DNA of 64,000 nucleotides from contig JAFGOY010000031.1 in NCBI GenBank assembly GCA_016926255.1, positions 1-64,000 on the forward strand, read 5' to 3'. Positions 1 through 64,000 of the stretch are shown here, piece by piece. The position numbers were made by a program, and so were the translations under genes. The DNA is from Anaerolineae bacterium. GTDB taxonomy: Bacteria > Chloroflexota > Anaerolineae > Aggregatilineales > UBA3940. The first letter of the stretch is position 1. Each line of letters starts with the position of its first letter. The notes below the pieces were generated by a model. The model did no database searches. It was given only the letters and a program-made list of their open reading frames with translations, and had not been told where the DNA came from.

Positions 1-31
1 CCTATAGCTCATACCTGCATTTTACTGCTTC

Positions 32-1114
32 TTGTTGAAAACGGCTCACCTAAAGGTGAGGGTTTTTACCCTATTTACAGACAATAAAGAATCTCATCCG
101 CCAGCGGAAACGCCCGCGCAATTATCGAGCCGAAGCCCGCGTCTACCATTGAACAGCCTCTTGCCCCTTGTCGTATTCGTAGGGGTATACGCTTTCTTCT
201 CGATCTTCGCGAACAATTTCTTCACGGTTCCCAGCATACTTGCCCTTCTTATACAGACAAGCACTTTCGCCATTCTCAGCGTAGGCGCAGCCCTGGTATT
301 AATTGTCGGCGGCATAGATTTCTCTCTAGGGGCTGTGATCATGCTTTCGGGAAGTGCTGTGGTAATATTCGCCACGATGGGAATACCCATCTGGTTATCG
401 ATGATCATGGCTATCTGCCTGGGTGGGATTGTCGGCCTGCTGAACGGGTTCCTGGTGGTCAAAATGCGCCTGCCGTCTTTTTTGACCACCTTCGCAGTGG
501 CGATGCTCATCCATGGTTTCCTGGGATACGCTCGTTCTCTCGCCCCCGCCGGGCATTCTCCTGTGCCGGACAGCCTGGGCAATCTGGCCTATGCTCCTCT
601 TTTCAGGATATTTCGCTACGATGCGACCGGGGCGCGCAGCATGGTCTTCCCCGGCATTTCCTGGATCGTCATCATCATGGTGCTGGTCACGGTGTTTTTT
701 CATCTGCTCCTGGCGAAAACCCGAATCGGGCGATACCTCTATCTGGTTGGCTCCAACACAGAGGCTTCCCGGTTTTCGGGGATAAAGGTCAACCGCGTCA
801 GGATACTGGCCTATGTCCTGGCCAGCATGCTGGCGGGTCTTTCCGGGATACTGCTCGCGTCTCGACTGGTGGGGCCGCCTGGTGGCGCAAAGGGCTACGA
901 GATCATCGGGATCGCCTGCGCTATGATCGGTGGGGCGAGCCTGTCGGGGGGCGCTGGCAGCATAGGGGGAACGGTAATCGGCTCCCTCATTCTCTCTACC
1001 CTCGCTATGGGTCTCTCGATGATGAACACCAGTAACCCCGCTCTCCCCACACTCTTCAACGGCTTTATCATCCTCTTCGTCGTGAGCGTGGACCAGATAC
1101 GGAACAGGAATTAG
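32..1114 (+). CDS. Sugar-type ABC transporter permease (RbsC/AraH-like)
   Basis: Inner-membrane permease of the BPD_transp_2 family, which imports ribose, xylose, arabinose or similar sugars together with an ATPase and a periplasmic binding protein. The 360-residue protein is mostly hydrophobic with about 8-10 membrane segments. The family signature GGIDFSLGA is at residues 93-101, and a cytoplasmic loop around 238-265 has the usual N-x-x-A-S-x-x-S-G-I-x-V pattern before AGLSG. An in-frame TAG lies at bases 5-7, so the gene starts inside the window. The only early candidates are TTG at 32 or 35 and GTG at 56, none with a clear Shine-Dalgarno, so the start is uncertain. The partner genes are not visible and may lie upstream. 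Substrate cannot be read from the sequence. Confidence 0.9.
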   Translation: MLKTAHLKVRVFTLFTDNKESHPPAETPAQLSSRSPRLPLNSLLPLVVFVGVYAFFSIFANNFFTVPSILALLIQTSTFAILSVGAALVLIVGGIDFSLGAVIMLSGSAVVIFATMGIPIWLSMIMAICLGGIVGLLNGFLVVKMRLPSFLTTFAVAMLIHGFLGYARSLAPAGHSPVPDSLGNLAYAPLFRIFRYDATGARSMVFPGISWIVIIMVLVTVFFHLLLAKTRIGRYLYLVGSNTEASRFSGIKVNRVRILAYVLASMLAGLSGILLASRLVGPPGGAKGYEIIGIACAMIGGASLSGGAGSIGGTVIGSLILSTLAMGLSMMNTSNPALPTLFNGFIILFVVSVDQIRNRN

Positions 1115-1124
1115 GCGAATCGGA

Positions 1125-1353
1125 ATTATCCACAGATGACACAGATTTCACAGATATATTTATCCGCGAATTACGCTAATTACGCTAATTGATTTCTATT
1201 GGTCGAGCCAGAATCGACAAAACTCGAATCGCTTTCTCAACAGATTCAAGTTCAAAAGCGTCGATCTGAACAGACATTAAAATTCGTGTAATTCGCGCAA
1301 TTCGCGGATTGAATATGTTTTTATCTGTGATATCTGTGTCATCTGTGGATAAA
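1125..1353. repeat. MITE-like element with long inverted ends (CACAGAT/CGCGAATT family)
   Basis: A non-coding stretch of about 229 bp bounded by inverted repeats. The outer 21 bases match perfectly in inverted orientation (TTATCCACAGATGACACAGA and its complement at 1333-1353), and similarity continues through CACAGATA and ATCCGCGAATT blocks on each side. Half-copies of the same blocks recur at other intergenic sites in the window. No ORF of interest lies inside. Confidence 0.7.
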
Positions 1354-1361
1354 TGAATTCC

Positions 1362-1898
1362 CTAGTGCTCGTCGTCGGCCTGCATGAGCAGCGCCAGCAG
1401 CCGATCTTCTTCACTCGCCGCCGCGCCGATCCGATCCATGTGCCGCCGGGCGAGAGCCGCCGCGAGTTCCGACGCGCCCGCCGCAAGCATGTCCTCCGCC
1501 GACCATTCGGCGTGTCTCGCGCCGATCACGTAGCGCCGCCGCGCCCCGACCGGGTCGCCCGCGCTCCACTGTGCAAACACTTTCGGCGCACCATATTTGG
1601 CCAATACGATCATCACCCGGTCGATCAGCGTCAGGCGGCAGCGCGACTTTCCCACGTCGTGGAGCAGGGCAGCGGTCAGCAGGTCGGGGTGATCGTGGCC
1701 CGCGCCGCGCAGCGCCTTCATCATCCGCAGGCTGTGAATCTGCTCACTACGTCGCATCCGGCAAAAGAGATCGAATAGTTCCGGCGACAGCACGTCGGCT
1801 GCCGCCTGATGATCGACCGGCAGGACAAATGCAAAAATCGCCCGGACGCCCTGCATGAATCGTTTCCGGGCGCGGATCAAACCCGATTGGCCGGTCAT
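1362..1898 (-). CDS. HD-domain protein
   Basis: A 178-residue protein with an HD phosphohydrolase-type helical domain. Visible residues are His55, the His-Asp pair 80-81 in LLHDVGKSR, and a later His in GARHAEW; this resembles HDIG-type metal sites, although the last ligand is not obvious. Known HD proteins hydrolyse nucleotides or phosphoesters; the substrate here is unknown. The ATG overlaps the stop codon of the M50 peptidase gene upstream (ATGA), so the two are probably translated together. A longer in-frame extension upstream exists but would overlap the peptidase by about 200 bp and has an unprotein-like composition, so it was not used. The gene ends close to the repeat at 1125-1353. 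Confidence 0.75.
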   Translation of the reverse strand: MTGQSGLIRARKRFMQGVRAIFAFVLPVDHQAAADVLSPELFDLFCRMRRSEQIHSLRMMKALRGAGHDHPDLLTAALLHDVGKSRCRLTLIDRVMIVLAKYGAPKVFAQWSAGDPVGARRRYVIGARHAEWSAEDMLAAGASELAAALARRHMDRIGAAASEEDRLLALLMQADDEH

Positions 1899-2578
1899 AT
1901 ACCGACCAAAAAGTACAGGATGCGAATCGACGGTCCGCCGAGAATCAGGCTCAGCACGTCGGCATAGCCCAGGGGCGGGTAGATATCGGCGAGGCTCGGT
2001 GCGAGGAACGAGAGAACAATCAGGGCGATCAGCACGTACTGGCTGTTCATCTTCTGACGCTCCCACCATATCGCCGGACCAGTCGGCAGCGCCGAGAGCG
2101 TGACCGTCCACCCATCGAGCGGGAACAAAGGCAGGATGTTGAACAGGAACAGCACAATGTTGAGGTAGATCATATCGAACAGGAACCGGGGTAAAGTGGG
2201 GAGGATGCCGCCAACCGTGCCATAAGACACGGGGTTGACCAGCCCGAGACGGAATGGCAGCGCAAACAGCGCGGCGACGATCAGGTTCGAAAATGGCCCG
2301 GCCAGTACCGCCAGGAACATCCCCAGGCGGCGTTTCCGCATCCGGTAGGGGTTGACCGGGGCCGAGCCGAGAACGGCAAAGCCAATCAGCACGCCAACAA
2401 TGAAGCCCGGCCAGTAGATGTTGGCGCGCGGATCGAGTGTCATCCGGCCCTGGCTCTTGGCCGTATCGTCGCCCATCAGGTGGGCGACATAGGCATGGGC
2501 GAACTCGTGAACCGACATTGCGATCAGCAGCACGAAAAAACGCGATACCAGCGTAGCGATATAATCTCCACTAAACAA
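1895..2578 (-). CDS. M50 family (site-2 protease-like) membrane metalloprotease
   Basis: Membrane zinc protease of the M50/SREBP site-2 family, which cuts substrates within the lipid bilayer. The 227-residue protein has the zinc motif HEFAH at residues 24-28 in the first membrane helix. Near residue 150 it has the second motif NILPLFPLDGW, whose Asp is the third metal ligand. About 5-6 hydrophobic segments surround these motifs. It overlaps the HD-domain gene by ATGA, and a second M50 paralogue lies about 190 bp upstream on the same strand, so the three probably form a functional cluster. Natural substrates (anti-sigma factors or signal-peptide remnants in known family members) are not indicated here. 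Confidence 0.9.
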   Translation of the reverse strand: MFSGDYIATLVSRFFVLLIAMSVHEFAHAYVAHLMGDDTAKSQGRMTLDPRANIYWPGFIVGVLIGFAVLGSAPVNPYRMRKRRLGMFLAVLAGPFSNLIVAALFALPFRLGLVNPVSYGTVGGILPTLPRFLFDMIYLNIVLFLFNILPLFPLDGWTVTLSALPTGPAIWWERQKMNSQYVLIALIVLSFLAPSLADIYPPLGYADVLSLILGGPSIRILYFLVGI

Positions 2579-2609
2579 GGTGATCTCCTTAATCAGCTTC
2601 GCTTATCTG

Positions 2610-2635
2610 TCCCGGCGCTGAAGCACCGGGCTAAA
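2610..2635. repeat. CCCGGCGCTGAAGCACCGGG palindromic repeat, copy 1
   Basis: Short imperfect palindrome CCCGGCGCTGAAGCACCGGG followed by CTAAA. Two further copies in the opposite orientation are at 29534-29559 and 60134-60164, with the same flanking TTTAG/ATTAG. All three are intergenic. Confidence 0.65.
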
Positions 2636-2767
2636 ATGGGCAACTTTACGAGATGGAATCACGATTTGTGAACCGTCGGACAAAATGCCGAGAGACCAGC
2701 GCACCCGGCCAGCAATCAACAGCTATCAGTTTACTGTTTCCAACTGCGAGATGCCAACCACCGAGGC

Positions 2768-3445
2768 TCAATAATCCCAGCCGAGAAGTATCCGCAGCGC
2801 CCAGCGCGTCGGCGGCCCGACCAGCCGGAGAAACAGCACCGGGGGGGCCATCAGCAGGATGAAGAAGGCGAAGCCCAGCGCGGTCGTCGTCCACCCCGAC
2901 CGGCGCTCCCACCAGGCCGAAGTCCTGAGCGGCAGCACGAACCGGATCAACTGCCACATGTCGAGGGGAAACAGGGGGAGCAGATTCAACAGCGCGTAGA
3001 ACAGGTTGAAGCGGGCCATCACGGTAACGAAGTCGGCGAAGGTCGGCCAGCCCTGCCAGGGGGCGGTCGGTTCGAGCGGGGTCGCGGCAAAAATCCACTG
3101 GCACAGCACCACGATTCCCACCGTCGCCAGCGGCCCGGCCAGCACCGCCAGCGGCCCACCGATCCAGTCGGGGACGCGCATTCGGTGCGGGCTGATCGGG
3201 GTGCGCTTGCTCCAGCCTACCCCGATCAACACGCCGCCGATCAACCCGATGTGCTCCCAGTGTTTGGCCGGGTTGAGCGTCAACCGGCCCGCCTCGCGTG
3301 GGGTGGGATCGCCCAGCGCGGCGGCGACCAGCCCGTGAGCCAGCTCGTGGATCGTGAACGAGATCGCCACCACGATCAGCCGCAGCGTGAGCAGCGCGAA
3401 GGGAAATCGGAGCCACAGGTTGAGAAAGATGTTCGACGTGAGCAT
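2768..3445 (-). CDS. M50 family membrane metalloprotease, second paralogue
   Basis: A 225-residue paralogue of the neighbouring M50 protease with the same layout: HELAH at residues 33-37 in the first membrane helix, the conserved LAVLAGP segment near the middle, and NLLPLFPLDMW further on. The family normally has Asp-Gly in this last motif (the neighbour has LDGW), and here the Gly is Met. The Asp ligand is kept, so activity is plausible but not certain. It sits upstream of the first M50 gene on the same strand with a 189 bp gap containing a palindromic repeat, so co-transcription is possible but not assured. Confidence 0.85.
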   Translation of the reverse strand: MLTSNIFLNLWLRFPFALLTLRLIVVAISFTIHELAHGLVAAALGDPTPREAGRLTLNPAKHWEHIGLIGGVLIGVGWSKRTPISPHRMRVPDWIGGPLAVLAGPLATVGIVVLCQWIFAATPLEPTAPWQGWPTFADFVTVMARFNLFYALLNLLPLFPLDMWQLIRFVLPLRTSAWWERRSGWTTTALGFAFFILLMAPPVLFLRLVGPPTRWALRILLGWDY

Positions 3446-3484
3446 GGGTGGATTATAGCATTTTTTATCCGCGAGTGAGGGAAG

Positions 3485-3520
3485 GATTATCCACAGATGT
3501 CACAGATACCACAGGTGTTT
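3485..3520. repeat. CACAGAT-family dispersed repeat, half copy
   Basis: ATTATCCACAGATGTCACAG followed by ATACCACAGG matches one arm of the inverted element at 1125-1353. It lies between the M50 paralogue and the decayed toxin gene. Confidence 0.55.
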
Positions 3521-3599
3521 TCTGCTGCCGAGTAAGCCTGATGTCTACGTGAATCAATCAGGAAAGCAAATGGAAAGGATCATTCTCACCATGCCTGGA

Positions 3600-3923
3600 T
3601 CAGATAAACTCGACATGGTTGAGCATCTCTTCCGGTTCCAGCACAAAGCAGATTATTTCAAGAGCTTTAACCCAATCGCCAATGGTATGAGCCTCAAGGC
3701 TGCCAAAAATAATCCCGGCATGATCAATACCGATGGCCGCCATGCGCAGAAAGTCCGCATCGGCGATAACCAACACCCGACCATCACGAGCGGCACAGGC
3801 GAGATGATCGGGATCATCATCCCCCAGCCGATCAAGATCGCGGACACAGATCGCATCGACCCCACGCTGGCGGAGTTACTCGGCGATCTTAGGGCTGAGA
3901 TTTTCGTCCAAGTAGAGGCGTAT
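3600..3923 (-). pseudogene. Decayed DUF5615 PIN-like toxin gene
   Basis: Read on the minus strand from 3923, the frame gives IRLYLDENLSPKIAE, then a TAA stop at 3878-3876. It resumes in the same frame with LRQRGVDAICVRDLDRLGDD, an ADADFLRM motif and a normal TGA at 3602-3600. This is the layout of DUF5615 PIN-like ribonuclease toxins, which begin MRLYLDENLSP. Two point lesions are visible: the expected ATG is ATA, and a codon where Gln is common (CAA) is TAA. No frameshift is needed, so the remnant is recent. It overlaps the DUF433 antitoxin gene by about 35 bp, as in intact DUF433/DUF5615 pairs. Re-initiation downstream could in theory give a fragment, but it would lack the first acidic residues. 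Confidence 0.75.
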
Positions 3924-4230
3924 GGCCGCTGGGAATCAACTGCTCCTTGAGTTCCCCGGCAAGCTCACGGCGCTGGCGGATACGGCTGTCGATTTCGTCC
4001 CGGTGGGCATAATAATACGAAAGCGCAGCATGAACCTGCGCCAGTGAAATGTCGTAATCGGCAGCAATCTGCTCCGGCGTCTGGTTGTGGACGATTCGGG
4101 CAATCGCCAGCACAGATACTTCTAAGCCGGTCCCGGCCAGACAGGGACGTCCATCGCGCACATTAGGGTTGGTCGTAATCAGGTCAATGCTCTGTACCGT
4201 GTCCATCAACCTGTGATCCTTTTCACTCAT
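3889..4230 (-). CDS. DUF433 family antitoxin
   Basis: A 113-residue (or 105 if Met9 at 4206 is used, which has AAGGA upstream) DUF433 protein. The motifs IDLITTNPNVRDGRPCLAGT and TPEQIAADYDISLAQVHAAL are typical of this family; the second is a helix-turn-helix-like segment. DUF433 proteins usually act as antitoxins to DUF5615 PIN-like ribonucleases and probably bind their own promoter. The partner toxin directly downstream is broken, so this antitoxin is now an orphan. The last residues run into the old toxin start region, as in coupled pairs. Confidence 0.8.
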   Translation of the reverse strand: MSEKDHRLMDTVQSIDLITTNPNVRDGRPCLAGTGLEVSVLAIARIVHNQTPEQIAADYDISLAQVHAALSYYYAHRDEIDSRIRQRRELAGELKEQLIPSGHTPLLGRKSQP

Positions 4231-4324
4231 CCAATACCTGTTTGTATTTTACCGTTACCTGAATAAATCTGCTTACCTCCATCACTCGTTCGACAGATAG
4301 GCCTGATTATTCTAACAATTCTCA

Positions 4325-5257
4325 TCAGCTAAACATCATGATTCCCACAAAGTTGATCAGCGCATGCACCAGAACGACGGTCGATAGTCCGCGCTTGCGG
4401 TATATGGTGCCGAGAAACAGGCCCATCACCGTCGATGATACAACCGAGTAGATCGGCGCTTCGAGAAAGGCACCGCTCAGACTACTCAGCGTGATGTGAT
4501 AGAAACCAAAAAGTACCGATGACACGACCAGCCCCCAGCCCCATTTGTTCGTGACTTTCCACACCAGCGTCATAATCCCGGCACGGAACAGCAGTTCCTC
4601 GAACAACCCGGCCCCGATCAGCATATCGAGGAACAACAGGAACCAGTGCTGCGGTTCCATTACCTCGTCGGTGAGCGGCGCTTCGCCAAACAGTGATGCA
4701 ACCCCGCTGGCAATCGAACTCGACAGCACGCCGCCAACGAGCATCACCACCATGGCGATGAAGAACACCGAGACCACCACATACCCCAACCGGTTGAGGT
4801 TCCGCTGGCGATACACCGGGATCAGGTCGATGGGCAGCGTCCGCTCGGCGATCAACCCGGCGGTGGCCGATATGACAATCAGCACCAGCGATCCGAGATA
4901 CAGCCCCAGGTTGGAAACGCCTTCGCTGCGATCCTCGAACAACAGTGACGTGCTGACGGCAATCGCGGCACTGACAACGACAACCGCCGTGACGATCAGC
5001 AGCACGCGCAGGGTATCCTGTCGCGGCACTGGAAGCGGAGATTTCTGCGGAAGCGGAAGCTGCTCCGGTGTCCGCACGATCCAGGCGACATAGGCTGCAG
5101 CCAGCAGCAGGATCAGCACGATGATGGGTAACCCGGCGGGCGAATCGCCGCCGTTCATCAGCAGGAAGATGATCGTCCCCAGGATGGGGATCAGTAGTTC
5201 ATAGCGAGGTTTTAGCCAGTTGCGCCACGTCGGTTTGTCGGAGACTTCCATTTTCAT
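4325..5257 (-). CDS. CPBP family intramembrane metalloprotease
   Basis: Membrane protease of the CPBP/Abi (CAAX-protease-like) family, about 310 residues and eight hydrophobic segments. The three conserved motifs are present: EELLFRAG with the Glu pair near residue 220, FGFYH near 254, and HALINFVG near 300 at the C-terminus. Bacterial members are linked to processing of prenylated or small peptides and bacteriocin immunity; the role here is unknown. ATG codons at 5257 and 5251 are both possible, with GGAA just upstream; a TTG at 5263 is less likely. A second CPBP gene, frameshifted, lies at 33609-34522. Confidence 0.85.
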   Translation of the reverse strand: MKMEVSDKPTWRNWLKPRYELLIPILGTIIFLLMNGGDSPAGLPIIVLILLLAAAYVAWIVRTPEQLPLPQKSPLPVPRQDTLRVLLIVTAVVVVSAAIAVSTSLLFEDRSEGVSNLGLYLGSLVLIVISATAGLIAERTLPIDLIPVYRQRNLNRLGYVVVSVFFIAMVVMLVGGVLSSSIASGVASLFGEAPLTDEVMEPQHWFLLFLDMLIGAGLFEELLFRAGIMTLVWKVTNKWGWGLVVSSVLFGFYHITLSSLSGAFLEAPIYSVVSSTVMGLFLGTIYRKRGLSTVVLVHALINFVGIMMFS

Positions 5258-5357
5258 TTCCAAATATTCAGCAGGGTTGTCTATTGACTTATACGCAATA
5301 TCAACGGGTTTGTTGCCCCTGTCACCGATCTCTGGTCAATCTGCACAGAACAGAAGG

Positions 5358-5466
5358 AAAATCTGCATAATTCGCGGATCGAATCACTCTTCCCATTTCC
5401 CCGGTCGACTCAAGGCTATAAATCACAAAACCCATCTGTGATATCTGTGTAATCTGTGGGCCGAAT
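5358..5466. repeat. CACAGAT/CGCGAATT dispersed repeat blocks upstream of the cold-shock gene
   Basis: Two blocks of the same family as 1125-1353: TAATTCGCGGATCGAAT at about 5368-5384 and ATCTGTGATATCTGTGTAAT at about 5434-5453. They fill most of the gap between the CPBP gene and the cold-shock promoter; nothing else was seen in 5264-5480. Confidence 0.5.
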
Positions 5467-5483
5467 TCTCATTTGAACCCGAT

Positions 5484-5512
5484 TTGCACTGTTTTTTTCA
5501 TTCGTCTATACT
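5484..5512 (+). promoter_or_regulatory. Sigma-70-type promoter of the cold-shock gene
   Basis: TTGCAC (5484-5489), a 17 bp spacer and TATACT (5507-5512). Transcription would begin near 5519 and give a leader of about 135 nt before the ATG at 5655, in line with the long 5' leaders common on cold-shock mRNAs. The leader contains a CCCGGCATTCTTGCCGGG hairpin followed by TTTT at about 5563-5584, which could act as an attenuator or RNA-structure switch. Confidence 0.65.
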
Positions 5513-5654
5513 TCGTCAGTACGTAGTGAATGCAGGACGAAAGCTTCGACAAGAGTTCAGGCCCGGCATTCTTGCCGGGTTTTATCTTGGGTTAGACTTT
5601 ACCCTGCGAGGCATTACGGATGGATTCTAGTTAGGGTAAAGGAGATCGATACCC

Positions 5655-5870
5655 ATGTCAGACCGTGTAACTGGTGTAGTCAAATGGTTCAATAATTCAA
5701 AGGGCTACGGATTCATCGCTCCCGACGACGGCAGCAAGGACGTTTTCGTCCACTATTCGGCGATCCAGGAGACGGGCGGCTACCGCTCGCTCGACGAAGG
5801 CGACCGGGTCGAACTGTCCATCGAGCAGGGCGAGAAAGGCCCCCAGGCCGCCAACGTCGTCGTCATCTAG
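5655..5870 (+). CDS. csp: Cold-shock domain protein (CspA family)
   Basis: A 71-residue single cold-shock domain protein, the usual length. The RNA-binding motifs are clear: KGYGFI (RNP1) at about residues 16-21 and DVFVHY (RNP2) at 29-34, followed by the usual [20 protein letters not shown]. Family members bind single-stranded RNA or DNA and loosen secondary structure in the cytoplasm during cold or growth transitions. The ATG has AAAGGAG about 10 bases upstream. The gene is monocistronic: a consensus promoter lies upstream and a strong terminator directly downstream. Confidence 0.95.
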
Positions 5871-5892
5871 GAAAGGCACCCATTGATGAACC

Positions 5893-5917
5893 AGCCTCCC
5901 GAATGGGAGGCTTTTTT
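5893..5917 (+). terminator. Rho-independent terminator after the cold-shock gene
   Basis: Perfect 8 bp stem AGCCTCCC / GGGAGGCT with GAAT loop followed by six T residues. Confidence 0.9.
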
Positions 5918-5948
5918 GTTGCCAAACTATCCAATATGGTAGTAGTGT

Positions 5949-6215
5949 ATGGATATGACCAATCGTGATTATCCATGCGAGTTCTGCGACACCACGCTGG
6001 AGCAGGAAGAAAAGCTGGTGACCCTAACCCTGAACCGGGGTGGTAAGGTCTACGTGTTCGAAGGGGTTCCGGCGCGGGTGTGCCCCAACTGCGGGCATCG
6101 ATACTACAACGGCCCGATGATCACCCGCCTTGAGCGGCTCATCCGCGAGGACGCGCTTCCCGGCGCAGAACCGATAGAAGCATACAGAGTTCCCTATACG
6201 GCAGTGGGATCGTGA
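5949..6215 (+). CDS. YgiT-type zinc-finger protein (MqsA N-domain-like)
   Basis: An 88-residue protein with two Cys pairs, CEFC near residues 10-13 and CPNCG near 45-49, in the arrangement of YgiT/MqsA-type zinc fingers. Family members are often antitoxin N-domains or stand beside a DUF4258-type toxin; here no toxin gene is adjacent and the C-terminal DNA-binding domain of MqsA is missing. It is closely flanked by the cold-shock terminator and its own terminator, so it is transcribed alone. Met3 is an alternative start. Confidence 0.7.
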   Translation: MDMTNRDYPCEFCDTTLEQEEKLVTLTLNRGGKVYVFEGVPARVCPNCGHRYYNGPMITRLERLIREDALPGAEPIEAYRVPYTAVGS

Positions 6216-6220
6216 CTGCG

Positions 6221-6244
6221 GCCTCCCTTTCGGGAGGCTTTTTT
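6221..6244 (+). terminator. Rho-independent terminator after the zinc-finger gene
   Basis: Stem GCCTCCC / GGGAGGC with TTTC loop and a six-T run. It is nearly the same stem as the terminator at 5893-5917. The convergent iron-sulfur gene ends at 6252. Confidence 0.85.
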
Positions 6245-6251
6245 GTTGCCC

Positions 6252-7334
6252 CTACAACACGTCGAGGAACGACCGGCCCTGCTTCATCCCCCGGCGAAGC
6301 ATCCACGCGGTGAGGGTATCGGGCAGCGGCTCATGATCCCGCCCTTCGCGCCGTGCCAGCGACATCGCCCCTTCTTCGCAGACCGTCACGCACTGACCGC
6401 AGCCCAGGCAGCGCACCGCATCGATCACCGCCACGCCTTCCGGCAGATCAATCGCATTGAACTCACAGCGCGTGGAGCAGTCACCGCACCCGGAACACAG
6501 ATCGACGTCAACCACCGCCACAAAATCCGAATGCGCCACCGCCGTCGGGATTTTGAACTCGGTCAGCCCGCGCAGCACCCCGCACGAGCAGGTGCAGCAG
6601 TTGCAGATGTAGTGAACCCCGTCGCGGTAGTTGCCGGTGGTGTGGATCAGCCCGGCTTCGCGGGCCTCGACCAGCAGTTGGAGCGCCTCGGCTTTGGTGA
6701 GCACGCGATCTACCGGCGAATCATCGAATGCCCCTTCGTGATCGGAAAAAGTGAGGCATATCTCAACCGGGTGATCGCAGCCCTTCCCGAGCAATTTCTG
6801 CTGCACCCGGCAGATGCAGTCCCGAACGCCCCACGCCTTCGCCCCCTCGACCAGCGCAGCGGCCTCTTCGTGAGGATGGACGGTGATTTCCGCCGGGATC
6901 GACTCGCCGACCGGGATCACGCGGTGGACGGACGGCCTGTCAAAAATGGGGAAATCGGCAGCGGCCTCAACGGTATATGCCTCGAACAATTCCGCCATCT
7001 CGACATCGATCCGGTGGAGGTTCATCTCGTAGATGCCGACGACGAAGGGCATCAGGCCATAGGTACGGCCATTCTTGCCCCGCTGATCCCGGATCAACCC
7101 ATCGTCAACCATCTGATCGAGCAGCTGGCGCGTCTCTTCGGGATCGGTGCCCGCGCGGTTGGCGATCTTCTCCGGCGAATCGGCCCGCAGCCGGATCGAG
7201 AGCGCGAGCTTTGCCTGTTCGGGTGTAAACAGCTTTTCGAGCAGGCGCAGTTCGACCCCGCTTTCGGTGCGCGGGAATCCGCCGGGAATCAGGTTGAGGC
7301 GGTTGGCAAGCTGACTGTAGACTGAATCGGGCAT
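6252..7334 (-). CDS. Winged-helix and 4Fe-4S ferredoxin-domain protein
   Basis: A 360-residue iron-sulfur protein. The N-terminal 90 residues look like a winged helix (LRADSPEKIANRAGTDPEET). The middle has CxC at 173-175 and a CNCCTCSC cluster at 244-251. The C-terminal part holds two classic 4Fe-4S motifs, CSGCGDCSTRC (280-290) and CLGCGQCVTVC (309-319). Proteins of this layout occur as soluble electron-transfer or redox-sensing partners of anaerobic enzymes; the partner is not in this window. The start at 7334 (MPDSVYSQ) was chosen over an upstream in-frame codon because the residues in between look non-coding. Redox sensing through the winged helix is only an inference. Confidence 0.75.
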   Translation of the reverse strand: MPDSVYSQLANRLNLIPGGFPRTESGVELRLLEKLFTPEQAKLALSIRLRADSPEKIANRAGTDPEETRQLLDQMVDDGLIRDQRGKNGRTYGLMPFVVGIYEMNLHRIDVEMAELFEAYTVEAAADFPIFDRPSVHRVIPVGESIPAEITVHPHEEAAALVEGAKAWGVRDCICRVQQKLLGKGCDHPVEICLTFSDHEGAFDDSPVDRVLTKAEALQLLVEAREAGLIHTTGNYRDGVHYICNCCTCSCGVLRGLTEFKIPTAVAHSDFVAVVDVDLCSGCGDCSTRCEFNAIDLPEGVAVIDAVRCLGCGQCVTVCEEGAMSLARREGRDHEPLPDTLTAWMLRRGMKQGRSFLDVL

Positions 7335-7444
7335 GGGTGGGGACACCTCACCTTCTCGTCGTTGCCACAATACTACGTGGCGCGATGGAAGGATGCAAAT
7401 TCACGCCGCCGCCCTGCCAGCCGACCCGAAAATCAGGCCGCTAT

Positions 7445-7828
7445 TTAGACAGGTGTGTCCAACCCAATAAATTTGAAGGCCTCTCCGAGGGTTTCAAAGA
7501 AGATCATCCTGCCGGGGAAGACCTGGACATAGAGTTCTTTCATTGGCTGGTCAAAGCCGGTCAGATCGGTGCCCACCACAATCACCTGGGCCGCCCGCTG
7601 ATGGATACACTGCTGGATGCCCTGCGAATGCCCGTTCTGACCATTCTGAAACTGCCCCACATTCCGCGAATCCTGGATCACATCCACTTTGTGCGGCACG
7701 GACTCGATCATTTCGTTGACCTGTTCTATCATGTCGATGAACGAATCGCGGGTGAAGTCACCCTCGTATGAGTAAAGGATGGAGGTTTTGCTGTTGTCAA
7801 CCCACTTGATCATCATTATCTCTGTCAC
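7445..7828 (-). CDS. Hypothetical protein, SpoIIAA/STAS-like fold suspected
   Basis: A 127-residue soluble protein not assigned to a family. It alternates beta-like and helical stretches (SILYSYEGDFTRDSFIDMIE, then VDVIQDSR, then VIVVGTD, then FFETLGEAFKFI), which resembles small STAS/SpoIIAA-like proteins, including the closing pattern F-x-x-L-x-E-A-x-x-F. A GTG start with AGGAG just upstream gives 127 residues; ATG codons 12-15 bases later are possible. It is flanked by a 110 bp gap to the iron-sulfur gene and stands alone. Confidence 0.55.
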   Translation of the reverse strand: MTEIMMIKWVDNSKTSILYSYEGDFTRDSFIDMIEQVNEMIESVPHKVDVIQDSRNVGQFQNGQNGHSQGIQQCIHQRAAQVIVVGTDLTGFDQPMKELYVQVFPGRMIFFETLGEAFKFIGLDTPV

Positions 7829-8077
7829 ACACTCCTGCTAAAAGGCCATTTCGCTCTTATCATTATAAGAAGTCTGGTCGTTAAAATATATAAAAGAGAG
7901 CCATCCGTAACAGTTTGTAATCAGAACCAGCCAAAGCGTCTCGGCCAGTATTATCGATAGGCTCAGGCACGGCTCGCACCCTGCCGTTCTGCCACGTGTT
8001 ACAACAATTACCGATTCTCAAACCGGAGCGACGCTTTTTCAGGGTTATTCAGCCATCAACCGAGGAGCCTTTATCAG

Positions 8078-9450
8078 ATGTCCAAACGCCTGCCAGTCCG
8101 CACCAAGCTGTTCTACGGAATGGGCGACGTGGGCCTCAGCCTCACCTCGACCATCCTGGGCCTGTATTTCCTGATCTACCTGACTGATGTCGTCGGCATC
8201 GAGCCGGGGATCGCCGGGATTGCGATCTTCATCGGGCGAAGTTGGGACTATATCAACGACCCGATCTTCGGCTATCTCTCCGACCGCACCCGCACGCGCT
8301 GGGGACGCCGCCGACCGTTCCTGCTGTTCGGCCCGATCCCCTACGCGCTGACCTTCGTCATGCTGTGGTGGCGTCCGCCCGTCGAGAGTATGGCGCTGCT
8401 GGCCGTCTATTATGCCCTCGCGTATGTCTTCTACGATACGGCAGCCACCCTGATCTATATGCCCTATTTCGCGCTGACACCCGAACTGACCTCCGATTAC
8501 GACGAGCGCACCTCGCTGACCAGCTACCGGATGTTCTTCTCGATCCTGGGCAGCCTGATCGCCTTCTCGGTGCCGACGATGATCATCAAGGGGTTCGTGC
8601 CGGAGAGCGTCCAGCGGGTATTGATCATGGGGATCGTGTTTGCCATCGCCGCCGCGCTGCCGATGTACGCAGTCTTCTTCAGCACCCGCGAGCGCGAAGA
8701 TTACATGGAGCAGGAAAGCCCCAAACTGTGGGAGTCGCTGAAGATCGCGTTCAAGAACAAGCCATCGTCTACGGGCTGATTATCTTCCTGGCGACCTGGG
8801 TGGTGGTCGAGATCGTGCAGATGACGCTGATGTACTTCATCAAGTACGTCGTCCAGCGCGAGGCGCAGTCGGAGATCATCCTGTCCACCGTCTTTGTGAC
8901 GGCTATCTTTGCCCTGCCGGTCTGGAATTTCGTCGCGCAGCGGTGGAGCAAACGCTGGGCCTATATCTTCGGGCTTGGCTTCTGGGCAATCGTCCAGATC
9001 GTCCTGATCATGCTCAACGCGCAGACCGCGTTCTGGTTCCTGCTGCTGATCTGCTTCCTGGCGGGGATCGGCGTGGCGGCGGCCCACGTGCTGCCCTGGT
9101 CGATCATCCCCGATGCCATCGAATGGGGCGAATTGCAAACTGGTGAGCGCAACGAGGGGATGTTCTACAGCCTGGTGACGCTGATTTACAAGGTGGCAAC
9201 CTCGCTGGCGCTGCTGGGCATCAGCCAGGTATTGCAGTTTACCGGCTATGTTGCCAACGCCCCGCAGCAGACACAAAGCGCGTTGAACGGTATCCGGATC
9301 GCAATCGGCCCGATCCCGGCGGTGATGCTGGGGATCGGTATTCTGTTTGCCTATCTCTACCCGCTGGATCGCAAGGAGCACGCGGAAGTCGTCGCACAGT
9401 TGGAGCAGCGCCGCGCCGAGGCACACGAAGAGACGGCACTGGCAAGATAA
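8078..9450 (+). pseudogene. GPH/MelB-type sugar-cation symporter, frameshifted
   Basis: A 12-helix transporter of the glycoside-pentoside-hexuronide:cation symporter family, broken by one missing base. The first frame (8078 to about 8762) gives MSKRLPVRTKLFYGMGDVGL, the loop SDRTRTRWGRRRP and about six helices, then hits TGA at 8777-8779. The second frame carries on from about 8764 with VYGLIIFLATWVVVEIVQMT, the second half, and ends at 9450. Joined with one extra base the product is 457 residues, a normal family length. The break is at AAGCC/ATCGTCT. An assembly or sequencing deletion is at least as likely as real decay, because both halves are otherwise intact. Start has GAGG upstream. Confidence 0.8.
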
Positions 9451-9471
9451 GAATCTTCGTCCTGACAGCAA

Positions 9472-9497
9472 AGAGCGCCTGATGTCGGCGCTCTTTT
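9472..9497 (+). terminator. Rho-independent terminator after the symporter gene
   Basis: Stem AGAGCGCC / GGCGCTCT with a TGATGTC loop and a T run, about 20 bp after the stop. It also lies beside the convergent hydrolase gene. Confidence 0.85.
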
Positions 9498-9531
9498 TGA
9501 TCGATATTCTCCTTGTGCTTTCTATGGTTGG

Positions 9532-10539
9532 TTACGGGGAGAAATCATAAGCACGCATCGCCGCCATGAATTCCTCCGGGCATTCTTCCTGCGGGACGTG
9601 ACCGCAGTTTTCGATGATGGCGATTTCGACATCGGGAATTTGTTCGCCGAAGGCAATAACCGTCTCTGTGCCGATCACCCGGTCGTCATTGCCGACGATC
9701 ACCAGCGTGGGCACCTCGATCTCATTCGGGTGGAGCAGCATCTCGAAGGGCCGAGCCGCCGCGATCAGCTCCCACAGCGCCCGGTCCCAGTTTCTGATCC
9801 GCAAGGCCTTGCTGTATTCTGTCACCGTCTGCGCCGGTATGTGTGACGGATCGTGCCAGGATGCGTCAAGCACCTGCAAAGCGAAGCCCTCGGTCTTTTG
9901 CCTGACGAACAACGGGCCAATCCGTCTGAACTGCGGTGTCGAGGCCAGCCAGCCCGCCACCGGGGGAACACCATGCCCATCATTCGCCGCCGCGACGAGT
10001 ACCAGCGACTGTACCCGGTCAGGGTAAGTCTGCGCAGCAAGCGCAGCAATTGATCCCCCCATCGAATTACCGACCAGCACCGCCTGATCGATTCCCAGTT
10101 CGTCCATCAAGCCGATCAACAGTTCGACCTGCGCATCGTAGCCGTAGGGACTTTCCCCGCGCCACTCGCCGGGCATCGGGCGCTCGCTGAGGCCAAACGC
10201 GGGACGATCGTAGGCGATCACCGTACCCATTTCGCTCAGCGACCCGACAACCTGCTCCCAGGTATACGTCGTGGCCAGTGTGCCATGCAGCAGGATGAAC
10301 GTCGGCTCACCCGACCCGCTCTGCCGGTAGTGGACGTCAACTCCATTTACTTCAATATACTGACTATCCGTATAGCCGATCTCCCGCGCTTCGAGATTGC
10401 CGGAAGTCGACACCGGGATCAGCAGCGGACCAATCAGAATGGTCAGCAGCAGCGCGGCAGCGATAATCACTATCAACCGTAAATGTTTGCTCAATGCGTC
10501 AAAAACCCTTTCACTGTCGTCATCGTGATCAACTGTCAC
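9532..10539 (-). CDS. Membrane-anchored alpha/beta hydrolase
   Basis: A 335-residue alpha/beta-hydrolase-fold enzyme. After a short charged N-terminus there is one hydrophobic segment (residues about 22-42) that probably anchors it to the membrane. The oxyanion HG motif is in LLHGTLATTYTWEQV, the nucleophile elbow is GNSMGGS, the acid is in VGNDDRV, and the histidine is in ENCGHVPQEE, so the triad is complete. The substrate is unknown; the closest pattern is of esterases and C-C hydrolases. The GTG start is the only one that keeps the anchor and lacks a strong Shine-Dalgarno. Confidence 0.8.
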   Translation of the reverse strand: MTVDHDDDSERVFDALSKHLRLIVIIAAALLLTILIGPLLIPVSTSGNLEAREIGYTDSQYIEVNGVDVHYRQSGSGEPTFILLHGTLATTYTWEQVVGSLSEMGTVIAYDRPAFGLSERPMPGEWRGESPYGYDAQVELLIGLMDELGIDQAVLVGNSMGGSIAALAAQTYPDRVQSLVLVAAANDGHGVPPVAGWLASTPQFRRIGPLFVRQKTEGFALQVLDASWHDPSHIPAQTVTEYSKALRIRNWDRALWELIAAARPFEMLLHPNEIEVPTLVIVGNDDRVIGTETVIAFGEQIPDVEIAIIENCGHVPQEECPEEFMAAMRAYDFSP

Positions 10540-10634
10540 CAGCTTACAAGATCGCGCCAGCGGGTGATTGCTTCCACGCGCAGTACCGATTGATTAAATA
10601 CGCAATAAATCTGGATTGGGGAATGAAAGAACGA

Positions 10635-11246
10635 TCAGCCGCCCAGCAGCGAGAACAGCAGATAGATCGCGCTCAGCCACATCACCACCGCCGAGGCACG
10701 GTTGAGCCACTTTTTGACACCCTCGAAATGCCCGACCAATCGCCCGGCAGTCATCAGGCCGAAGAACCACAGCCACGAGTTGAGCACACACGCCGCCGCG
10801 AACGCCGCTCGCGCCGGGCCGGTATAACTGAGCGAACTCGTCCCGATCACGCCGATTGTATCGAGGATGGCGTGCGGGTTCAGCAGCGAGATCGACACGG
10901 CGAACATCACCTGCCGCCCGACTGGCCAGCGCGATGCCTCCTCCGCCTGATCGTCGTCCGCGCCGTCACTGCGCCAGGTCAGCCAGCCGACGACCGTCAG
11001 AAAGACGATCCCGGCGATCAGCAGCACGCTGCGGAACCAGGGGATCGCCAGCACGACCACCGATACGCCCAGCACGGCCAGCAGGATCAGCAGAGTATCG
11101 CACAGGGCGGCGGTCACGACGACGGGGATCGCCCGCAGCCAGCGTGGTTGGGCAGCCCCCTGCGAAAAGACAAATGCATTTTGCGGCCCCAGGGGCAGGA
11201 TCAGCCCGAAGGCGAGAACAAATCCATGAACGAAGGCGGTGATCAT
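10635..11246 (-). CDS. LysE/ArgO-family amino-acid exporter
   Basis: A 203-residue inner-membrane exporter with about six helices. The family motif GLILPLGPQNAFV is near the N-terminus, and SISLLNPHAILDTIGVIG lies in the second half, as in LysE and ArgO exporters of basic amino acids. The ATG at 11246 was preferred over a TTG at 11282 because family members have about ten residues before the first helix. It is a single gene, convergent with none of its neighbours. Exact substrate (Arg, Lys or other) is not shown. Confidence 0.85.
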   Translation of the reverse strand: MITAFVHGFVLAFGLILPLGPQNAFVFSQGAAQPRWLRAIPVVVTAALCDTLLILLAVLGVSVVVLAIPWFRSVLLIAGIVFLTVVGWLTWRSDGADDDQAEEASRWPVGRQVMFAVSISLLNPHAILDTIGVIGTSSLSYTGPARAAFAAACVLNSWLWFFGLMTAGRLVGHFEGVKKWLNRASAVVMWLSAIYLLFSLLGG

Positions 11247-11310
11247 GGCGCTGATGATAACCTGGGGGGTTCTGACGGTCAATCAGGGAAATAAGGAAAA
11301 AGAGAGCATT

Positions 11311-11348
11311 ACCTATCCGAAGTTCGCGCAGCGAATTTACGGATAGGT
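11311..11348. repeat. CCTATCCG palindromic repeat, copy 1
   Basis: Inverted repeat with ends ACCTATCCG and CGGATAGGT around AAGTTCGC...GCGAATTT. Related palindromes of nearly equal length are at 57701-57735 and 58913-58950. Confidence 0.65.
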
Positions 11349-11412
11349 TACCGCAACCAATCGCCCCGAATCATGTTGATCATGGTGTGGACCGCAACAA
11401 GGAGACTGACCG

Positions 11413-11994
11413 ATGACTATTCAATCGACGCGCACGTATTCGCCCGTACTGGCCCCCGCCCTGCCCCGCTGGGCTGATATCGCCCTGGTGCTGGGTGCCA
11501 GCGCCTTCGTCGCGCTGATGGCACAGGCAGCGATTCCGCTACCCTTTTCGCCGGTGCCGATCACCGGGCAGACTTTCGCCGTGCTGCTGGTCGGCGCGGC
11601 GCTGGGATCACGGCGCGGGGCGCTGGCGATGTCGGCCTACCTCGCCGAAGGACTGGCCGGGCTACCAGTCTTCGCCGGGGGGATGGCCGGGCCTGCCGTC
11701 CTGATCGGCCCACGCGGTGGCTACCTGATCGGGTTCATTGCGATGGCGTGGCTGGTCGGCTGGCTGTCCGAGCGCGGCCTCGACCGCCGCGTCGACACGG
11801 CGCTGATCGCCTTTGTACTGGGCGAGGCGGTGCTGTATTTATGCGGGCTGGCGGTGCTGGCGATCTATGTTGGGGCGGAAAACGCGCCTGCGATGGGCTT
11901 GTTTATCTTCCTGCCCGGCGATGCGATCAAGATCGCGGCAGCGGCGCTGACGCTCCCCGCTGCCTGGCGGATCGTCGGGGCGGCGAAACACTGA
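11413..11994 (+). CDS. bioY: Biotin transporter substrate-binding protein BioY
   Basis: A 193-residue membrane protein of the BioY family, the substrate-capture (S) subunit of ECF-type biotin uptake. The family signature IPLPFSPVPITGQTFAVLLV is at about residues 40-59, followed by GAALGSRRGALAM, AYLAEGLAGLPVF and GPRGGYLIGF, then LPGDAIKIAAAA near the C-terminus. Six hydrophobic segments are expected and seen. The energising EcfA/EcfT genes are not in the window, so they may be shared or encoded elsewhere. ATG has AAGGAG about 10 bases upstream. A palindromic repeat lies about 65 bp upstream; no BirA operator was recognised. Confidence 0.95.
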   Translation: MTIQSTRTYSPVLAPALPRWADIALVLGASAFVALMAQAAIPLPFSPVPITGQTFAVLLVGAALGSRRGALAMSAYLAEGLAGLPVFAGGMAGPAVLIGPRGGYLIGFIAMAWLVGWLSERGLDRRVDTALIAFVLGEAVLYLCGLAVLAIYVGAENAPAMGLFIFLPGDAIKIAAAALTLPAAWRIVGAAKH

Positions 11995-12085
11995 TTTCTA
12001 CCGGGGGCGGCGGCAGGCAATCCCCCGCCTCGCCGCCGCTCCGATTCTGACTTCATGTGTTGGTCGATAAGCTGTCGACCGCCGA

Positions 12086-14299
12086 TTACGGCTCCTGCCC
12101 CTCGAAAGACAGGTTCATATTCTGCGCCACGCCGATTGGAACAGCCTCGTACCCCAACAGCCCTTCCCGCGTGACGACATAATATGCCTCGCTGTGCGTA
12201 AGGAAAGCCGCCGCCGCATCATCGACCAGCATTTGCTCGATCTCCTGGTACAGCGCCATCCGCTCCTCGACCGATTCTATCGAGCGGGCCTGCTCAAGCA
12301 GCGCATCGACATCGGAATTGCTGTACATCCCGATGTTCTGCTCGCGGGAGCTGTGGAACAGCAGATCGGCGAAGTTCTCCGGGTCGGCGTAGTCGGCGCA
12401 CCAGCCCCAGAACACCATATTGGCGTACTCCCCATCATAGAGGGCTTCTCTGATGCTTTCCGAGTCGACTGCATCGATACCGACAGAAACGCCAAGCCCG
12501 TCCTGCCATGCTTCGATGAAGAAGGCTGTCGACTGGCTGATGTCGCCACCCACTGTAGTCGTCGTCAGGCTGATCGGGGGGAGCGCGTCGGCGCTGCCAT
12601 AGGTCGAGTCCTCAAGCGCCTGGAGTGCCGCGTCGATGTCATAGCCCAGCGGCCTGACATCCGGGTTGTAGCCCGGCAGTCCGGGCGGGAACAGGCCATT
12701 AGCCAGGATTCCCTCCCCATCCAGGAAGACCTCGTTGTACTGATCCCGGTCGATAGCCTGGGCAAAGGCGCGGCGCACCGCCGGATCGTCGAAGGGCGGC
12801 TTCGAAGAGTTGAAAACCAGATAATCGGTGCATAGCTGGCTGGCCTCGTGGACATTGCCGTAAAGCGGGTCTCCCGGGTCTTCCGCCCGATCCAGGAAGT
12901 CCCTGTCGATCCCCACAATGTCGATGTCGCCCGTCTCGTAGAGCTGCATCGACGGCGCAGGCAGGTACGTATAGACAACGTATTCGAGTGATACGGGGTG
13001 CAAATAGTACACGGGATTGCGTTCAAGGATCAGTATGGCATTTTCGTCGTGGCGCACCACGCGGAAGGGGCCGGTGCCGTTGATCTCCCCGTCGTTGTCG
13101 TCGATATCATCGATGGTATTCCTGTCCACAATCCACGAAACCGGATAGCTCAACTTCGAGAGGAAGTAGACCTTTGCTGCGTCGAGCGTGACCTCCAGCG
13201 TGTAATCATCAATGATCTTCACCCCGGCAATAGAATCGGCCTCGCCATTTGCATATTCTTCGACCCCGACGATATCACCGAGATAGGTCACTGCGGTGAA
13301 GGACTCGGTTTCCGGGTCGAGCGCGTGTTCCCACGAGAACACCACGTCTTCCGCGGTGAAGGGTCGACCGTCGTGGAACTGGGCATCTTCATGCAGATAG
13401 AAGGTATAGACTGTGCCATCCTTGCTGATATCCCAGTCATACGCCAGATCGGGGATCGGCTGTAATGATGTATCGAGGCGCACAAGCCCGCTGAAAATAT
13501 CGCCAATGAGGCTGTCCGCGCTGCCCGGCCATTTTGCCGGGTCATAGGAGTCGGGTTCGTAGCCGGGGAGGAACAGCGCGTTGCTGCGGTCGACTCCATA
13601 GGGGTGCGGTGTGTAAACCTCAAGGCTGTTCACGATACCCTGGGTTTCTCCCAGGTATGGTCGGGAATAATCTGAATAACTGTAGAGAAAGATTCCAAAG
13701 AGCCTGCTTCCATGCGGTACCATCAGCAGCTCAACTTTTACGGCAAAACCCTCGGAGGTGCCGTCTCCCCTGCCATACCAGGCTTCGAGACCACTCGGAA
13801 ATTCGTATTCCAGATCGTATTCAATGTTGTTTACCGCGATTGTCCCGGAAGATTCAATAAAGGAATCAAGCGTCGATCCTGAGTATTCATCAAGTGAAGT
13901 ATCGGACGGCAGATAATCCGAGAACACGAAAATATAGACACTGTAGTTTTCCGATCCCAGCACCAGCAGGCTCTGACCGTTGTTTTCCTCAAGCACTTCC
14001 CAGGATCGAGGATATTCAAGCGATATACCCTGAAGGTCGTTGATGTATTCGCCTTCTTGAGCCTCTGACTCGATCAGTGGGCGTGCGGTAGGCATCGGCG
14101 TGTTTGTAGGCATCGGCAATGGAGTCAGCGTCGGCGTTACGGTTGCCGTCGGCGGGATGGGGGTCTTGGTTGAGGTCGAGGCTGCAATCGGGGCGGAAGT
14201 GGGAGCAGCCGCCTGCTGCCCCGCAGGAACAACACAGGCCAAGACCGAGAACAGGACAGCCGTAAGTACAGGGCCGAGCCAGCGTCGTCGTTTCATCAT
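12086..14299 (-). CDS. Family 5 extracellular solute-binding lipoprotein with extra N-terminal domain
   Basis: A 737-residue binding protein for oligopeptide/dipeptide-type ABC uptake (SBP_bac_5). It begins with a lipoprotein signal (basic MMKRRRWL, hydrophobic core, lipobox near FSVLAC), then a Ser/Thr/Pro-rich linker. Residues about 85-230 form a separate domain starting YINDLQGISLEYPRSWEV, a pattern seen in PsbP-like surface proteins. The SBP_bac_5 domain follows, with LAYDWDISKDGTVYTFYLHE, DAQFHDGRPFTAEDVVFSWE and a YNPDVRPLGYD segment before the C-terminal lobe. It is far longer than typical family members (about 500-550) because of the extra domain. No permease or ATPase genes are adjacent. 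The start at 14299 was chosen for AAAGGAC upstream. Confidence 0.85.
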   Translation of the reverse strand: MMKRRRWLGPVLTAVLFSVLACVVPAGQQAAAPTSAPIAASTSTKTPIPPTATVTPTLTPLPMPTNTPMPTARPLIESEAQEGEYINDLQGISLEYPRSWEVLEENNGQSLLVLGSENYSVYIFVFSDYLPSDTSLDEYSGSTLDSFIESSGTIAVNNIEYDLEYEFPSGLEAWYGRGDGTSEGFAVKVELLMVPHGSRLFGIFLYSYSDYSRPYLGETQGIVNSLEVYTPHPYGVDRSNALFLPGYEPDSYDPAKWPGSADSLIGDIFSGLVRLDTSLQPIPDLAYDWDISKDGTVYTFYLHEDAQFHDGRPFTAEDVVFSWEHALDPETESFTAVTYLGDIVGVEEYANGEADSIAGVKIIDDYTLEVTLDAAKVYFLSKLSYPVSWIVDRNTIDDIDDNDGEINGTGPFRVVRHDENAILILERNPVYYLHPVSLEYVVYTYLPAPSMQLYETGDIDIVGIDRDFLDRAEDPGDPLYGNVHEASQLCTDYLVFNSSKPPFDDPAVRRAFAQAIDRDQYNEVFLDGEGILANGLFPPGLPGYNPDVRPLGYDIDAALQALEDSTYGSADALPPISLTTTTVGGDISQSTAFFIEAWQDGLGVSVGIDAVDSESIREALYDGEYANMVFWGWCADYADPENFADLLFHSSREQNIGMYSNSDVDALLEQARSIESVEERMALYQEIEQMLVDDAAAAFLTHSEAYYVVTREGLLGYEAVPIGVAQNMNLSFEGQEP

Positions 14300-14338
14300 G
14301 AGTCCTTTCTGTTCAGTGTTCAACATTGCCGATATCAG

Positions 14339-15787
14339 TTAATCCGAAGAACGCTTCCGGGTAAGAAGTATCACGATTATCACGCCACCGACGAGAACGA
14401 CCACGATCATACCGATGACGATCAGCGCGGTGACCGTGCCCCACGCGGCAAATCCGAAAGCCCCCGCTGAGGTTTCCTCTGTGACGTTTTCAGCAGGTGG
14501 CAGCGGGGTATCGGTGGCAGTCACTTCGATATGTGGTGTCGGCATCGAAACCGGGGTCTGTGTGGGTTGAGGCGTTTCTTCCAGTTCTTCCGCCGGTGCT
14601 TCTCCCCCCATTGGTGCAAGTGTTGGGTAAGGCGTGCGGGTGGGCGTCGCGTCGGTTTCCCCGGCTTCTCCCTCCATCGGTGCGGCACCTATCGAAGCCC
14701 GCCACGCCGCTTCGAGGCCATCCCGGTCGAACCCGTACACGCTTTCGATGGCCTCGTCCTGCCCCATCCCATCTTTGAATGCCTCCAGCAGTTCCATGAG
14801 CATGTCGGTTCCGTACTCGTCGATCAGGAAGCGGGTGATGCTCTCCGACTGCGCGTAGCTCAACCGGGCGGTAGTATCCTCGCCAGAGAAGCTCCCTTCG
14901 ATCTGGCGAAGACTGAGCAGACTGTCATTTTCGACGGCCTGCTGGAGGGCTGTGCCGTATTCTTCTCTTCCCCCTTCGACGATTACGGCAAGCCCTTCAT
15001 CCAACCACCTGGGTACCCGCGAAATACAGGAGAAAGTCAGGTTGCCGATGACCACATGGGTCAGTTCGTGCGTCATGACGGAGGAACCCCAATCGTACTC
15101 GCCGGGGGCAACCACTGCGACCAGCGCCCGGTATTCGGCCATCGCATAGCCGCCCGCCCAGCCCGATACATAGAGCGTCGCGTCGTGCATGTCCTGAGAG
15201 TTGGCGTAGATGAACACCTGGATCGTCTCCTCGACCCGGTAACCAAACATATCATCGAGTTGATCGATTGCGCTTTCCCCGGCATCGACAAGGTATTGGG
15301 CGAAATCGGATGATCCCTCATAATAATAGAGGTCGATTGATTCAGATTGGACAACCTGCCACGAATGCAGCGTATCCTCGAAACGGAATGTTTCGACATC
15401 GGTTTCGAACTGTTCGCCGCGTTCGTCGGTCAATATCCACTGCCACCAGACGGTGGTGCCGGGCGGGATGCTGCCGCTCTGGTACATGTCCCATTCCCAG
15501 GTCACGTCGATCTTTTTCCCAGGTGTGAAATCTTCGGGCACCGCCCGCGTGACGGATTCGGTGCAGCTCAGCACTTCGATGCCGTAGTTCAATTCGACGG
15601 ATTCAATCGAGTAGTCACCCCTGGCCGATAAATCGAAGGTAATCGCCTTTGGAAAGTCGGTTTCGACCTCGTTGCTGATAATCTCAATCGGCTCGTCATC
15701 TTGCAGCGGCGCGTGCAGCGCCGGAACAAAGACGATCATCAACAATAAGGCACGTAGATTCGGCTTAAGTGTCGGTTTCCACAACAT
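14339..15787 (-). CDS. MA-family (gluzincin) metallopeptidase, C-terminally anchored
   Basis: A 482-residue secreted zinc protease-like protein. It has an N-terminal signal segment (residues about 11-26), a beta-rich region, then HELTH at 240-244 with the second ligand Glu264 in WLDEGLA, the pattern of peptidase MA-like (gluzincin) enzymes. A Pro/Thr-rich stretch (about 380-440) precedes a single C-terminal membrane helix and the basic tail TRKRSSD, so the catalytic part faces outside. It lies 39 bp from the solute-binding lipoprotein gene on the same strand, so the two are probably co-transcribed. Peptides released by one could be captured by the other; this is inference. Start has AGGGG upstream. 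Confidence 0.8.
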   Translation of the reverse strand: MLWKPTLKPNLRALLLMIVFVPALHAPLQDDEPIEIISNEVETDFPKAITFDLSARGDYSIESVELNYGIEVLSCTESVTRAVPEDFTPGKKIDVTWEWDMYQSGSIPPGTTVWWQWILTDERGEQFETDVETFRFEDTLHSWQVVQSESIDLYYYEGSSDFAQYLVDAGESAIDQLDDMFGYRVEETIQVFIYANSQDMHDATLYVSGWAGGYAMAEYRALVAVVAPGEYDWGSSVMTHELTHVVIGNLTFSCISRVPRWLDEGLAVIVEGGREEYGTALQQAVENDSLLSLRQIEGSFSGEDTTARLSYAQSESITRFLIDEYGTDMLMELLEAFKDGMGQDEAIESVYGFDRDGLEAAWRASIGAAPMEGEAGETDATPTRTPYPTLAPMGGEAPAEELEETPQPTQTPVSMPTPHIEVTATDTPLPPAENVTEETSAGAFGFAAWGTVTALIVIGMIVVVLVGGVIIVILLTRKRSSD

Positions 15788-15952
15788 AGTATCAAACCCC
15801 TGATGGCTGTATGCTGGACGGTTCGAGTGCTCACCCGCACCGAAAAGCGAAACGTATTGGCTCCGATGTAAATGAATTACCGGCAGCTCAACTGGTGAGA
15901 AGTCATAGTAATGGGTATGGGATTTGTCATCTTTTGCTCCCCTGCCAGACCT

Positions 15953-16099
15953 TCAAGTGATAAAGGTTTGGGTATTCGCGAGTATATTGAAAAAGATCGC
16001 GATGCGCAAAGCTGCTGCGGCCCCGGCAGACGGAGTGCGATCTACCATTCCCAGCCCGCGAATGTGCGACAGCACCACCTGATCCATCAGAACGTCCAT
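15953..16099 (-). pseudogene. Remnant of a VanZ-like gene 3' end
   Basis: The minus strand encodes MDVLMDQVVLSHIRGLGMV followed by unrelated residues to a TGA at 15953-15955. The segment LMDQVVLSHIRGLG closely matches the C-terminal end of the VanZ-family protein at 17689-18087 (VMDQVVLPHIPGLG), and about 20 bases are identical at DNA level. Only the tail is left; the rest of the gene has gone, perhaps replaced by the pentapeptide-repeat gene at 16123. The rest of the gap 15788-15952 shows no recognised feature. Confidence 0.5.
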
Positions 16100-16122
16100 C
16101 GCCTCACGGTACGCACTATGAT

Positions 16123-17523
16123 TTAAAATAGATCGCCAAATGCGTCTCTGATCGGTTGTGTTGGCATATTGTTATATTCAGTTATTGTTTGGCCATCTTC
16201 GGAGAAGGTATGTATGGCTGGACAGGGGCGAGTCGACACACTTTGGAAGGTTTCTGAGGAGACCTTTTCCCCGGTATCTATCCTGTACAGATGAATCGTG
16301 AGTTCCCATTCGATACGCTTCAGCTTATTATTCCCCGCATATGAGCAGGTATCGACTTCTCCACTTATCCATTCAAAACAGGCAGCCAGAGCAGGCAGTG
16401 GGGTAGACCTATCCCATCGCCATCTGGTCGGCCAGAAATCATGATCGTCATGTGGGCTCGATTCGTCAATCCAATACACAACGGCTCTGTTATCCCCACC
16501 CGGCAGATAGGCAGGAAAGTCCGGGTAGCCACTGTGATCCCCGGAGCAGAGATCGGGCAAATCTTCAGCATGGTCACCGTAGATAGAAATGGCAGTGACT
16601 TCAGCGGCAAGGGACATATCTGACACAACCGCATTACGGATATCACCCACCGACCATAAATTAACATTATCCAGATTGGCTCCTGTAAGATTGACTTCAC
16701 TTAAATTGGCCAAAGATAGATACGCCCCGCTCAAATTTACTTCATTGAGATCAGCATTACTCAGGTCGGCTCCAGACAGATCCGCTCCGCTCAGATCAGC
16801 CCCACTTAGAATCGCTTCTCGAAGATCACTTCCCCTCAAATCGGTACCGGACAGATCGGTATTACTGAGGTCAGCACCTACAAGAGAATCAAGCCACAAT
16901 GTACTCATGCCATGCAAGTCCAGGCCGCTGAGATTTGCACCACTGAAATCATTGTCAATAGACATAGATTTATTGATATCACGGATATTCGTATCACGCA
17001 GATCAGCGTCACTGAGATTGCTTTCACGTATCATAGTTGCCAGAATATTCGCATTACGCAGGTTAGCCCCACTCAGGTCAGTATCAGACAATACAGCCGA
17101 ACTCAGGTTTGCATCAGTCAAGTTTGCATTGACCAATATAGCCGAACTCAAATTAGCGCCGCTCAAGTCAGCCTGACTTAAATCAGCCCCACTAAAATCT
17201 GCGCCCCTCAAGTCAGCCCGACTTAGATCAGCGTATTGCAGTTGGGCATTAATCAATTTTGCGTAAACCAGTTCAGCACCGGATAGTTCAGCAAAAGTGA
17301 GATCGGCCCCGCTCAGATTTGCACGTTTCAGATCGGCATCGCTCAAATCACTGTTGGTTAAATTCGCATCGCTCAGGTTCGCATCATTCAGGTTCGCATT
17401 GCGCATAGAACGTTCTGACAGATCAAGCCCCTGATAGTCGCCATGTGGTTCTAACCGGGGGCCACATGCCACCAGCACAAACAAAATAGACAATATAAGC
17501 AAAGAATGGCCATTTCGAAACAT
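16123..17523 (-). CDS. Pentapeptide-repeat lipoprotein
   Basis: A 466-residue exported protein. The N-terminus is a lipoprotein signal with lipobox LVAC (Cys20). Residues about 35-300 are an almost unbroken run of A(D/N)LS-type pentapeptide repeats (for example DANLSDANLTNSDLSDADL), which fold into a right-handed quadrilateral beta helix. Residues about 300-466 are a different, non-repeating domain with several Cys and Trp residues that was not recognised. Function is unknown; cell-surface display is inferred from the lipobox. The gene is visibly less GC-rich than its neighbours, partly because of repeat codons. GGAGGAAG precedes the ATG. Confidence 0.85.
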   Translation of the reverse strand: MFRNGHSLLILSILFVLVACGPRLEPHGDYQGLDLSERSMRNANLNDANLSDANLTNSDLSDADLKRANLSGADLTFAELSGAELVYAKLINAQLQYADLSRADLRGADFSGADLSQADLSGANLSSAILVNANLTDANLSSAVLSDTDLSGANLRNANILATMIRESNLSDADLRDTNIRDINKSMSIDNDFSGANLSGLDLHGMSTLWLDSLVGADLSNTDLSGTDLRGSDLREAILSGADLSGADLSGADLSNADLNEVNLSGAYLSLANLSEVNLTGANLDNVNLWSVGDIRNAVVSDMSLAAEVTAISIYGDHAEDLPDLCSGDHSGYPDFPAYLPGGDNRAVVYWIDESSPHDDHDFWPTRWRWDRSTPLPALAACFEWISGEVDTCSYAGNNKLKRIEWELTIHLYRIDTGEKVSSETFQSVSTRPCPAIHTFSEDGQTITEYNNMPTQPIRDAFGDLF

Positions 17524-17688
17524 GATCTTCCTCCAGTCGGGATAATGGTTTGTTCCTGAGAGAGACAGATCGAAAGGGGGGCGAAGATGGGGGGCTGAAA
17601 CCAGGTGATAGAGTTAAACGATGTCCTGATTCAGTATATAACAAAAAGCGTGATTAATGGCGTGTCACTGCTATGCACGAAGGGCTAT

Positions 17689-18087
17689 CTACTCCACCCA
17701 CCCCAGCCCCGGTATATGCGGCAGCACCACCTGATCCATCACCAGCGCCAGCCCGACCCCCAGCGCATACATCACGATGTCGAGCGGATCGAAGGTGCTG
17801 CCCAGAAAGGGCTTGCCCGCAAGCTGCATCATCTCGACAAAGACCCCAAATGCAAACACCAGCCCGCCCCGCACTGCCCAATGGCGAAGCACTTTGCTCT
17901 CGAACAGCGACAGCAGGAACACCAATCCAAAGGGCAGCAGGATATCGATCAGGTAACCGTTGACGAACACCGGGAACGGCCCGCGATACTCATCCCCGGT
18001 GACGAAATGCAGCGCGCCAATTACGAGCATCAGCCCAACGATGATCGCCTTTTTGAGGATGTTACTTTTTGCGACTTCCGGTTCCAT
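17689..18087 (-). CDS. VanZ family membrane protein
   Basis: A 132-residue protein with about four hydrophobic helices. It shows VanZ-family features: HFVTGDEYRGPFPVFVNGYL after helix one, FGVFVEMMQL with the conserved Glu, and the closing DPLDIVMYALGVGLAL segment. VanZ proteins are linked to teicoplanin resistance in enterococci, but most bacterial homologues have no known role. The ATG at 18087 was preferred to a TTG at 18102. A duplicate of its C-terminal end survives as a remnant at 15953-16099. Confidence 0.8.
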   Translation of the reverse strand: MEPEVAKSNILKKAIIVGLMLVIGALHFVTGDEYRGPFPVFVNGYLIDILLPFGLVFLLSLFESKVLRHWAVRGGLVFAFGVFVEMMQLAGKPFLGSTFDPLDIVMYALGVGLALVMDQVVLPHIPGLGWVE

Positions 18088-18172
18088 TCTTTCGACTTTC
18101 AAAGCAAGCGTTACCAGTGCTTTCCAGTCTACTCGATCTGGATATCGCCCCGTACCCTGACTTTTGGAGGGA

Positions 18173-18583
18173 TCAGCCAGCCGGGCGCAGCGTCAGGCCG
18201 TAAATCACACCCAGCACCAGCATCTCGATCAGCCCTGAGCCGAGGCCGTAGAGCAGCATCCCGGTGGACACCCTGAACATCATCCAGTGAGTCGCGGTGT
18301 ACATCACCACCCGGAAGAACCACATCAGCAAGCCGTAGCTCAACCCCTTGATCATGCCGCTCTGCCCCGGCAGGCTGCCGTACAGCAGCAGGAAAATCCC
18401 CGCCATCGCGAAGCCATACACCAGGTCGATCACGATCCCGGCAATCGCATTGACCTCCGTGCGCATGATCGGCTGGTAGACCTCGTAGAGCTTGCGCGCC
18501 AGCGGGTTGGCGTTGATCAGCGCATCCATCACCCCGAACAGAATCCCGCTCCCTACACTGACCAGTATGTATCGCAGCACCAT
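18173..18583 (-). CDS. Hypothetical four-helix membrane protein
   Basis: A 136-residue membrane protein not assigned to a family. It has about four hydrophobic segments: residues 3-22, 47-68, 78-100 and 108-130, with several Gly-rich helix faces (SVGSGILFGVMDALINANPL, LLYGLGSGLIEMLVLG). It begins with ATG directly after a strong GGGAGGGG. It is 85 bp upstream of the VanZ-like gene on the same strand and could be transcribed with it. Confidence 0.65.
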   Translation of the reverse strand: MVLRYILVSVGSGILFGVMDALINANPLARKLYEVYQPIMRTEVNAIAGIVIDLVYGFAMAGIFLLLYGSLPGQSGMIKGLSYGLLMWFFRVVMYTATHWMMFRVSTGMLLYGLGSGLIEMLVLGVIYGLTLRPAG

Positions 18584-18659
18584 GATCCCCTCCCTCTATA
18601 CGCCATTGTATATGGCAATCATTATATAGCGAAAGATCGGGCGAAGGGCTAAATGACCT

Positions 18660-18874
18660 ACCCGTTGGGCTTCTCGATCTCTTCGTTGAACTGTTCGGTG
18701 TGGATGTTCATCGGCGACCATTTCCTGACGCTGGTTATTGATGATCCAAACAGTCAGCCTCTTGGACATTCCCCTGGCAATAAATAGTTCATCGACAAGA
18801 TAAAGAATATTATGATAATATCTTCTTGCCTTCCACTGTCTGGGAACCTCTAGTTTGACATTCTTGTTGACCAT
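18660..18874 (-). pseudogene. Possible frameshifted small gene remnant
   Basis: The minus strand reads MVNKNVKLEVPRQWKARRYY and LYLVDELFIARGMSKRLTVW from 18874, then loses protein-like composition near 18725. In another frame it then gives SPMNIHTEQFNEEIEKPNG before a TAG near 18660. Together these look like one short gene with a shift, but no family was recognised and no Shine-Dalgarno is visible. The alternative is chance coding. The remaining gap 18584-18903 holds nothing else that could be supported. Confidence 0.25.
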
Positions 18875-18903
18875 CTTTTACACCAGCACCAAGGCTAGTA
18901 GTT

Positions 18904-19665
18904 ATGTCACAGACTTTATTATCTCAAGTTCACTGGATACTCAAGAGAACCTTACAAAGGTTACTAACACCTCGTCAGTACCAACTATTTGAATTATGGC
19001 GATTAAAAAAGCGAGTACAGATCGATGATAAGGAATGTTTCAAACAACTTTCTGCAGAGGTGGTAGATGAAATTAAAAAAACGCAAGAATTCAGTCAAAA
19101 GCACTTAACAGGCAGTATCCCAACGAAACGCGATGCCTATCGTACCTATGTGGGAGGCGATATTGGACACACCTGGATGGAAATGTTTACCTTCGAACTT
19201 CTACTCACCCATACTTCGATGGAGAGAATTATCGAGCTTGGTACTTGGCGTGGGCACTTTTCAACCTATCTGGCTACCTGGTCTTATCTGAATAAGATGG
19301 AATTTATAACGGTGGAGAAGTATGCCGAAGTTATCTCTCCCAGGGCACTTAAGCTTCTTAACAGGATGCACGCCACGGTTATTATTGAAGATATATTCTC
19401 GCCATGGCTCATTCAGAAGATTGGTTCTATTATTCAAAAGCCTGGAATAACACTTCTGATCTGCGATAACGGTAACAAGCCACGCGAGCTTGCGTTATAC
19501 GCGCCCTATTTAAAGACGGGTGATTTGGTAATGGTGGATGACTGGGGAACTGAGGCACTTCCAGAAGTAGTAAAACCGATCACGGAGGAATTGAACCTGA
19601 TCCCCTATTTTGAGGCCGTAATGGAGCTTGCACCAACAGGCCAACGATGCTTTATACGTCAGTAA
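18904..19665 (+). CDS. Class I SAM methyltransferase-like protein (CmcI/rhamnosyl O-methyltransferase type)
   Basis: A 253-residue protein whose C-terminal two thirds resemble CmcI-type methyltransferases: motif I-like IIELGTWRGHFSTYL near residue 105, ITVEKYAE at the end of the next strand, then LLICDNGNKPRELALYAPYL and DLVMVDDWGTE. The N-terminal about 75 residues are helical and basic. The base composition is clearly AT-richer than the genome around it and similar to the following GT17 gene 30 bp downstream, so both probably arrived together and act on a cell-surface glycan. Methyl transfer is inferred from the fold; the acceptor is unknown. Confidence 0.7.
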   Translation: MSQTLLSQVHWILKRTLQRLLTPRQYQLFELWRLKKRVQIDDKECFKQLSAEVVDEIKKTQEFSQKHLTGSIPTKRDAYRTYVGGDIGHTWMEMFTFELLLTHTSMERIIELGTWRGHFSTYLATWSYLNKMEFITVEKYAEVISPRALKLLNRMHATVIIEDIFSPWLIQKIGSIIQKPGITLLICDNGNKPRELALYAPYLKTGDLVMVDDWGTEALPEVVKPITEELNLIPYFEAVMELAPTGQRCFIRQ

Positions 19666-19695
19666 ATTCAGGAGCAGCAGATAAAGAGAAATCGA

Positions 19696-20610
19696 ATGAT
19701 CTATGATTGCTTTATGTTCTTTAATGAATTGGATTTGCTGACACTCCGTTTAAACGAACTTTCCCCGGTAGTGGACAGAGTCGTGCTTGTCGAGGCTACA
19801 AAGACCTTTTCGCTCAAGCCAAAGCCACTCTATTATCTTGAGAATAAAGGGCGATTTGAAGAGTTCAACGATCGCATCATACATGTGATTGTCGATAAAT
19901 ATCCGGTGTTATTCAATCGATACAAAAAGGTATCTTTTCTGGGATTCCTGAGGCGGCTTTTTACTTCGGCCCGGTTTGAAAGAGTCAGTTATCACTCAAT
20001 TGATTTCTACCAAAAGAACCACATTATGGAGGGCCTGAAAGATTGCAGTCCTGATGATCTGATTATCTTCTCCGATCTGGATGAAATTCCTAACCCAAAA
20101 CAGGTTGAAAGTTACAAAGACGTTCCTGGAATAAGGATTTTCAAACTCGGTTCATTCTACTATTACCTTAACTGCAAACAGTTCTACAAAGATGATTACT
20201 CGGACCCAGATTTACGTGGCAAACCGGTGAAGTTGTATGCTCCTGCAATGGCCGAGTACAGGTATCTCAGCAGCCCGTATGAACTGAGAACATTCGCCCG
20301 TCACTGCGGCGGCATCGATTATTCCATACCAATTCCTGCAACCACCATTATCGAAAACGGCGGCTGGCATTTCAGCTTCATGGGGGGCAAGGAAAGAATA
20401 ATCCAGAAACTCGAATCATATGCTCACGATGAATACAACACAGACGATATCAAAGACGAAAAGAGACTTGAACAAATAATGCAATCCGGCGGCAATCTTT
20501 TCGGCCACGATGACGGAAGGGAATTCCGATTTGTCGAAATTGACGAAAGTTTTCCACGCGAATTGCAACAAAATCGAGAGGTCTACAGCCATCTCATTCG
20601 TAATCTGTAG
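19696..20610 (+). CDS. Glycosyltransferase family 17 protein
   Basis: A 304-residue GT17-type glycosyltransferase, the family of the eukaryotic bisecting GlcNAc-transferase, whose bacterial members mostly have unknown acceptors. The N-terminus MIYDCFMFFNELDLLTLRLN and VDRVVLVEATKTFSLKPKPL are characteristic, as is the DLDE acidic motif at 127-130 (FSDLDEIPNP), expected to bind the metal and nucleotide sugar. Later GGWHFSFMGG is also typical. It has no signal peptide, so it works in the cytoplasm. AT-rich like the preceding methyltransferase-like gene, with which it forms a likely two-gene transfer unit. Confidence 0.85.
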   Translation: MIYDCFMFFNELDLLTLRLNELSPVVDRVVLVEATKTFSLKPKPLYYLENKGRFEEFNDRIIHVIVDKYPVLFNRYKKVSFLGFLRRLFTSARFERVSYHSIDFYQKNHIMEGLKDCSPDDLIIFSDLDEIPNPKQVESYKDVPGIRIFKLGSFYYYLNCKQFYKDDYSDPDLRGKPVKLYAPAMAEYRYLSSPYELRTFARHCGGIDYSIPIPATTIIENGGWHFSFMGGKERIIQKLESYAHDEYNTDDIKDEKRLEQIMQSGGNLFGHDDGREFRFVEIDESFPRELQQNREVYSHLIRNL

Positions 20611-20699
20611 ACCACAATGAGTGGTGGATTAAAAAGAGATAGCCTTGACCATTCTTGAATGTTTTTATTGCCAATTGGCGAATACCTCTCCTGTCCCAG

Positions 20700-21677
20700 C
20701 TACTGCATCGCGATCCTCCACGCCAGCATCGTGATCGCCGGTGACGGCTCCTTCTTGTTGGCAAAATCCCAGCCCTTGTAGGCCATATACATCGACGTAG
20801 GCGTGAACCGTCCCTCGTCGTCCGCCTGATCCATGAGTTCGCCGAGCATCGCCCGGTACCGATCATCCCCGCGTGCCACGTCGAACTGGCTCAGCACATC
20901 GAGCACGTGGAGGATGTCGTACCACACGAAGGGGAACTTCGGCTTGCGGAAGTCGGTGCCGATGCCGAACAGGAATATCTTTTTCCCGCCCTGATTTTCC
21001 CAGTGCGAGAGCAGCATCTCAACCCCCGACCGGATCGCCTCGTCCCTGCCGGGGAAATCGAATGGGCAGGCGGCGAGCGCCTTCACCGCCAGCAGGTTCG
21101 AATAGGGGCAGGGATCGCTGCGTTTGCCGGGGCCGTGGAACGTTTCCGACCACCCGGCGACACATGGAAAGCCGGGCTCCCTGACCGTCCCCGTGATATG
21201 GACTGCGGCCTTCCGCAGTGCTGACTCATCCGCACCCAGCTTCGCCAGCGAATAGAGCACCACCGGCGCATCGCAGATCGCCCAGGTGAGGAACTCGCCT
21301 TCCATGCCGGTGAAGCGCGGACTCATCTTGACGTTAATCTGGAACGCCCCGTCGTCGTTCTGAGTCGCCAGCGCCTTCTCGATCACCGGGTCGATGCCGG
21401 GATCGCCCGCCCGCAGGCCGATCTCGGCCAGGAACGACAATCGATGCAGGGGGTGGTCGGCTTTCTTGTGATTGCTCAGGGCTTCGCCGGGCCAGTCCTG
21501 CAAGGAGTCGACGATAGCGGTGATGCGCTCGTCGGCGAGCATCGCCGCCCGCGCCGACTGCACCTCCGCAGACTCTTCACTCTCCCCCAGTAGATCGATC
21601 CGGGCGCGATACTGCACCCAGGCATCGCCCGATTCCAGCAGCCAGTCGACAGGTACCCGGTCAATTACTGCGCTCAT
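20700..21677 (-). CDS. Alpha/alpha-toroid (prenyltransferase/squalene-cyclase-like) protein
   Basis: A 325-residue soluble protein with repeated helical segments like those of terpenoid cyclase and prenyltransferase toroids: HPLHRLSFLAEIGLRAGDPG, ALATQNDDGAFQINV with the repeat-like Q-x-x-D-G-x-F, CPYSNLLAVKALAACP and WYDILHVLDVLSQFD. The catalytic DXDD of squalene cyclases is not seen, so it may be a non-cyclase member. Homologous bacterial proteins are usually annotated only by fold. It stands alone; GGGAGG precedes the ATG. Function is not known. Confidence 0.65.
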   Translation of the reverse strand: MSAVIDRVPVDWLLESGDAWVQYRARIDLLGESEESAEVQSARAAMLADERITAIVDSLQDWPGEALSNHKKADHPLHRLSFLAEIGLRAGDPGIDPVIEKALATQNDDGAFQINVKMSPRFTGMEGEFLTWAICDAPVVLYSLAKLGADESALRKAAVHITGTVREPGFPCVAGWSETFHGPGKRSDPCPYSNLLAVKALAACPFDFPGRDEAIRSGVEMLLSHWENQGGKKIFLFGIGTDFRKPKFPFVWYDILHVLDVLSQFDVARGDDRYRAMLGELMDQADDEGRFTPTSMYMAYKGWDFANKKEPSPAITMLAWRIAMQ

Positions 21678-21767
21678 ATGATCCTCCCGATTTGGTATGC
21701 CGCCCTCATTGTAGAACGCAAGTTCGACGCGGTCAAGTCAACCGGAAAGATGTTCCCTGCCCGGCAC

Positions 21768-21800
21768 TAAAAAGTGGCACGTATCGATCAGCGTGCCACT
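21768..21800 (-). terminator. Rho-independent terminator of the MDR-methyltransferase-DUF4386 operon
   Basis: Perfect 9 bp stem AGTGGCACG / CGTGCCACT with a 10-base loop. Read on the minus strand it is followed by TTTTT, about 55 bp after the DUF4386 stop. Confidence 0.8.
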
Positions 21801-21856
21801 GTACAGCCTGTTTGTGTTATCTCTGGCGGCCTGTATGTATTCCGTGTGTCCGGCTG

Positions 21857-22546
21857 TCAATCAGACACGACTGCCGATGGGTTGAAGCCTTTGACGATAA
21901 ACCATACCGCCATCACCATTTCCTGCAAGCCGATTGGCAGGGCCATGATCGTCTCGGCGAGTTCCGGGTCGGGGAACACGCCGTACAGGGACAGCAGGCC
22001 CTCGGTGAAGTGCAGGGCAACCCCGATCAGGCCCCAGATCGTTATCCAGCGGGGGATGAGCTTCGACTGGTACAGGACGATATAGAACATCGCCGCGCCC
22101 AGGGGGAAGACGATTTTCAAGATATGGTTGACCGAAGCATTGGCTCCCAGCACCGCAGTGCCCAGCGCTTGATAGGTGGAACCCTCCGCCGCCCCTGCCT
22201 GCACGTATTCCCGGCCCAGTATCAGCAGCACCAGCCAGCCAGTGACCATCGCCATATAGGTGAAAGTCTCAAGCGCCCCTCTGAAGACGACATAGCCGGT
22301 CGCCAGGGTTTCATTGTGCTTTTTCAGAACAGGGTAGGCCACCACCGGGACCATCGACAGAGACAGCCCCATCGCCAGCACACACAATGCACTGATCGTC
22401 ACCCTGAATGCGTTCGCCTGAACAATCGCCAGATCGACAGGTTCCGCGAAGGTAGTGCCTATAAAAACGACACTCAGCACACCGAAGACCGTGCCCATTA
22501 TGTACAACACCCCGACAATGATTGAAGCCCTTCTGTCTTTACTCAT
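21857..22546 (-). CDS. DUF4386 family membrane protein
   Basis: A 229-residue membrane protein with about six helices that fits DUF4386: it starts KDRRASIIVGVLYIMGTVFG, has VAYPVLKKHNETLATGYVVF and ETFTYMAMVTGWLVL in the middle and IPRWITIWGLIGVALHFTEG near the end. No biochemical role is known for the family. The ATG follows a very strong AGAGGAGGAG. It is 51 bp after the dehydrogenase gene and is followed by a terminator, so it is the last gene of a four-gene operon. Confidence 0.85.
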   Translation of the reverse strand: MSKDRRASIIVGVLYIMGTVFGVLSVVFIGTTFAEPVDLAIVQANAFRVTISALCVLAMGLSLSMVPVVAYPVLKKHNETLATGYVVFRGALETFTYMAMVTGWLVLLILGREYVQAGAAEGSTYQALGTAVLGANASVNHILKIVFPLGAAMFYIVLYQSKLIPRWITIWGLIGVALHFTEGLLSLYGVFPDPELAETIMALPIGLQEMVMAVWFIVKGFNPSAVVSD

Positions 22547-22597
22547 TTTTCTCCTCCTCTGAAATTTTCCAATCTCTGGTTCACGACGATGTTTCCG

Positions 22598-23593
22598 TCA
22601 GATGGTATGCTCCATCGTGATAACCACTTTCCCCTGGGCATGCACTTCTTCGAAATAGCGGAAGGCTTTAACAGCTTCACTTAAGGGATAGCAGCCATCG
22701 ATCACCGGGACGATCTTTTCGGATTCGAGGAGTTCTTTCAAAAAGACCATATCCTCCGGGTTATGCACCACCGACACGACAACCACTTTCTGGCCCCCGG
22801 CCTTTGAATTCCTTCGTCCCCGGAGCATGGCCTGGAAGAGTTGAGCCATAGAACCCCCGGCAACGACATAAACTCCTTCAGGATTCAATATGCGCAGGTA
22901 ATGTGAGATCGGGTGATAGCCATTCACCGCCAGAATCAAATCGTAGCGCTGCCCACTTTGGGTAACGTCTTCCTTCCGGTAGTCGATCACCTGATCCGCC
23001 CCAAGCGAGCGCACCATCTCGACGTTCCGCGTGCTGCACACACCGGTGACTTCGGCCCCGAACGCTTTAGCGATCTGCACGGCAAAGGTTCCTACACCGC
23101 CCGATGCTCCCTGAATCAGCACCTTCTGCCCCGGCTGGATGCACCCCCTATCGCGCAGACCTTGCAGCGCGGTGATCGCCGCGACCGGTACCGCCGCCGC
23201 CTGCTCGAACGATAGCTTGGCCGGTTTCAGCGCGATTTCGTCTTCCCCGGCACAGACGTACTCGGCGAAGGTGCGCCCACCGTACCGGGAAAAGTGCCCG
23301 AAAACCTCGTCACCGACGTTGAACCGCCTGACCTTGCTGCCCGCCGCCTCGACACGCCCGGCGGCATCAGCACCGAGTATCGAGCGTTTGGGCTTCAGCA
23401 GCCCCTCTCCCATCAGGCGGACGAAGAACGGGTTAGCCCGCATGAGACGCCAGTCACGCGAGTTTATCGACGCCGCATGAACCTGTATCAGGACTTCGTC
23501 ATCCTTCGGTGCAGGTTTTTCGACCTCTGCCAGATGAAGAACCTCCGGCGGGCCGTATCTCTCACATACAACTGCTTTCATCATGCTTTTCAT
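22598..23593 (-). CDS. NAD(P)-dependent MDR-family alcohol dehydrogenase / quinone-reductase-like, copy 2
   Basis: A 331-residue medium-chain dehydrogenase/reductase of the zinc-free quinone-oxidoreductase type. It has VCERYGPPEVLHLAEVEKPA at the N-terminus, ILGADAAGRVEAAG, and the nucleotide-binding VLIQGASGGVGTFAVQIAKA (Rossmann AxxGxxG-type). The Cys/His ligands of zinc dehydrogenases are not evident. It is a paralogue of the gene at 24226-25224 with whole segments shared (AEVTGVCSTRN, EMVRSLGADQVIDY). It starts 6 bp after the methyltransferase stop, so it is co-translated. Reduction of an enone or quinone with NAD(P)H is likely; substrate unknown. Confidence 0.85.
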   Translation of the reverse strand: MKSMMKAVVCERYGPPEVLHLAEVEKPAPKDDEVLIQVHAASINSRDWRLMRANPFFVRLMGEGLLKPKRSILGADAAGRVEAAGSKVRRFNVGDEVFGHFSRYGGRTFAEYVCAGEDEIALKPAKLSFEQAAAVPVAAITALQGLRDRGCIQPGQKVLIQGASGGVGTFAVQIAKAFGAEVTGVCSTRNVEMVRSLGADQVIDYRKEDVTQSGQRYDLILAVNGYHPISHYLRILNPEGVYVVAGGSMAQLFQAMLRGRRNSKAGGQKVVVVSVVHNPEDMVFLKELLESEKIVPVIDGCYPLSEAVKAFRYFEEVHAQGKVVITMEHTI

Positions 23594-23599
23594 TTTTCC

Positions 23600-24229
23600 C
23601 TACACCTTCCTGGCGACGATAAAACAGCCGGTTGACGGGCCTTCGAGCAGGTTTTCGGCCTCGATTATCTCGAATTTTCCGCCGGTTATGGATTCCCTCA
23701 GTTCGGCAGTTGTAAAGGACTTGACCGAGGGCAGAATCCCGATTCCGCCCAGGAGAGATATCGTCGAGCCGACAAACCTCGACCGCTTCTCTCCGAGGCA
23801 GACGGTGACCGATGCCATCAAGCCGCCCGGCTTCAACAGATCATTGATCCGCTCTATGGCCTGCCGGGGATCGGTCAGCAGGTGCAGGATGCTGAACGCC
23901 AGGATCACATCATAGGATTCATTCGTGAGACGTTCATCGAACAGGGTTGACTGCGTGAAACTCACGTTTTCGATGCCGCGCTCGACAGCTTTTCTCCGGG
24001 CGATCTCGATCATCTTCGCCGAGAAATCAATCCCATGCACTTTCTGCACACCGGCGGCAAACTCACAGGTGATCGTTCCCGCCGCGCAGCCGTAATCCAG
24101 AACCACGTCATCGGGCCTGAGATATTTTTTCGTGCTTTCGATGGTCTTCAGTTCAACCGGGCTAAAACTACCGTCTGGCTTGTCGAAACTTCCAGCCATC
24201 CGGTCCCAGAACTTTTCCGGCTTACTCAT
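23600..24229 (-). CDS. Class I SAM-dependent methyltransferase
   Basis: A 209-residue methyltransferase with the usual order of motifs: VVLDYGCAAGTITCEFA (motif I, residues about 42-58), HGIDFSAKMIEIARRKA, DVILAFSILHLL and LLKPGGLMASVTV. The N-terminus PEKFWDRMAGSFDKPDGSF resembles small-molecule methyltransferases of this group. Its ATG overlaps the upstream dehydrogenase stop (ATGA), and the downstream dehydrogenase begins 6 bp after its stop. The sandwich of methyltransferase between two paralogous reductases points to modification of one shared small molecule; this is inference. Confidence 0.85.
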   Translation of the reverse strand: MSKPEKFWDRMAGSFDKPDGSFSPVELKTIESTKKYLRPDDVVLDYGCAAGTITCEFAAGVQKVHGIDFSAKMIEIARRKAVERGIENVSFTQSTLFDERLTNESYDVILAFSILHLLTDPRQAIERINDLLKPGGLMASVTVCLGEKRSRFVGSTISLLGGIGILPSVKSFTTAELRESITGGKFEIIEAENLLEGPSTGCFIVARKV

Positions 24230-25224
24230 TTCTTCTCACTCCGATCTGCCAGATCGTCATGTTCTATAGTGATGACGACATTCCCCTTCTTGCGCCCGGT
24301 ATCGACATAGCGGTGCGCCTCGACGATCTCTTCCAGCGGGTACACCCGGTCGATCACCGCCATGATCTCCCCTGCCTCGGCCAGTTTGGTGAGGAATTCC
24401 AGGTCTTTGCGCTTCCGCGCGGGGCGCATCAGGCCGGTGGCGGCGAACCGCACCCGCCTACCCCAACCGATCAGCGTCCGCAGCATGTGAAGCATATCAC
24501 CCGGCATCGGGACGGTTGTCATGTAGACCCCTCGCGGCGTCAGGGTGTCTCGACACTTCGAGAACGAACTCTTGCCGACCGCATCGTAGATGACGTCATA
24601 GGTCTGGCCGTTCTGTGTGAAATCCTCCTGAGTGTAATCGATGACCTGATCCGCCCCCAGCGACTTCACCAGTTCGAGATTTGCCGTGCTGCACACGCCG
24701 GTCACTTCCGCGCCGAAGTATTTTGCCAGCTGCACACCCGCCGATCCCACCGCGCCGGAAGCGCCGTTGACCAGCACCTTCTGGCCCGGCCTGACCTTCC
24801 CGACGTTTCTCACGAAAGGCAGCGAGGTCAATCCCCCGTCGGGGATGGCGGCGGCTTCCTCGTAGGTCATGTTGGCCGGTTTGATTGCCAGACACCCGCT
24901 TCCGCGCATACAGGTATATTCGGCATATGTACCCTGCGCCCCGAAGAAACCGGTGAACCCGTAAACCTGGTCACCCGGAGCGAACCGTCTGACGCTTCTC
25001 CCCACCGCCTCGATTTCCCCGGCCAGCAGCGTTCCGAGGATCGGATTCCTCGGTTTGCCGGAACCACCGCCGAATGGCGCACGCCGGATATCCGAGTCTT
25101 CTATCGATACCGTTGTCGCATGTATCTTGATCAGGACTTCATTGTCCTTCGGGACGGGTTTTGCCACCTCTTTGATTTGAAGGACTTCCGGCGGCCCGTA
25201 TCTTTCGTAGATAACTGCTTTCAC
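24226..25224 (-). CDS. NAD(P)-dependent MDR-family dehydrogenase, copy 1
   Basis: A 332-residue MDR protein, first gene of the operon. It has VKAVIYERYGPPEVLQIKEV at the start, ILGTLLAGEIEAVG, VLVNGASGAVGSAGVQLAKY for nucleotide binding and VTGVCSTANLELVKSLGADQ, and ends VVITIEHDD. It is closely related to the copy at 22598-23593. The GTG at 25224 has GGAG 7 bases upstream and matches the paralogue's N-terminus; an ATG at 25266 would add 14 unusual residues. Product specificity is unknown. Confidence 0.85.
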   Translation of the reverse strand: MKAVIYERYGPPEVLQIKEVAKPVPKDNEVLIKIHATTVSIEDSDIRRAPFGGGSGKPRNPILGTLLAGEIEAVGRSVRRFAPGDQVYGFTGFFGAQGTYAEYTCMRGSGCLAIKPANMTYEEAAAIPDGGLTSLPFVRNVGKVRPGQKVLVNGASGAVGSAGVQLAKYFGAEVTGVCSTANLELVKSLGADQVIDYTQEDFTQNGQTYDVIYDAVGKSSFSKCRDTLTPRGVYMTTVPMPGDMLHMLRTLIGWGRRVRFAATGLMRPARKRKDLEFLTKLAEAGEIMAVIDRVYPLEEIVEAHRYVDTGRKKGNVVITIEHDDLADRSEKK

Positions 25225-25401
25225 AGGGTTTCTCCAGAGAAGCTGATTTGATCCCGTTGTCTTCAATATTGTTCAATGTGAGCTACTTTTTTATTACGTC
25301 CGGATTATCAGAAAGTTTCCGCGCCGCCGGTCAAATTCCCCCGAAATGACCAAACCGGTATAATCGGTATACTGCACACGAACCAACCGCAGGAGACACT
25401 G

Positions 25402-26685
25402 ATGGCCAACCTGCTGAACGTCGAACCATGGTGGCGATTTGCCGTCGCCATTCTGATCGGCGCGCTGATCGGGCTTGAGCGCGAATTCATCATGCAGCAT
25501 ACCGACCGGCGCGACTTCGCCGGTATCCGCACCTTTTCGCTGGTCGGGCTGGTTGGGGCGGTCGTCGCCTTTCTGTTTCCCGATTACGGCCCGCTGCTGG
25601 CGGCGGTCGCCTTTGGCGGACTGCTGCTGCTTTCGGCAGTCAGCTACGCCTGGGCGATCTGGCTCGCCAAGCGCCAGCAGGGGATCACCACCGAGGTGGC
25701 GCTGATCCTCGTATTCCTGCTCGGCATGATGGTCGTCGGCGATACATCCGAGATCGCCATCGCCCTCGCGGTGATCGTCTCTCTGCTGCTGTCGATGAAA
25801 GACCTGCTCCACCGCTTCGTCAAGCAGATGAGCGACGAAGACCTGTATGCCACGCTTCAATTCGGGCTGGTCTCAGCGGTGATCCTGCCACTGCTGCCCA
25901 ACCGGGCCATCGACCCGCTGGGGGTATTCAACCCCTTCCAGGTATGGCTGCTCGTCGTGCTCGTCTCCGGGATCGGGTTCGGCGGCTACGTGCTGATGAA
26001 AATCTTCGGCGCGGAGCAGGGTATCAATATCACCGGCCTGCTGGGTGGGATCGCCAGCAGCACGGCGACCACCCTGAGCTTCGCCACACGCAGCAAAGAA
26101 ACGCCGTCGCTGTCTTCCTACTTCGCGCAGGCGATCTTACTCGCCTCACTGGTGATGTTCCCCCGCGTGGTCATCGAAGTGCTGGCCGTTCACCCGCCGC
26201 TCGTCCGCCTGATCATCATCCCCCTGATTGCAATGGTCATTGCCGGGCTGGTCGTCTTCTACATTCTCTGGCGTCAGCCAAAAGAGCAGGACACGCAGGC
26301 GGATCAGGCGGTGAAGCTCGCCAACCCGTTGAAGCTCACCACGGCGATTGGTTTCGGGCTGGTCTTCGCCGTCGTCCTGATCGTCGTGCGGGTAGCACAA
26401 GACCAGTTCGGTGACGCCGGGGTCTATGCCGCGAGTTTTATCACCGGCCTGACCGATGTGGACGCGATCACGCTATCGGTTTCGGAACTGGCGAAGTTCG
26501 GCCAGCTTGACACGGACGTCGCAGCGATGGCGGTGATCATCGGTTCGGTGATGAACACCCTGTCCAAGGGCGTCATTGCCTATTCGGTTGGCTCTAAGGA
26601 ACTGCGAAAAACCATCGTGTGGGCCTTCGGGGTGATGGTGCTGGCCGGGGCGATCAGCGGCACGGTGATGCTGCTGGTGGGTTAG
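25402..26685 (+). CDS. MgtC/SapB N-domain and DUF4010 membrane protein
   Basis: A 427-residue membrane protein. The first 130 residues match MgtC/SapB (AVAILIGALIGLEREFI, GIRTFSLVGLVGAV, a conserved Thr-Glu in TTEVALILVFLLG). The rest matches DUF4010, with GITGLLGGIASSTATTLSF-like and FITGLTDVDAITLSV stretches. About 12 helices are expected. Family members have been linked to Mg2+ homeostasis or transport, but the function of the fusion is not settled. ATG follows AGGAG. A TATAAT at about 25357 could be the -10 box, but the -35 region is weak. Confidence 0.85.
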   Translation: MANLLNVEPWWRFAVAILIGALIGLEREFIMQHTDRRDFAGIRTFSLVGLVGAVVAFLFPDYGPLLAAVAFGGLLLLSAVSYAWAIWLAKRQQGITTEVALILVFLLGMMVVGDTSEIAIALAVIVSLLLSMKDLLHRFVKQMSDEDLYATLQFGLVSAVILPLLPNRAIDPLGVFNPFQVWLLVVLVSGIGFGGYVLMKIFGAEQGINITGLLGGIASSTATTLSFATRSKETPSLSSYFAQAILLASLVMFPRVVIEVLAVHPPLVRLIIIPLIAMVIAGLVVFYILWRQPKEQDTQADQAVKLANPLKLTTAIGFGLVFAVVLIVVRVAQDQFGDAGVYAASFITGLTDVDAITLSVSELAKFGQLDTDVAAMAVIIGSVMNTLSKGVIAYSVGSKELRKTIVWAFGVMVLAGAISGTVMLLVG

Positions 26686-26824
26686 CGGTAGCCTTCTTCT
26701 TCCATTTGCCGGGAAAGGAATCTCGTGACCGGGGCGTAATCATCGCGTTATAGTCTATGGGGACTGGCACCGGGTCAGTGCCTTCAAATAGTTATCATGA
26801 GGAAAACAACGTAAGGAGAATCGA

Positions 26825-27580
26825 ATGTTACAACCAGAACAGACTGTTGATGCCAGCACCATCAGACAGAGGGCGAGCCGGATCGGATTCTGGGCCGCGA
26901 TCCTCACGGCGGTTTGCGCCGCCGCCGCTTTTTTGCTCGCCAGTACCTACGCCCCGGCCCGATCCGGGCCGTTCTGCATGGTCGAATTGCAGGAGAGCGT
27001 GGAAGTATGTGTCACCTACCCCTTCACCGATGTCGCCGAGTTCGTCCCGATGGAATATCTCTGGATGTACCCGGCCCTGCTGCTGGCGCTGGCCTTCGTT
27101 GTGCTGACCATCAGCATCCATTACACCACGGACGCCGACAGGAAGATATTCAGCCAGATCGCCCTGTCGTTCGCCACGATCTCGGCAGCCGCGCATTCGA
27201 TCAACTATTTCATCCAGCTTGCGGTCGTGCAGCCCAGCCTGTTGAAAGGCGAACTCGACGCGCTGGTGCTGTGGTCGCAGTACAATGGGCACGGGATTTT
27301 CATCGCGCTCGAAGACCTCGGCTACTGGACGATGGGCATCGCCTTCCTCTTTATTGCCTTTGCGCTCGCCCGGCAGAAGGGGCTTGTCCGCGTTATACGG
27401 ATCATCCTGATCGTCAGCGGCGTGATCGCCACCGGCGGGCTGATCGTCCTTGCGCTGATCTTCGGCAGCGACCTTGAGTACATCTACGAGGTGCTCTCCA
27501 TCGTCGTCGATTGGTTCACGCTGATCGGCGTCGGGGTGCTGCTGAGCCTGTTCTTCCGGCGGGCCGCGAAAGAGTCGTGA
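26825..27580 (+). CDS. Hypothetical six-helix membrane protein
   Basis: A 251-residue integral membrane protein with six hydrophobic segments (about 21-42, 78-100, 112-135, 158-178, 188-210, 222-242). An outer loop between helices 1 and 2 contains two Cys (FCMVELQESVEVCVTYPF), which could form a disulfide. Not assigned to a family with confidence; it resembles DUF4386-like proteins in general outline. AAGGAG precedes the ATG and a clear terminator follows, so it is monocistronic. Confidence 0.7.
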   Translation: MLQPEQTVDASTIRQRASRIGFWAAILTAVCAAAAFLLASTYAPARSGPFCMVELQESVEVCVTYPFTDVAEFVPMEYLWMYPALLLALAFVVLTISIHYTTDADRKIFSQIALSFATISAAAHSINYFIQLAVVQPSLLKGELDALVLWSQYNGHGIFIALEDLGYWTMGIAFLFIAFALARQKGLVRVIRIILIVSGVIATGGLIVLALIFGSDLEYIYEVLSIVVDWFTLIGVGVLLSLFFRRAAKES

Positions 27581-27608
27581 TGAGTAAGAGTCGTGAGTGA
27601 ATCAAGCG

Positions 27609-27634
27609 AGAGCCTCATTTCGAGGCTCTTTTTT
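27609..27634 (+). terminator. Rho-independent terminator after the six-helix protein
   Basis: Stem AGAGCCTC / GAGGCTCT with ATTTC loop and a T run to 27634. Confidence 0.9.
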
Positions 27635-27783
27635 GTCCGCGGTGGGGTTGGGAATACTGACTTGAGTTTTATAAAACGGCATAGCATCCCCGCCAAAAAT
27701 GAAAATAACTTCTCCCATTGGGTAAGAAAACCTGTATAATGATTAGAATGAGATACTTGCTATCAAGCTGTCAGGAGGTCGGG

Positions 27784-29451
27784 ATGAGCAGACGAAGCGA
27801 ACTCAAAGTTGGATACACCAAATCAGGACTCCGGCGATATTTCATTGAAATCTGGCATGATGAACTTAACAAATACCAGATGATTCGCGGCGATAGCCAA
27901 CGTGTTGTGGAACAAAAGGCCCGCGCCAAGATTGCAGAGTGGGATGAGATGTGGGCCAGAAGATGTGAGCGAGAACAAAGAGTACAGAACATTGAAAATA
28001 AAAAACAGCGCGCTGCAGAGCGTACAGAGGAAGCGCAGGAAGCGTTGAGCGAGTTGGATACAGTTCTTACCAGCGCGTTGATTGCTGCAAAGTCTCTACC
28101 GGAATACAGAATAAACCCACCGAAAAAAGAAAAGCCGCCTGCTAAGCCAAAAGCGCCTACTGTTCCACCAGAACCCAAACTTTCAGACTTTGAACTTTCT
28201 AAGGATTTCATCGACAAAATTCTTTTGACCGTTTTTAAAGGCTTTCGGGAACGGCGTCAGCAAGAGGTGAATGGGAAATTCCAGGCTGCCCACAAAAAAT
28301 GGGAAACACATAAAGCCAAACTCGAAGACCTTTATGCAACATATCTAAGTGAACATCAATCCAAATTGAAAGAGCTTGATGCAAATCATGCCGAAGCCAT
28401 AGAAGAGTGGAACAATAGAAGAACAGCCTATTTGAATGGCGATGTTGATGCTGTTGCAGATTATTTCGATCAGGTGCTTTCAGAATCAAAGTACCCCGAT
28501 TTCGTTCCTCAGAAGTATGAACTGGAATACTCGCCGGAAAACAAAATCCTGATCGTCGACTATGATTTACCCGCTGTTGATAAAATCCCCACTCTGAAAG
28601 AAGTCCGCTACATTCAGTCACGTGACGAGTTCACCGAAAGCCATATCTCACAATCTCAGCTAAACGGGATTTATGACAGTCTGCTCTATCAGATCATGCT
28701 CCGCGTTCTCCACGAACTCTATTCTGCTGACGCGGGAGGCGTTCTGGATGCGGCTGCCCTGAATGGTTACGTCGATTCGATTGATTCCGCAACCGGAAAA
28801 GAGACACGTGGTTGTGTGGCTAGCGTCATGGCTAAGAAAGACGAGTTCACGGAAATCAACCTCGCGCTCGTGGAACCAAAAGCCTGTTTCAAGAAACTGA
28901 AGGGAATCGGCAGTTCCAAGCTTCACAGCCTTACACCTATCGCGCCTGTTCTACAGATGAGCAGGGACGATAAGCGATTTGTCAGTGAGTACAGCGTTGT
29001 AGATAGCCTTAATGAAGGCTATAACCTCGCAGCGATGGACTGGGAAGACTTCGAGCATTTAGTGCGTGAGCTGTTCGAAAAGGAATTCTCTGAACCCGGT
29101 GCCGAAGTGAGGGTAACCAGGGCGAGCCGGGACGGGGGAATTGACGCGGTAATATTTGATCCCGATCCGTTACGGGGTGGGAAGATTGTCATCCAGGCGA
29201 AGCGTTATACAAATACAGTGGGAGTTTCAGCCGTCCGAGACTTATACGGTACTTTAATCAGTGAAGGGGCAAATCAAGGTATTCTGGTGAGTACCGCTGA
29301 CTATGGCCCGGATGCATATGAGTTCGCGAAAGATAAGCCACTCAAATTACTGAATGGGGGCAATCTGCTCCATTTGCTTGAGCGTCAGAACATTAAAGCC
29401 TATATAGATTTGAAAGAAGCCAAGAAGGAACTGGCCGAAAAAAACAGGTGA
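27784..29451 (+). CDS. Mrr-type restriction endonuclease-like protein
   Basis: A 555-residue protein ending in an Mrr-cat nuclease domain (about 415-550): MDWEDFEHLVRELFEKEF, then TRASRDGGIDAVIFD with the catalytic Asp, IVIQAKRYTNTVGVSAVRDL with the Q-x-K, and ILVSTADYGPDAYEFA. This PD-(D/E)XK layout is used by type IV enzymes that cut modified DNA. The first about 250 residues are highly charged and probably coiled coil, with a KPPAKPKAPTVPPEP hinge; the middle domain was not recognised. No methylase is adjacent, so a stand-alone modified-DNA nuclease or phage-defence role is inferred. The start with GGAGG at 27774 was preferred over an in-frame ATG 66 bp upstream. The gene is AT-richer than its neighbours. 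Confidence 0.75.
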   Translation: MSRRSELKVGYTKSGLRRYFIEIWHDELNKYQMIRGDSQRVVEQKARAKIAEWDEMWARRCEREQRVQNIENKKQRAAERTEEAQEALSELDTVLTSALIAAKSLPEYRINPPKKEKPPAKPKAPTVPPEPKLSDFELSKDFIDKILLTVFKGFRERRQQEVNGKFQAAHKKWETHKAKLEDLYATYLSEHQSKLKELDANHAEAIEEWNNRRTAYLNGDVDAVADYFDQVLSESKYPDFVPQKYELEYSPENKILIVDYDLPAVDKIPTLKEVRYIQSRDEFTESHISQSQLNGIYDSLLYQIMLRVLHELYSADAGGVLDAAALNGYVDSIDSATGKETRGCVASVMAKKDEFTEINLALVEPKACFKKLKGIGSSKLHSLTPIAPVLQMSRDDKRFVSEYSVVDSLNEGYNLAAMDWEDFEHLVRELFEKEFSEPGAEVRVTRASRDGGIDAVIFDPDPLRGGKIVIQAKRYTNTVGVSAVRDLYGTLISEGANQGILVSTADYGPDAYEFAKDKPLKLLNGGNLLHLLERQNIKAYIDLKEAKKELAEKNR

Positions 29452-29507
29452 TGGAGCAGAGAACGGTCGATTTTTGATGTAACTTATTGACTATTCCGGT
29501 TTTGCAG

Positions 29508-29559
29508 GGGCGGAGCGTGCTCCGCCCAGGATGTTTAGCCCGGTGCTTCAGCGCCGGGT
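29508..29559. repeat. Palindromic repeats between the Mrr gene and the PadR operon
   Basis: A perfect 9 bp inverted repeat GGGCGGAGC-GT-GCTCCGCCC (29508-29527), which may also end transcription of the nuclease gene, followed by copy 2 of the TTTAGCCCGGTGCTTCAGCG palindrome (29534-29559). No gene was seen in 29452-29676. Confidence 0.6.
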
Positions 29560-29676
29560 CTGATCACCCATCGAATCCATCCCCCGGCGGCTATCGGCCA
29601 TGCTCCCTTTCCTGCTGCTGTTGCTCGAATAATAATATTCCTCACCCATTAGTACAACAACCCCAATACTAATATA

Positions 29677-29706
29677 TTGACAATACTATACGGCATACAG
29701 TATAAT
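29677..29706 (+). promoter_or_regulatory. Consensus promoter with PadR-type operator
   Basis: TTGACA (29677-29682), an 18 bp spacer and TATAAT (29701-29706), both perfect matches. The spacer holds an imperfect dyad, ATACTATAC and ATACAGTAT, which is well placed for a repressor dimer to block polymerase. The transcription start expected 6-7 bases after the -10 box falls on the ATG at 29713. Confidence 0.75.
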
Positions 29707-29712
29707 GCAGTC

Positions 29713-30087
29713 ATGATGACTAAAGCCGAATTCACAGAACAGGTCGAAAAGCTGACCCAGGAACTCCGGCGCGGGATCGTCACGCTGGCCGTGTTGAGCC
29801 AGCTCGACGAGCCGCAGTACGGGTATTCGCTGCTCAAGCGGTTGGGCGACAAAGGAATGGAGGTCGACCAGGGGACGGTCTACCCGCTGCTGAGGCGGCT
29901 CGAACAGAACGGGCTGCTCCAGAGCGAATGGGACACCGAAGGCTCGCGCCCGCGCCGCTACTACCAGATCAGCCCGCTGGGCCGCGAAGTCCTTGCGAAG
30001 CTTTGCGACGAATGGATCGATATCACCGGTGCCTTGAATGTTATGCTCGACATCCAGACACCATCGACAACGAATGAAGGAGAATAA
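29713..30087 (+). CDS. PadR family transcriptional regulator
   Basis: A 124-residue winged-helix repressor with the PadR pattern: LRRGIVTLAVLSQLDEPQYG, YSLLKRLGDKGMEVDQGTVY, PLLRRLEQNGLLQSEW and SRPRRYYQISPLGREVL (the wing). It is preceded by a perfect promoter that overlaps a dyad, so self-repression is likely. No Shine-Dalgarno precedes the ATG, and the predicted mRNA starts at or one base from it, so translation is probably leaderless. It runs into the HAAS protein gene 6 bp downstream, a common PadR partner that often spans the membrane. Confidence 0.9.
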   Translation: MMTKAEFTEQVEKLTQELRRGIVTLAVLSQLDEPQYGYSLLKRLGDKGMEVDQGTVYPLLRRLEQNGLLQSEWDTEGSRPRRYYQISPLGREVLAKLCDEWIDITGALNVMLDIQTPSTTNEGE

Positions 30088-30093
30088 ACGACA

Positions 30094-31095
30094 ATGGATT
30101 TGTTAGAACGCTATATTACAGAAGTTGGCCGCTACCTCCCGCGCAAAGGACGCGAGGATGTCAAAAACGAACTCCGCTCGACACTTGAAGACATGCTCGA
30201 TGAGCGCGTGGTCGAGGGGAAGCCCACCGAAGCAGATGTCGAGGCGCTTCTGCGCGAATATGGATCACCGCAAAAGGTCGCCGCTTCCTATGGCTCCGAG
30301 CAGTATGTGATCGGCCCGGATTTGTACCCGTTTTTTGTCATGGTGACGAAATTCGGCCTCATGGGAATCACGATTGCGCTTGTTATTGCCTTCACGGTCG
30401 GGTTGTTCGGCTCGACGATGGGATTGGCCGACCTGGGGCTGGCTGTGCTGGGGCTGGTCGGGCAGTTGTTTACCGCTGCCCTGAGCTTCCTCGGATCGGT
30501 GCTGATTGTAATGATGATCCTGCAGCGCTATGGCATCAAGCCGGAGATCGGTGAGAAGGACAAAGAATGGCACCCCCGATCCCTACCAGCGGTCGATGAT
30601 CCCTTCCGGTTCTCGCAGGCCGAGATGATCATCAGCATTGTGTTTACCGGCCTGTGGATCCTGATACTGAACTATTTCTGGATGCAGGGGGGAATTGTTG
30701 TCAGCGTGACGCTTCCACTTCAGGCGACCGTTATCGCAGTTCCTCCGGTTTACTTCATTGTGCTGATAGTGATCGCCCTGCTTCAGATCGCCGTGCAGGT
30801 GGTTGTGATGCGCCAGGGCGGGTGGACGATCCCCACGCGGGCGGCCCGCCTGATGTTCGAGTTAGCCAGTTTCTACGTCAGCTACCTCGTGATCGGCGTC
30901 GTCATCGCGTGGATCGTGGTGCAGCCCTGGGCGGGTGAGCCGTTGAATGATATGCTGACATGGGGCTACCGACTTTACCCGCTGCTGGCTCTGCTCATCA
31001 TCCTTGCCGCCGTGGTCGATATCGTCAAGATGGTATTCAAGGCCAACCCGGGTTTGCAAGAAATGCTGGTCGAGGAAAACAATAGTACCAAGTAA
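30094..31095 (+). CDS. HAAS-domain membrane protein
   Basis: A 333-residue protein with an N-terminal HAAS/DUF1700-type helical domain (MDLLERYITEVGRYLPRKGR through LREYGSPQKVAASYG, residues 1-67) followed by about seven to eight membrane helices. HAAS proteins are regularly encoded next to PadR repressors; one proposal is that they sense envelope state and affect the repressor, but no mechanism is proven. GGAG inside the end of the PadR gene serves as ribosome site, showing co-translation. Confidence 0.85.
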   Translation: MDLLERYITEVGRYLPRKGREDVKNELRSTLEDMLDERVVEGKPTEADVEALLREYGSPQKVAASYGSEQYVIGPDLYPFFVMVTKFGLMGITIALVIAFTVGLFGSTMGLADLGLAVLGLVGQLFTAALSFLGSVLIVMMILQRYGIKPEIGEKDKEWHPRSLPAVDDPFRFSQAEMIISIVFTGLWILILNYFWMQGGIVVSVTLPLQATVIAVPPVYFIVLIVIALLQIAVQVVVMRQGGWTIPTRAARLMFELASFYVSYLVIGVVIAWIVVQPWAGEPLNDMLTWGYRLYPLLALLIILAAVVDIVKMVFKANPGLQEMLVEENNSTK

Positions 31096-31124
31096 AGTCA
31101 ACGACAGGGACAATAAATAAAGCC

Positions 31125-32141
31125 ATGACCTACAGAAACGTCGTCGCCACCCGGTTGGGTTCTCCGAAAGTGCTGGAAGTTACCGAGAACGAACTCCGTG
31201 CACCGGCAAAGGACGAGGCCCGGATCAAAGTGCTTGCGGCGAGTGTCTGTCGTCCCGACATCACCGTCCGGCGTGGCGAAGCGTTGTATACCGGCACGCC
31301 GCTCGGTCAGAAAGTCCCCTTCGTCCCCGGCTACTCGATCATCGGGACGGTCGATGCCGTTGGCGAGGGTGTTACCAGGACGAAGGTCGGCAGCCGGGTC
31401 GGGGCGTTGATGGCGGTCGGCGGCTACAGCGAAGTCGTCTACTGGAAAGCCAACCGCCTGATCCCCGTCCCGGAGACGCTCGACCCGGCGGAAGCGGTGC
31501 CCCTGATCCTCAACTACATCGTCGCCTACCAGGTGATGCACCGCGCGGCGAAGGTGAAGCCGGGACGCTCGGCGCTGATCATCGGGGCGAGCGGCGGGAT
31601 CGGCACAGCCCTGCTCGAACTCGGCAGGCTGGCCGGTCTGAAGATGTACGGGATCGCGTCGAAAGGCAAGCACGAGATCGTAACGGAATATGGGGCGATC
31701 CCGATTGATTATAAAAAGCAGGATTTTGTCGAGGTGATTCGAGAGGCAGAACCCGGCGGCCTCGACTATGTATTCGATGGGATGATGACCGTCGATTACA
31801 TCCGGCCCGCCTATTCGCTGCTGAAGCGCGGTGGCAAGATGGTCAGCTTCGGCGAGCCGCCCGGCTTCTCGACGCTGTTTCGGGTGCTGGGGCAGTTTGC
31901 CCTCTCGCACCTGCTGCCGGATGGTAGAACCTACAAGCCGTATGGGACTTCTTTCTATACGTTCAATCAGCGACCATATCTGAAAGACTGGGCCACGCTG
32001 TTCGATCTGCTCGAAGAGGGCAAAATCAGGCCGGTCATCGCGGCGAAGTTCCCCATCCTCGAAGCGGCGAAAGCCAACGAACTGCTCGAAAGCGGCACGG
32101 TGATCGGCAATATCGTCTTGCTGTCGCCGGAACTGCTGTGA
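31125..32141 (+). CDS. MDR-family (zinc-binding dehydrogenase-type) oxidoreductase
   Basis: A 338-residue medium-chain dehydrogenase/reductase. It has VVATRLGSPKVLEVTENELR at the start, FVPGYSIIGTVDAVG, the nucleotide-binding ALIIGASGGIGTALLELG near residue 150 and the closing AKANELLESGTVIGNIVL. Catalytic zinc ligands are not clear. It is less similar to the two MDR genes near 23-25 kb than they are to each other. It starts 29 bp after the HAAS gene and may be in the PadR-controlled operon, so it could be what the repressor regulates. Substrate unknown. Confidence 0.8.
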   Translation: MTYRNVVATRLGSPKVLEVTENELRAPAKDEARIKVLAASVCRPDITVRRGEALYTGTPLGQKVPFVPGYSIIGTVDAVGEGVTRTKVGSRVGALMAVGGYSEVVYWKANRLIPVPETLDPAEAVPLILNYIVAYQVMHRAAKVKPGRSALIIGASGGIGTALLELGRLAGLKMYGIASKGKHEIVTEYGAIPIDYKKQDFVEVIREAEPGGLDYVFDGMMTVDYIRPAYSLLKRGGKMVSFGEPPGFSTLFRVLGQFALSHLLPDGRTYKPYGTSFYTFNQRPYLKDWATLFDLLEEGKIRPVIAAKFPILEAAKANELLESGTVIGNIVLLSPELL

Positions 32142-32172
32142 ACCGCAAAGGTCGCAGAGAACGCAAAGGATC
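32140..32172. repeat. CGCAAAGG-type intergenic repeat
   Basis: AACCGCAAAGGTCGCAGAGA followed by ACGCAAAGG directly upstream of the kynureninase gene. The AAAGGA end serves as its ribosome binding site. It resembles short dispersed repeats, but only this copy was noticed here. Confidence 0.35.
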
Positions 32173-32174
32173 AG

Positions 32175-33449
32175 ATGAACACAAAACTTGATGACTTTCT
32201 AAACCAGGCCCACCAGCTAGATTCCGCTGACGGGCTTGCCCCCTTTCGTGACGAGTTCGTCATCGCCGATGACGCGCTGCTCTATCTCGACGGCAACTCG
32301 CTGGGCCGGATGCCGAAGGCCACGCGGCAGATGTTCGGCGATGTGCTTGACCATCAATGGGCTGATCGCCTGATCCGCTCCTGGGGCGAGAACTGGTACG
32401 ACGCCCCCACCCGCATCGGCGATAAGATCGCGCCGATCATCGGGGCGCAGCCGGGCGAAGTCATCGTCGGCGATTCGACGACCGTCAACCTGTTTAAGCT
32501 GGTCACCGCCGCGCTCTCGCTGCGGCCCGGTCAAACGAAGATCATCTCCGACGTGCTGAATTTCCCCACCGATCTGTACACTATTCAGGGCGTGATCGAT
32601 CTGCTGGGGCAGGATCACGAGTTGATTCTCCTGCCCGCCGATGACGGGATCGCCATCTCGATGGAGGCGTACAAAGCCGCGCTCGATGATGATGTAGCGC
32701 TGGTCACCTTCTCGACGCCGACCTTCAAGAGCGGTTATCTGCACGAGATCGAGGCGATAACCCGGCTTGCCCATGATGCCGGGTCGCTGGTGCTCTGGGA
32801 TTTCAGTCACGGGGTCGGATCGGTGCCCATCGACGTGACCAACTGGGGGATCGATTTTGCGGTGGGCTGCACATACAAGTATCTCAACGGCGGCCCCGGC
32901 TCTCCGGCCTTTCTCTACGTGAGGGAGCAGCATCGCAAAGAGGCGAACGCTCGTCCGTGGGGCTGGTGGGGGCATGAATCGCCCTTCGCTTTTGATCTCG
33001 ACTACCGGGCGGCGGAGTCGGCGCGGCAGTTCCTGGTCGGGACGCCGCCCGTCCTCTCGATGCTGGCGGTGGAACCGGCGGTTGATCTGGTTCTCCGCGC
33101 CGGAGTCGATGCCATCCGAGAAAAGGCGATGGCGATGGGTGAATTTTTCGTCGAGATGTTCGACGCGGTGCTGGCAGAAGTTGGCTTTACGCTCGGCTCC
33201 CCGCGTGATCCCCACCGGCGCGGATCGCACATCAGCCTCCGCCATCCGGAGGGCTACCGCATCTGCCGGGTGCTAATTGAGGAGGAGCAGGTCATCCCCG
33301 ATTTTCGTGAGCCGGACAACATCCGGCTGGGCTTTGCGCCCCTCTACACGCGCTACGTCGACTGCGTGGAAGCGGTCGAGCGGCTGCACCGGGTTGTCGC
33401 CGACCGTCGCTACGAAGCCTACGATACCCACCGCACTGACATCACCTGA
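32175..33449 (+). CDS. kynU: Kynureninase
   Basis: A 424-residue PLP enzyme that splits kynurenine (or 3-hydroxykynurenine) into anthranilate (or the hydroxy form) and alanine. The kynureninase signature YLDGNSLGRMP is at about residues 37-47; the PLP-binding region has FSHGVGSVPIDV with Asp upstream, and the Schiff-base lysine is in CTYKYLNGGPGSPAF near residue 237. Length and motif order are normal. No other kynurenine-pathway gene is in the window, so the enzyme probably serves tryptophan degradation with genes elsewhere. AAGGA precedes the ATG. Confidence 0.95.
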   Translation: MNTKLDDFLNQAHQLDSADGLAPFRDEFVIADDALLYLDGNSLGRMPKATRQMFGDVLDHQWADRLIRSWGENWYDAPTRIGDKIAPIIGAQPGEVIVGDSTTVNLFKLVTAALSLRPGQTKIISDVLNFPTDLYTIQGVIDLLGQDHELILLPADDGIAISMEAYKAALDDDVALVTFSTPTFKSGYLHEIEAITRLAHDAGSLVLWDFSHGVGSVPIDVTNWGIDFAVGCTYKYLNGGPGSPAFLYVREQHRKEANARPWGWWGHESPFAFDLDYRAAESARQFLVGTPPVLSMLAVEPAVDLVLRAGVDAIREKAMAMGEFFVEMFDAVLAEVGFTLGSPRDPHRRGSHISLRHPEGYRICRVLIEEEQVIPDFREPDNIRLGFAPLYTRYVDCVEAVERLHRVVADRRYEAYDTHRTDIT

Positions 33450-33500
33450 TTGCACTTCATCTATTTTTCAGGCTCAACTTTATAAAGTGCGAGTCCGCTC

Positions 33501-33533
33501 CCGCCCCCTGAAAGGGGGAGGGTCGGGGAGGGG
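33501..33533. repeat. C5/G5 hairpin repeat, short form
   Basis: CCCCCTGAAAGGGGG followed by AGGGTCGGGGAGGGG. It has the first hairpin of the two-hairpin family but not the second. Confidence 0.55.
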
Positions 33534-33608
33534 ATGAAAACGCTGCTTTGCCCTGCCGCCCTTTCGATTGTATCCTGAACCCCATCGTATGAGAGAAAGA
33601 GGATTGCC

Positions 33609-34522
33609 ATGACCGAAACGGTTCGTTCAAAGGTTCCCCCCAACCGGGTGCTGGAAAATTCGATCAAACACCCGGTGCGCATGATGATCATCCTGTTTGT
33701 CATTGCCGTGATCCTCAAAATCCTCGATTCCTTCGTCTTTCGCCTGGGTGACCTGCTGGGGGAATTGATTTTTACCAAAGCGCTCGGTTTTGTGATGCTG
33801 ATCGTCTATCTGTCGATGTGTGGTAGAAAGCTGCGCGATGTTGGCTTTCACCAAAAATTATTGGGAAAGGCGCTGCTGATCTCCGGCGTCTGCGTGGGTG
33901 GGTTGTATGTTATCTCCTATATCAGCCAGTTGATCGCGCTGCGTGCCGGTGGTGAAGACGCCCGCTTCGTGCTATCAGCGGTCGATCCGAAAACGGGTAT
34001 GACCGGTGGGCTGTGGTTTGGCGTATGGTTGTTCTTCGGGAACCTCGTCAACTCAGCGATGGAGGAGGGCCTGTTCCGGGGCGCGATGATCCGCCACTTC
34101 CGCATCAAGCTGTCGTCTGGGGCGCGATTCTGCTGCAGGCACTGTTCTTCGCTCTCTGGCATCTTGATGGCCCCGCTAAACAGTTGTCTACCGGTCAGGC
34201 CACGCTGGGTGAAGCAGGCTTTGGGGCATTGAGCATTCTTCTGGCAACCGGTATCGCCGCCGTGATGTATGGATACGTGTACCACAAGACGGATAACCTG
34301 TGGGCACCCTACCTCGCGCACACCATCAACAATACGGTGCTGAATATCCTGTTCTTCCAGACAGGCGCAGGGATGCGGCCGGGTTATGAATTCGGGCTGT
34401 TCCTTGCCCTCTGGCTGCCCGGCACCCTCGTTCTGATCCCGATCATCGGCTGGTGGGCCAACCGGCTCAAGCTGCCGAAGGTCAAACCCTGGGGGCAGTT
34501 GATGTCCCCCTCAAGTGAATAG
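33609..34522 (+). pseudogene. CPBP family intramembrane protease, frameshifted
   Basis: A CPBP-type membrane protease interrupted by one missing base near 34122. The first frame starts at the ATG at 33609 (AGAGGA upstream) and carries helices and the EEGLFRGAMIRHFRIK motif; it then turns into a Cys-rich tail ending at 34232. The second frame carries on with VVWGAILLQALFFALWHLDG, AGFGALSILLATGIAAVMYG and HTINNTVLNILFF, the other two motifs, to a stop at 34520-34522. Joined, it would be about 304 residues, typical for the family. The break is at AAGCT/GTCGTCT, nearly the same sequence context as the frameshift in the symporter at 8078-9450. A sequencing or assembly error is quite possible. Confidence 0.8.
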
Positions 34523-34537
34523 GAAACGGATTGCAAC

Positions 34538-35185
34538 ATGGAATCGACCCATCGAAGCCCGGTGCAGGATCGTCGGCTGCGCTTCTGGAACGACATCGTC
34601 TACAACCTGATGGCTCCCGTCTACAACAGCCTCGACTGGCTGACCTTCGGCGCATGGTGGCGGCTGGTTCGCCGGGCGCTTGATTACGTCCCGGCGGGTG
34701 TCAATGTGCTTGAGGTCGCTTTCGGGCCGGGTAAGCTCCACGAGGCGCTTGCCCGACGCGCCGGTTCGCTGGCGGGGATCGATCTGGCTAAAGGGATGTG
34801 CCGCTATACTCACCGCCGCATCGAGCGGGCCGGGCTGCGCAGCCTGATCGCCCGCGCCAGCGTCTACGAGATGCCCTACCCCGATGGCGAATTCGATACT
34901 GTCGTCTCGACCTTTGCCTTCTCCGGCTTCCCCGATGGCCCCGCAGCGATGGCCGAGATGATCCGCGTGGTCCGGCCCGGTGGCCGGATCGTGATCGTCG
35001 ATATTGGCCTCCCGCGTGATGGCAACCGGGCGGGCACTTTCTGGGCGCGGCTGTGGGAGCGCTTCGGCGACTTTCTCTACGACGTCCCGGCGATCATGGA
35101 ATCAGGCGGCCTGACCGTCACCACCTTCGAGGAATACGGCCCCGGAAACCACATCCGCGCGGTGGTCGGCGAAAAGCCGGGCTGA
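34538..35185 (+). CDS. Class I SAM methyltransferase (UbiE-like)
   Basis: A 215-residue methyltransferase. Motif I VNVLEVAFGPGKLHEALARR is at about 54-73, followed by LAGIDLAKGMCRYTHRRI, PYPDGEFDTVVSTFAFSGFP and VVRPGGRIVIVDIGLPRDGN; this is the UbiE/COQ5-like order. The methyl acceptor is probably a small lipophilic molecule. It follows the CPBP gene by 15 bp, so the two may be co-transcribed. AGGAAAC precedes the ATG. Confidence 0.85.
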   Translation: MESTHRSPVQDRRLRFWNDIVYNLMAPVYNSLDWLTFGAWWRLVRRALDYVPAGVNVLEVAFGPGKLHEALARRAGSLAGIDLAKGMCRYTHRRIERAGLRSLIARASVYEMPYPDGEFDTVVSTFAFSGFPDGPAAMAEMIRVVRPGGRIVIVDIGLPRDGNRAGTFWARLWERFGDFLYDVPAIMESGGLTVTTFEEYGPGNHIRAVVGEKPG

Positions 35186-35235
35186 TTGTCTGATCTGTTG
35201 AAATCGAGTTGAGTCGAAACAAACACACTTCTCTG

Positions 35236-35271
35236 CTCCCTCTCCCTTGAGGGGGAGGGACGGGGAGGGGG
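35236..35271. repeat. C/G-rich hairpin repeat, short form
   Basis: CCCTCTCCCTTGAGGGGGAG then GGACGGGGAGGGGG; same short type as 33501-33533, lying between the methyltransferase and the hydrolase-like gene. Confidence 0.5.
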
Positions 35272-35301
35272 TGAAAACATCACCTTTTGGGAATAAAGTC
35301 G

Positions 35302-36366
35302 ATGACTGAGAACCGTCAAAAAAGGAAACCCGGTTGGCTGAAACACTTCGGCCAGGGCCTGATGATCCTGATCGCCGTGCTGGTAATTGGTATCGCTGCC
35401 TATGCGACCATCGCCGATGCCCGCTCATATGCCGTCGAGATGCCGGAGGACAGCATCCTGGTCGATGTCGGCGGGCGGAACATCTACCTGCGGGGGATGG
35501 GCCTCGAAAATGACGGCCCGGCGGTCGTGCTGATCTGGGGATTCACCAACGGCCTGACGACCGACTCCGGCTGGTGGTCGGTGGCGCAGAGCGAACTGGC
35601 AAAGTCGATGCGCGTTTATACCTTTGACTATCCCGGCTTCGGGTGGAGCGACCGCGACCCGGCAGGCGTAACGCACAGCAGCGCGGCGGACGATCTGCAT
35701 GCGGCGCTGGTGGCATTGGGCGAAGACGAGGTGATACTCGTCGCGCAGGCAACCGGATCGAATACGACGATCTTTTATGCGGATCGCTACCCGGTGGAGG
35801 GGATCATCTGGATCGATCCCGACTGCCTGCACCCGGAAGTCATTGGCTTTTATGAGATCAACATGTCCGATCCGGTGATTGCGCTGATGAAGGGCCTGTT
35901 TTTGCTGGGAGGCAGCCGCCTGTACGATGATACGCTGGTTGCGAGTAAAGAAGCGTGGGCGCTGGGCAGGCTCGATGGGCAGAGCGAATCCCTGATGGAT
36001 TGGGACACCTACAACGCGGTTGCGATGCATCGCGGCACGCGCCGGGAAGGACTGGCGCGGTGGGAATTTTACTCGGCGTATACCGACGATCTCCACGCGG
36101 CGGCGGCCCTGCTGCCACTCGATAGTGACATTCCGCTCACGATCATCCGCTCGGATATGCTGCGTATCCAGGGTCTCGACAATCCCGAACGCGCCGAACT
36201 CAACGCCTGGCGCGGGCCGCTCATGATCGGGTGGTTCGAGGAGATGGCGGCCAACTCGGAGAACGGTCGGGTCGTCTTCATCAAAGACAGCGACCACATC
36301 CCGATGATCGACCAGCCGGACGAGTTCATCGCGGTGGTGGAGGATTTCGTCGCCGGGGTCAGGTAG
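35302..36366 (+). CDS. Alpha/beta-hydrolase-fold protein lacking the nucleophile
   Basis: A 354-residue protein with one N-terminal membrane anchor (LMILIAVLVIGIAAYATIAD) and an alpha/beta-hydrolase fold: VVLIWGFTNGLTTDSGWWSV in the oxyanion region, VYTFDYPGFGWSDRDP, and DSDHIPMIDQPDEF at the histidine end. The nucleophile elbow, normally G-x-S-x-G, reads LVAQATGSNTTIFYA; the Ser position is Ala. It is therefore probably not a classical esterase. The ATG at 35302 follows GGGAATAAAG; a TTG 15 bases upstream is possible. It could bind a ligand without hydrolysing it. Confidence 0.75.
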   Translation: MTENRQKRKPGWLKHFGQGLMILIAVLVIGIAAYATIADARSYAVEMPEDSILVDVGGRNIYLRGMGLENDGPAVVLIWGFTNGLTTDSGWWSVAQSELAKSMRVYTFDYPGFGWSDRDPAGVTHSSAADDLHAALVALGEDEVILVAQATGSNTTIFYADRYPVEGIIWIDPDCLHPEVIGFYEINMSDPVIALMKGLFLLGGSRLYDDTLVASKEAWALGRLDGQSESLMDWDTYNAVAMHRGTRREGLARWEFYSAYTDDLHAAAALLPLDSDIPLTIIRSDMLRIQGLDNPERAELNAWRGPLMIGWFEEMAANSENGRVVFIKDSDHIPMIDQPDEFIAVVEDFVAGVR

Positions 36367-36419
36367 GGTTGCGCCGCAGTCTGAAGTAAGTATAAATGGA
36401 TATGGGATTACGGGATATC

Positions 36420-36506
36420 GTTGATCGGGCTGTGCCCGATCAACTTGGATAAAGTTTTGATCAAACTTTTTCAAAAGTTTGCGGGGTTTAAGGGGCAGGG
36501 CCCCTT
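36420..36506. repeat. Intergenic hairpin cluster
   Basis: A perfect 11 bp stem GTTGATCGGGC-TGT-GCCCGATCAAC (36420-36444), then an AAAGTTTTGATCAAACTTTT region, then a perfect stem AAGGGGC / GCCCCTT (36490-36506). The order suggests one composite palindromic element inserted between the hydrolase-like gene and the next gene. Confidence 0.6.
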
Positions 36507-36538
36507 ATCGCCACGCGGTTTCAAATGGAGCAAACACA

Positions 36539-37864
36539 ATGACCGATCAGCAGGCACACGACAGCAAGAAAGAACTCGACGAGATCATCCAGTCAGCGAA
36601 GGCGCTGGGTGTCGAGATGGACGAAGAAGAAGCAATTCAGTGGTTGACCACGATAGCCGCCCAAAATACGGGGGACGCCGACGTCTCGATCGACGTCAAG
36701 AGCGGCGTATTCGCCCACCGGGTGGTGCTCCTCGACTTCGATCCCTCCGACCTGGAGCGGGTTCGCCGGGTGGCGTCGATTGTCGAGATCGAGGATCGCC
36801 CCAACGTCGAGACGGCCATCTCCCTTTCGGGCAGTTCGGCCCAATCCTACGTCCAGACCTTCCCCGGCGACTTCGACTATTTCGAGCGGGTCAACATCAA
36901 AGCCGCAACGAAAGAAGAAGCCTGCGCCATCCTCGCCGACGTCATCCGCGACAAGGCGATGGATGCAGCACGCGGCCCCGGCTACCAGTTGATCGAAGTG
37001 CGCTTTGGCTCGTTCCGGCACCAGGTGATCCGGGGCGAGAAGACCCTCGAACCCGGCTCCTCGATCCAGTGGTCGCCCGCCGAAATCGAGGATGGGCATT
37101 TCGAGGTCCTTCTCCCCGATGGCAGCAGCCTGACCATCGACCTGGACTACGCCGCCCAGGACCCCGGCTGGTGCAAGCTCGACTGGGTGCTGGTCGATCC
37201 GGGGCAGCCCCGCGCGGTCAAAGCCAGTAACATGCTCGACGTGACCTGGGAAGCCCCCAATGGCACGATCACCCCGCTCGATGGCTTCATCGATCCCTAT
37301 TATCAGGAAGTCTACCTCGACGCCGAATCGATCCCGCTGTTCAGCAAAATATCCAAGCAGATCGAACCCGATGCGCTCCACACCTATGTCGTGGCGCTTG
37401 AAAAAGAGATTACGAAGTACACACGGGGCGATCACCCGAACTATGGAAAGGCGGCCAAGCGGATGTACAATGTGTTCCGCCTGACCGGTCGCTATGAAGA
37501 GGCCGCCTACATCCGCGAGCTGTTTGACGAGCCTGCCGCGCTTCTTTATCAGGTCGCCGCGCTGCTCGACGGCCTGATCGACCTGGGCGGCGACCCGTCG
37601 GCTATCGACCGGGGCACGCTGACCCGGCAGATCGACGACCTGATCCGCGATATTTCCGAGGTGGCCGAGGGGCCATCCGAGACCGGGCTGATCATGTCGC
37701 TGCTGCGCATCCGCGACGACATCACCGGCCTGCGCGACATGGGCGACGATTGGGCAACCACGCTCGTCCAGATGCAGGACGACATCGGCGAGATGGTCAA
37801 TACCTATTTCAAGGAGCAGCTCTACGGCATTCCCATCGTCGCCGAGTACCTTGATAACCTTTAG
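36539..37864 (+). CDS. Hypothetical protein with nucleotidyltransferase-like motif
   Basis: A 441-residue soluble protein that was not recognised. Residues about 98-118 read ISLSGSSAQSYVQTFPGDFD, which fits the nucleotidyltransferase-superfamily pattern hydrophobic-G-S-(9 to 13 residues)-D-h-D. A later SLTIDLDYA strand could supply the third acidic residue. The C-terminal half is helical (KEITKYTRGDHPNYGKAAKR and RLTGRYEEAAYIRELFD). No signal peptide or membrane helix. The next gene, a DEDD exonuclease, starts 22 bp downstream and is likely co-transcribed. The nucleotidyltransferase idea is inference only. The start was chosen for GGAG upstream; the upstream in-frame extension overlaps a repeat. 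Confidence 0.55.
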   Translation: MTDQQAHDSKKELDEIIQSAKALGVEMDEEEAIQWLTTIAAQNTGDADVSIDVKSGVFAHRVVLLDFDPSDLERVRRVASIVEIEDRPNVETAISLSGSSAQSYVQTFPGDFDYFERVNIKAATKEEACAILADVIRDKAMDAARGPGYQLIEVRFGSFRHQVIRGEKTLEPGSSIQWSPAEIEDGHFEVLLPDGSSLTIDLDYAAQDPGWCKLDWVLVDPGQPRAVKASNMLDVTWEAPNGTITPLDGFIDPYYQEVYLDAESIPLFSKISKQIEPDALHTYVVALEKEITKYTRGDHPNYGKAAKRMYNVFRLTGRYEEAAYIRELFDEPAALLYQVAALLDGLIDLGGDPSAIDRGTLTRQIDDLIRDISEVAEGPSETGLIMSLLRIRDDITGLRDMGDDWATTLVQMQDDIGEMVNTYFKEQLYGIPIVAEYLDNL

Positions 37865-37886
37865 ATAACGATTGTAGTAAGGAACC

Positions 37887-38444
37887 ATGACCAAAGAAAT
37901 TTACATCAGCACCGATATCGAAGCCGACGGGCCGATCCCCGGACCGTATTCGATGTTAAGCTTTGCCTCCGCCGCCTATCTACCCGATAAAACGCTGCTG
38001 GGAACTTTCGCCGCCAATCTTGAAACACTGCCGGAGGCCGTGCCCGATCCGAAAGTGATGGACTGGTGGAAGGAACACCCTGAAGCGTGGGAAGCCTGCC
38101 GCGTCGATCCGCGCCCGCCGGAAATCGTGATGCAAAACTATGTCGACTGGGTCGACAATCTGCCGGGAAAACCAGTCTTCGTCGGCTACCCGGCGGCCTA
38201 CGATTTCATGTTCGTCTACTGGTACATGATCCGTTTTGTGGGCCGCAGTCCCTTTGCGCATTCGGCGCTGGATATCAAGACGCTGGCGATGGCCGTCATG
38301 AAGACCCCCTACCGCAAATCGACCAAGCGCCATATGCCCGACGAGTGGTTCGAAGGCTTTCCCCATACCCATAACGCGCTCGACGATTCCACCGGGCAGG
38401 GTATCCTGTTCTGCAATATCCTCGCTGCGCTCCGCGAAACATAG
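37887..38444 (+). CDS. DEDD-type 3'-5' exonuclease-like protein
   Basis: A 185-residue RNase-H-like (DnaQ-type) nuclease domain alone. Exo I is [12 protein letters not shown] (Asp and Glu near residues 9-11), exo II is in [16 protein letters not shown] with Asp near 107, and exo III is [11 protein letters not shown] near 167 with His and Asp, which makes it a DEDDh member. Stand-alone proteins of this type act in RNA turnover or DNA proofreading; the substrate is unknown. It follows the nucleotidyltransferase-like gene closely and is followed by a terminator. AAGGA precedes the ATG. Confidence 0.8.
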
Positions 38445-38470
38445 AATCTTCCCGGCTTGCGAATACAAAA

Positions 38471-38500
38471 AAGAGGCGCTCTCCGAAGAGTGCCTCTTTT
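38471..38500 (+). terminator. Rho-independent terminator after the exonuclease gene
   Basis: Stem AAGAGGCGCTCT / AGAGTGCCTCTT (one G-T pair) with CCGA loop and T run. It may also serve the convergent gene at 38532, since the A run on the left reads as T on the minus strand. Confidence 0.85.
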
Positions 38501-38531
38501 CCGTTGATTATATAATTGCTGGCAGATGAAA

Positions 38532-38951
38532 TTAGAACTTACTGTGGTTGCGGATGGCAAGCGCGGCCACGCCAACAAATGCCACTGCCCCTCCGGCCAT
38601 CCCCAGCCATACCGAGAATGGATATCCCTCGCCGACGGGGAAGACAGCCATATAAGCACAAACGCCGGTGATGGCCAGAAAGCTGAATGTAAAGCCCAGC
38701 AGGAGCCAGCCGACATAGCCGTTGTCGCCAAATTTCGAAGGATTAATAAGTGCCAGGATCAGGCCGCCCAGCACTGTAGAAGCCAGCCCGAACTTGACCC
38801 ATCCGGCGGGGTTCAAGAAGTTCAGCGAGTCTGCGTCAACCATCGATAATGGCTGCCACAGCATCAATGCGGCAATCAGTGCAATAACAGCTCCGGCCAG
38901 AGTCAAAGCTCGGAGGGGATACTGCTTTTTTTGTCTTTCTTGTACGGTCAT
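38532..38951 (-). CDS. Hypothetical four-helix membrane protein
   Basis: A 139-residue membrane protein with about four helices (residues 13-34, 50-70, 78-102, 113-133). A polar outer loop MVDADSLNFLNPAG follows helix one. Not recognised. Short and hydrophobic, it has AGGATG-type ribosome site upstream of the ATG. It stands alone, convergent with the exonuclease gene. Confidence 0.6.
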   Translation of the reverse strand: MTVQERQKKQYPLRALTLAGAVIALIAALMLWQPLSMVDADSLNFLNPAGWVKFGLASTVLGGLILALINPSKFGDNGYVGWLLLGFTFSFLAITGVCAYMAVFPVGEGYPFSVWLGMAGGAVAFVGVAALAIRNHSKF

Positions 38952-39308
38952 CTTTCATCCTTTCATGGGGTCATCCAGGGCTATCAGCGCACAGTCGATG
39001 CAAAGGGTTGGGAATGTGGGCTGAACACTCGACATTATAGTGGATTTTTCGTGCCAAGTAAAGGAAATAGTTGGAATAATCAACTTATTATCCAAAAACC
39101 TTATGGATTTTTTCCGTTTTGCAGGGTGATCGGGTTGTACTGAGGCCGCTCACGCACGCATGTGGCGAAGTGTTATCAGGCATTTCTCCGATTTTAAAGT
39201 CAACCACTTTGTCGATTTCGATCCCATCAGCCCAGTCGAAGCGGCTGGCGAAATCAGGACTTTCACTGTACTCTCTGGTTCCGGCTGTGCTGGCGGTTTT
39301 TCCCCCCC
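38952..39308. other. Gap without a recognised gene
   Basis: No gene, RNA or clear repeat was found in this stretch. Open frames present are short and have compositions that look accidental. Confidence 0.5.
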
Positions 39309-39336
39309 TTTCCGAAACCCGAAATCCTGCTATACT
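39309..39336 (+). promoter_or_regulatory. Putative promoter of polyphosphate glucokinase gene
   Basis: TTTCCG (39309-39314), 16 bp spacer, TATACT followed by G (39331-39336). The -10 box is good; the -35 is weak and of the same TTTCC type seen in the kinase cluster. Confidence 0.4.
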
Positions 39337-39375
39337 GTTGACGTGGCAGCCAGCCAGTTCTAAAGAGGGAAAAAC

Positions 39376-40107
39376 ATGGAGATTCTCGGCGTCGATATCG
39401 GGGGATCAGGGATCAAGGGGGCACCGGTCGATACGTCTACCGGAACACTTGTCACATCCCGGTTTCGAATCCCCACTCCCGCTCAATCAAAACCCAAACC
39501 GATTGCCCGCGTCGTCCGGCAGATCGTCGATCATTTCGAATGGGAAGGGCCGGTCGGGATTGGTTATCCCGGCGTGGTGCAGAATGGGTTCACCCGCACG
39601 GCAACCAATCTACATAACAAGTGGATCGACCTGGACGCTTCCGGGCTGTTCTCGGAGCAGATTGGACTGCCGGTAACATTGATCAACGATGCCGATGCCG
39701 CCGGTATCGCGGAAATGGCATTCGGCGCGGGGAAAAGCGAACCTGGCACGGTGATCGTCGTCACCGTCGGCACAGGGATCGGCACGGCGGTCTTTTCGCA
39801 TGGGGTGCTGGTGCCCAACACCGAACTGGGGCAGATGGACCTGCGGGGCAAGCGGGCCGAAGTCCGCACTTCTGACGCTGCCCGCCAGCAGGAGAAACTC
39901 TCCTGGAAGAAATGGGCCACTCGCTTCGACGAGTATCTTGGGATGCTTGAAATGCTGTTCGCCCCCGATCTGTTCATCGTTGGAGGCGGGGTCTGCAAAA
40001 AAGCCGACCGCTTCATCCCGTATCTGACGGTCAATGCCAGGGTAGTCCCGGCCAGACTGAGTAACGAGGCCGGGATCATCGGCGCGGCGATGGTTGCTCT
40101 TCCGTAG
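39376..40107 (+). CDS. ppgK: Polyphosphate glucokinase (ROK family)
   Basis: A 243-residue ROK-family sugar kinase of the polyphosphate-glucokinase type, which phosphorylates glucose to glucose-6-phosphate with polyphosphate (often also ATP). The N-terminal phosphate loop is LGVDIGGSGIKGAPVDT, followed by VGIGYPGVVQNGFTRTATNL, NDADAAGIAEMAFGAGK and VVTVGTGIGTAVF. The polyphosphate-type segment NTELGQMDLRGKRAEVRTSD is present, and the usual zinc-binding Cys cluster of ATP-only ROK kinases is missing. Cytoplasmic, first step of glycolysis. AGAGGGA precedes the ATG. Confidence 0.9.
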   Translation: MEILGVDIGGSGIKGAPVDTSTGTLVTSRFRIPTPAQSKPKPIARVVRQIVDHFEWEGPVGIGYPGVVQNGFTRTATNLHNKWIDLDASGLFSEQIGLPVTLINDADAAGIAEMAFGAGKSEPGTVIVVTVGTGIGTAVFSHGVLVPNTELGQMDLRGKRAEVRTSDAARQQEKLSWKKWATRFDEYLGMLEMLFAPDLFIVGGGVCKKADRFIPYLTVNARVVPARLSNEAGIIGAAMVALP

Positions 40108-40265
40108 GGCCTGTTCGGTTAGATTTTAGTGGTTGTCAGGAAATAATGCCGCATTTTCCAAATACAGGAAGCGCGGTACTGTAAAACAACATGAATAGGT
40201 TGGTTTACGCCTCCTCCCCGGTTCTTCTTCGTCAAGACTCGACTCCCTTTACCATGTAAGAGGAT

Positions 40266-40331
40266 GGCAATATGTGCTGCCGTTTTCGGCTGCTATGCAT
40301 ATTGCCGGGTGAATTGATCTACCGATTCACC
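40266..40331 (+). promoter_or_regulatory. Two-hairpin structured leader upstream of the GT39-like gene
   Basis: A nested stem GGCAATATG / CATATTGCC (40266-40306) with an inner GCCG-TTTT-CGGC, followed at once by GGTGAAT / ATTCACC (40308-40331). No T run follows, so it is not a simple terminator. About 110 bp separates it from the GTG start at 40443. It may be an RNA leader element; no known riboswitch class was recognised. The rest of 40108-40442 shows nothing else. Confidence 0.4.
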
Positions 40332-40442
40332 TGGGGGGTGAGAGCAGAACCGCCTGAGAATCAAAAGACAAACTTATATTTTTGCTGTTCCTGAGATTCT
40401 TTCCCGGCGAACAATCGCCTGGACTTAAGCAGGAGATGCCAG

Positions 40443-43010
40443 GTGACCCGGCATAAGCGTCTTCGTTTGTTTCCCACTATTTGCATTCTCGCCATTCTGC
40501 TGATCGCCGCTGCGCTGCGCGTCTATCATTTCAATGAGTGGCCGCCGGGCCTGTCCTTCGACGAGGCGACCAACGCCATCGATGCCTACCGCTTCGTCCG
40601 GACGGGCGTGATGCCCCTCTACCTGATCGTCGGGACGGGCCGCGCCGAGCCGCTGCACCGGGTGCTTGTCGCCGCTTCGATGGCGCTGATCGGCCCGACA
40701 GCCTTCGGTGCCCGGATCGTCTCTTTCTTCGCCGGGGTGCTCGGAGTCGCCGCCGCCTACCGCGCCGGGCGGCACTTCGCACCAAAGGGGTCACCCGCCC
40801 GCCGCTGGGTGGGCCTGATCGCCGCCGGGACGCTTGCGGTCATGGTCGGCCCGATCCACCTGAGCCGTGTCGCCTACCGGGGCATCGTCATGATCGCCCC
40901 CGCGCTGCTCTTCTTCGATGCGATCGTCGCCGCCTGCTCAACCGGCAAACGCCGGGCGTTCGTTCTCGCCGGGTTGTGGCTGGGAATCAGCCTGCTCAGC
41001 TATACCGCCGCCCTTGCACTGATCCCGCTGGCTGGACTTGCACTGCTTGTTTATCTGATCGGTGGGCCGACCGACCGTCGCGGCAGGGGATCGAAATCGA
41101 TGGTCGCCAAAACCTCGGTAGCCAAGACCTGGCTCGACGTGCTCGCCTTTGGGCTGATCGCGCTGATTGTCTTCAGCCCAATCATCGTCCGTATGATCGT
41201 CCAACCGGCAACCTATGACCGGGTCAGCGAATTGCAAGAGGACGACGCCGAGGAGTCGACCGGCATAGGAGATATCGTCACGCAGGTCGGGAAAACCTGG
41301 CGCAGCATCTACGACAAGGGCGATATCAACCCGCAGTACAACATCGCCCGGTCGCCGCTGCTGCCGGTCAAACCGCTCTACTGGCTGGCCCTGATCGGGA
41401 TCGCCGCCTGTTTGCTCCAGCCGCGCCGGTTGGCAGGCTGGCTGACCCTGGGCATGACTTTCCTGTCACTGTTCCCGGTTGCAATGTCCGGCGAAATCCC
41501 GCACGGGCTGCGCTCGACGGGATTGTTCGTCGCGCTGCCGCTGCTCGTCGCGGCCAGCAGTGGAATTGCGCTCTGGCTCGCAGAGAAAATTCATGCGCCG
41601 CGTGTTGTCGGGTGGGCGTGGGGCCTGATCGCCGCCGCCGCGCTGACCTTCGGCGGGGTCACCGCCGCCCGGACACTCGTCGACTACTTCACTTCGGATG
41701 TCCGCTGGGGCAGTCAGGGCGAACTCTCGGCCTTTAGCTGGTTCTTCGAGACCCGCAGCCGGTCGATAGCCGACGCCATCCAGGAATACGACGGCGTGAC
41801 CTACGTGCCGCTCCAGTTGGTCGCGCACCCATCGCTTCGAACCTTCACCCTTGCCAGCCATCCACAGGTGACCACCTACACGCAGGTTTACGGCGCCGAC
41901 GGGCCAATCGATCTGCCCGCCGGGCGCTTCCTGATCCCCCCCGAACTTGCCGATTCCGGGACGTATGCCGCCTTTCTCCCCGATGGCCGGATCGTGCTGC
42001 TGCCCCGCTTCGACGATGCGATGCTGTTCGATCTGAGCATGGCGCGGGCGGCCAGCTCGATACTGCTCGTCGATCCCTACGGTGAGATGGCCGCCACCGT
42101 CTTCGATTACCCGGTCGATGCCGAGTCCTTCCGCGTCGAAACGCCCATCGCCCACCCGGTCGATGTCATCTTCGACAACCGCTTGCGGCTGGTCGGCTGG
42201 GCCGGGCCGGAGTCGATTGGCGGGGAGCAGGACACCATCGACGTGACTTATTATTTCACCATCGGAGCGGACAAACGCCGCGATCTCTATCTTGCCACCC
42301 AGTTGTGGGGGCCGGACTACGCGGGATTGTCGGCCAGCACCTACGAACTGCTGCTCACCTGGCTCTACCCACCCGACCGCTGGCAGCCGGGTGATATCGT
42401 CCCGGTCGAGATCGGGATGCCGCGCCCGGACGAACTGGACTGGGGAAGCTACCCGCTGGCGGTCGGCCTGCGCGACTATCACTTCGAGCCGGTGCAGGCT
42501 TATGATCTGCAGGGCACACCGTTCGAAGAGATGGTCATCATTGGGCTTCTCAAGGTCGAACACCCGGCGGTCGATCCGCCGGTGTCGCTGCGCGCCGCTG
42601 ACCTTGAAGTCGAGAACAGTCTCCGGTTGTACGGCTACACGCTCACCGCCCCCGACGGCGCGGTGGTCGAGACGCTGGAACCGGGCCAGTCGATTGTCCT
42701 GACCCTCTACTGGGAGACGCTCGCCCCGGTCAGCGCCGACTATACGGTTTTCGTCCATTTGCAGGACAGCACCGGGGAGATGGTCGGCGGCAGCGACGTC
42801 CGCCCTGAAGATGGTCGCTACCCGACCCAGGTCTGGTCGGTGGGCGAGATCATCCCCACCGTTCACCGGCTGGCGCTGCCCGCCGGGGCCACTGGCCCGT
42901 ATGAGGTTTACGCCGGACTTTACACCTGGCCCGATCTCACCCGCGCGGCCCTCACCCAGAACGGCGAACCCGTCCCCGATGGTCGCGCCCTGATCGCTAC
43001 CCTGCGCTGA
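40443..43010 (+). CDS. GT39-like membrane glycosyltransferase with C-terminal soluble domain
   Basis: An 855-residue membrane protein. The first about 420 residues hold roughly nine to ten helices and the GT-C (PMT/ArnT, family 39-like) motif LSFDEATNAIDAYRFV, with the catalytic Asp-Glu near residues 40-41 in the first outer loop. The C-terminal about 430 residues are soluble and beta-rich (VIFDNRLRLVGWAGPES; ENSLRLYGYTLTAPDGAVVE; VLTLYWETLAPVSADYTVFV), a pattern often seen after GT39-like modules. Likely transfers a sugar from a lipid carrier to surface protein or glycan outside the membrane. GTG start with AGGAG upstream. A structured leader lies upstream. Confidence 0.8.
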   Translation: MTRHKRLRLFPTICILAILLIAAALRVYHFNEWPPGLSFDEATNAIDAYRFVRTGVMPLYLIVGTGRAEPLHRVLVAASMALIGPTAFGARIVSFFAGVLGVAAAYRAGRHFAPKGSPARRWVGLIAAGTLAVMVGPIHLSRVAYRGIVMIAPALLFFDAIVAACSTGKRRAFVLAGLWLGISLLSYTAALALIPLAGLALLVYLIGGPTDRRGRGSKSMVAKTSVAKTWLDVLAFGLIALIVFSPIIVRMIVQPATYDRVSELQEDDAEESTGIGDIVTQVGKTWRSIYDKGDINPQYNIARSPLLPVKPLYWLALIGIAACLLQPRRLAGWLTLGMTFLSLFPVAMSGEIPHGLRSTGLFVALPLLVAASSGIALWLAEKIHAPRVVGWAWGLIAAAALTFGGVTAARTLVDYFTSDVRWGSQGELSAFSWFFETRSRSIADAIQEYDGVTYVPLQLVAHPSLRTFTLASHPQVTTYTQVYGADGPIDLPAGRFLIPPELADSGTYAAFLPDGRIVLLPRFDDAMLFDLSMARAASSILLVDPYGEMAATVFDYPVDAESFRVETPIAHPVDVIFDNRLRLVGWAGPESIGGEQDTIDVTYYFTIGADKRRDLYLATQLWGPDYAGLSASTYELLLTWLYPPDRWQPGDIVPVEIGMPRPDELDWGSYPLAVGLRDYHFEPVQAYDLQGTPFEEMVIIGLLKVEHPAVDPPVSLRAADLEVENSLRLYGYTLTAPDGAVVETLEPGQSIVLTLYWETLAPVSADYTVFVHLQDSTGEMVGGSDVRPEDGRYPTQVWSVGEIIPTVHRLALPAGATGPYEVYAGLYTWPDLTRAALTQNGEPVPDGRALIATLR

Positions 43011-43036
43011 TTCGATCCGTCCCCACATTTTTATCT

Positions 43037-43084
43037 GCCCCCTGAAAGGGGGAAGTGGCGGGCGCAGCCCGGCGAAGGGGGTGG
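43037..43084 (+). repeat. Two-hairpin intergenic element, copy 1
   Basis: CCCCCTGAAAGGGGG, linker AAG, imperfect second stem TGGCGGGC-GCA-GCCCGGCGA, then AGGGGG. Same layout as copies at 43117, 44735, 46489 and 60182. Confidence 0.65.
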
Positions 43085-43116
43085 ATCGTCACGCGCAAAT
43101 CACAGGACATTTGATC

Positions 43117-43164
43117 GCCCCCAGGGCTGGGGGAGATGTCCGACGCATGTCGGACAGAGGGGGA
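43117..43164 (+). repeat. Two-hairpin intergenic element, copy 2
   Basis: First stem CCCCCAG / CTGGGGG, linker AGA, perfect second stem TGTCCGAC-GCAT-GTCGGACA, then GAGGGGG. It ends just before the promoter of the TIR-FGE gene. Confidence 0.7.
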
Positions 43165-43166
43165 CG

Positions 43167-43195
43167 TTTGCCCTTTCCCCTGCCCGCTCTATAAT
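43167..43195 (+). promoter_or_regulatory. Putative promoter of the TIR-FGE gene
   Basis: TTTGCC (43167-43172), 17 bp spacer, TATAAT (43190-43195). The -10 is perfect and the -35 weak. The ATG follows at 43241. Confidence 0.5.
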
Positions 43196-43240
43196 AATCA
43201 GCGAGACATCACTCGATTCAAACCAGCCGGGATTGATCCG

Positions 43241-44548
43241 ATGACCGAGCTATTTGTCAGCTACTGCCGTGATGACGCCGCCGTGATGGAACCCATCGTC
43301 GAGAATCTACGCCAGCTTGGTTTCGATCTGTGGGTCGACATCGAGGTACTGGAACCGGGTACCCCTGATTGGGTGCGCGCGGTCGATGAGGCGCTCAGAC
43401 GCGCCGACGGCGTGCTGGCCTTTTTAAGCCCCGCTGCCAAAGAGTCAGAGTGGTGCCACATCGAGACGCTGCGGGCAAAGATGTATAAGAAGCCCATCTA
43501 TCCGATCCTGATCTTCGGCGAGTCTGAAACCGCCGTTCCCCTCCACCTGACCGGTGCGCAGTTTGCCGATATGCGTGGCCGAGCTAGCCGTCAGCAGAAT
43601 TTCAAGAAGCTGGTCAAGAAACTGGCCCGCGATTTCGATTATCCGCTGCCGGAGTTTGACCTGAAGCCCGGCCAGAGCGGTAGTGTGCCAGTGGTGAATA
43701 TCATCCACGTCAGCGGGCATGTTGAAGGGAATGTCTATGCTCTGAACGTTGGCGGCGATGTGACCGGCGAAGTCAATATCGCGGGTGGCGATATTGTCCA
43801 ACAGACACAGGCATCGCCTCCATCATCTGTAGATACACCGAAGCCAATCGACATCCTCGATATCCTTCCCCCACCCTTTGAATGGTGCGAGATACCGGCG
43901 GGGCGAGTGGGAATCAAGGGCCAATCATTCGACGTGCAGCCCTTCCGCATGGCGAAATATCCGATCACTTACGAGCAGTTCTATGTCTTCATAGATAGAG
44001 TAGATGGTTTCTACAACGATCATTGGTGGCAGGACTTGGAGCATCGCGAATCTCCGCCGGGTAGACAGCGCTTCACTCATGCACAGAATCTTCCACGCGA
44101 AAATGTAAGCTGGTACGACGCGGTTGCCTTCTGCCGCTGGTTGAGCAGCAAAACAGGCAGTGATATCCGCCTGCCAACCGAATGGGAATGGCAGTGGGCG
44201 GCCCAGGGGCCGGATGGCCGGGTCTATCCCTGGGGCAACGATTTTGATAAGAGCCGCTGCAATACATCCGAAAGTGGTCTGAGCAAGACGACATTGGTTG
44301 AACAATATCCGAACGGTGCATCTCCCTTTAGTGTGATGGATATGTCCGGCAATGTTTGGGAATGGTGTTTGAATGAGTACGGAACGCCGCAGAATATCAG
44401 CACGACCGGCGACGCCGGTCGTGTTTTGCGGGGCGGCTCGTTCGGCCTCGATCGAGGCGATGCGCGTGCCGCTGTTCGGTCCTGGAGCCTTCCGTACAAT
44501 CGCAGCCTCAACTTCGGTTTTCGGGTGGTGTTGCTCCCATCTTATTAA
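43241..44548 (+). CDS. TIR-FGE protein, candidate diversity-generating retroelement target
   Basis: A 435-residue two-domain protein. Residues 1-135 are a TIR domain (TELFVSYCRDDAAVMEPIVE, LWVDIEVLEPGTPDW, and SEWCHIETLRAK with Glu75 in the catalytic position of NADase TIRs). Residues about 150-185 are a glycine-rich beta segment (VSGHVEGNVYALNVGGDVTG). Residues 212-435 are a formylglycine-generating-enzyme-like (C-type lectin fold) domain with FRMAKYPITYEQFYVFIDRV, LPTEWEWQWAAQG and MDMSGNVWEWC. In the last 35 residues (VLRGGSFGLDRGDARAAVRS through NFGFRVV) the positions that are usually Asn hold varied residues, mostly with C or T as third codon base. This is the pattern made by adenine mutagenesis of AAC codons. 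The start was set at 43241 where the TIR begins. No reverse transcriptase is in the window. Confidence 0.85.
   Translation: MTELFVSYCRDDAAVMEPIVENLRQLGFDLWVDIEVLEPGTPDWVRAVDEALRRADGVLAFLSPAAKESEWCHIETLRAKMYKKPIYPILIFGESETAVPLHLTGAQFADMRGRASRQQNFKKLVKKLARDFDYPLPEFDLKPGQSGSVPVVNIIHVSGHVEGNVYALNVGGDVTGEVNIAGGDIVQQTQASPPSSVDTPKPIDILDILPPPFEWCEIPAGRVGIKGQSFDVQPFRMAKYPITYEQFYVFIDRVDGFYNDHWWQDLEHRESPPGRQRFTHAQNLPRENVSWYDAVAFCRWLSSKTGSDIRLPTEWEWQWAAQGPDGRVYPWGNDFDKSRCNTSESGLSKTTLVEQYPNGASPFSVMDMSGNVWEWCLNEYGTPQNISTTGDAGRVLRGGSFGLDRGDARAAVRSWSLPYNRSLNFGFRVVLLPSY
44423..44530 (+). other. Candidate variable region (VR) of the TIR-FGE gene
   Basis: Codons 395-430. Constant codons (CGG GGC GGC TCG; GAT GCG CGT GCC; CGG; CGC; TTC GGT TTT CGG GTG GTG) alternate with runs GGC CTC GAT, TCC TGG AGC CTT, TAC AAT, AGC CTC AAC. 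The latter fit AAC/AAT template codons changed at their first two bases. The template repeat was not found in the window. Confidence 0.5.
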
Positions 44549-44571
44549 GCCCTCTGATCTCTGAGGGGGAG

Positions 44572-44594
44572 TGTGAGGGGGACACCCCCTCACA
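44572..44594 (+). other. Hairpin downstream of the candidate variable region
   Basis: Perfect 10 bp GC-rich stem TGTGAGGGGG-ACA-CCCCCTCACA, 23 bp after the TIR-FGE stop codon. It has no T run. GC-rich cruciforms just after the variable region are needed for retrohoming in the studied Bordetella phage system; an ordinary palindromic repeat is the alternative. Confidence 0.45.
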
Positions 44595-44646
44595 TCAGAA
44601 TCTGCGCTTTGCGCAGTCGCAATAGTTTCCCCGATCCATCTCGTAG

Positions 44647-44667
44647 GGGCGAGGCTTGCCCTCGCCC
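44647..44667. repeat. GGGCGAGG palindrome
   Basis: Stem GGGCGAGG / CCTCGCCC with CTTGC loop in the gap between the two TIR genes. Besides the hairpins and promoter listed here, 44549-44898 holds nothing recognised. Confidence 0.5.
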
Positions 44668-44734
44668 GCTGCTTGACCTACAACCCACCGTGTCAAATCG
44701 CGCCAACCCGGATCGCCCAATCTACAAGATTTGT

Positions 44735-44790
44735 CGTCCCCCTTTGTTAAGGGGGGACAGCTTGAGCGCAGCGAAAAGCAGGGGGGTGAT
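44735..44790 (+). repeat. Two-hairpin intergenic element, copy 3
   Basis: CCCCC-TTTGTTAA-GGGGGG, linker ACA, a weaker second stem between GCTT and AAGC around GAGCGCAGCGAA, then AGGGGGG. The most diverged of the five copies. Confidence 0.55.
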
Positions 44791-44830
44791 CGATGCCTTC
44801 AACATTCCTTCGATTTTCCCCATCCGCTTC

Positions 44831-44860
44831 TTGGCGTTTTCCCCTCGCGTTGTGTATAGT
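44831..44860 (+). promoter_or_regulatory. Putative promoter of the TIR-propeller gene
   Basis: TTGGCG (44831-44836), 18 bp spacer, TATAGT (44855-44860). Transcription would start about 32 bp before the GTG at 44899. Confidence 0.55.
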
Positions 44861-44898
44861 GTGAGGCAGGTGCATAGCAAGGCGGGAGGAGCGCGATC

Positions 44899-46398
44899 GT
44901 GGCCCAGTTCGAAGGTCAACACGTATTCATCAGCTACCGGCAGATTCCACAGGATAAACGATTCGCCCAGCGGTTAGCCGAAGATTTGCGGCTGGCCGGT
45001 CACACAGTCTGGATCGACGTCGAAGGGATCGGCCTGGGCGATGCCTGGAATGTCGAAATCCAGCGGGCGCTCGACGACTGCTATGCCTACATCGTTGTCG
45101 TATCGCCAGAGTCAATGACCTCGCGCTGGGTGCGCAATGAGCTGCTGTACACGCTGAACAACCGCGTGGCACAGGTCTACCCGGTGCTGTTTCGCACCGC
45201 CAAGCTGCCGCCCGAACTGGTCGGCGTGCAGTACGTCGATTTCCGCGTCGATTATGACGCGGCGTTCAGGCAGCTTCTCACCGCGCTGCCCGATCCGATG
45301 GGCACGGCGGTGATGGAGCCGCCCCGCAAAACGGCGGCGAAGAAGCCAGTCAGGTGGATCGTCGGCGGGTTGATCGGTCTGCTGGCAGTGAGCCTCGCCC
45401 TGATTTTTGGCCTGCCAGCGCTGCTACCGGAGTCGACGCCCACCCCGGAGGCTGTCGCGCCGCCCCCGGCATCGGAATCACCGACCGAGGAGCCGGGCGA
45501 GACACCCGGCGCACCCCCCGACACCGAAGTCCCGACCGAGGAAACGGGCCCGCCATCTGGCGCGACACCCGCCGAGAATCCCCTGTCCGAGCTTGAGGGC
45601 AGGATCGTCTATGCCTGCTTCATCAACGGCTACGATCAAATCTGCATGATGAACCCCGACGGCTCGAACCAGCAGCAGCTTACCGACATGGCCTCGACGA
45701 GCTGGTATCCGTCGCTGGGGCCGGACGGCGAGACGATTGTCTTTTCATCGAACCGGACGGGCATCTTCGAAATCTGGTCGATGAACACTCAGGGCACCAA
45801 CCTGCGCCGGCTCACACAGAACCTTGGAACCAACTACTCCCCGTCGATCTCCCCCGATGGCGAGCAGATCATCTTCACCTCGACCGGGCCGGAGAACAGC
45901 CATCAGAATGTATGGATAATGGACATCGACGGCGGGAACAAGGAGCAGATCATCTTTTGCGAGGACTGCGACTCGCTCGACCCGGAGTGGTCGCCCGATG
46001 GCAGCATGATTTCGTTCTCGTCCAGCATGGGCGGATCGTTCCAGCTTTACGTCGCCAACGCTGACGGCACCGACCCCCACCGGCTGACCGCGATCAACGC
46101 AATGGGTGGTCGCAACGACTGGTCGCCCGACGGCACGCAGATCACTTTTTACGCCGGGGTGTCGGGATCGAAGCAGATATACGTCATCAATACCGATGGT
46201 ACCAACCTGCGCCAGCTCACGACCAAATGGGATAACAAGGCAGCGTCGTTCTCCGAGGACGGCGAATGGCTGGTCTACGCCAGCCGCCCCGACACCGAAT
46301 CGGACAACGCCCTGTGGATGATGCATCCCGACGGCACCGATCAGCAGCAGGTGACTTTCAACGATCACCCCGACTGGCAGCCGCGCTGGGGGCCGTAG
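44899..46398 (+). CDS. TIR-TM-TolB/PD40 beta-propeller receptor-like protein
   Basis: A 499-residue single-pass membrane protein. Residues 1-140 are a TIR domain (HVFISYRQIPQDKRFAQRLA, VWIDVEGIGLGDAWNVEIQR, SRWVRNELLYTL with Glu81 in the catalytic position). Residues about 152-175 are the membrane helix, followed by a Pro/Glu/Thr-rich linker to about 230. The rest is a TolB/PD40-type beta-propeller with repeated blades such as SLGPDGETIVFSSNRTG and WSPDGSMISFSSS. The topology puts TIR inside and propeller outside. The propeller is a close paralogue of that on the kinase encoded next (46568-48643); both end WQPRWGP. GTG start with GGAGGAG upstream. NAD+ cleavage or scaffold signalling by the TIR is inferred. 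Confidence 0.85.
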   Translation: MAQFEGQHVFISYRQIPQDKRFAQRLAEDLRLAGHTVWIDVEGIGLGDAWNVEIQRALDDCYAYIVVVSPESMTSRWVRNELLYTLNNRVAQVYPVLFRTAKLPPELVGVQYVDFRVDYDAAFRQLLTALPDPMGTAVMEPPRKTAAKKPVRWIVGGLIGLLAVSLALIFGLPALLPESTPTPEAVAPPPASESPTEEPGETPGAPPDTEVPTEETGPPSGATPAENPLSELEGRIVYACFINGYDQICMMNPDGSNQQQLTDMASTSWYPSLGPDGETIVFSSNRTGIFEIWSMNTQGTNLRRLTQNLGTNYSPSISPDGEQIIFTSTGPENSHQNVWIMDIDGGNKEQIIFCEDCDSLDPEWSPDGSMISFSSSMGGSFQLYVANADGTDPHRLTAINAMGGRNDWSPDGTQITFYAGVSGSKQIYVINTDGTNLRQLTTKWDNKAASFSEDGEWLVYASRPDTESDNALWMMHPDGTDQQQVTFNDHPDWQPRWGP

Positions 46399-46413
46399 GG
46401 GAGGGATTCGATC

Positions 46414-46438
46414 CGCGAATTACACGAATTTTTATCGT
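46414..46438. repeat. CGCGAATT-family repeat block
   Basis: GATCCGCGAATTACACGAAT followed by TTTTATC, one arm-type block of the family described at 1125-1353. Confidence 0.5.
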
Positions 46439-46488
46439 GTGGAGTACCACTTTAATAGACTTGAAACTCTAGTTATACCAACCCACTC

Positions 46489-46530
46489 GCCCCCCAGCGG
46501 GGGGAGATGGCCCGTAGGGCCAGAGGGGGG
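46489..46530 (+). repeat. Two-hairpin intergenic element, copy 4
   Basis: CCCCCC-AGC-GGGGGG, linker AGA, perfect second stem TGGCCC-GTA-GGGCCA, then GAGGGGGG. Confidence 0.7.
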
Positions 46531-46567
46531 CGGCGGAACAAAAATATACCGAAACAGGTGAACTGAT

Positions 46568-48643
46568 ATGTCGGTAGTGGGACAGGTCATCGGGCAGTAT
46601 CACATCGTGGAGCGGATCGGGCGCGGCGGCATGGCGAACGTCTACCGCGCCGAGCAGGAGTCGATGGGGCGCGACGTGGCGATCAAGCTGCTCCCCGCTC
46701 ATATGATGCAGGATCACACTTTTCTGGAGCGCTTCGTGCGCGAGGTGAAGGTGATCGCCCAACTGGAGCACCCATCGATTCTGCCGGTCTACGATTACGG
46801 CCAGTGGAACGGCCAGCCCTTCATCGTGATGCGCTACGTCACCGGCGGCACGCTCGCCGACCGCATCCGCGAGAATCCCAACGGCATGCCCCTCGACGAA
46901 ATCTCGCGGATTCTCAACCGCATCGCCGACGCGCTCGACTTCGCCCACCGGGAGGGGATCATCCACCGTGATATCAAACCCTCGAACATTCTGCTCGACA
47001 AAGATGGCAATCCCTACCTCGCCGATTTCGGCGTGGCGCGCGTCAGCGAGCCGACCCTCCAACTGACCGGCAGCGGCATCGTCGGGACACCGGGCTACAT
47101 CGCCCCGGAGATGAGTCAGCCGGGTGGCCTGACCCCGCTCGTCGACATCTACGCGCTGGGGATCACCCTTTACCAGATGCTCACCGGCCAGCTTCCCTAT
47201 ACCGGCGAGACGCCCGTCTCGGTGCTGATGGCCCATGTCCACAAGCCGATCCCCGATGTGCGTGCCTATCGCCCCGATCTGCCCGTCGGTGCGCAGCAGG
47301 TGATCGACGGGGCGCTGGCGAAGCACCCCTCCCACCGCTACCAGACCGCCGCCGACCTCGCGCTGGGTTACCGGGCGGTGGTGCTCGAAGAGATCGAACT
47401 GCCGGAGACGCAGGGACGGGCGGCCCCGGTCGTCCCGCCGCCGGTCGGGGCGGCGCAGGCCCCCCCACCCCAGTTCAGCCGACCACAGGCCCCGGCAGCG
47501 CCGCCCGTGCGGGAAGTCGGCGAGCCGAAAGCAAAGAAGAAGCTGAAGCTCCCCCCGACTGTGCTGCTCGTCGGCGTGCTGACCTGTATGATGGTTGCCG
47601 CACTGGGTGTGCTGATCTGGTACTCGGTGTTTTCTCCGGGCAGGCCAGAGGCGATTGTCGGGACGCCCGCCGGGCCGGTTAACACCCCAACACCAACTTT
47701 CAATGCGACGGCAGCGATGGCGACCATTCAGATCGTCGAGATGACCGCCCAGGCCGAAGCCGCGCTGCTCCCCACGCTGGCCGGGATCACCTCGCAGGAA
47801 ACTGCCGTTCCACCCACCGAAACGCCCCTGCCGGGGCCGGGCAAGATCGTCTACTCGTGCTATATCAACGGTTTCGATCAAATCTGCCTGATGGACGACG
47901 ACGGCACGAACATCCGCCAGCTAACCGATACACAGGCCACCGACTGGTATGCGTCGCTGGGGCCGGACGGCCAGACGATTGTCTTCTCGTCGAATCGCTT
48001 CGGGCAGCACGACATTTACAGTATGGACATCCGGGGCCAGAACATCCGGCGGCTGACGCAGGATTTCGGCCTCAACTACTCGCCGACCATCTCCCCGGAT
48101 GGCACGAAGATCGCCTTCGCCTCGACCGGCTCGAACAACCGGAACCAGAATATCTACGTGATGGATATCGACGGCTTCAACGTCGAGCAGTTGACCTACG
48201 AAACGGGTGAAAACCACGCCCTCGACCCGGCCTGGTCACCCGATGGGCAGTATATTTCCTTTGTCAGCAGCCGCGATGGGCCGTTTCAGTTGTACGTGAT
48301 GAATGCCAACGGAGCCAATCCGCGCATCCTGACCTGGGAAGATTCGCTCGGTGGACGCAACTCGTGGTCGCCCGATGGCCGCCAGATCGCGTTTTACGGT
48401 GGGCCTATCGGGGATCGGCAGATTTTCCTGGTCGATGTGGAGACCGGTGGGGTGCGCCAGCTCACCGACGAGTTCGACAACAAAGCGCCGTCCTTTTCGC
48501 CCGATGGCCGGTGGATCGTCTACGCAAGCCGGGCGACGGTCGACGAGGACAACCAGCTCTGGGTGATGCGCGCCGACGGCAGCGATCAGCACCCCATCAC
48601 CGACGACGACTATCCAAGCTGGCAGCCCCGCTGGGGGCCGTGA
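46568..48643 (+). CDS. Ser/Thr kinase-TM-TolB/PD40 beta-propeller receptor
   Basis: A 691-residue PknB-type receptor kinase. The kinase domain (about 10-270) has GRGGMANVY, the ATP lysine K40 in VAIK, HRDIKPSN, DFGVARV and GTPGYIAPEMS, so it should be active. A Pro/Ala-rich linker leads to the membrane helix at about 335-358 (LLVGVLTCMMVAALGVLIWY). Outside the membrane is a PD40 beta-propeller (about 425-691) with YINGFDQICLMDDDGTNIRQ, SLGPDGQTIVFSSNRFG and end WQPRWGP. This propeller aligns almost without gaps with that of the TIR protein upstream. The two proteins thus carry the same sensor on different inner domains. Ribosome site is weak. Confidence 0.9.
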   Translation: MSVVGQVIGQYHIVERIGRGGMANVYRAEQESMGRDVAIKLLPAHMMQDHTFLERFVREVKVIAQLEHPSILPVYDYGQWNGQPFIVMRYVTGGTLADRIRENPNGMPLDEISRILNRIADALDFAHREGIIHRDIKPSNILLDKDGNPYLADFGVARVSEPTLQLTGSGIVGTPGYIAPEMSQPGGLTPLVDIYALGITLYQMLTGQLPYTGETPVSVLMAHVHKPIPDVRAYRPDLPVGAQQVIDGALAKHPSHRYQTAADLALGYRAVVLEEIELPETQGRAAPVVPPPVGAAQAPPPQFSRPQAPAAPPVREVGEPKAKKKLKLPPTVLLVGVLTCMMVAALGVLIWYSVFSPGRPEAIVGTPAGPVNTPTPTFNATAAMATIQIVEMTAQAEAALLPTLAGITSQETAVPPTETPLPGPGKIVYSCYINGFDQICLMDDDGTNIRQLTDTQATDWYASLGPDGQTIVFSSNRFGQHDIYSMDIRGQNIRRLTQDFGLNYSPTISPDGTKIAFASTGSNNRNQNIYVMDIDGFNVEQLTYETGENHALDPAWSPDGQYISFVSSRDGPFQLYVMNANGANPRILTWEDSLGGRNSWSPDGRQIAFYGGPIGDRQIFLVDVETGGVRQLTDEFDNKAPSFSPDGRWIVYASRATVDEDNQLWVMRADGSDQHPITDDDYPSWQPRWGP

Positions 48644-48645
48644 TT

Positions 48646-48692
48646 CAGTCCACAGATATCTATCCGCGAATTGCGCGAATTACGCTGATTTA
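48646..48692. repeat. CACAGAT/CGCGAATT-family repeat block
   Basis: CCACAGATATCTATCCGCGA followed by ATTGCGCGAATTACGCTGATT directly after the kinase-propeller gene. Same family as 1125-1353. Confidence 0.55.
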
Positions 48693-48792
48693 TTGCTGCT
48701 AATGCCGGTCGATATGTTGAAGCTTGGAACGATTCTCACCGTTGTGCCGGGGATTCGATCACAACTCAACAGTTCAGGACCATGATCATCCC

Positions 48793-49716
48793 TCAGGGCA
48801 AAGATAAAGTTGAATGCTCACTAACTACAACCTTTTCCTTTTTGCCTTGATAAGAGTATTCTACGACAAGTTCTTTCCCAACCCCATATATGGGATCTTC
48901 CCCAAGCTCTTCATTTTCAACCAGTATCTCAAGTTTGTTGTCGACAATTCTCGAACGAAGCAACTCAGTTACGTCAATCGTCGTTCCTTCAGCGCCGTAG
49001 TACGCCGAGTAAATAATGAGTCTGACTGTATCACTTGGCATGCTTAGCTGTAGTCCTGCGGCAAATGAAGGTGTAGAGTTGTTTATGCCTATATATGAGT
49101 CGTTAATAAACTGATATACAAGAAGTGATCTATTATGCTTCGTTTTTACTTCGTAGGGTTCACTAAAAGAGCCCATATAGCGTTCACGATTATGCAGCTT
49201 CCTATAAACAATATCGCCTACAAGAATTTGACCTCCCTCAGCTAGAGACATTATTCTCTGAGCAGTATTGATACCGTCCCCTGCAATATTTGACTTTCTA
49301 TTTATATCCCTGACAAGGAGGTCATCCCCTTCATTGATTCCGATTCGGACAGTAAATTTGCGGGAAGTACCCGATTCAGCCTGATTAAGAGTATCGATTT
49401 CTCTCAGTATATTTAAAGCTAATCGTAGATGTATGTCGTACTGGGAAATAAAATTGATAAAGGCGATACACATGCCATCGCCTGATGGCAAAAACAAGAT
49501 TACTTCATCATTAGGAGTATAGCTGAGAGCGAGTTTTTCGAGAAACTTGAAAACTTTACTCAAACCTATGCCCATATAGGTATTTTTAACTGCTTCAATA
49601 ACACTCCGGTTTAATGAACGAATAATATCCGATTGAGCTTCTGCACTTCTGTCTCTTGTAAATCCGACTACATCTATATAGACGTATTTTACATTTGCGG
49701 TCTTTGTCATCTTCAA
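48793..49716 (-). CDS. Class III nucleotide cyclase-like protein with C-terminal DUF3395-like domain
   Basis: A 307-residue soluble protein. Residues 9-170 match class III nucleotidyl cyclases: metal Asp15 in YIDVVGFT and Asp80 in LPSGDGM, transition-state Asn150 and Arg154 in GDGINTAQRIM. The lysine that selects adenine in adenylate cyclases, normally two residues or so before GD, is not present (FLPSGD), so the base may not be adenine. Residues about 227-307 form a beta domain (IIYSAYYGAEGTTIDVTELL, DPIYGVGKELVVEYSY) like that at the C-terminus of DNAJC11-type proteins. The gene is AT-rich, unlike its neighbours, and is divergent from the HEPN-like gene. Role in phage-defence cyclic-nucleotide signalling is possible but unproven. 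Confidence 0.75.
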   Translation of the reverse strand: MKMTKTANVKYVYIDVVGFTRDRSAEAQSDIIRSLNRSVIEAVKNTYMGIGLSKVFKFLEKLALSYTPNDEVILFLPSGDGMCIAFINFISQYDIHLRLALNILREIDTLNQAESGTSRKFTVRIGINEGDDLLVRDINRKSNIAGDGINTAQRIMSLAEGGQILVGDIVYRKLHNRERYMGSFSEPYEVKTKHNRSLLVYQFINDSYIGINNSTPSFAAGLQLSMPSDTVRLIIYSAYYGAEGTTIDVTELLRSRIVDNKLEILVENEELGEDPIYGVGKELVVEYSYQGKKEKVVVSEHSTLSLP

Positions 49717-49887
49717 TCACCACTTTGCGCAAATTAGCTATGATTAGGCGCATCCGAGAGTATGATCAACGATTCGCTAAGTATGCGGAAACTGCTTCTG
49801 CTGTTTGCCCTCGGCGATATAAGCATACACAATTGTTCTCAGAAGCTCAAGCATATTCTTGTTTGTACCAATCATTTAAATGGGCAT

Positions 49888-50709
49888 ATGGAAATCCAAG
49901 ACGAACTAATCAAGGAAGTCTTCGCGCAATTTGGTGCGGCATACTATCACAGTGAAGTCTTACATAGAGGACTTTGTAACGTCTATGCGTTAGCAACCTT
50001 TGAAAAAGCCGAAGATATAACTCGTCCACGTATAGAGGAGAAATTCTCCCTCGCGTATTCTCTAACATTGGGACAAATTATTGAAAAAACAAAGGAGATA
50101 CTACCCGACAACTTGCAACAGCAACTCAAGGTTGCATTAGATAGTCGGAACTATCTGGCTCACCATTTTTGGTTTGAGCGTTGTCCGTCAATGTTTAGCG
50201 AACAGGGTCTGCTCAATTTACGTCAAGAATTGATTGAGTTCAGCGATTTATTTGCGGAGATAGACGAAGAAATAGCTGAGTGGCACAAAACTACACGATT
50301 GGCGTTCGGAATTACTGATGATTTGATTCAACAAGCATTTGACGAACTAATTGCAGGCGGGCCGGACGAATCTCTTATGTCTCAAAGACCATTGAAGAAG
50401 CAGGAGCGGTTAGTAACCGTCTGGAATGTTAAAGTTGGAGAAAATTCGACAACTCAGATTTTTGAAACAAAGGATGGCTGCCTCTGGCAACTCTGCGATG
50501 TTGGCCTCGGTTGGACACGTTTTAAGGCACCCATGCCAGATTGGGAAATCAACGAAAATATACAAAGGTATTTACCTGCCAACATCAATCCTCGGCCATC
50601 TATTTCTGAACCTTGGAATTACGAATTTCAGTTGGCTAAACGAGCAGTACTCTGGGTTAAACGTGGCAGGTTCGATAAAAGTTATACCATCGGAATCAAA
50701 GCATCGTAA
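49888..50709 (+). CDS. HEPN-like protein of unknown function
   Basis: A 273-residue soluble protein not assigned to a family. The N-terminal 140 residues are helical and contain SRNYLAHHFWFERCP; the Arg87-to-His92 spacing is the R-x4-H motif of HEPN ribonucleases, within an all-alpha context like HEPN toxins. The C-terminal half is beta-rich with several Trp (LWQLCDVGLGWTRFKAPMPD). The ATG at 49888 is preferred; a frame extension to 49762 has a composition unlike the rest. AT-rich like the divergent cyclase gene, so the two probably came together. Toxin or nucleotide-activated effector function is inference. Confidence 0.55.
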   Translation: MEIQDELIKEVFAQFGAAYYHSEVLHRGLCNVYALATFEKAEDITRPRIEEKFSLAYSLTLGQIIEKTKEILPDNLQQQLKVALDSRNYLAHHFWFERCPSMFSEQGLLNLRQELIEFSDLFAEIDEEIAEWHKTTRLAFGITDDLIQQAFDELIAGGPDESLMSQRPLKKQERLVTVWNVKVGENSTTQIFETKDGCLWQLCDVGLGWTRFKAPMPDWEINENIQRYLPANINPRPSISEPWNYEFQLAKRAVLWVKRGRFDKSYTIGIKAS

Positions 50710-50779
50710 AATCGTAGGTAGACTAACCCAGAAATTATGGTTGCATGGCATTTCGCTTTTATCTTATTTCCTCATCGCC

Positions 50780-50808
50780 TTGACTCCCTCCCCGCAATTT
50801 GATATAAT
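50780..50808 (+). promoter_or_regulatory. Strong promoter ahead of a non-coding repeat region
   Basis: TTGACT (50780-50785), 17 bp spacer, TATAAT (50803-50808). No coding sequence follows until the kinase at 51235, which has its own promoter-like boxes. Confidence 0.7.
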
Positions 50809-50814
50809 AGAACA

Positions 50815-51072
50815 TACGGTCTAGTACGTTAAAATAGCACCTTATCACAAAACTGCAAGCGTGGATGTTTTCGCGCTACAAAAACTCCTATCAATCAGCC
50901 CCGGCTGATTATCCGACACCCAACCCCAAAAACCACGTTACAAAACGCCAGCCTATCCCAAAATCAGAGGAAATCTGATTGACGACACCCAGCCCTAAAA
51001 ACCACGTTACAAAACCCCCGTGTCGACAAAATCTACTCAGCGACGTATGTCCCAAAATTCCTGTCACAAAAC
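50815..51072 (+). ncRNA. Possible non-coding RNA with tandem hairpin repeats
   Basis: Downstream of the promoter at 50780 lie two tandem units with a 69 bp period. Each has an AATCAG...CTGATT hairpin (50894-50911; 50962-50980) followed by a 32-base conserved block beginning GACACCC and ending CCACGTTACAAAAC (50915-50946 and 50984-51015, two differences). A degenerate third block ends at 51072. No ORF covers it. An untranslated RNA is the simplest reading; no clear terminator was found. The rest of 50710-51234 holds only a CGCGAATT repeat and a promoter. Confidence 0.4.
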
Positions 51073-51116
51073 TCAACTGATTCAAGTTTCAGCCCCCCAA
51101 TCTAAACAACAGAAAA

Positions 51117-51149
51117 AAATCAGCGAAATTCGCGTAATTCGCGGATAAA
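51117..51149. repeat. CGCGAATT-family repeat block
   Basis: AATCAGCGAAATTCGCGTAA followed by TTCGCGGATAAAA, in inverted orientation relative to the 48646 copy. Confidence 0.5.
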
Positions 51150-51153
51150 ATGC

Positions 51154-51182
51154 TTTCCATTTGCGCCCAGCCCGGCTATACT
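51154..51182 (+). promoter_or_regulatory. Kinase-cluster promoter, copy 1
   Basis: TTTCCA, 17 bp, TATACT followed by G. Same spacing and -10 as the promoters at 53354, 55042 and 57660. Confidence 0.55.
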
Positions 51183-51234
51183 GACCCCTGCATCGACCAG
51201 CATCCGCAGAACAACACTGCCAGGAGTATCAGCA

Positions 51235-53295
51235 ATGAGTGACCTGAGCGGCAAAACCATCGGTAAATTCCGGGTGATCGAGGAGATCGGGCGGGGCGGC
51301 ATGGCGAATGTCTACCGCGCGATTCAGCCCTCGATGGGGCGCGAGGTGGCGATCAAGGTGATGCCCGCCCACCTGACTCGTGATGCGACTTTCCTGGCGC
51401 GCTTCAATCGCGAGGTGCAGGTCATCTCCCAGCTTGAGCACCCCTCGATTCTCCCCGTCTACGACTTCGGCGAGGAAAACGGCCAGCCCTATATCGTGAT
51501 GCGCTACCTGACCGGCGGCAGCCTCAGCGAGCGGATCAAGAAAACACCCGAAGGTCTGCCGCTGAAAGATGTCGTCAGCATTGTCGAGCAGATGGCCTCG
51601 GCGCTCGATTTTGCCCACGAACGCGGCGTCACCCACCGCGATTTCAAGCCCAGCAACGTCCTGCTCGACGAGCGCGGCCACGCCTATTTAGCCGACTTCG
51701 GCATTGCAAAGGTCAGCGAATCGACCCTGGCGCTGACTGGCAGCGGCATCATCGGCACGCCGGGCTACATCGCCCCGGAGGTCAGCCGCGAGGGGCACAT
51801 CCCCCACCTGCTCGACGTTTATGCGCTGGGCGTTACCGTGTTCGAGATGATCACCGGGCAGACCCCCTACCAGGCCGATACCCCGATGGGCACCCTGATG
51901 GCCCACATCAGCGCCCCGATTCCCAACGTCCACGATTTTCGCTCCGGCCTGCCCGAAGCGATGAAGACAGTGATCGATACCGCGCTGGCAAAAGACCCGA
52001 CCACACGCTACCAGACGGCGGGACAGCTGGCCGCCGACCTGAAAGCGGTGGTCGAGGGACATCAGCCGGTCGGGGCCGAGGCGGTGGATCACGGCGGTTA
52101 TGCAGAAAGCATGCTGACCGAAGCGATACCGGCCAGGGATGAGTGGGGGCCTCCACGAGTGGCGGTGACCCCACCAGCAGCAGCAACACCCTATGTGCCT
52201 GCCGTCGAGCAGGCGGTGATCACCCCCGAAGCGAAGCGCCGGGCAAATCCCTGGTTGTGGGGCTGCCTAGGGTTGATCGGATTGGTCGCCGTGCTGGGCG
52301 TGATCGTCGGGGGGATACTGCTGCTGCGCGGCGCGCGCGGTGGGGGCAGACAGATATTTGGATCGGCTCCCACTCCTGTACCGACAGCGACATTGACCCC
52401 GGTTCCGACCGCCGTCCCGACCGAGCTTGACTACACCGCCGCACCGAGCTTCGGCAGCGTCGACCTTGCCAGAGATTTCCTCCCCGACCCGTTCAGTGTC
52501 GGCCTTATCTCCGGTGGGCCGGTCAATGCCGGTTATATCGACGGCTGCTCCGGGTATGCCGCCGCGCCGCCGGATTTCCGGCTCTTCTGGGGCGGTTCGG
52601 ATTACCCCCTCCACTTCTTCTTCGTCGCCGACGATCCCAACGCCGATACGACGCTGATCATCAGCGATGCAAACGGCATCTGGCACTGCAACGACGACTT
52701 CTGGGGCTACAACCCGAACATCGACCTTTACACTACCAGAGATGGCCAAATCGACATCTGGGTGGGCAGCATCTACCCCGACGACAATATCTCCGGGACG
52801 CTCTACATCACCGAGATGGAGATCGGCCCGGACGACGTAGACGGCGGCGGGGGCGGGAGCGCTGGCGGGGGATTGGATTGGGAACTGCCCGCCGCGTTTG
52901 GCGATCACACCCTGGAATCCGGCTTCGTCCCCGACCCCTACCCGGTCGATATGGTTGCCGGGGGAACGGTTGACGTTTATTCAGAACTCGGCGGTGACTG
53001 CCTGGGCTTTGTCGCCTCGGCCCCCGACGTGAACCTGTATTTCGACGGCTCCGGTTTCCTGCGTATCTATTTTATTGCCGACGATGCAATGAACGACCCG
53101 ACACTGGTGATCAACGAACCCGACGGCACCTGGGTCTGTATGGACGACGCAGTCAACTATGACTCGTGGAACCCGGTGATCGATTTCCAGCCTGCTGCCG
53201 CCGGGTGGTATGCGATCTGGGTGGGGACATACACTCAGGGTGAGACCTACGACGGGACGCTCTACATCACCGAGTTGGACGAGAATCACCCGTAG
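51235..53295 (+). CDS. Ser/Thr kinase-TM-tandem extracellular beta domains
   Basis: A 686-residue receptor kinase. The kinase domain (about 9-275) has GRGGMANVY, VAIKVMPA, HRDFKPSN (Ile of the usual motif is Phe), DFGIAKV and GTPGYIAPEVS. A linker with few features leads to the membrane helix at about 343-364 (WGCLGLIGLVAVLGVIVGGI). The outer part holds two copies of a beta domain of about 125 residues: one with PSFGSVDLARDFLPDPFSVG and IWVGSIYPDD, the other with AFGDHTLESGFVPDPYPVDM and IWVGTYTQGE. Both end GTLYITE and resemble PPC-type domains. The ligand is unknown. AGGAG precedes the ATG. Kinase part is paralogous to the other three kinases here. Confidence 0.9.
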   Translation: MSDLSGKTIGKFRVIEEIGRGGMANVYRAIQPSMGREVAIKVMPAHLTRDATFLARFNREVQVISQLEHPSILPVYDFGEENGQPYIVMRYLTGGSLSERIKKTPEGLPLKDVVSIVEQMASALDFAHERGVTHRDFKPSNVLLDERGHAYLADFGIAKVSESTLALTGSGIIGTPGYIAPEVSREGHIPHLLDVYALGVTVFEMITGQTPYQADTPMGTLMAHISAPIPNVHDFRSGLPEAMKTVIDTALAKDPTTRYQTAGQLAADLKAVVEGHQPVGAEAVDHGGYAESMLTEAIPARDEWGPPRVAVTPPAAATPYVPAVEQAVITPEAKRRANPWLWGCLGLIGLVAVLGVIVGGILLLRGARGGGRQIFGSAPTPVPTATLTPVPTAVPTELDYTAAPSFGSVDLARDFLPDPFSVGLISGGPVNAGYIDGCSGYAAAPPDFRLFWGGSDYPLHFFFVADDPNADTTLIISDANGIWHCNDDFWGYNPNIDLYTTRDGQIDIWVGSIYPDDNISGTLYITEMEIGPDDVDGGGGGSAGGGLDWELPAAFGDHTLESGFVPDPYPVDMVAGGTVDVYSELGGDCLGFVASAPDVNLYFDGSGFLRIYFIADDAMNDPTLVINEPDGTWVCMDDAVNYDSWNPVIDFQPAAAGWYAIWVGTYTQGETYDGTLYITELDENHP

Positions 53296-53326
53296 AGGCG
53301 GCGGTCAGGTTTCGACCGGTATCTGG

Positions 53327-53357
53327 CGCGGCGGAGTCGAGTCTCCGCCGCGTTTTT
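53327..53357 (+). terminator. Cluster terminator, copy 1
   Basis: 10 bp stem CGCGGCGGAG / CTCCGCCGCG with TCGAGT loop and T run; the T run overlaps the -35 box of the next promoter. Confidence 0.85.
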
Positions 53358-53382
53358 CATTCAGGGAGGGATCACATATACT
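53354..53382 (+). promoter_or_regulatory. Kinase-cluster promoter, copy 2
   Basis: TTTTCA, 17 bp, TATACT followed by GG, directly after the terminator stem. It should drive the solute-binding gene at 53425. Confidence 0.55.
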
Positions 53383-53424
53383 GGCAATCAGTAAATGGGT
53401 GACTGAGGATTCAGGAGGGATATC

Positions 53425-54987
53425 ATGACAGAGAAGAATAATCCGGTGAGCGAGAAGAGTGGGGGTAAGCAGGATAATACGCTGGCCTGGATTGTGGGGA
53501 TCGCTGGGGGTGGGCTGGGACTGGCAATCATCTGCGCGCTCTGTGTGGTCGTGGCGGCGGGGGTGATCATGATTATGCAGTACCGATCTGATTCGCAGGC
53601 TTACGAACCGCTGATGCCCAGCCCGTTCGTCATCACAACGGCGACCCCCGTTCCGCCGCTGGCAACGGCTGAACCGTCTGAGGAGCCGGTTATCGCGGAG
53701 CCAACAGTCGAAGAACCGACTCCCGTCGAATCGGTGGATGTTATCTGGGTCGTCAGAGAAATCGGTGGTGACATCACCATGCCGATGTTGCAAGAAGATG
53801 TCGTCGATGAATTCAACAACACTCATGACGATATCTTCCTGATAATGGACGTAGTGGCATACGATCTTTATCAGGATACACTCGCAGTGATGGTTGCCGC
53901 CGGGGATGCGCCGGATATCGTCGGCCCGGAGTCAATGATCAGCACCGGGCTGCCGACCGATCAGTGGTTGGATTTGTCCGGCTACATTGAAGAATCAGGG
54001 TTTGATACTTCCATCTACAATCCGGCGGTGATGGACATATACAACCTGCCCGACCAGGGACAGATCGCGCTGCCTTACTCGATTTACCCATCGGCAATGT
54101 TCTACAACGTCGATCTTTTTGATGCGGCCAACCTCTGCTATCCGCCGGAACATTTCGGCGAACCCTACTGCGACGGCGATCCCTGGGATTGGGACAAGGT
54201 GCGCGAGATCGGTATGCTGCTGACCCTCGACGCGAACGGCAACAACGCAACCAGCCAGAACTTCGACCCGGATAACATCGTGCAGTATGGCCTTACCCTC
54301 CAGTGGACCGATGCTCGCGGCGAGGCGATCTTCGTAGGCGGGAACGGTACCGTGTGGAATGGTCAGGGGGCGTTCATCCCGGATAACTGGCGAGACGCCT
54401 GGCAGTGGCATCACGATGGCATCTGGGAGGATCACTTCATCATGAGCCGGATCGCTACTGATGAATATTACAGCAATCCATTTTCAGAAGGGGTAGTAGC
54501 AATGTACCCCAGCCACAGCTGGTATTTCTGCTGCATTTTCAATGAGTTCAACTGGGACATCGGCGCGCTGCCTGTCCCCTTTGATGGAAATATCACGGCC
54601 AAGACGAATGGCAGTACCTTCTTTATCCATAAAGAGAGTGAGCACCCGGATGCCGCGTGGGAGGTGCTGTCATGGATGCTCGAAGAGAAATCTGACGTAC
54701 TGGACGAAGTTTTCAGCGCGAACCCCGCACGGATCGTCAGCGAGGAAGAATACCGGAATATACTGGAGGATATCTACTACGACGATTTCAGCAATGTCAA
54801 TGTCGGGGTTTTGATCGAAGCGCAAGACTATCCCGATATTCCAAGCAATGAAACCTACCTGCCAAACCACAGTTCGGCAGACGAAACCCTGTGGGATTTC
54901 TACACACTGTATCAGGAAATGCCGAGAGACATGGACGCCGACATCGACGCACTGGAGTCGGACCTGGAGTATGTTTTCTCGGACTGA
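53425..54987 (+). CDS. Membrane-anchored extracellular solute-binding protein (family 1), no kinase
   Basis: A 520-residue protein with an uncleaved-looking N-terminal membrane helix (about 12-45), a Thr/Pro/Glu-rich linker, and a sugar-type solute-binding domain (about 110-520): DEFNNTHDDIFLIMDVVAYD, MVAAGDAPDIVGPESM, GQIALPYSIYPSAMFYNVDL and WDWDKVREIGMLL. It is a close paralogue of the outer part of the kinase encoded next (55118-57610), sharing stretches like GEPYCDGDPW and NFDPDNIVQYGL. It lacks a kinase domain and no ABC permease genes are adjacent, so it may act as a ligand-binding co-receptor or decoy rather than in transport. GGAGGG precedes the ATG. Confidence 0.85.
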   Translation: MTEKNNPVSEKSGGKQDNTLAWIVGIAGGGLGLAIICALCVVVAAGVIMIMQYRSDSQAYEPLMPSPFVITTATPVPPLATAEPSEEPVIAEPTVEEPTPVESVDVIWVVREIGGDITMPMLQEDVVDEFNNTHDDIFLIMDVVAYDLYQDTLAVMVAAGDAPDIVGPESMISTGLPTDQWLDLSGYIEESGFDTSIYNPAVMDIYNLPDQGQIALPYSIYPSAMFYNVDLFDAANLCYPPEHFGEPYCDGDPWDWDKVREIGMLLTLDANGNNATSQNFDPDNIVQYGLTLQWTDARGEAIFVGGNGTVWNGQGAFIPDNWRDAWQWHHDGIWEDHFIMSRIATDEYYSNPFSEGVVAMYPSHSWYFCCIFNEFNWDIGALPVPFDGNITAKTNGSTFFIHKESEHPDAAWEVLSWMLEEKSDVLDEVFSANPARIVSEEEYRNILEDIYYDDFSNVNVGVLIEAQDYPDIPSNETYLPNHSSADETLWDFYTLYQEMPRDMDADIDALESDLEYVFSD

Positions 54988-55010
54988 TCTGATCCGGGTG
55001 AACTCAGAGA

Positions 55011-55045
55011 CGCGGCAGGCGAATTTTCTCCCCTGCCGCGTTTTT
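55011..55045 (+). terminator. Cluster terminator, copy 2
   Basis: Stem CGCGGCAGG / CCTGCCGCG with a 12-base loop and T run. Confidence 0.85.
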
Positions 55046-55070
55046 ATTTCAGATGTGGATCACTTATACT
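55042..55070 (+). promoter_or_regulatory. Kinase-cluster promoter, copy 3
   Basis: Weak -35 TTTTAT, 17 bp, TATACT followed by G. Position relative to the terminator is the same as in copies 2 and 4. Confidence 0.5.
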
Positions 55071-55117
55071 GACAATATCGTGTTCGTTCTACTGAGTGGA
55101 TCGCAGGAGCGGCAAAG

Positions 55118-57610
55118 ATGACCGGTTTCGAAGGCCAGATGGTCGGTGAGTACAAGATCGTCGAGATGATCGGTTCGGGTGGGATGGCGAACGTCTACCG
55201 GGCATACCAGGCCAAGATGGAGCGCGAGGTAGCGATCAAGATTCTGCCTGCCTATTTCATGCAGGATGACACCTTCATCGAGCGTTTCAACCGCGAAGCG
55301 CGGGTGATCGCCAGACTGGAACACCCCTCGATCCTGCCGGTTCACGACTTCGGGCAGTTCCAGGACCAACCCTATCTCGTGATGCGCTATGTGTCCGGTG
55401 TGTCACTCCTGGAGCGCATACAGGCCTGTCCGCAGGGTATGCCGCTGGACGAAGTGCAGAAGATCGTCGACCAGATGGCAAGCGCACTCGATTTCGCCCA
55501 CAAGCGGGGAATCATCCACCGGGACGTCAAGCCAAGCAACGTCCTGATCGACGAGGATGGAAATGCCTACCTCGCCGACTTCGGGATCGCCAAGGTCACC
55601 GGCTCGACGCTGGAACTGACCGGGTCGGGGATCGTCGGGACGCCGGGCTACATCGCTCCAGAGATGACGCGCCGGGGTGGAATGACTTCGCTGGTCGACG
55701 TGTACGCGCTGGGCGTCACGCTGTTCGAGATGCTCACCGGGCAACGCCCCTATGAGGCCGATACGCCGATGGGAACGCTGGTCGCCCATGCCACCGAGCC
55801 TATCCCCGATATCCGCGAGTTCCGGCCCGATCTCCCGGCGGGGATCGAGACGGTGATCGAGACGGTGCTGGCGAAAGAACCGGAGAAGCGCTACCCGACG
55901 GCCTGCGCCCTGGCAGAAGACCTCGGGGCGGCGCTGGCGGGCGCTTATGATTATGACGACGGTCTGACCATCGGCATGGCAAAGCCTGCTGCACCCGAAC
56001 CCGAATCTGTTCTGTCCCCGGACACACCACCCACGCTGGAGGGCGCGACGCGGCAGGCTGCCACGCCGCCCGTCGTCAAGGCGCCGGTTGTACCGGAGCC
56101 ATCCTGGGTGGCGGAGGCTAAACCCCGGCGGCGGAACCGGTCGCTGGTCTGGGTGCTGGGGATCGGCGGGACGCTGCTGGCTGCTGCGATCGTGGTCGGC
56201 GGGGTGATTCTCCTGAGATCGATCGGGGGGCAGAAAGATACAACCCCTGAGCCATCAGCCGCCGATCAGCCCGTGGCAGAACAGCCTGCGGTGGAGCAGC
56301 CGTCGGTGGATCAACCGGCAGACGAGGCGCCTGCTCCTGACGGGCCGGTCGAGATCACCTGGTTCGTGGAACTGGGGGGGCAAGTCGGGCCCAATCGGCT
56401 GGCGATGCAGGAAGCGCTGGCTGAGGCGTTCAACAGTTCCCACGACGATATCCACCTGAATATTAAGACATCAGAGGGTGAGGACGGGCCTACCATGCTC
56501 GCGACGATGATCGCGGCGGGAACACCGCCAGACATTGTCGGCCCGGTGGGATTAGGTATTATGAACCAGTTTTACGGCGAGTGGCTGGATTTGACGCCCT
56601 ATATCGAGCAATCCGGCATCGATACCTCTGCCTATAATCCGGCTTTGATGGTGCTGTACAACGTCCCCGGACAGGGACAGGTCGGGCTGCCGTATATTGT
56701 TTATCCCCCGGCCATGTTCTACAACGCCGACCTTTTCGACAGGGCCGGGTTGTGTTACCCGCCTCACCACATCGGCGAGCCTTACTGTGATGGCGACCCG
56801 TGGACCTGGGACAAGGTGCGCGAGATCGCCATGCTGATGACTTACGATGCCAATGGCAATGACGCGATGAGTCAGGATTTCGATCCGGGCAATATCGTGC
56901 AGTACGGCCTTGATTCGCACTGGAATGACGCACGCGGCGACGCGATCTACGTCGGCGGGGCAGGGACTCTGTGGGATGGAAACAGCGTGGTCATTCCGGG
57001 TAACTGGCGTGAAGCCTGGCTCTGGCAGGTTAACGGCATCTGGGTCGATCATTTTATGCCGAGCATGGGAGTCGTCGGGGAGATGGGTGGCAATCCTTTC
57101 GCAGAGGGGAAAGCGGCGATGTACCCCATCAACAGCTGGTATTTTATACTTTTAACCAATGACATCAACTGGGACATGGCGGCGCTGCCAGCCACTTTTG
57201 ACGGCAGACACACAACCAGGATGCATGCTGATACCTTCTTCATTCTCAAAGAAAGCCGGAACCCGCAGGCTGCCTGGGAAACACTTGTCTGGATGAGAAA
57301 TAACGAGCCAACTCAGTTGTTCGCGGAATACAGCGGACTGCCTGCCCGCGACATGGACCTCGACTGGACTCTGAACATGCTGTCCATGAGGTACGACCTG
57401 GATTTCAGCCGGGTGGATTTAGAAGTCCTGCTGGAAGCGCAGAACAATCCCGAGATTGCCAGCAGCGAAACCTACCTGCCAAACAACAACATGGCAAATG
57501 GATATCTCGCAGATTTTTATAACCGGTATCATGGTGAGCCGGTGGACATGGATACCGAACTTGCCAATCTCCAGCGCGACCTGGAGGAGATTTTCGCCGG
57601 GGGGCAGTAA
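55118..57610 (+). CDS. Ser/Thr kinase-TM-extracellular solute-binding-domain receptor
   Basis: An 830-residue fusion. The kinase domain (about 9-275) has GSGGMANVY, VAIKILPA, HRDVKPSN, DFGIAKV and GTPGYIAPEMT. The membrane helix is at about 343-366 (LVWVLGIGGTLLAAAIVVGG), then a Pro/Ala/Glu linker rich in AEQPAVEQPSVDQP. Residues about 410-830 are a family-1-type solute-binding domain: EAFNSSHDDIHLNIKTSEGE, MIAAGTPPDIVGPVGL, GQVGLPYIVYPPAMFYNADL and WTWDKVREIAMLM. Such domains normally feed ABC importers; here one is wired directly to a kinase, so sugar binding outside probably controls phosphorylation inside. AGGAG precedes the ATG. Confidence 0.9.
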   Translation: MTGFEGQMVGEYKIVEMIGSGGMANVYRAYQAKMEREVAIKILPAYFMQDDTFIERFNREARVIARLEHPSILPVHDFGQFQDQPYLVMRYVSGVSLLERIQACPQGMPLDEVQKIVDQMASALDFAHKRGIIHRDVKPSNVLIDEDGNAYLADFGIAKVTGSTLELTGSGIVGTPGYIAPEMTRRGGMTSLVDVYALGVTLFEMLTGQRPYEADTPMGTLVAHATEPIPDIREFRPDLPAGIETVIETVLAKEPEKRYPTACALAEDLGAALAGAYDYDDGLTIGMAKPAAPEPESVLSPDTPPTLEGATRQAATPPVVKAPVVPEPSWVAEAKPRRRNRSLVWVLGIGGTLLAAAIVVGGVILLRSIGGQKDTTPEPSAADQPVAEQPAVEQPSVDQPADEAPAPDGPVEITWFVELGGQVGPNRLAMQEALAEAFNSSHDDIHLNIKTSEGEDGPTMLATMIAAGTPPDIVGPVGLGIMNQFYGEWLDLTPYIEQSGIDTSAYNPALMVLYNVPGQGQVGLPYIVYPPAMFYNADLFDRAGLCYPPHHIGEPYCDGDPWTWDKVREIAMLMTYDANGNDAMSQDFDPGNIVQYGLDSHWNDARGDAIYVGGAGTLWDGNSVVIPGNWREAWLWQVNGIWVDHFMPSMGVVGEMGGNPFAEGKAAMYPINSWYFILLTNDINWDMAALPATFDGRHTTRMHADTFFILKESRNPQAAWETLVWMRNNEPTQLFAEYSGLPARDMDLDWTLNMLSMRYDLDFSRVDLEVLLEAQNNPEIASSETYLPNNNMANGYLADFYNRYHGEPVDMDTELANLQRDLEEIFAGGQ

Positions 57611-57633
57611 TATAAGCGGCAAATGATGAAAAC

Positions 57634-57664
57634 GCGGCAGGGCTGAGTCTCCGCCGCGTTTTTC
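57634..57664 (+). terminator. Cluster terminator, copy 3
   Basis: Stem CGCGGC / GCCGCG with partial inner pairing and a T run of five. Sequence around it closely follows the copy at 53327. Confidence 0.75.
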
Positions 57665-57688
57665 ATTCAGATGGGGATCGCGTATACT
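57660..57688 (+). promoter_or_regulatory. Kinase-cluster promoter, copy 4
   Basis: TTTTCA, 17 bp, TATACT followed by GG; matches copy 2 in both boxes. Confidence 0.55.
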
Positions 57689-57700
57689 GGCGCTGAATAT

Positions 57701-57735
57701 CCTATACGAAGTTCGCTTTGTGAACTTCGTATAGG
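57701..57735. repeat. CCTATACG palindromic repeat, copy 2
   Basis: Perfect 14 bp arms CCTATACGAAGTTC / GAACTTCGTATAGG with loop GCTTTGT, in the leader of the soluble kinase gene. Same family as 11311 and 58913. Confidence 0.75.
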
Positions 57736-57775
57736 AGCGGCAGATTCTAGTTGACCATCGAACAGAGGGGAACCG

Positions 57776-58885
57776 ATGAAAGACCTCACCGGGCAGGTGG
57801 TTGGCCAATACCAGATTGTCGAGCTGATCGGGCAGGGCGGCATGGCGAATGTCTACCGGGCAGTGCAGCCGACGATCAACCGCGATGTGGCGATCAAGGT
57901 GCTGCCTGCCCACCTGATGCAGGACGACACGTTCATCGAGCGCTTCATGCGCGAGGTGCAGGTAATCGCCAAGTTGCAGCACCCGCGCACCGTCCCCGTC
58001 TATGACTGCGGCGAATTCAACAACCAGCCCTACATCGTCATGCGCTACCTGACCGGCGGGTCGCTGGCCGAGATGATCTCCCGCTCACCGGACGGCATCG
58101 CACTCGACGTTCTCGTGCCGATTGTCAGCCAGGTGGCGGAGGCGCTCGATTTCGCCCACCGGCACAACGTGATCCACCGGGACATCAAACCGAGCAACAT
58201 TCTGCTGGACGAGGATGGCAACGCCTATCTCGCCGATTTCGGGATCGCCAAAGTCGACGAGGTCACTGCGCAGCTAACCGGCAGCGGCATCATTGGGACG
58301 CCTGCCTACCTCGCCCCGGAGATGGTCGAACAGGGGAGCACCACGCACCTGCTCGACGTTTACGCGCTGGGGGTAAGCATCTTCCAGGCGATCGCGGGCT
58401 GCCAGCCCTACAGTGCGACCACACCCGTCGGGCTGATGCTGGCCCATCTCAACGAACCGATACCTGACACGCGTGACTACCGCGCCGATGTCACTGCCGG
58501 GGTGCAGGCGGTGATCGAACGGGCAATGGCAAAAGACCCGGCGCAACGCTACCGGTCGGCGGGACAACTGGCCGCCGACTTCACACAGGCAGTAGCGGAG
58601 ACCAGCGGCGGTGACTATGCCGAAGAATACAATCACAGGATTCCCACCGCCGAACACCCGGCGGTGCCAACTGCCTCCGGGACGATACCTTACCAGCCTG
58701 ACCAGGGTGTCGATCAGCCTCCCGGCGAGGCGGAGGCGTGGCCGGTAACCCCTCTGCCCGAAATACTGGTGCTGGGTGGCGGCGGGCTGATCGAAATTGA
58801 CGATCCGCTGTCCGATCCCGACAGTGAAGTCGTGATCGACGACCCGGCGCAAAGCCTGATCATCATCGGCCTGCAGGGAATATGA
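57776..58885 (+). CDS. Soluble Ser/Thr kinase
   Basis: A 369-residue PknB-type kinase without a membrane helix. The kinase domain (about 9-275) has GQGGMANVY, VAIKVLPA, HRDIKPSN, DFGIAKV and GTPAYLAPEMV. The remaining about 95 residues are low-complexity and acidic, ending ILVLGGGGLIEIDDPLSDPD and a hydrophobic SLIIIGLQGI tail too short to be a sure membrane anchor. It is paralogous to the three receptor kinases upstream but has lost, or never had, a sensor. It could be a cytoplasmic partner or phosphorelay branch. GAGGGG precedes the ATG. Confidence 0.85.
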   Translation: MKDLTGQVVGQYQIVELIGQGGMANVYRAVQPTINRDVAIKVLPAHLMQDDTFIERFMREVQVIAKLQHPRTVPVYDCGEFNNQPYIVMRYLTGGSLAEMISRSPDGIALDVLVPIVSQVAEALDFAHRHNVIHRDIKPSNILLDEDGNAYLADFGIAKVDEVTAQLTGSGIIGTPAYLAPEMVEQGSTTHLLDVYALGVSIFQAIAGCQPYSATTPVGLMLAHLNEPIPDTRDYRADVTAGVQAVIERAMAKDPAQRYRSAGQLAADFTQAVAETSGGDYAEEYNHRIPTAEHPAVPTASGTIPYQPDQGVDQPPGEAEAWPVTPLPEILVLGGGGLIEIDDPLSDPDSEVVIDDPAQSLIIIGLQGI

Positions 58886-58912
58886 CCGACTTATTCAAAA
58901 ACTCTCTCAATA

Positions 58913-58950
58913 ACCTATCCGCAAATTCACTTCGTTCATTTCGGATAGGT
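58913..58950. repeat. CCTATCCG palindromic repeat, copy 3
   Basis: Ends ACCTATCCG and CGGATAGGT around CAAATTCACTTCGTTCATTT. Lies between the soluble kinase and the ubiquitin-like gene. Confidence 0.65.
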
Positions 58951-59001
58951 AAAAGAATGCCTATCAAGATGATCTCTGGATAGATTGGAAGGAGAAGCGT
59001 G

Positions 59002-59547
59002 ATGACGACGATCCGCATTTACCTTTTGAATGAAGCGACGGGGGAGCGTACCACCGTTCAATTACCGGACACAATGCCCGTCAGCCGGGCAACGGCGGCG
59101 CTCGTGGGCCAGCTTCACCTGCCGGTGGGTGACTATCAACTGCTGTACGAGCAGGGTGGCAAACGCCTGTCGAATGGCAGGACACTGGCCGAATCCGGCG
59201 TGGCGAGCGGCACCTACCTGGCGCTGAGAGAGAACCGGACGAAAGGCCGGGGGCAGGCGTTCCTCTCGCTGCTGATCGGGCTGATCGCCGGACTGGGTAC
59301 CTGGGGATGGCTCTTCTACGGCACGCTCAACCGTGAGGACGTTTTTCTGCGGGAAACCTGGGGGATTGGCAACGTGGGGGTGCTGATCTGCATGCTGGGC
59401 ATCGTGCTGGCGCTCCGGGGACGAAATGGCGGGCGGCAGGGTGGTATGCGTCTGGTGGCCGGGATCGGCCTGTGGCTGAGTGGAAGCGGCGCGCTGGCGG
59501 CCCTGGCCTGGATGATCCTCAGCGGCGTGGCATGGATCGCCTATTAA
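59002..59547 (+). CDS. Ubiquitin-like (YukD/EsaB-like) domain membrane protein
   Basis: A 181-residue protein. Residues 1-76 look like a beta-grasp ubiquitin-like domain (TTIRIYLLNEATGERTTVQL, VGDYQLLYEQGGKRLSNGRT, LAESGVASGTYLALRE), the pattern of YukD/EsaB-type proteins. Three membrane helices follow (about 88-107, 122-140, 150-175). Ubiquitin-like domains of this type occur with type VII secretion ATPases and with Ser/Thr kinases; no secretion genes are here, so the link is to the kinase cluster. GGAAGGAG precedes adjacent GTG and ATG starts; ATG was used. Function unknown. Confidence 0.65.
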   Translation: MTTIRIYLLNEATGERTTVQLPDTMPVSRATAALVGQLHLPVGDYQLLYEQGGKRLSNGRTLAESGVASGTYLALRENRTKGRGQAFLSLLIGLIAGLGTWGWLFYGTLNREDVFLRETWGIGNVGVLICMLGIVLALRGRNGGRQGGMRLVAGIGLWLSGSGALAALAWMILSGVAWIAY

Positions 59548-59566
59548 GATTGTCAGAGACCTGTCA

Positions 59567-60139
59567 ATGAATCTCCCGACGCTCGTCGTCATTACCGGGG
59601 CACCCTGCACCGGGAAATCGAGTATTGCCCGCTCCCTGGCCGAACGGCTGTCGCTGCCGCTCATCGAGAAGGATGCAATCAAAGAGCAGTTGTTCGATTC
59701 GCTGGGCGCGGGTGACCGCGACTGGTCAACGCGGTTGAGCCGGGCCAGCTTCGACCTGCTGTACACCTTCGCAGAACTGGCGCTCCGGGCGGGGCCGGGC
59801 TGCATCGTCGAGGGGAACTTCAAACCGGTGGAGGAGACGCAGCACTTCAAAACCCTGATCAAATCGACCGGGTGCGAGGTCGTGCAGGTTTACTGCCATT
59901 CGTCAGCGAAAGTGGTCTGGGCGCGGCATTCAAGGCGGGCGATACAGAGGCACCGGCACCCCGGTCATGTCGATCACCTTTACCGGCCCAATGAGGTAGC
60001 ACGAAAAGCGGTCGACGGGACGTACACGCCGCTCGACATCGGCGGGCGGCTGATCGAGATCGATACCGGTGGGGCGGGCGCGATCGACATCGACGCGCTG
60101 GTGGAATGGATCAGGGAAGACGGGAGAAAAAAGGATTAG
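59567..60139 (+). CDS. P-loop kinase-like ATPase (zeta-toxin/CPT-like)
   Basis: A 190-residue P-loop protein with Walker A GAPCTGKSSIARSLAERL near residue 11, then LPLIEKDAIKEQLFDSLG with the Lys-Asp pattern of small kinases. CIVEGNFKPVEE and a basic lid RRAIQRHRHPGHVDH follow. This layout is seen in AAA-type small-molecule kinases including chloramphenicol phosphotransferase-like and zeta-toxin-like proteins. The substrate is unknown. No strong ribosome site; it follows the ubiquitin-like gene by 19 bp and may share its transcript. Confidence 0.7.
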   Translation: MNLPTLVVITGAPCTGKSSIARSLAERLSLPLIEKDAIKEQLFDSLGAGDRDWSTRLSRASFDLLYTFAELALRAGPGCIVEGNFKPVEETQHFKTLIKSTGCEVVQVYCHSSAKVVWARHSRRAIQRHRHPGHVDHLYRPNEVARKAVDGTYTPLDIGGRLIEIDTGGAGAIDIDALVEWIREDGRKKD

Positions 60140-60164
60140 CCCGGCGGCTTCAGCACCGGGTTGA
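60134..60164. repeat. CCCGG palindromic repeat, copy 3
   Basis: ATTAGCCCGGCGGCTTCAGC then ACCGGGTTGAAAA, same family as 2610 and 29534. It starts at the P-loop gene's stop. Confidence 0.55.
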
Positions 60165-60181
60165 AAATAAACCTGTTCCTT

Positions 60182-60225
60182 TGACCCCCTTTGTCCCTGC
60201 GGGACATTTCCCCCTTTCAGGGGGC
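60182..60225 (-). repeat. Two-hairpin intergenic element, copy 5
   Basis: Read on the minus strand: CCCCCTGAAAGGGGG, linker AAA, perfect second stem TGTCCC-GCA-GGGACA, then AAGGGGG. It is in the opposite orientation to the other four. Confidence 0.7.
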
Positions 60226-60297
60226 AAATATGCCGCGTTAAGTCGACCCTGCGGCAAACTATTTTCTAACCGTCGATTTTTCGTTACACTCTAAATC

Positions 60298-61029
60298 ATG
60301 AATTTCTTCAAAGCACTGATCTATCCATTCAAAGACCCTCAGTGGTTTGGCAAGCTGCTCACGACACTGCTCATCGCAGCGATCCCGGTGATCGGGTTCT
60401 TCGTCATCAAAGGCTGGGAATACGAGATCAGTGCACGGGTACGGAACGGTGATCACACCCTCCCCGACTGGAAGCGCTTCGGCTCGAAGTTCAAACATGG
60501 CCTGATCATCCGCATGGGGGCGGCTTTCTATAACCTGCCGGTCTATGTCCTGATCATCCTGAGCGTGATTTTATGGGTGCGCCTGTTCACCGATTTCTTC
60601 GCCATGCCCGATCCAACCTGGGCAGGACTCAAGTCGCAGATTGCCGCCGGGATTCCCGCTTTCCTCGCAATGGTGGTCGGCATCCTGTTCTACGCGCTGA
60701 TGGCGAACATCCTCTACTGGTCGGGGTACCTGCAATACATCGAAACCGGGAAAGTGATTTCCTTCTTCGAGTTCATCGACAATTTCCTGCGGGCCTTCGA
60801 GAACGTCTGGGACGACGTCGTGATGGGGCTGATGATCGGCTTCATGGAATTCCTGTTCTTCCTCCTCGACGCGATCATGGGCGGCGGGCTGGTCCTGACC
60901 GGGTTCGGGGCGGTGATCGCCGCGATCTTTGTCCCGGCCTTTACCTTCACCATTTTGAGCTGGTTCAAGGGCTACCTGTACGGGCAGCTCGCTATCAACA
61001 CGCTGGGGCATCATGGCTATGGAGAGTAA
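60298..61029 (+). CDS. DUF4013 family membrane protein
   Basis: A 243-residue membrane protein matching DUF4013: it starts MNFFKALIYPFKDPQWFGKL, has GWEYEISARVRNGDHTLPDW after helix one and DAIMGGGLVLTGFGAVIAAI, with about six helices. DUF4013 proteins are common in Chloroflexota and other bacteria without known function. The stop overlaps the next gene's start region by 17 bases, so the two are translationally coupled. No clear Shine-Dalgarno. Confidence 0.85.
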   Translation: MNFFKALIYPFKDPQWFGKLLTTLLIAAIPVIGFFVIKGWEYEISARVRNGDHTLPDWKRFGSKFKHGLIIRMGAAFYNLPVYVLIILSVILWVRLFTDFFAMPDPTWAGLKSQIAAGIPAFLAMVVGILFYALMANILYWSGYLQYIETGKVISFFEFIDNFLRAFENVWDDVVMGLMIGFMEFLFFLLDAIMGGGLVLTGFGAVIAAIFVPAFTFTILSWFKGYLYGQLAINTLGHHGYGE

Positions 61030-61666
61030 CGGTTTTCCGTACAAACACGTCATCTGGGATTGGAACGGTACGCTGCTCGATGACGCCTGGTTGTGTGTCG
61101 AGACGATGGGCGGAATGCTCGAATCGCGCGGATTGTCACCCGTCACACCGGAGCGCTACGAATCGCTGTTCGGCTTCCCGGTGATCGACTACTACCGGGC
61201 GCTGGGCTTCGATTTCGCGGTCGACCCGTTCGAGAGTCTCAGCGATACGTTCATCGACGGCTACCGGGCACGTACCACCGAGTGCCCGCTGCGCGACGGC
61301 TCACGCGAGGCGCTGGAGAAAATCGCCCGGATGGGGATCGGCCAGTCGATTCTCTCGGCGATGGAGCAGTGCCAGCTTGATTCCCTGATCGCCCATTACG
61401 GCCTGCGCGACTATTTCACGACGGTCGATGGGCTGAACGATCACCACGCGCACGGTAAGACGGCGGTGGGAGAGCGATGGCTCGCGGCGCAAAGCATCGA
61501 CCCGGCGGCGATGATCTATATCGGCGATACGGTTCACGATCACGAAGTGGCGGCGGCGCTGGGCGTCGACTGCGTGCTGATCTACAGCGCCCATCACTCG
61601 CGGGAGCGGCTGGCAGCGACCGGTCGGCGGGTGATCGACACGCTGGATCAGGTATTCGACCTGTGA
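61013..61666 (+). CDS. HAD-family hydrolase (phosphoglycolate phosphatase-like)
   Basis: A 217-residue HAD phosphatase: motif I HVIWDWNGTLLDD (nucleophile and acid Asp; the usual F-D is W-D), a helical cap, motif II in QSILSAMEQCQ (Ser), a Lys in DHHAHGKTAVGERW, and motif IV IYIGDTVHDHEVAAALG. It resembles small phosphatases of the phosphoglycolate/pyrophosphatase class. ATG at 61013 or 61019; it overlaps the DUF4013 gene. The next small gene overlaps its stop codon by one base (TGATG). Confidence 0.85.
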   Translation: MAMESNGFPYKHVIWDWNGTLLDDAWLCVETMGGMLESRGLSPVTPERYESLFGFPVIDYYRALGFDFAVDPFESLSDTFIDGYRARTTECPLRDGSREALEKIARMGIGQSILSAMEQCQLDSLIAHYGLRDYFTTVDGLNDHHAHGKTAVGERWLAAQSIDPAAMIYIGDTVHDHEVAAALGVDCVLIYSAHHSRERLAATGRRVIDTLDQVFDL

Positions 61667-61884
61667 TGGGGAAAATCAACACGACGATGCGTGAGGGAAC
61701 AACGGTCTATATGACTTCGCTGACGCTGGGGGAAAATACCCGGCACGAGGTAACCGTGACCCGCGCCGGAGAGGGCTGGATCGCCGAGTGCGGCAGTCTG
61801 CCGGGCTGCGTCGGCGAGGGGAGCACCGCGCGGGAAGCGATCTCCGGGCTGCGGGCGGCGATTCGATCCACAGATAAAAACTGA
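61666..61884 (+). CDS. HicB-like small protein with repeat-derived tail
   Basis: A 72-residue protein (or about 55 residues if a later Met is used). Its core HEVTVTRAGEGWIAECGSLP and GCVGEGSTAREAISGLRAAI matches HicB-type antitoxin folds, which partly mimic RNase H. The last residues RSTDKN and the stop come from a CACAGAT-family repeat (61864-61908), so the original C-terminus, including any DNA-binding part, has been cut off. No HicA toxin gene is beside it. It is translated from the HAD stop (TGATG). Confidence 0.6.
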   Translation: MGKINTTMREGTTVYMTSLTLGENTRHEVTVTRAGEGWIAECGSLPGCVGEGSTAREAISGLRAAIRSTDKN

Positions 61885-61908
61885 TTCAATCCGCGAATTG
61901 CGCGATAG
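61864..61908. repeat. CACAGAT/CGCGAATT-family repeat at the HicB-like gene end
   Basis: CGATCCACAGATAAAAACTG followed by ATTCAATCCGCGAATTGCGCG, one arm of the element type seen at 1125-1353. Confidence 0.6.
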
Positions 61909-61937
61909 TTGTCTTTACAGTTCTAAACGATTATAAT
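61909..61937 (+). promoter_or_regulatory. AbiE promoter
   Basis: TTGTCT (61909-61914), 17 bp spacer, TATAAT (61932-61937). The left operator arm overlaps the -10 box. Confidence 0.65.
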
Positions 61938-61976
61938 AACTACTACAGTTACCGAGAAGTGAAGTAGTTATTATAA
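61931..61976. promoter_or_regulatory. AbiEi operator: perfect inverted repeat
   Basis: TTATAATAACTACT (61931-61944) and its exact complement AGTAGTTATTATAA (61963-61976), 18 bases apart, between the -10 box and the ATG. Known AbiEi antitoxins bind inverted repeats in their own promoter, so this is the likely autoregulatory site. Confidence 0.75.
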
Positions 61977-61984
61977 GGTGTTTG

Positions 61985-62590
61985 ATGGCTGATTTTCAGC
62001 AGGCAGCGCGGATATTCGATGCAAACGACGGGATGCTTCGCACAGCCCAGGCGCTCGATCTTGGTATTGCCCCCGCCACACTATACACCATGCGAGATCG
62101 GGGTATTATTGTTGAGGTTGACAGGGGGATTTACCGCCTATCCGGCTATCCCGAACTCAGCAGCCCCGACTTTGTAATCGTGGCGCTGCGCTATCCCCGC
62201 GCGGTCATCTCGCTGATCTCGGCTCTTAGTTATCACGATCTGACTACGCAGATTCCCCATAGCGTTTATATTGCACTGCCACGTGGTATCAAAAAGCCGG
62301 AGCCTCCTTATCCCCCGCTGGAGGTTGTCTGGCTGTCGGCGGAACCCTACGAGGCGGGTATCGAAACTATCGAGATCGACTCGGCGCCAGTAAAGATATA
62401 CGGCAAAGAAAAGTCGATCTGCGACAGCTTCAAATTCAGGAACAAATACGGTGAAGACGTGGCAATAGAAGCTCTGAAAAACTATATGCGGCTGCCTGCT
62501 TCCGAGCGGGATATGCCCGCGCTACTTCATTATGCCCGGATCAATCGTGTTGATAAAGTGATCCAGCCCTATCTCAAGGCATTGATATGA
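61985..62590 (+). CDS. abiEi: AbiEi family antitoxin / transcriptional autoregulator
   Basis: A 201-residue antitoxin of the type IV AbiE system. Residues 1-55 are a winged helix (AARIFDANDGMLRTAQALDL, LYTMRDRGIIVEVDRGIYRL) that should bind the operator just upstream. The rest is the AbiEi C-terminal domain (AVISLISALSYHDLTTQIPH, KSICDSFKFRNKYG) needed for antitoxicity. The stop overlaps the toxin's ATG (ATGA). It is expected to act on the toxin's effect rather than bind the toxin, as in the known family. ATG follows AAGG. Confidence 0.9.
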   Translation: MADFQQAARIFDANDGMLRTAQALDLGIAPATLYTMRDRGIIVEVDRGIYRLSGYPELSSPDFVIVALRYPRAVISLISALSYHDLTTQIPHSVYIALPRGIKKPEPPYPPLEVVWLSAEPYEAGIETIEIDSAPVKIYGKEKSICDSFKFRNKYGEDVAIEALKNYMRLPASERDMPALLHYARINRVDKVIQPYLKALI

Positions 62591-63498
62591 AACAGGTGAA
62601 GAACCTTTCTGCTTCGGTAGCCCAGCGGCTGAAAAACGAAGCAAAGCGTACCAATCGGCCTTATAACGATCTGCTGCTTCTTTATGCCATCGAACGGTTT
62701 CTATACCGGCTGGGGAAATCGGGCTATTGTAAGCGGTTCGTTCTCAAGGGTGGGCTGGCCCTGCTTACCTTCGACGCGGTTTTTCCGCGTGCTACACGTG
62801 ACATCGATCTACTGGGCTTTACCGAAAACAGCATCGAGAATCTCGAATCAATCGTCAGGCAGGTGTGTCAAACACCGGTCGAAGATGATGGTGTAACCTT
62901 CGACCTGGAGACTATCAAAGGTACGGTTATCAAAGAAGACGCGGAGTACAGCGGGGTCAGGTTGAAGTTCGATGCTTTTCTGGGGAACTCTAAAAGCCGT
63001 GCGCAAATCGATGTTGGGTTTGGAGATCGAGTTAACCCTGACCCTGAATGTCTGGACTATCCCACGATACTGGCAGATTCTCCGAAGCCCTGTATCCAGA
63101 TATATCTGGTGGAAACCGTTATTGCAGAAAAAGTCGAGGCAGTGATCAGCCTCGACCTGCTTAACAGCCGTCTGAAAGACTATTTCGATATCTGGTTTCT
63201 CTCTGAAACAATGTCAATTGATGGCGCGGTGTTGTCACAGGCTTTGAGAGACACATTCGAACAGAGGAAAACGAAGCTGCATATGCTGCCTGATGCATTC
63301 TTCGAGGAATTCAATACGGCACAAAACCGTCAGCAGTGGGAAGCCATGAAGAGAAAATCGCTCAATCCAGGTGTGTTTCCAGAATTGAGCGATGCTCTTC
63401 AACGCTTCCGAGTTTTTGTATCACCGGCTGTCGATGCTGCCTCTATCGGGCAGGAATTTACGAAAACATGGCAGCCGGATCGGCGGGATTGGCTGTAG
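62587..63498 (+). CDS. abiEii: AbiEii/AbiGii family nucleotidyltransferase toxin
   Basis: A 303-residue toxin of the AbiE type IV system. The nucleotidyltransferase motif is intact: VLKGGLALLTFDAV at 52-65 followed by RATRDIDLLGF with Asp72 and Asp74. Later RAQIDVGFGDRV provides the third acidic residue, and LVETVIAEKVEAVISLDLLN with SRLKDYFDIWFL is typical of AbiEii. Known members add nucleotides to RNA targets such as tRNA and stop growth during phage infection. It is co-translated with its antitoxin. Directly downstream is a convergent flippase gene. Confidence 0.9.
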   Translation: MKQVKNLSASVAQRLKNEAKRTNRPYNDLLLLYAIERFLYRLGKSGYCKRFVLKGGLALLTFDAVFPRATRDIDLLGFTENSIENLESIVRQVCQTPVEDDGVTFDLETIKGTVIKEDAEYSGVRLKFDAFLGNSKSRAQIDVGFGDRVNPDPECLDYPTILADSPKPCIQIYLVETVIAEKVEAVISLDLLNSRLKDYFDIWFLSETMSIDGAVLSQALRDTFEQRKTKLHMLPDAFFEEFNTAQNRQQWEAMKRKSLNPGVFPELSDALQRFRVFVSPAVDAASIGQEFTKTWQPDRRDWL

Positions 63499-63502
63499 CC
63501 CC

Positions 63503-64000
63503 TTATCCCTCCGCCTCGACGTTCGGCATAAGCAATCGCTGCACCGGGCCGGGGAGGACTGCTGCAAGCTGCTTCATCTCCCCATGTGCGAAGACGCGCA
63601 GCACAATCACCCCGGCGATGTAGACGCCCATCCCGCCCAGCAGCGCCAGCCACATATTGACGCCATCGAGCAGGTAGGTCACCGCACCGCAGGCCAGCCC
63701 CGCCGCCGCGATCCGCCACAGCATCCTGAACCAGGGAATGCGCCCCAGTTCGCTCAGGATCACCACGTAGAACATCCCCAGCAGCACCAGCTCGGAGAGA
63801 ATGGCAATCACCGCCGCTGCCGGATAGGAGTAGCGCGGGATGAAATACAGATTCGTGCCGATGGCAAACGCAGAGACAATCGCAAAGGCGATGGTCAGCG
63901 TGCGCTGACGGTTCAGCGCGATGATCACGTACTGCGTCACCGAGTTGATCCAGCCAAAGAGGATCGACCAGATGAAAATGCTCAACGCGATCGCGCCGTG
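63503..64000 (-). CDS. Oligosaccharide flippase-type membrane protein, 3' part
   Basis: The C-terminal part of a multi-helix MOP-superfamily (Wzx/MurJ-like) flippase; the frame stays open to the window edge, so the start is outside. About five helices are visible, including WINSVTQYVIIALNRQRTLT and IPRYSYPAAAVIAILSELVL, the latter typical of lipid-linked polysaccharide flippases. It probably moves lipid-linked sugars across the membrane. It converges on the AbiEii gene with only 4 bp between stops. Confidence 0.75.
   Translation of the reverse strand, partial: HGAIALSIFIWSILFGWINSVTQYVIIALNRQRTLTIAFAIVSAFAIGTNLYFIPRYSYPAAAVIAILSELVLLGMFYVVILSELGRIPWFRMLWRIAAAGLACGAVTYLLDGVNMWLALLGGMGVYIAGVIVLRVFAHGEMKQLAAVLPGPVQRLLMPNVEAEG

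Follow-up and report, generated by a model that had tools for sequence, protein, structure and literature searches.

Does the TIR-FGE protein encoded at 43241-44548 carry a binding face written by a diversity-generating retroelement (DGR), and is that face still being rewritten? The gene lies in the window, by which we mean the whole 64,000-nucleotide stretch of DNA analysed here, lying at the start of a 160-kb contig (C55) in a 4.6-Mb genome (G000; 82 contigs, 96% complete). The start of the gene was placed at 43241 for two reasons: the open reading frame start at 43136 adjoins an interspersed repeat, and MTELFVSYCRDD stands at the start of the paralogues. The features of the locus are as follows:

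43076..43138, minus strand: short interspersed repeat upstream of the gene (blastn)
43241..44548, plus strand: TIR-linker-FGE protein, 435 aa (open reading frame and Pfam; start in agreement with paralogues)
43253..43615, plus strand: TIR domain, TIR_2 (PF13676 match)
43676..43822, plus strand: beta-rich linker, VVNIIHVSGHVEGNVYALNVGGDVTGEVNIAGGDIVQQ (tblastn in the same genome)
43928..44530, plus strand: FGE-sulfatase / C-type-lectin-fold domain without paired FGE active-site cysteines (PF03781, alignment to solved FGEs, fold match)
44420..44530, plus strand: region matching DGR variable regions, RVLRGGS...GFRVV (ungapped match to relatives' verified TR/VR pairs)
44444..44512, plus strand: extent of the 14 template-Asn columns, each with an NNY codon here (codon count)

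Pfam search of the protein gave matches to TIR_2 (E 2e-20) and FGE-sulfatase (E 5e-41), and AlphaFold modelled both domains confidently (mean pLDDT 88), with residues 159-191, in the linker, at low confidence. The top fold matches of the predicted structure were ToxD, EgtB and FGE; the DGR variable protein TvpA (2y3c) was also among the matches. The TIR domain has a conserved Glu (residue 75, within SEWCHIE), which we take from family knowledge to be the catalytic residue expected of NADase TIRs, and by this residue the protein would belong with the TIR immune effectors. Alignment to solved FGEs showed that their paired active-site cysteines after RGGS (C....C) are absent from the protein, which reads FGLDRGDAR. 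It thus lacks the two cysteines that mark a catalytic FGE (sulfatase maturase), and this favours a binding role over an enzymatic one. On these family grounds we infer ligand binding, signalling through the linker and NAD+ consumption. A Pfam search with the linker (43676..43822) gave no match. By tblastn, a short beta-rich motif of the linker type (I.V.G.V.G.VNVAGGDI) was seen again on contigs C67, C34, C15, C57 and C2 and is common to TIR-FGE proteins and otherwise unrelated proteins of the genome; it bears a putative likeness to amyloid-signalling (BASS/RHIM-like) motifs.

The protein ends in RVLRGGSFGLDRGDARAAVRSWSLPYNRSLNFGFRVVLLPSY, where constant blocks (VLRGGS, DARAA, NFGFRVV) alternate with varied positions, just as the first-pass annotation described. 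That annotation took the alternation, together with the codon endings, as signs of a DGR target. Our alignment showed, however, that the blocks RVLRGGS, R.AAR, P and GFR are also present in catalytic FGEs, and because ordinary and catalytic FGEs share them, the block pattern alone is no evidence of a DGR target. The codons are more informative. Templates of relatives read roughly RVLRGGS(W/F)NNNQNNARAANRN(N/R)NNPNNRNNNxGFR and align with the protein without gaps. Twelve varied positions had been listed as nearly always Asn in templates, with codons mostly ending in C or T; the codon ending was borne out for 11 of the 12, but the F at 44441 (TTC) falls in the constant W/F column. The listed W at 44483 (TGG) stands opposite a column where real templates encode either Asn or Arg (AGG), hence not always Asn; TGG can nevertheless arise from AGG by mutation of an adenine, and the verified target L092 has this W too. 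The CGA at 44453 is explicable as a mutated CAA.

The comparison templates come from verified DGRs of the same taxonomic order. A PF00078 survey of this genome and 60 relatives found reverse transcriptases (RTs) in 24 of the 61 genomes, and 20 RT loci were scanned for near-repeats with mismatches at adenines. Seven complete DGRs were obtained (three in G009, the others in G018, G015, G040 and G033), and none in the remaining 13 loci. The mismatches between template repeat (TR) and variable region (VR) in the seven fell at template adenines in 133 of 136 cases (template-A vs. other, per DGR: 18/0, 26/1, 16/0, 21/0, 20/0, 17/1, 15/1). In six of them an FGE-type domain ends in the VR; in the other (L093, G040) the VR lies within a longer secreted-type protein. 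Three of the seven have TIR-FGE targets (L088 and L089 in G009, L092 in G015), each with a nearby TR and a typical DGR RT (GNLTSQ, YVDD). Of the seven TRs, a generic template pattern recovered six and missed that of G040, which has no AAY-AAY-AAY run; the pattern matched in 19 of 151 genomes, nearly always in sequences readable as Asn-rich FGE templates. The best 80 matches in the species-genome collection include many DGR targets with a neighbouring TR; they come from Chloroflexota and proteobacteria of the kind that Dore 2024 (PMC10907252) reported on. At L257-L335 we also observed several DGR-like FGE targets scoring 13-14 of 14 by the codon count below, with no template in the fetched stretch; L266 has three such genes. 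Orphan or trans FGE targets may be common.

For each gene we counted NNY codons at the template-Asn columns. A position-wise codon likelihood classifier had been set aside for poor separation, because many members of the unverified set are plainly real targets with a TR beyond the fetched stretch, and the NNY count alone was used. The window gene scored 14/14. Deduplicated TR-verified targets of the same length (n = 20) scored 14 in 13 cases, 13 in five and 12 in two, and the genome's remaining scored FGE genes of that length class ranged from 5 to 13 of 14. That the count can recognise true targets lacking a cassette is indicated by L035 (G032), which scored 14/14 although its own MAG has no TR, and which shows 20 A and only 4 non-A mismatches when set against a congener's TR. 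In a synonymous-only test, conditional on amino-acid boxes, all seven free third positions were pyrimidines, giving a P of about 0.005, before correction for multiple genes, whether codon usage was taken from the window or from the gene itself. A PF03781 search found about 29 FGE genes in the genome, and strict correction over ~30 genes (0.005 x 30 = 0.15) is not survived by the synonymous test. The gene has two of the features of an active DGR variable protein, a C-lectin/FGE domain with a C-terminal VR and NNY codons fitting AAY templates mutated at A.

Direct searches for the machinery gave a different outcome. The first-pass annotation had called for a genome-wide search for a retroelement RT and a template repeat matching 44423-44530 with mismatches only at template adenines. 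Blastn of the 96%-complete assembly found no template repeat, and A-tolerant IUPAC patterns over the VR (up to 3 mismatches) matched the VR itself only. The generic Asn-template pattern with two mismatches allowed gave nothing FGE-like in this genome, and the generic pattern had no match in it or in its eight family members. No TR remnant was found near C34, C7, C67 and C50 or within 20 kb after the window. No intact DGR RT was found in the 4.6-Mb assembly by PF00078 or by tblastn with a verified DGR RT. The sole RVT_1 (PF00078) match is a fragment at a contig edge (L022:1-1139; G000:C52), and the RT at C52:105-503 was rejected as a DGR RT, being a truncated AbiP2, an antiphage RT (E 1e-127). 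Neither a matching template repeat nor a DGR-type RT, the two marks of an active target, is therefore present in the assembly. The claim of a DGR target was thus partly supported, by the same-order DGRs with FGE targets, three of them TIR-FGE, and by the column-by-column template fit, but not by a TR or an intact RT.

Besides the AbiP2 fragment, the RT searches yielded one trace. Tblastn with a verified DGR RT gave a single match in the genome, a fossil reading MRTCKNLYPQITDWHNVMQAWCKTRKG and then a stop on contig C34:

L342:8280-8363 (G000:C34:14279-14362): DGR RT fossil, first 27 codons (tblastn)

Aligned over 38 columns with the beginning of the L092 RT, the fossil shows 53% identity; it sits 87 bp after a paralogous TIR-TM-FGE gene, at the position that the RT occupies in L092. 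Short interspersed repeats follow its stop, among them the family of the 43076..43138 repeat (blastn). Degenerate loci and MITE-like elements have been described for Thiohalocapsa DGR loci (Dore et al., PMC10907252). The VR of the C34 gene fits 26-codon templates at most Asn columns and has ordinary changes in the constant Pro and Arg columns; it is of a different length class from that of the window gene.

We consider it probable, with moderate confidence, that the gene carries an orphaned, frozen DGR-made binding face, as a former target whose cassette was lost in the lineage. Counted for this reading were the seven verified same-order DGRs, the 14/14 score, the P of 0.005, the L035 case, the many DGR targets among the best 80 matches and the C34 RT fossil. 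Weighing against it are the missing TR, the loss of the synonymous result under strict correction, two other genes at 13/14, the nearest paralogue (C50) at 11/14, the mixed FGE clade and the position of the RT fossil beside the C34 paralogue, with its different VR length class, and not beside the window gene. With no TR to set beside the VR, the case for a DGR origin draws on the codon statistics of a single 25-codon stretch.

Alternatively, the gene might still be diversified in trans by an intact RT and TR in the unassembled ~4%, in unbinned contigs or in other population members. The constant columns and third positions of its VR are free of erosion, Thiohalocapsa PB-PSB1 is known to have both trans activity and population variants whose cassettes are intact (PMC10907252), and in several relatives 14/14 targets lie at contig ends that lack a cassette. 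Yet three search designs recovered no TR-like sequence, 4.6 Mb held no DGR RT, the generic pattern found no TR in any of eight same-family genomes, and the sole RT trace (C34) is dead, so that we regard trans diversification as unlikely. Taken over both DGR readings, orphaned and active in trans, a DGR origin of the variable face appears likely from the sequence data, and the gene is likely to have been a DGR target. That it is an ordinary FGE-type protein and never was a target, its alternation being the normal FGE C-terminus and its NNY run chance plus codon bias, fits the blocks shared with catalytic FGEs and a genome with about 29 FGE genes, two of them at 13/14 with no known DGR link, but seems improbable against a 14/14 score with a full match to the template constants, the synonymous-only P, the many DGR targets among the closest homologues and scores of <=12 in every family examined whose VR is conserved between homologues (e.g. 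Accumulibacter; YQNIP and WFLTLHYAR groups).

Comparison with paralogues showed that the TIR and linker of the gene are 60-63% identical to those of C34 and C7, whereas its FGE domain is 34-36% identical to the same two. Its FGE domain is instead 59% identical to that of C50, the N-part of which is 27% identical. As the two halves have different nearest paralogues, the TIR-FGE family has been reshuffled between effector and sensor. In the FGE tree the gene pairs with C50 (0.99); the tree is not decisive, because this clade mixes verified targets and low scorers. The neighbours of the gene are a TIR-PD40 gene (44899-46398) and a kinase-PD40 (Ser/Thr kinase) gene (46568-48643), whose common propeller stretches have 74-91% DNA identity. 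Judged from these stretches, the pair appears to be a case of differing effectors on the same sensor, the same theme as the TIR-FGE module exchange. Four Ser/Thr-kinase-like gene copies lie inside 12 kb at 46580-58600, with 70-75% identity over 300-bp stretches.

For the orphaned, frozen face we infer the following course. A DGR would have written the ligand face of a non-catalytic FGE/C-lectin recognition domain, with template adenines randomised and the cDNA replacing the last ~100 bp of the TIR-FGE gene. The cassette would later have been lost in the lineage, and the gene would therefore carry one fixed binding specificity, as an orphan variable protein. Ligand binding at the FGE face would be passed to the linker, probably via oligomerisation, and on to the TIR domain; like other bacterial immune TIRs, this domain would respond by consuming NAD+ or producing a signal. 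Perhaps, and we suggest this tentatively, the lineage kept its repertoire of TIR-FGE receptors after the loss of the DGR, passing from hypermutated sensors to inherited ones with modules exchanged between paralogues. The TIR-FGE fusion is about the most direct coupling of a hypermutable recognition face to an effector of the cell-suicide type, and the same-order DGRs, with active, orphaned and fossil cassettes, form a natural comparison set for the loss of immune-sensor hypermutation and the fate of frozen receptors.

This kind of system is already known (Kaur 2020, PMC7159879; Dore 2024, PMC10907252); new are a TIR-FGE protein that is probably an orphaned target, in a genome that also has an RT fossil, and three intact TIR-FGE DGRs in relatives. 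The DGR-diversified conflict-system sensors of multicellular bacteria (PMC10907252; PMC7159879) combine an FGE/CLec variable domain with immune effectors including TIR, as the window protein does; usually a STAND or MoxR NTPase is part of such targets or lies next to them, whereas in the window protein TIR is joined to FGE and no NTPase domain was found. The same-order TIR-FGE targets (L088, L089, L092) are alike in the N-terminal TIR, the C-terminal FGE/CLec domain and a VR at the extreme C-terminus with Asn codons mutated at adenines. They differ in linker and FGE subtype and have a nearby TR and intact RT, both of which the window gene lacks. Formylglycine-generating enzyme, EgtB and ToxD have the same fold and conserved blocks; the window protein differs in having no paired active-site cysteines at the aligned positions and in its TIR fusion. 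TvpA of Treponema denticola is a surface lipoprotein, whereas the window protein starts directly with its TIR domain. The two match by sequence and fold, TvpA (PDB 2y3c) being a DGR variable protein with an FGE-like C-lectin fold.
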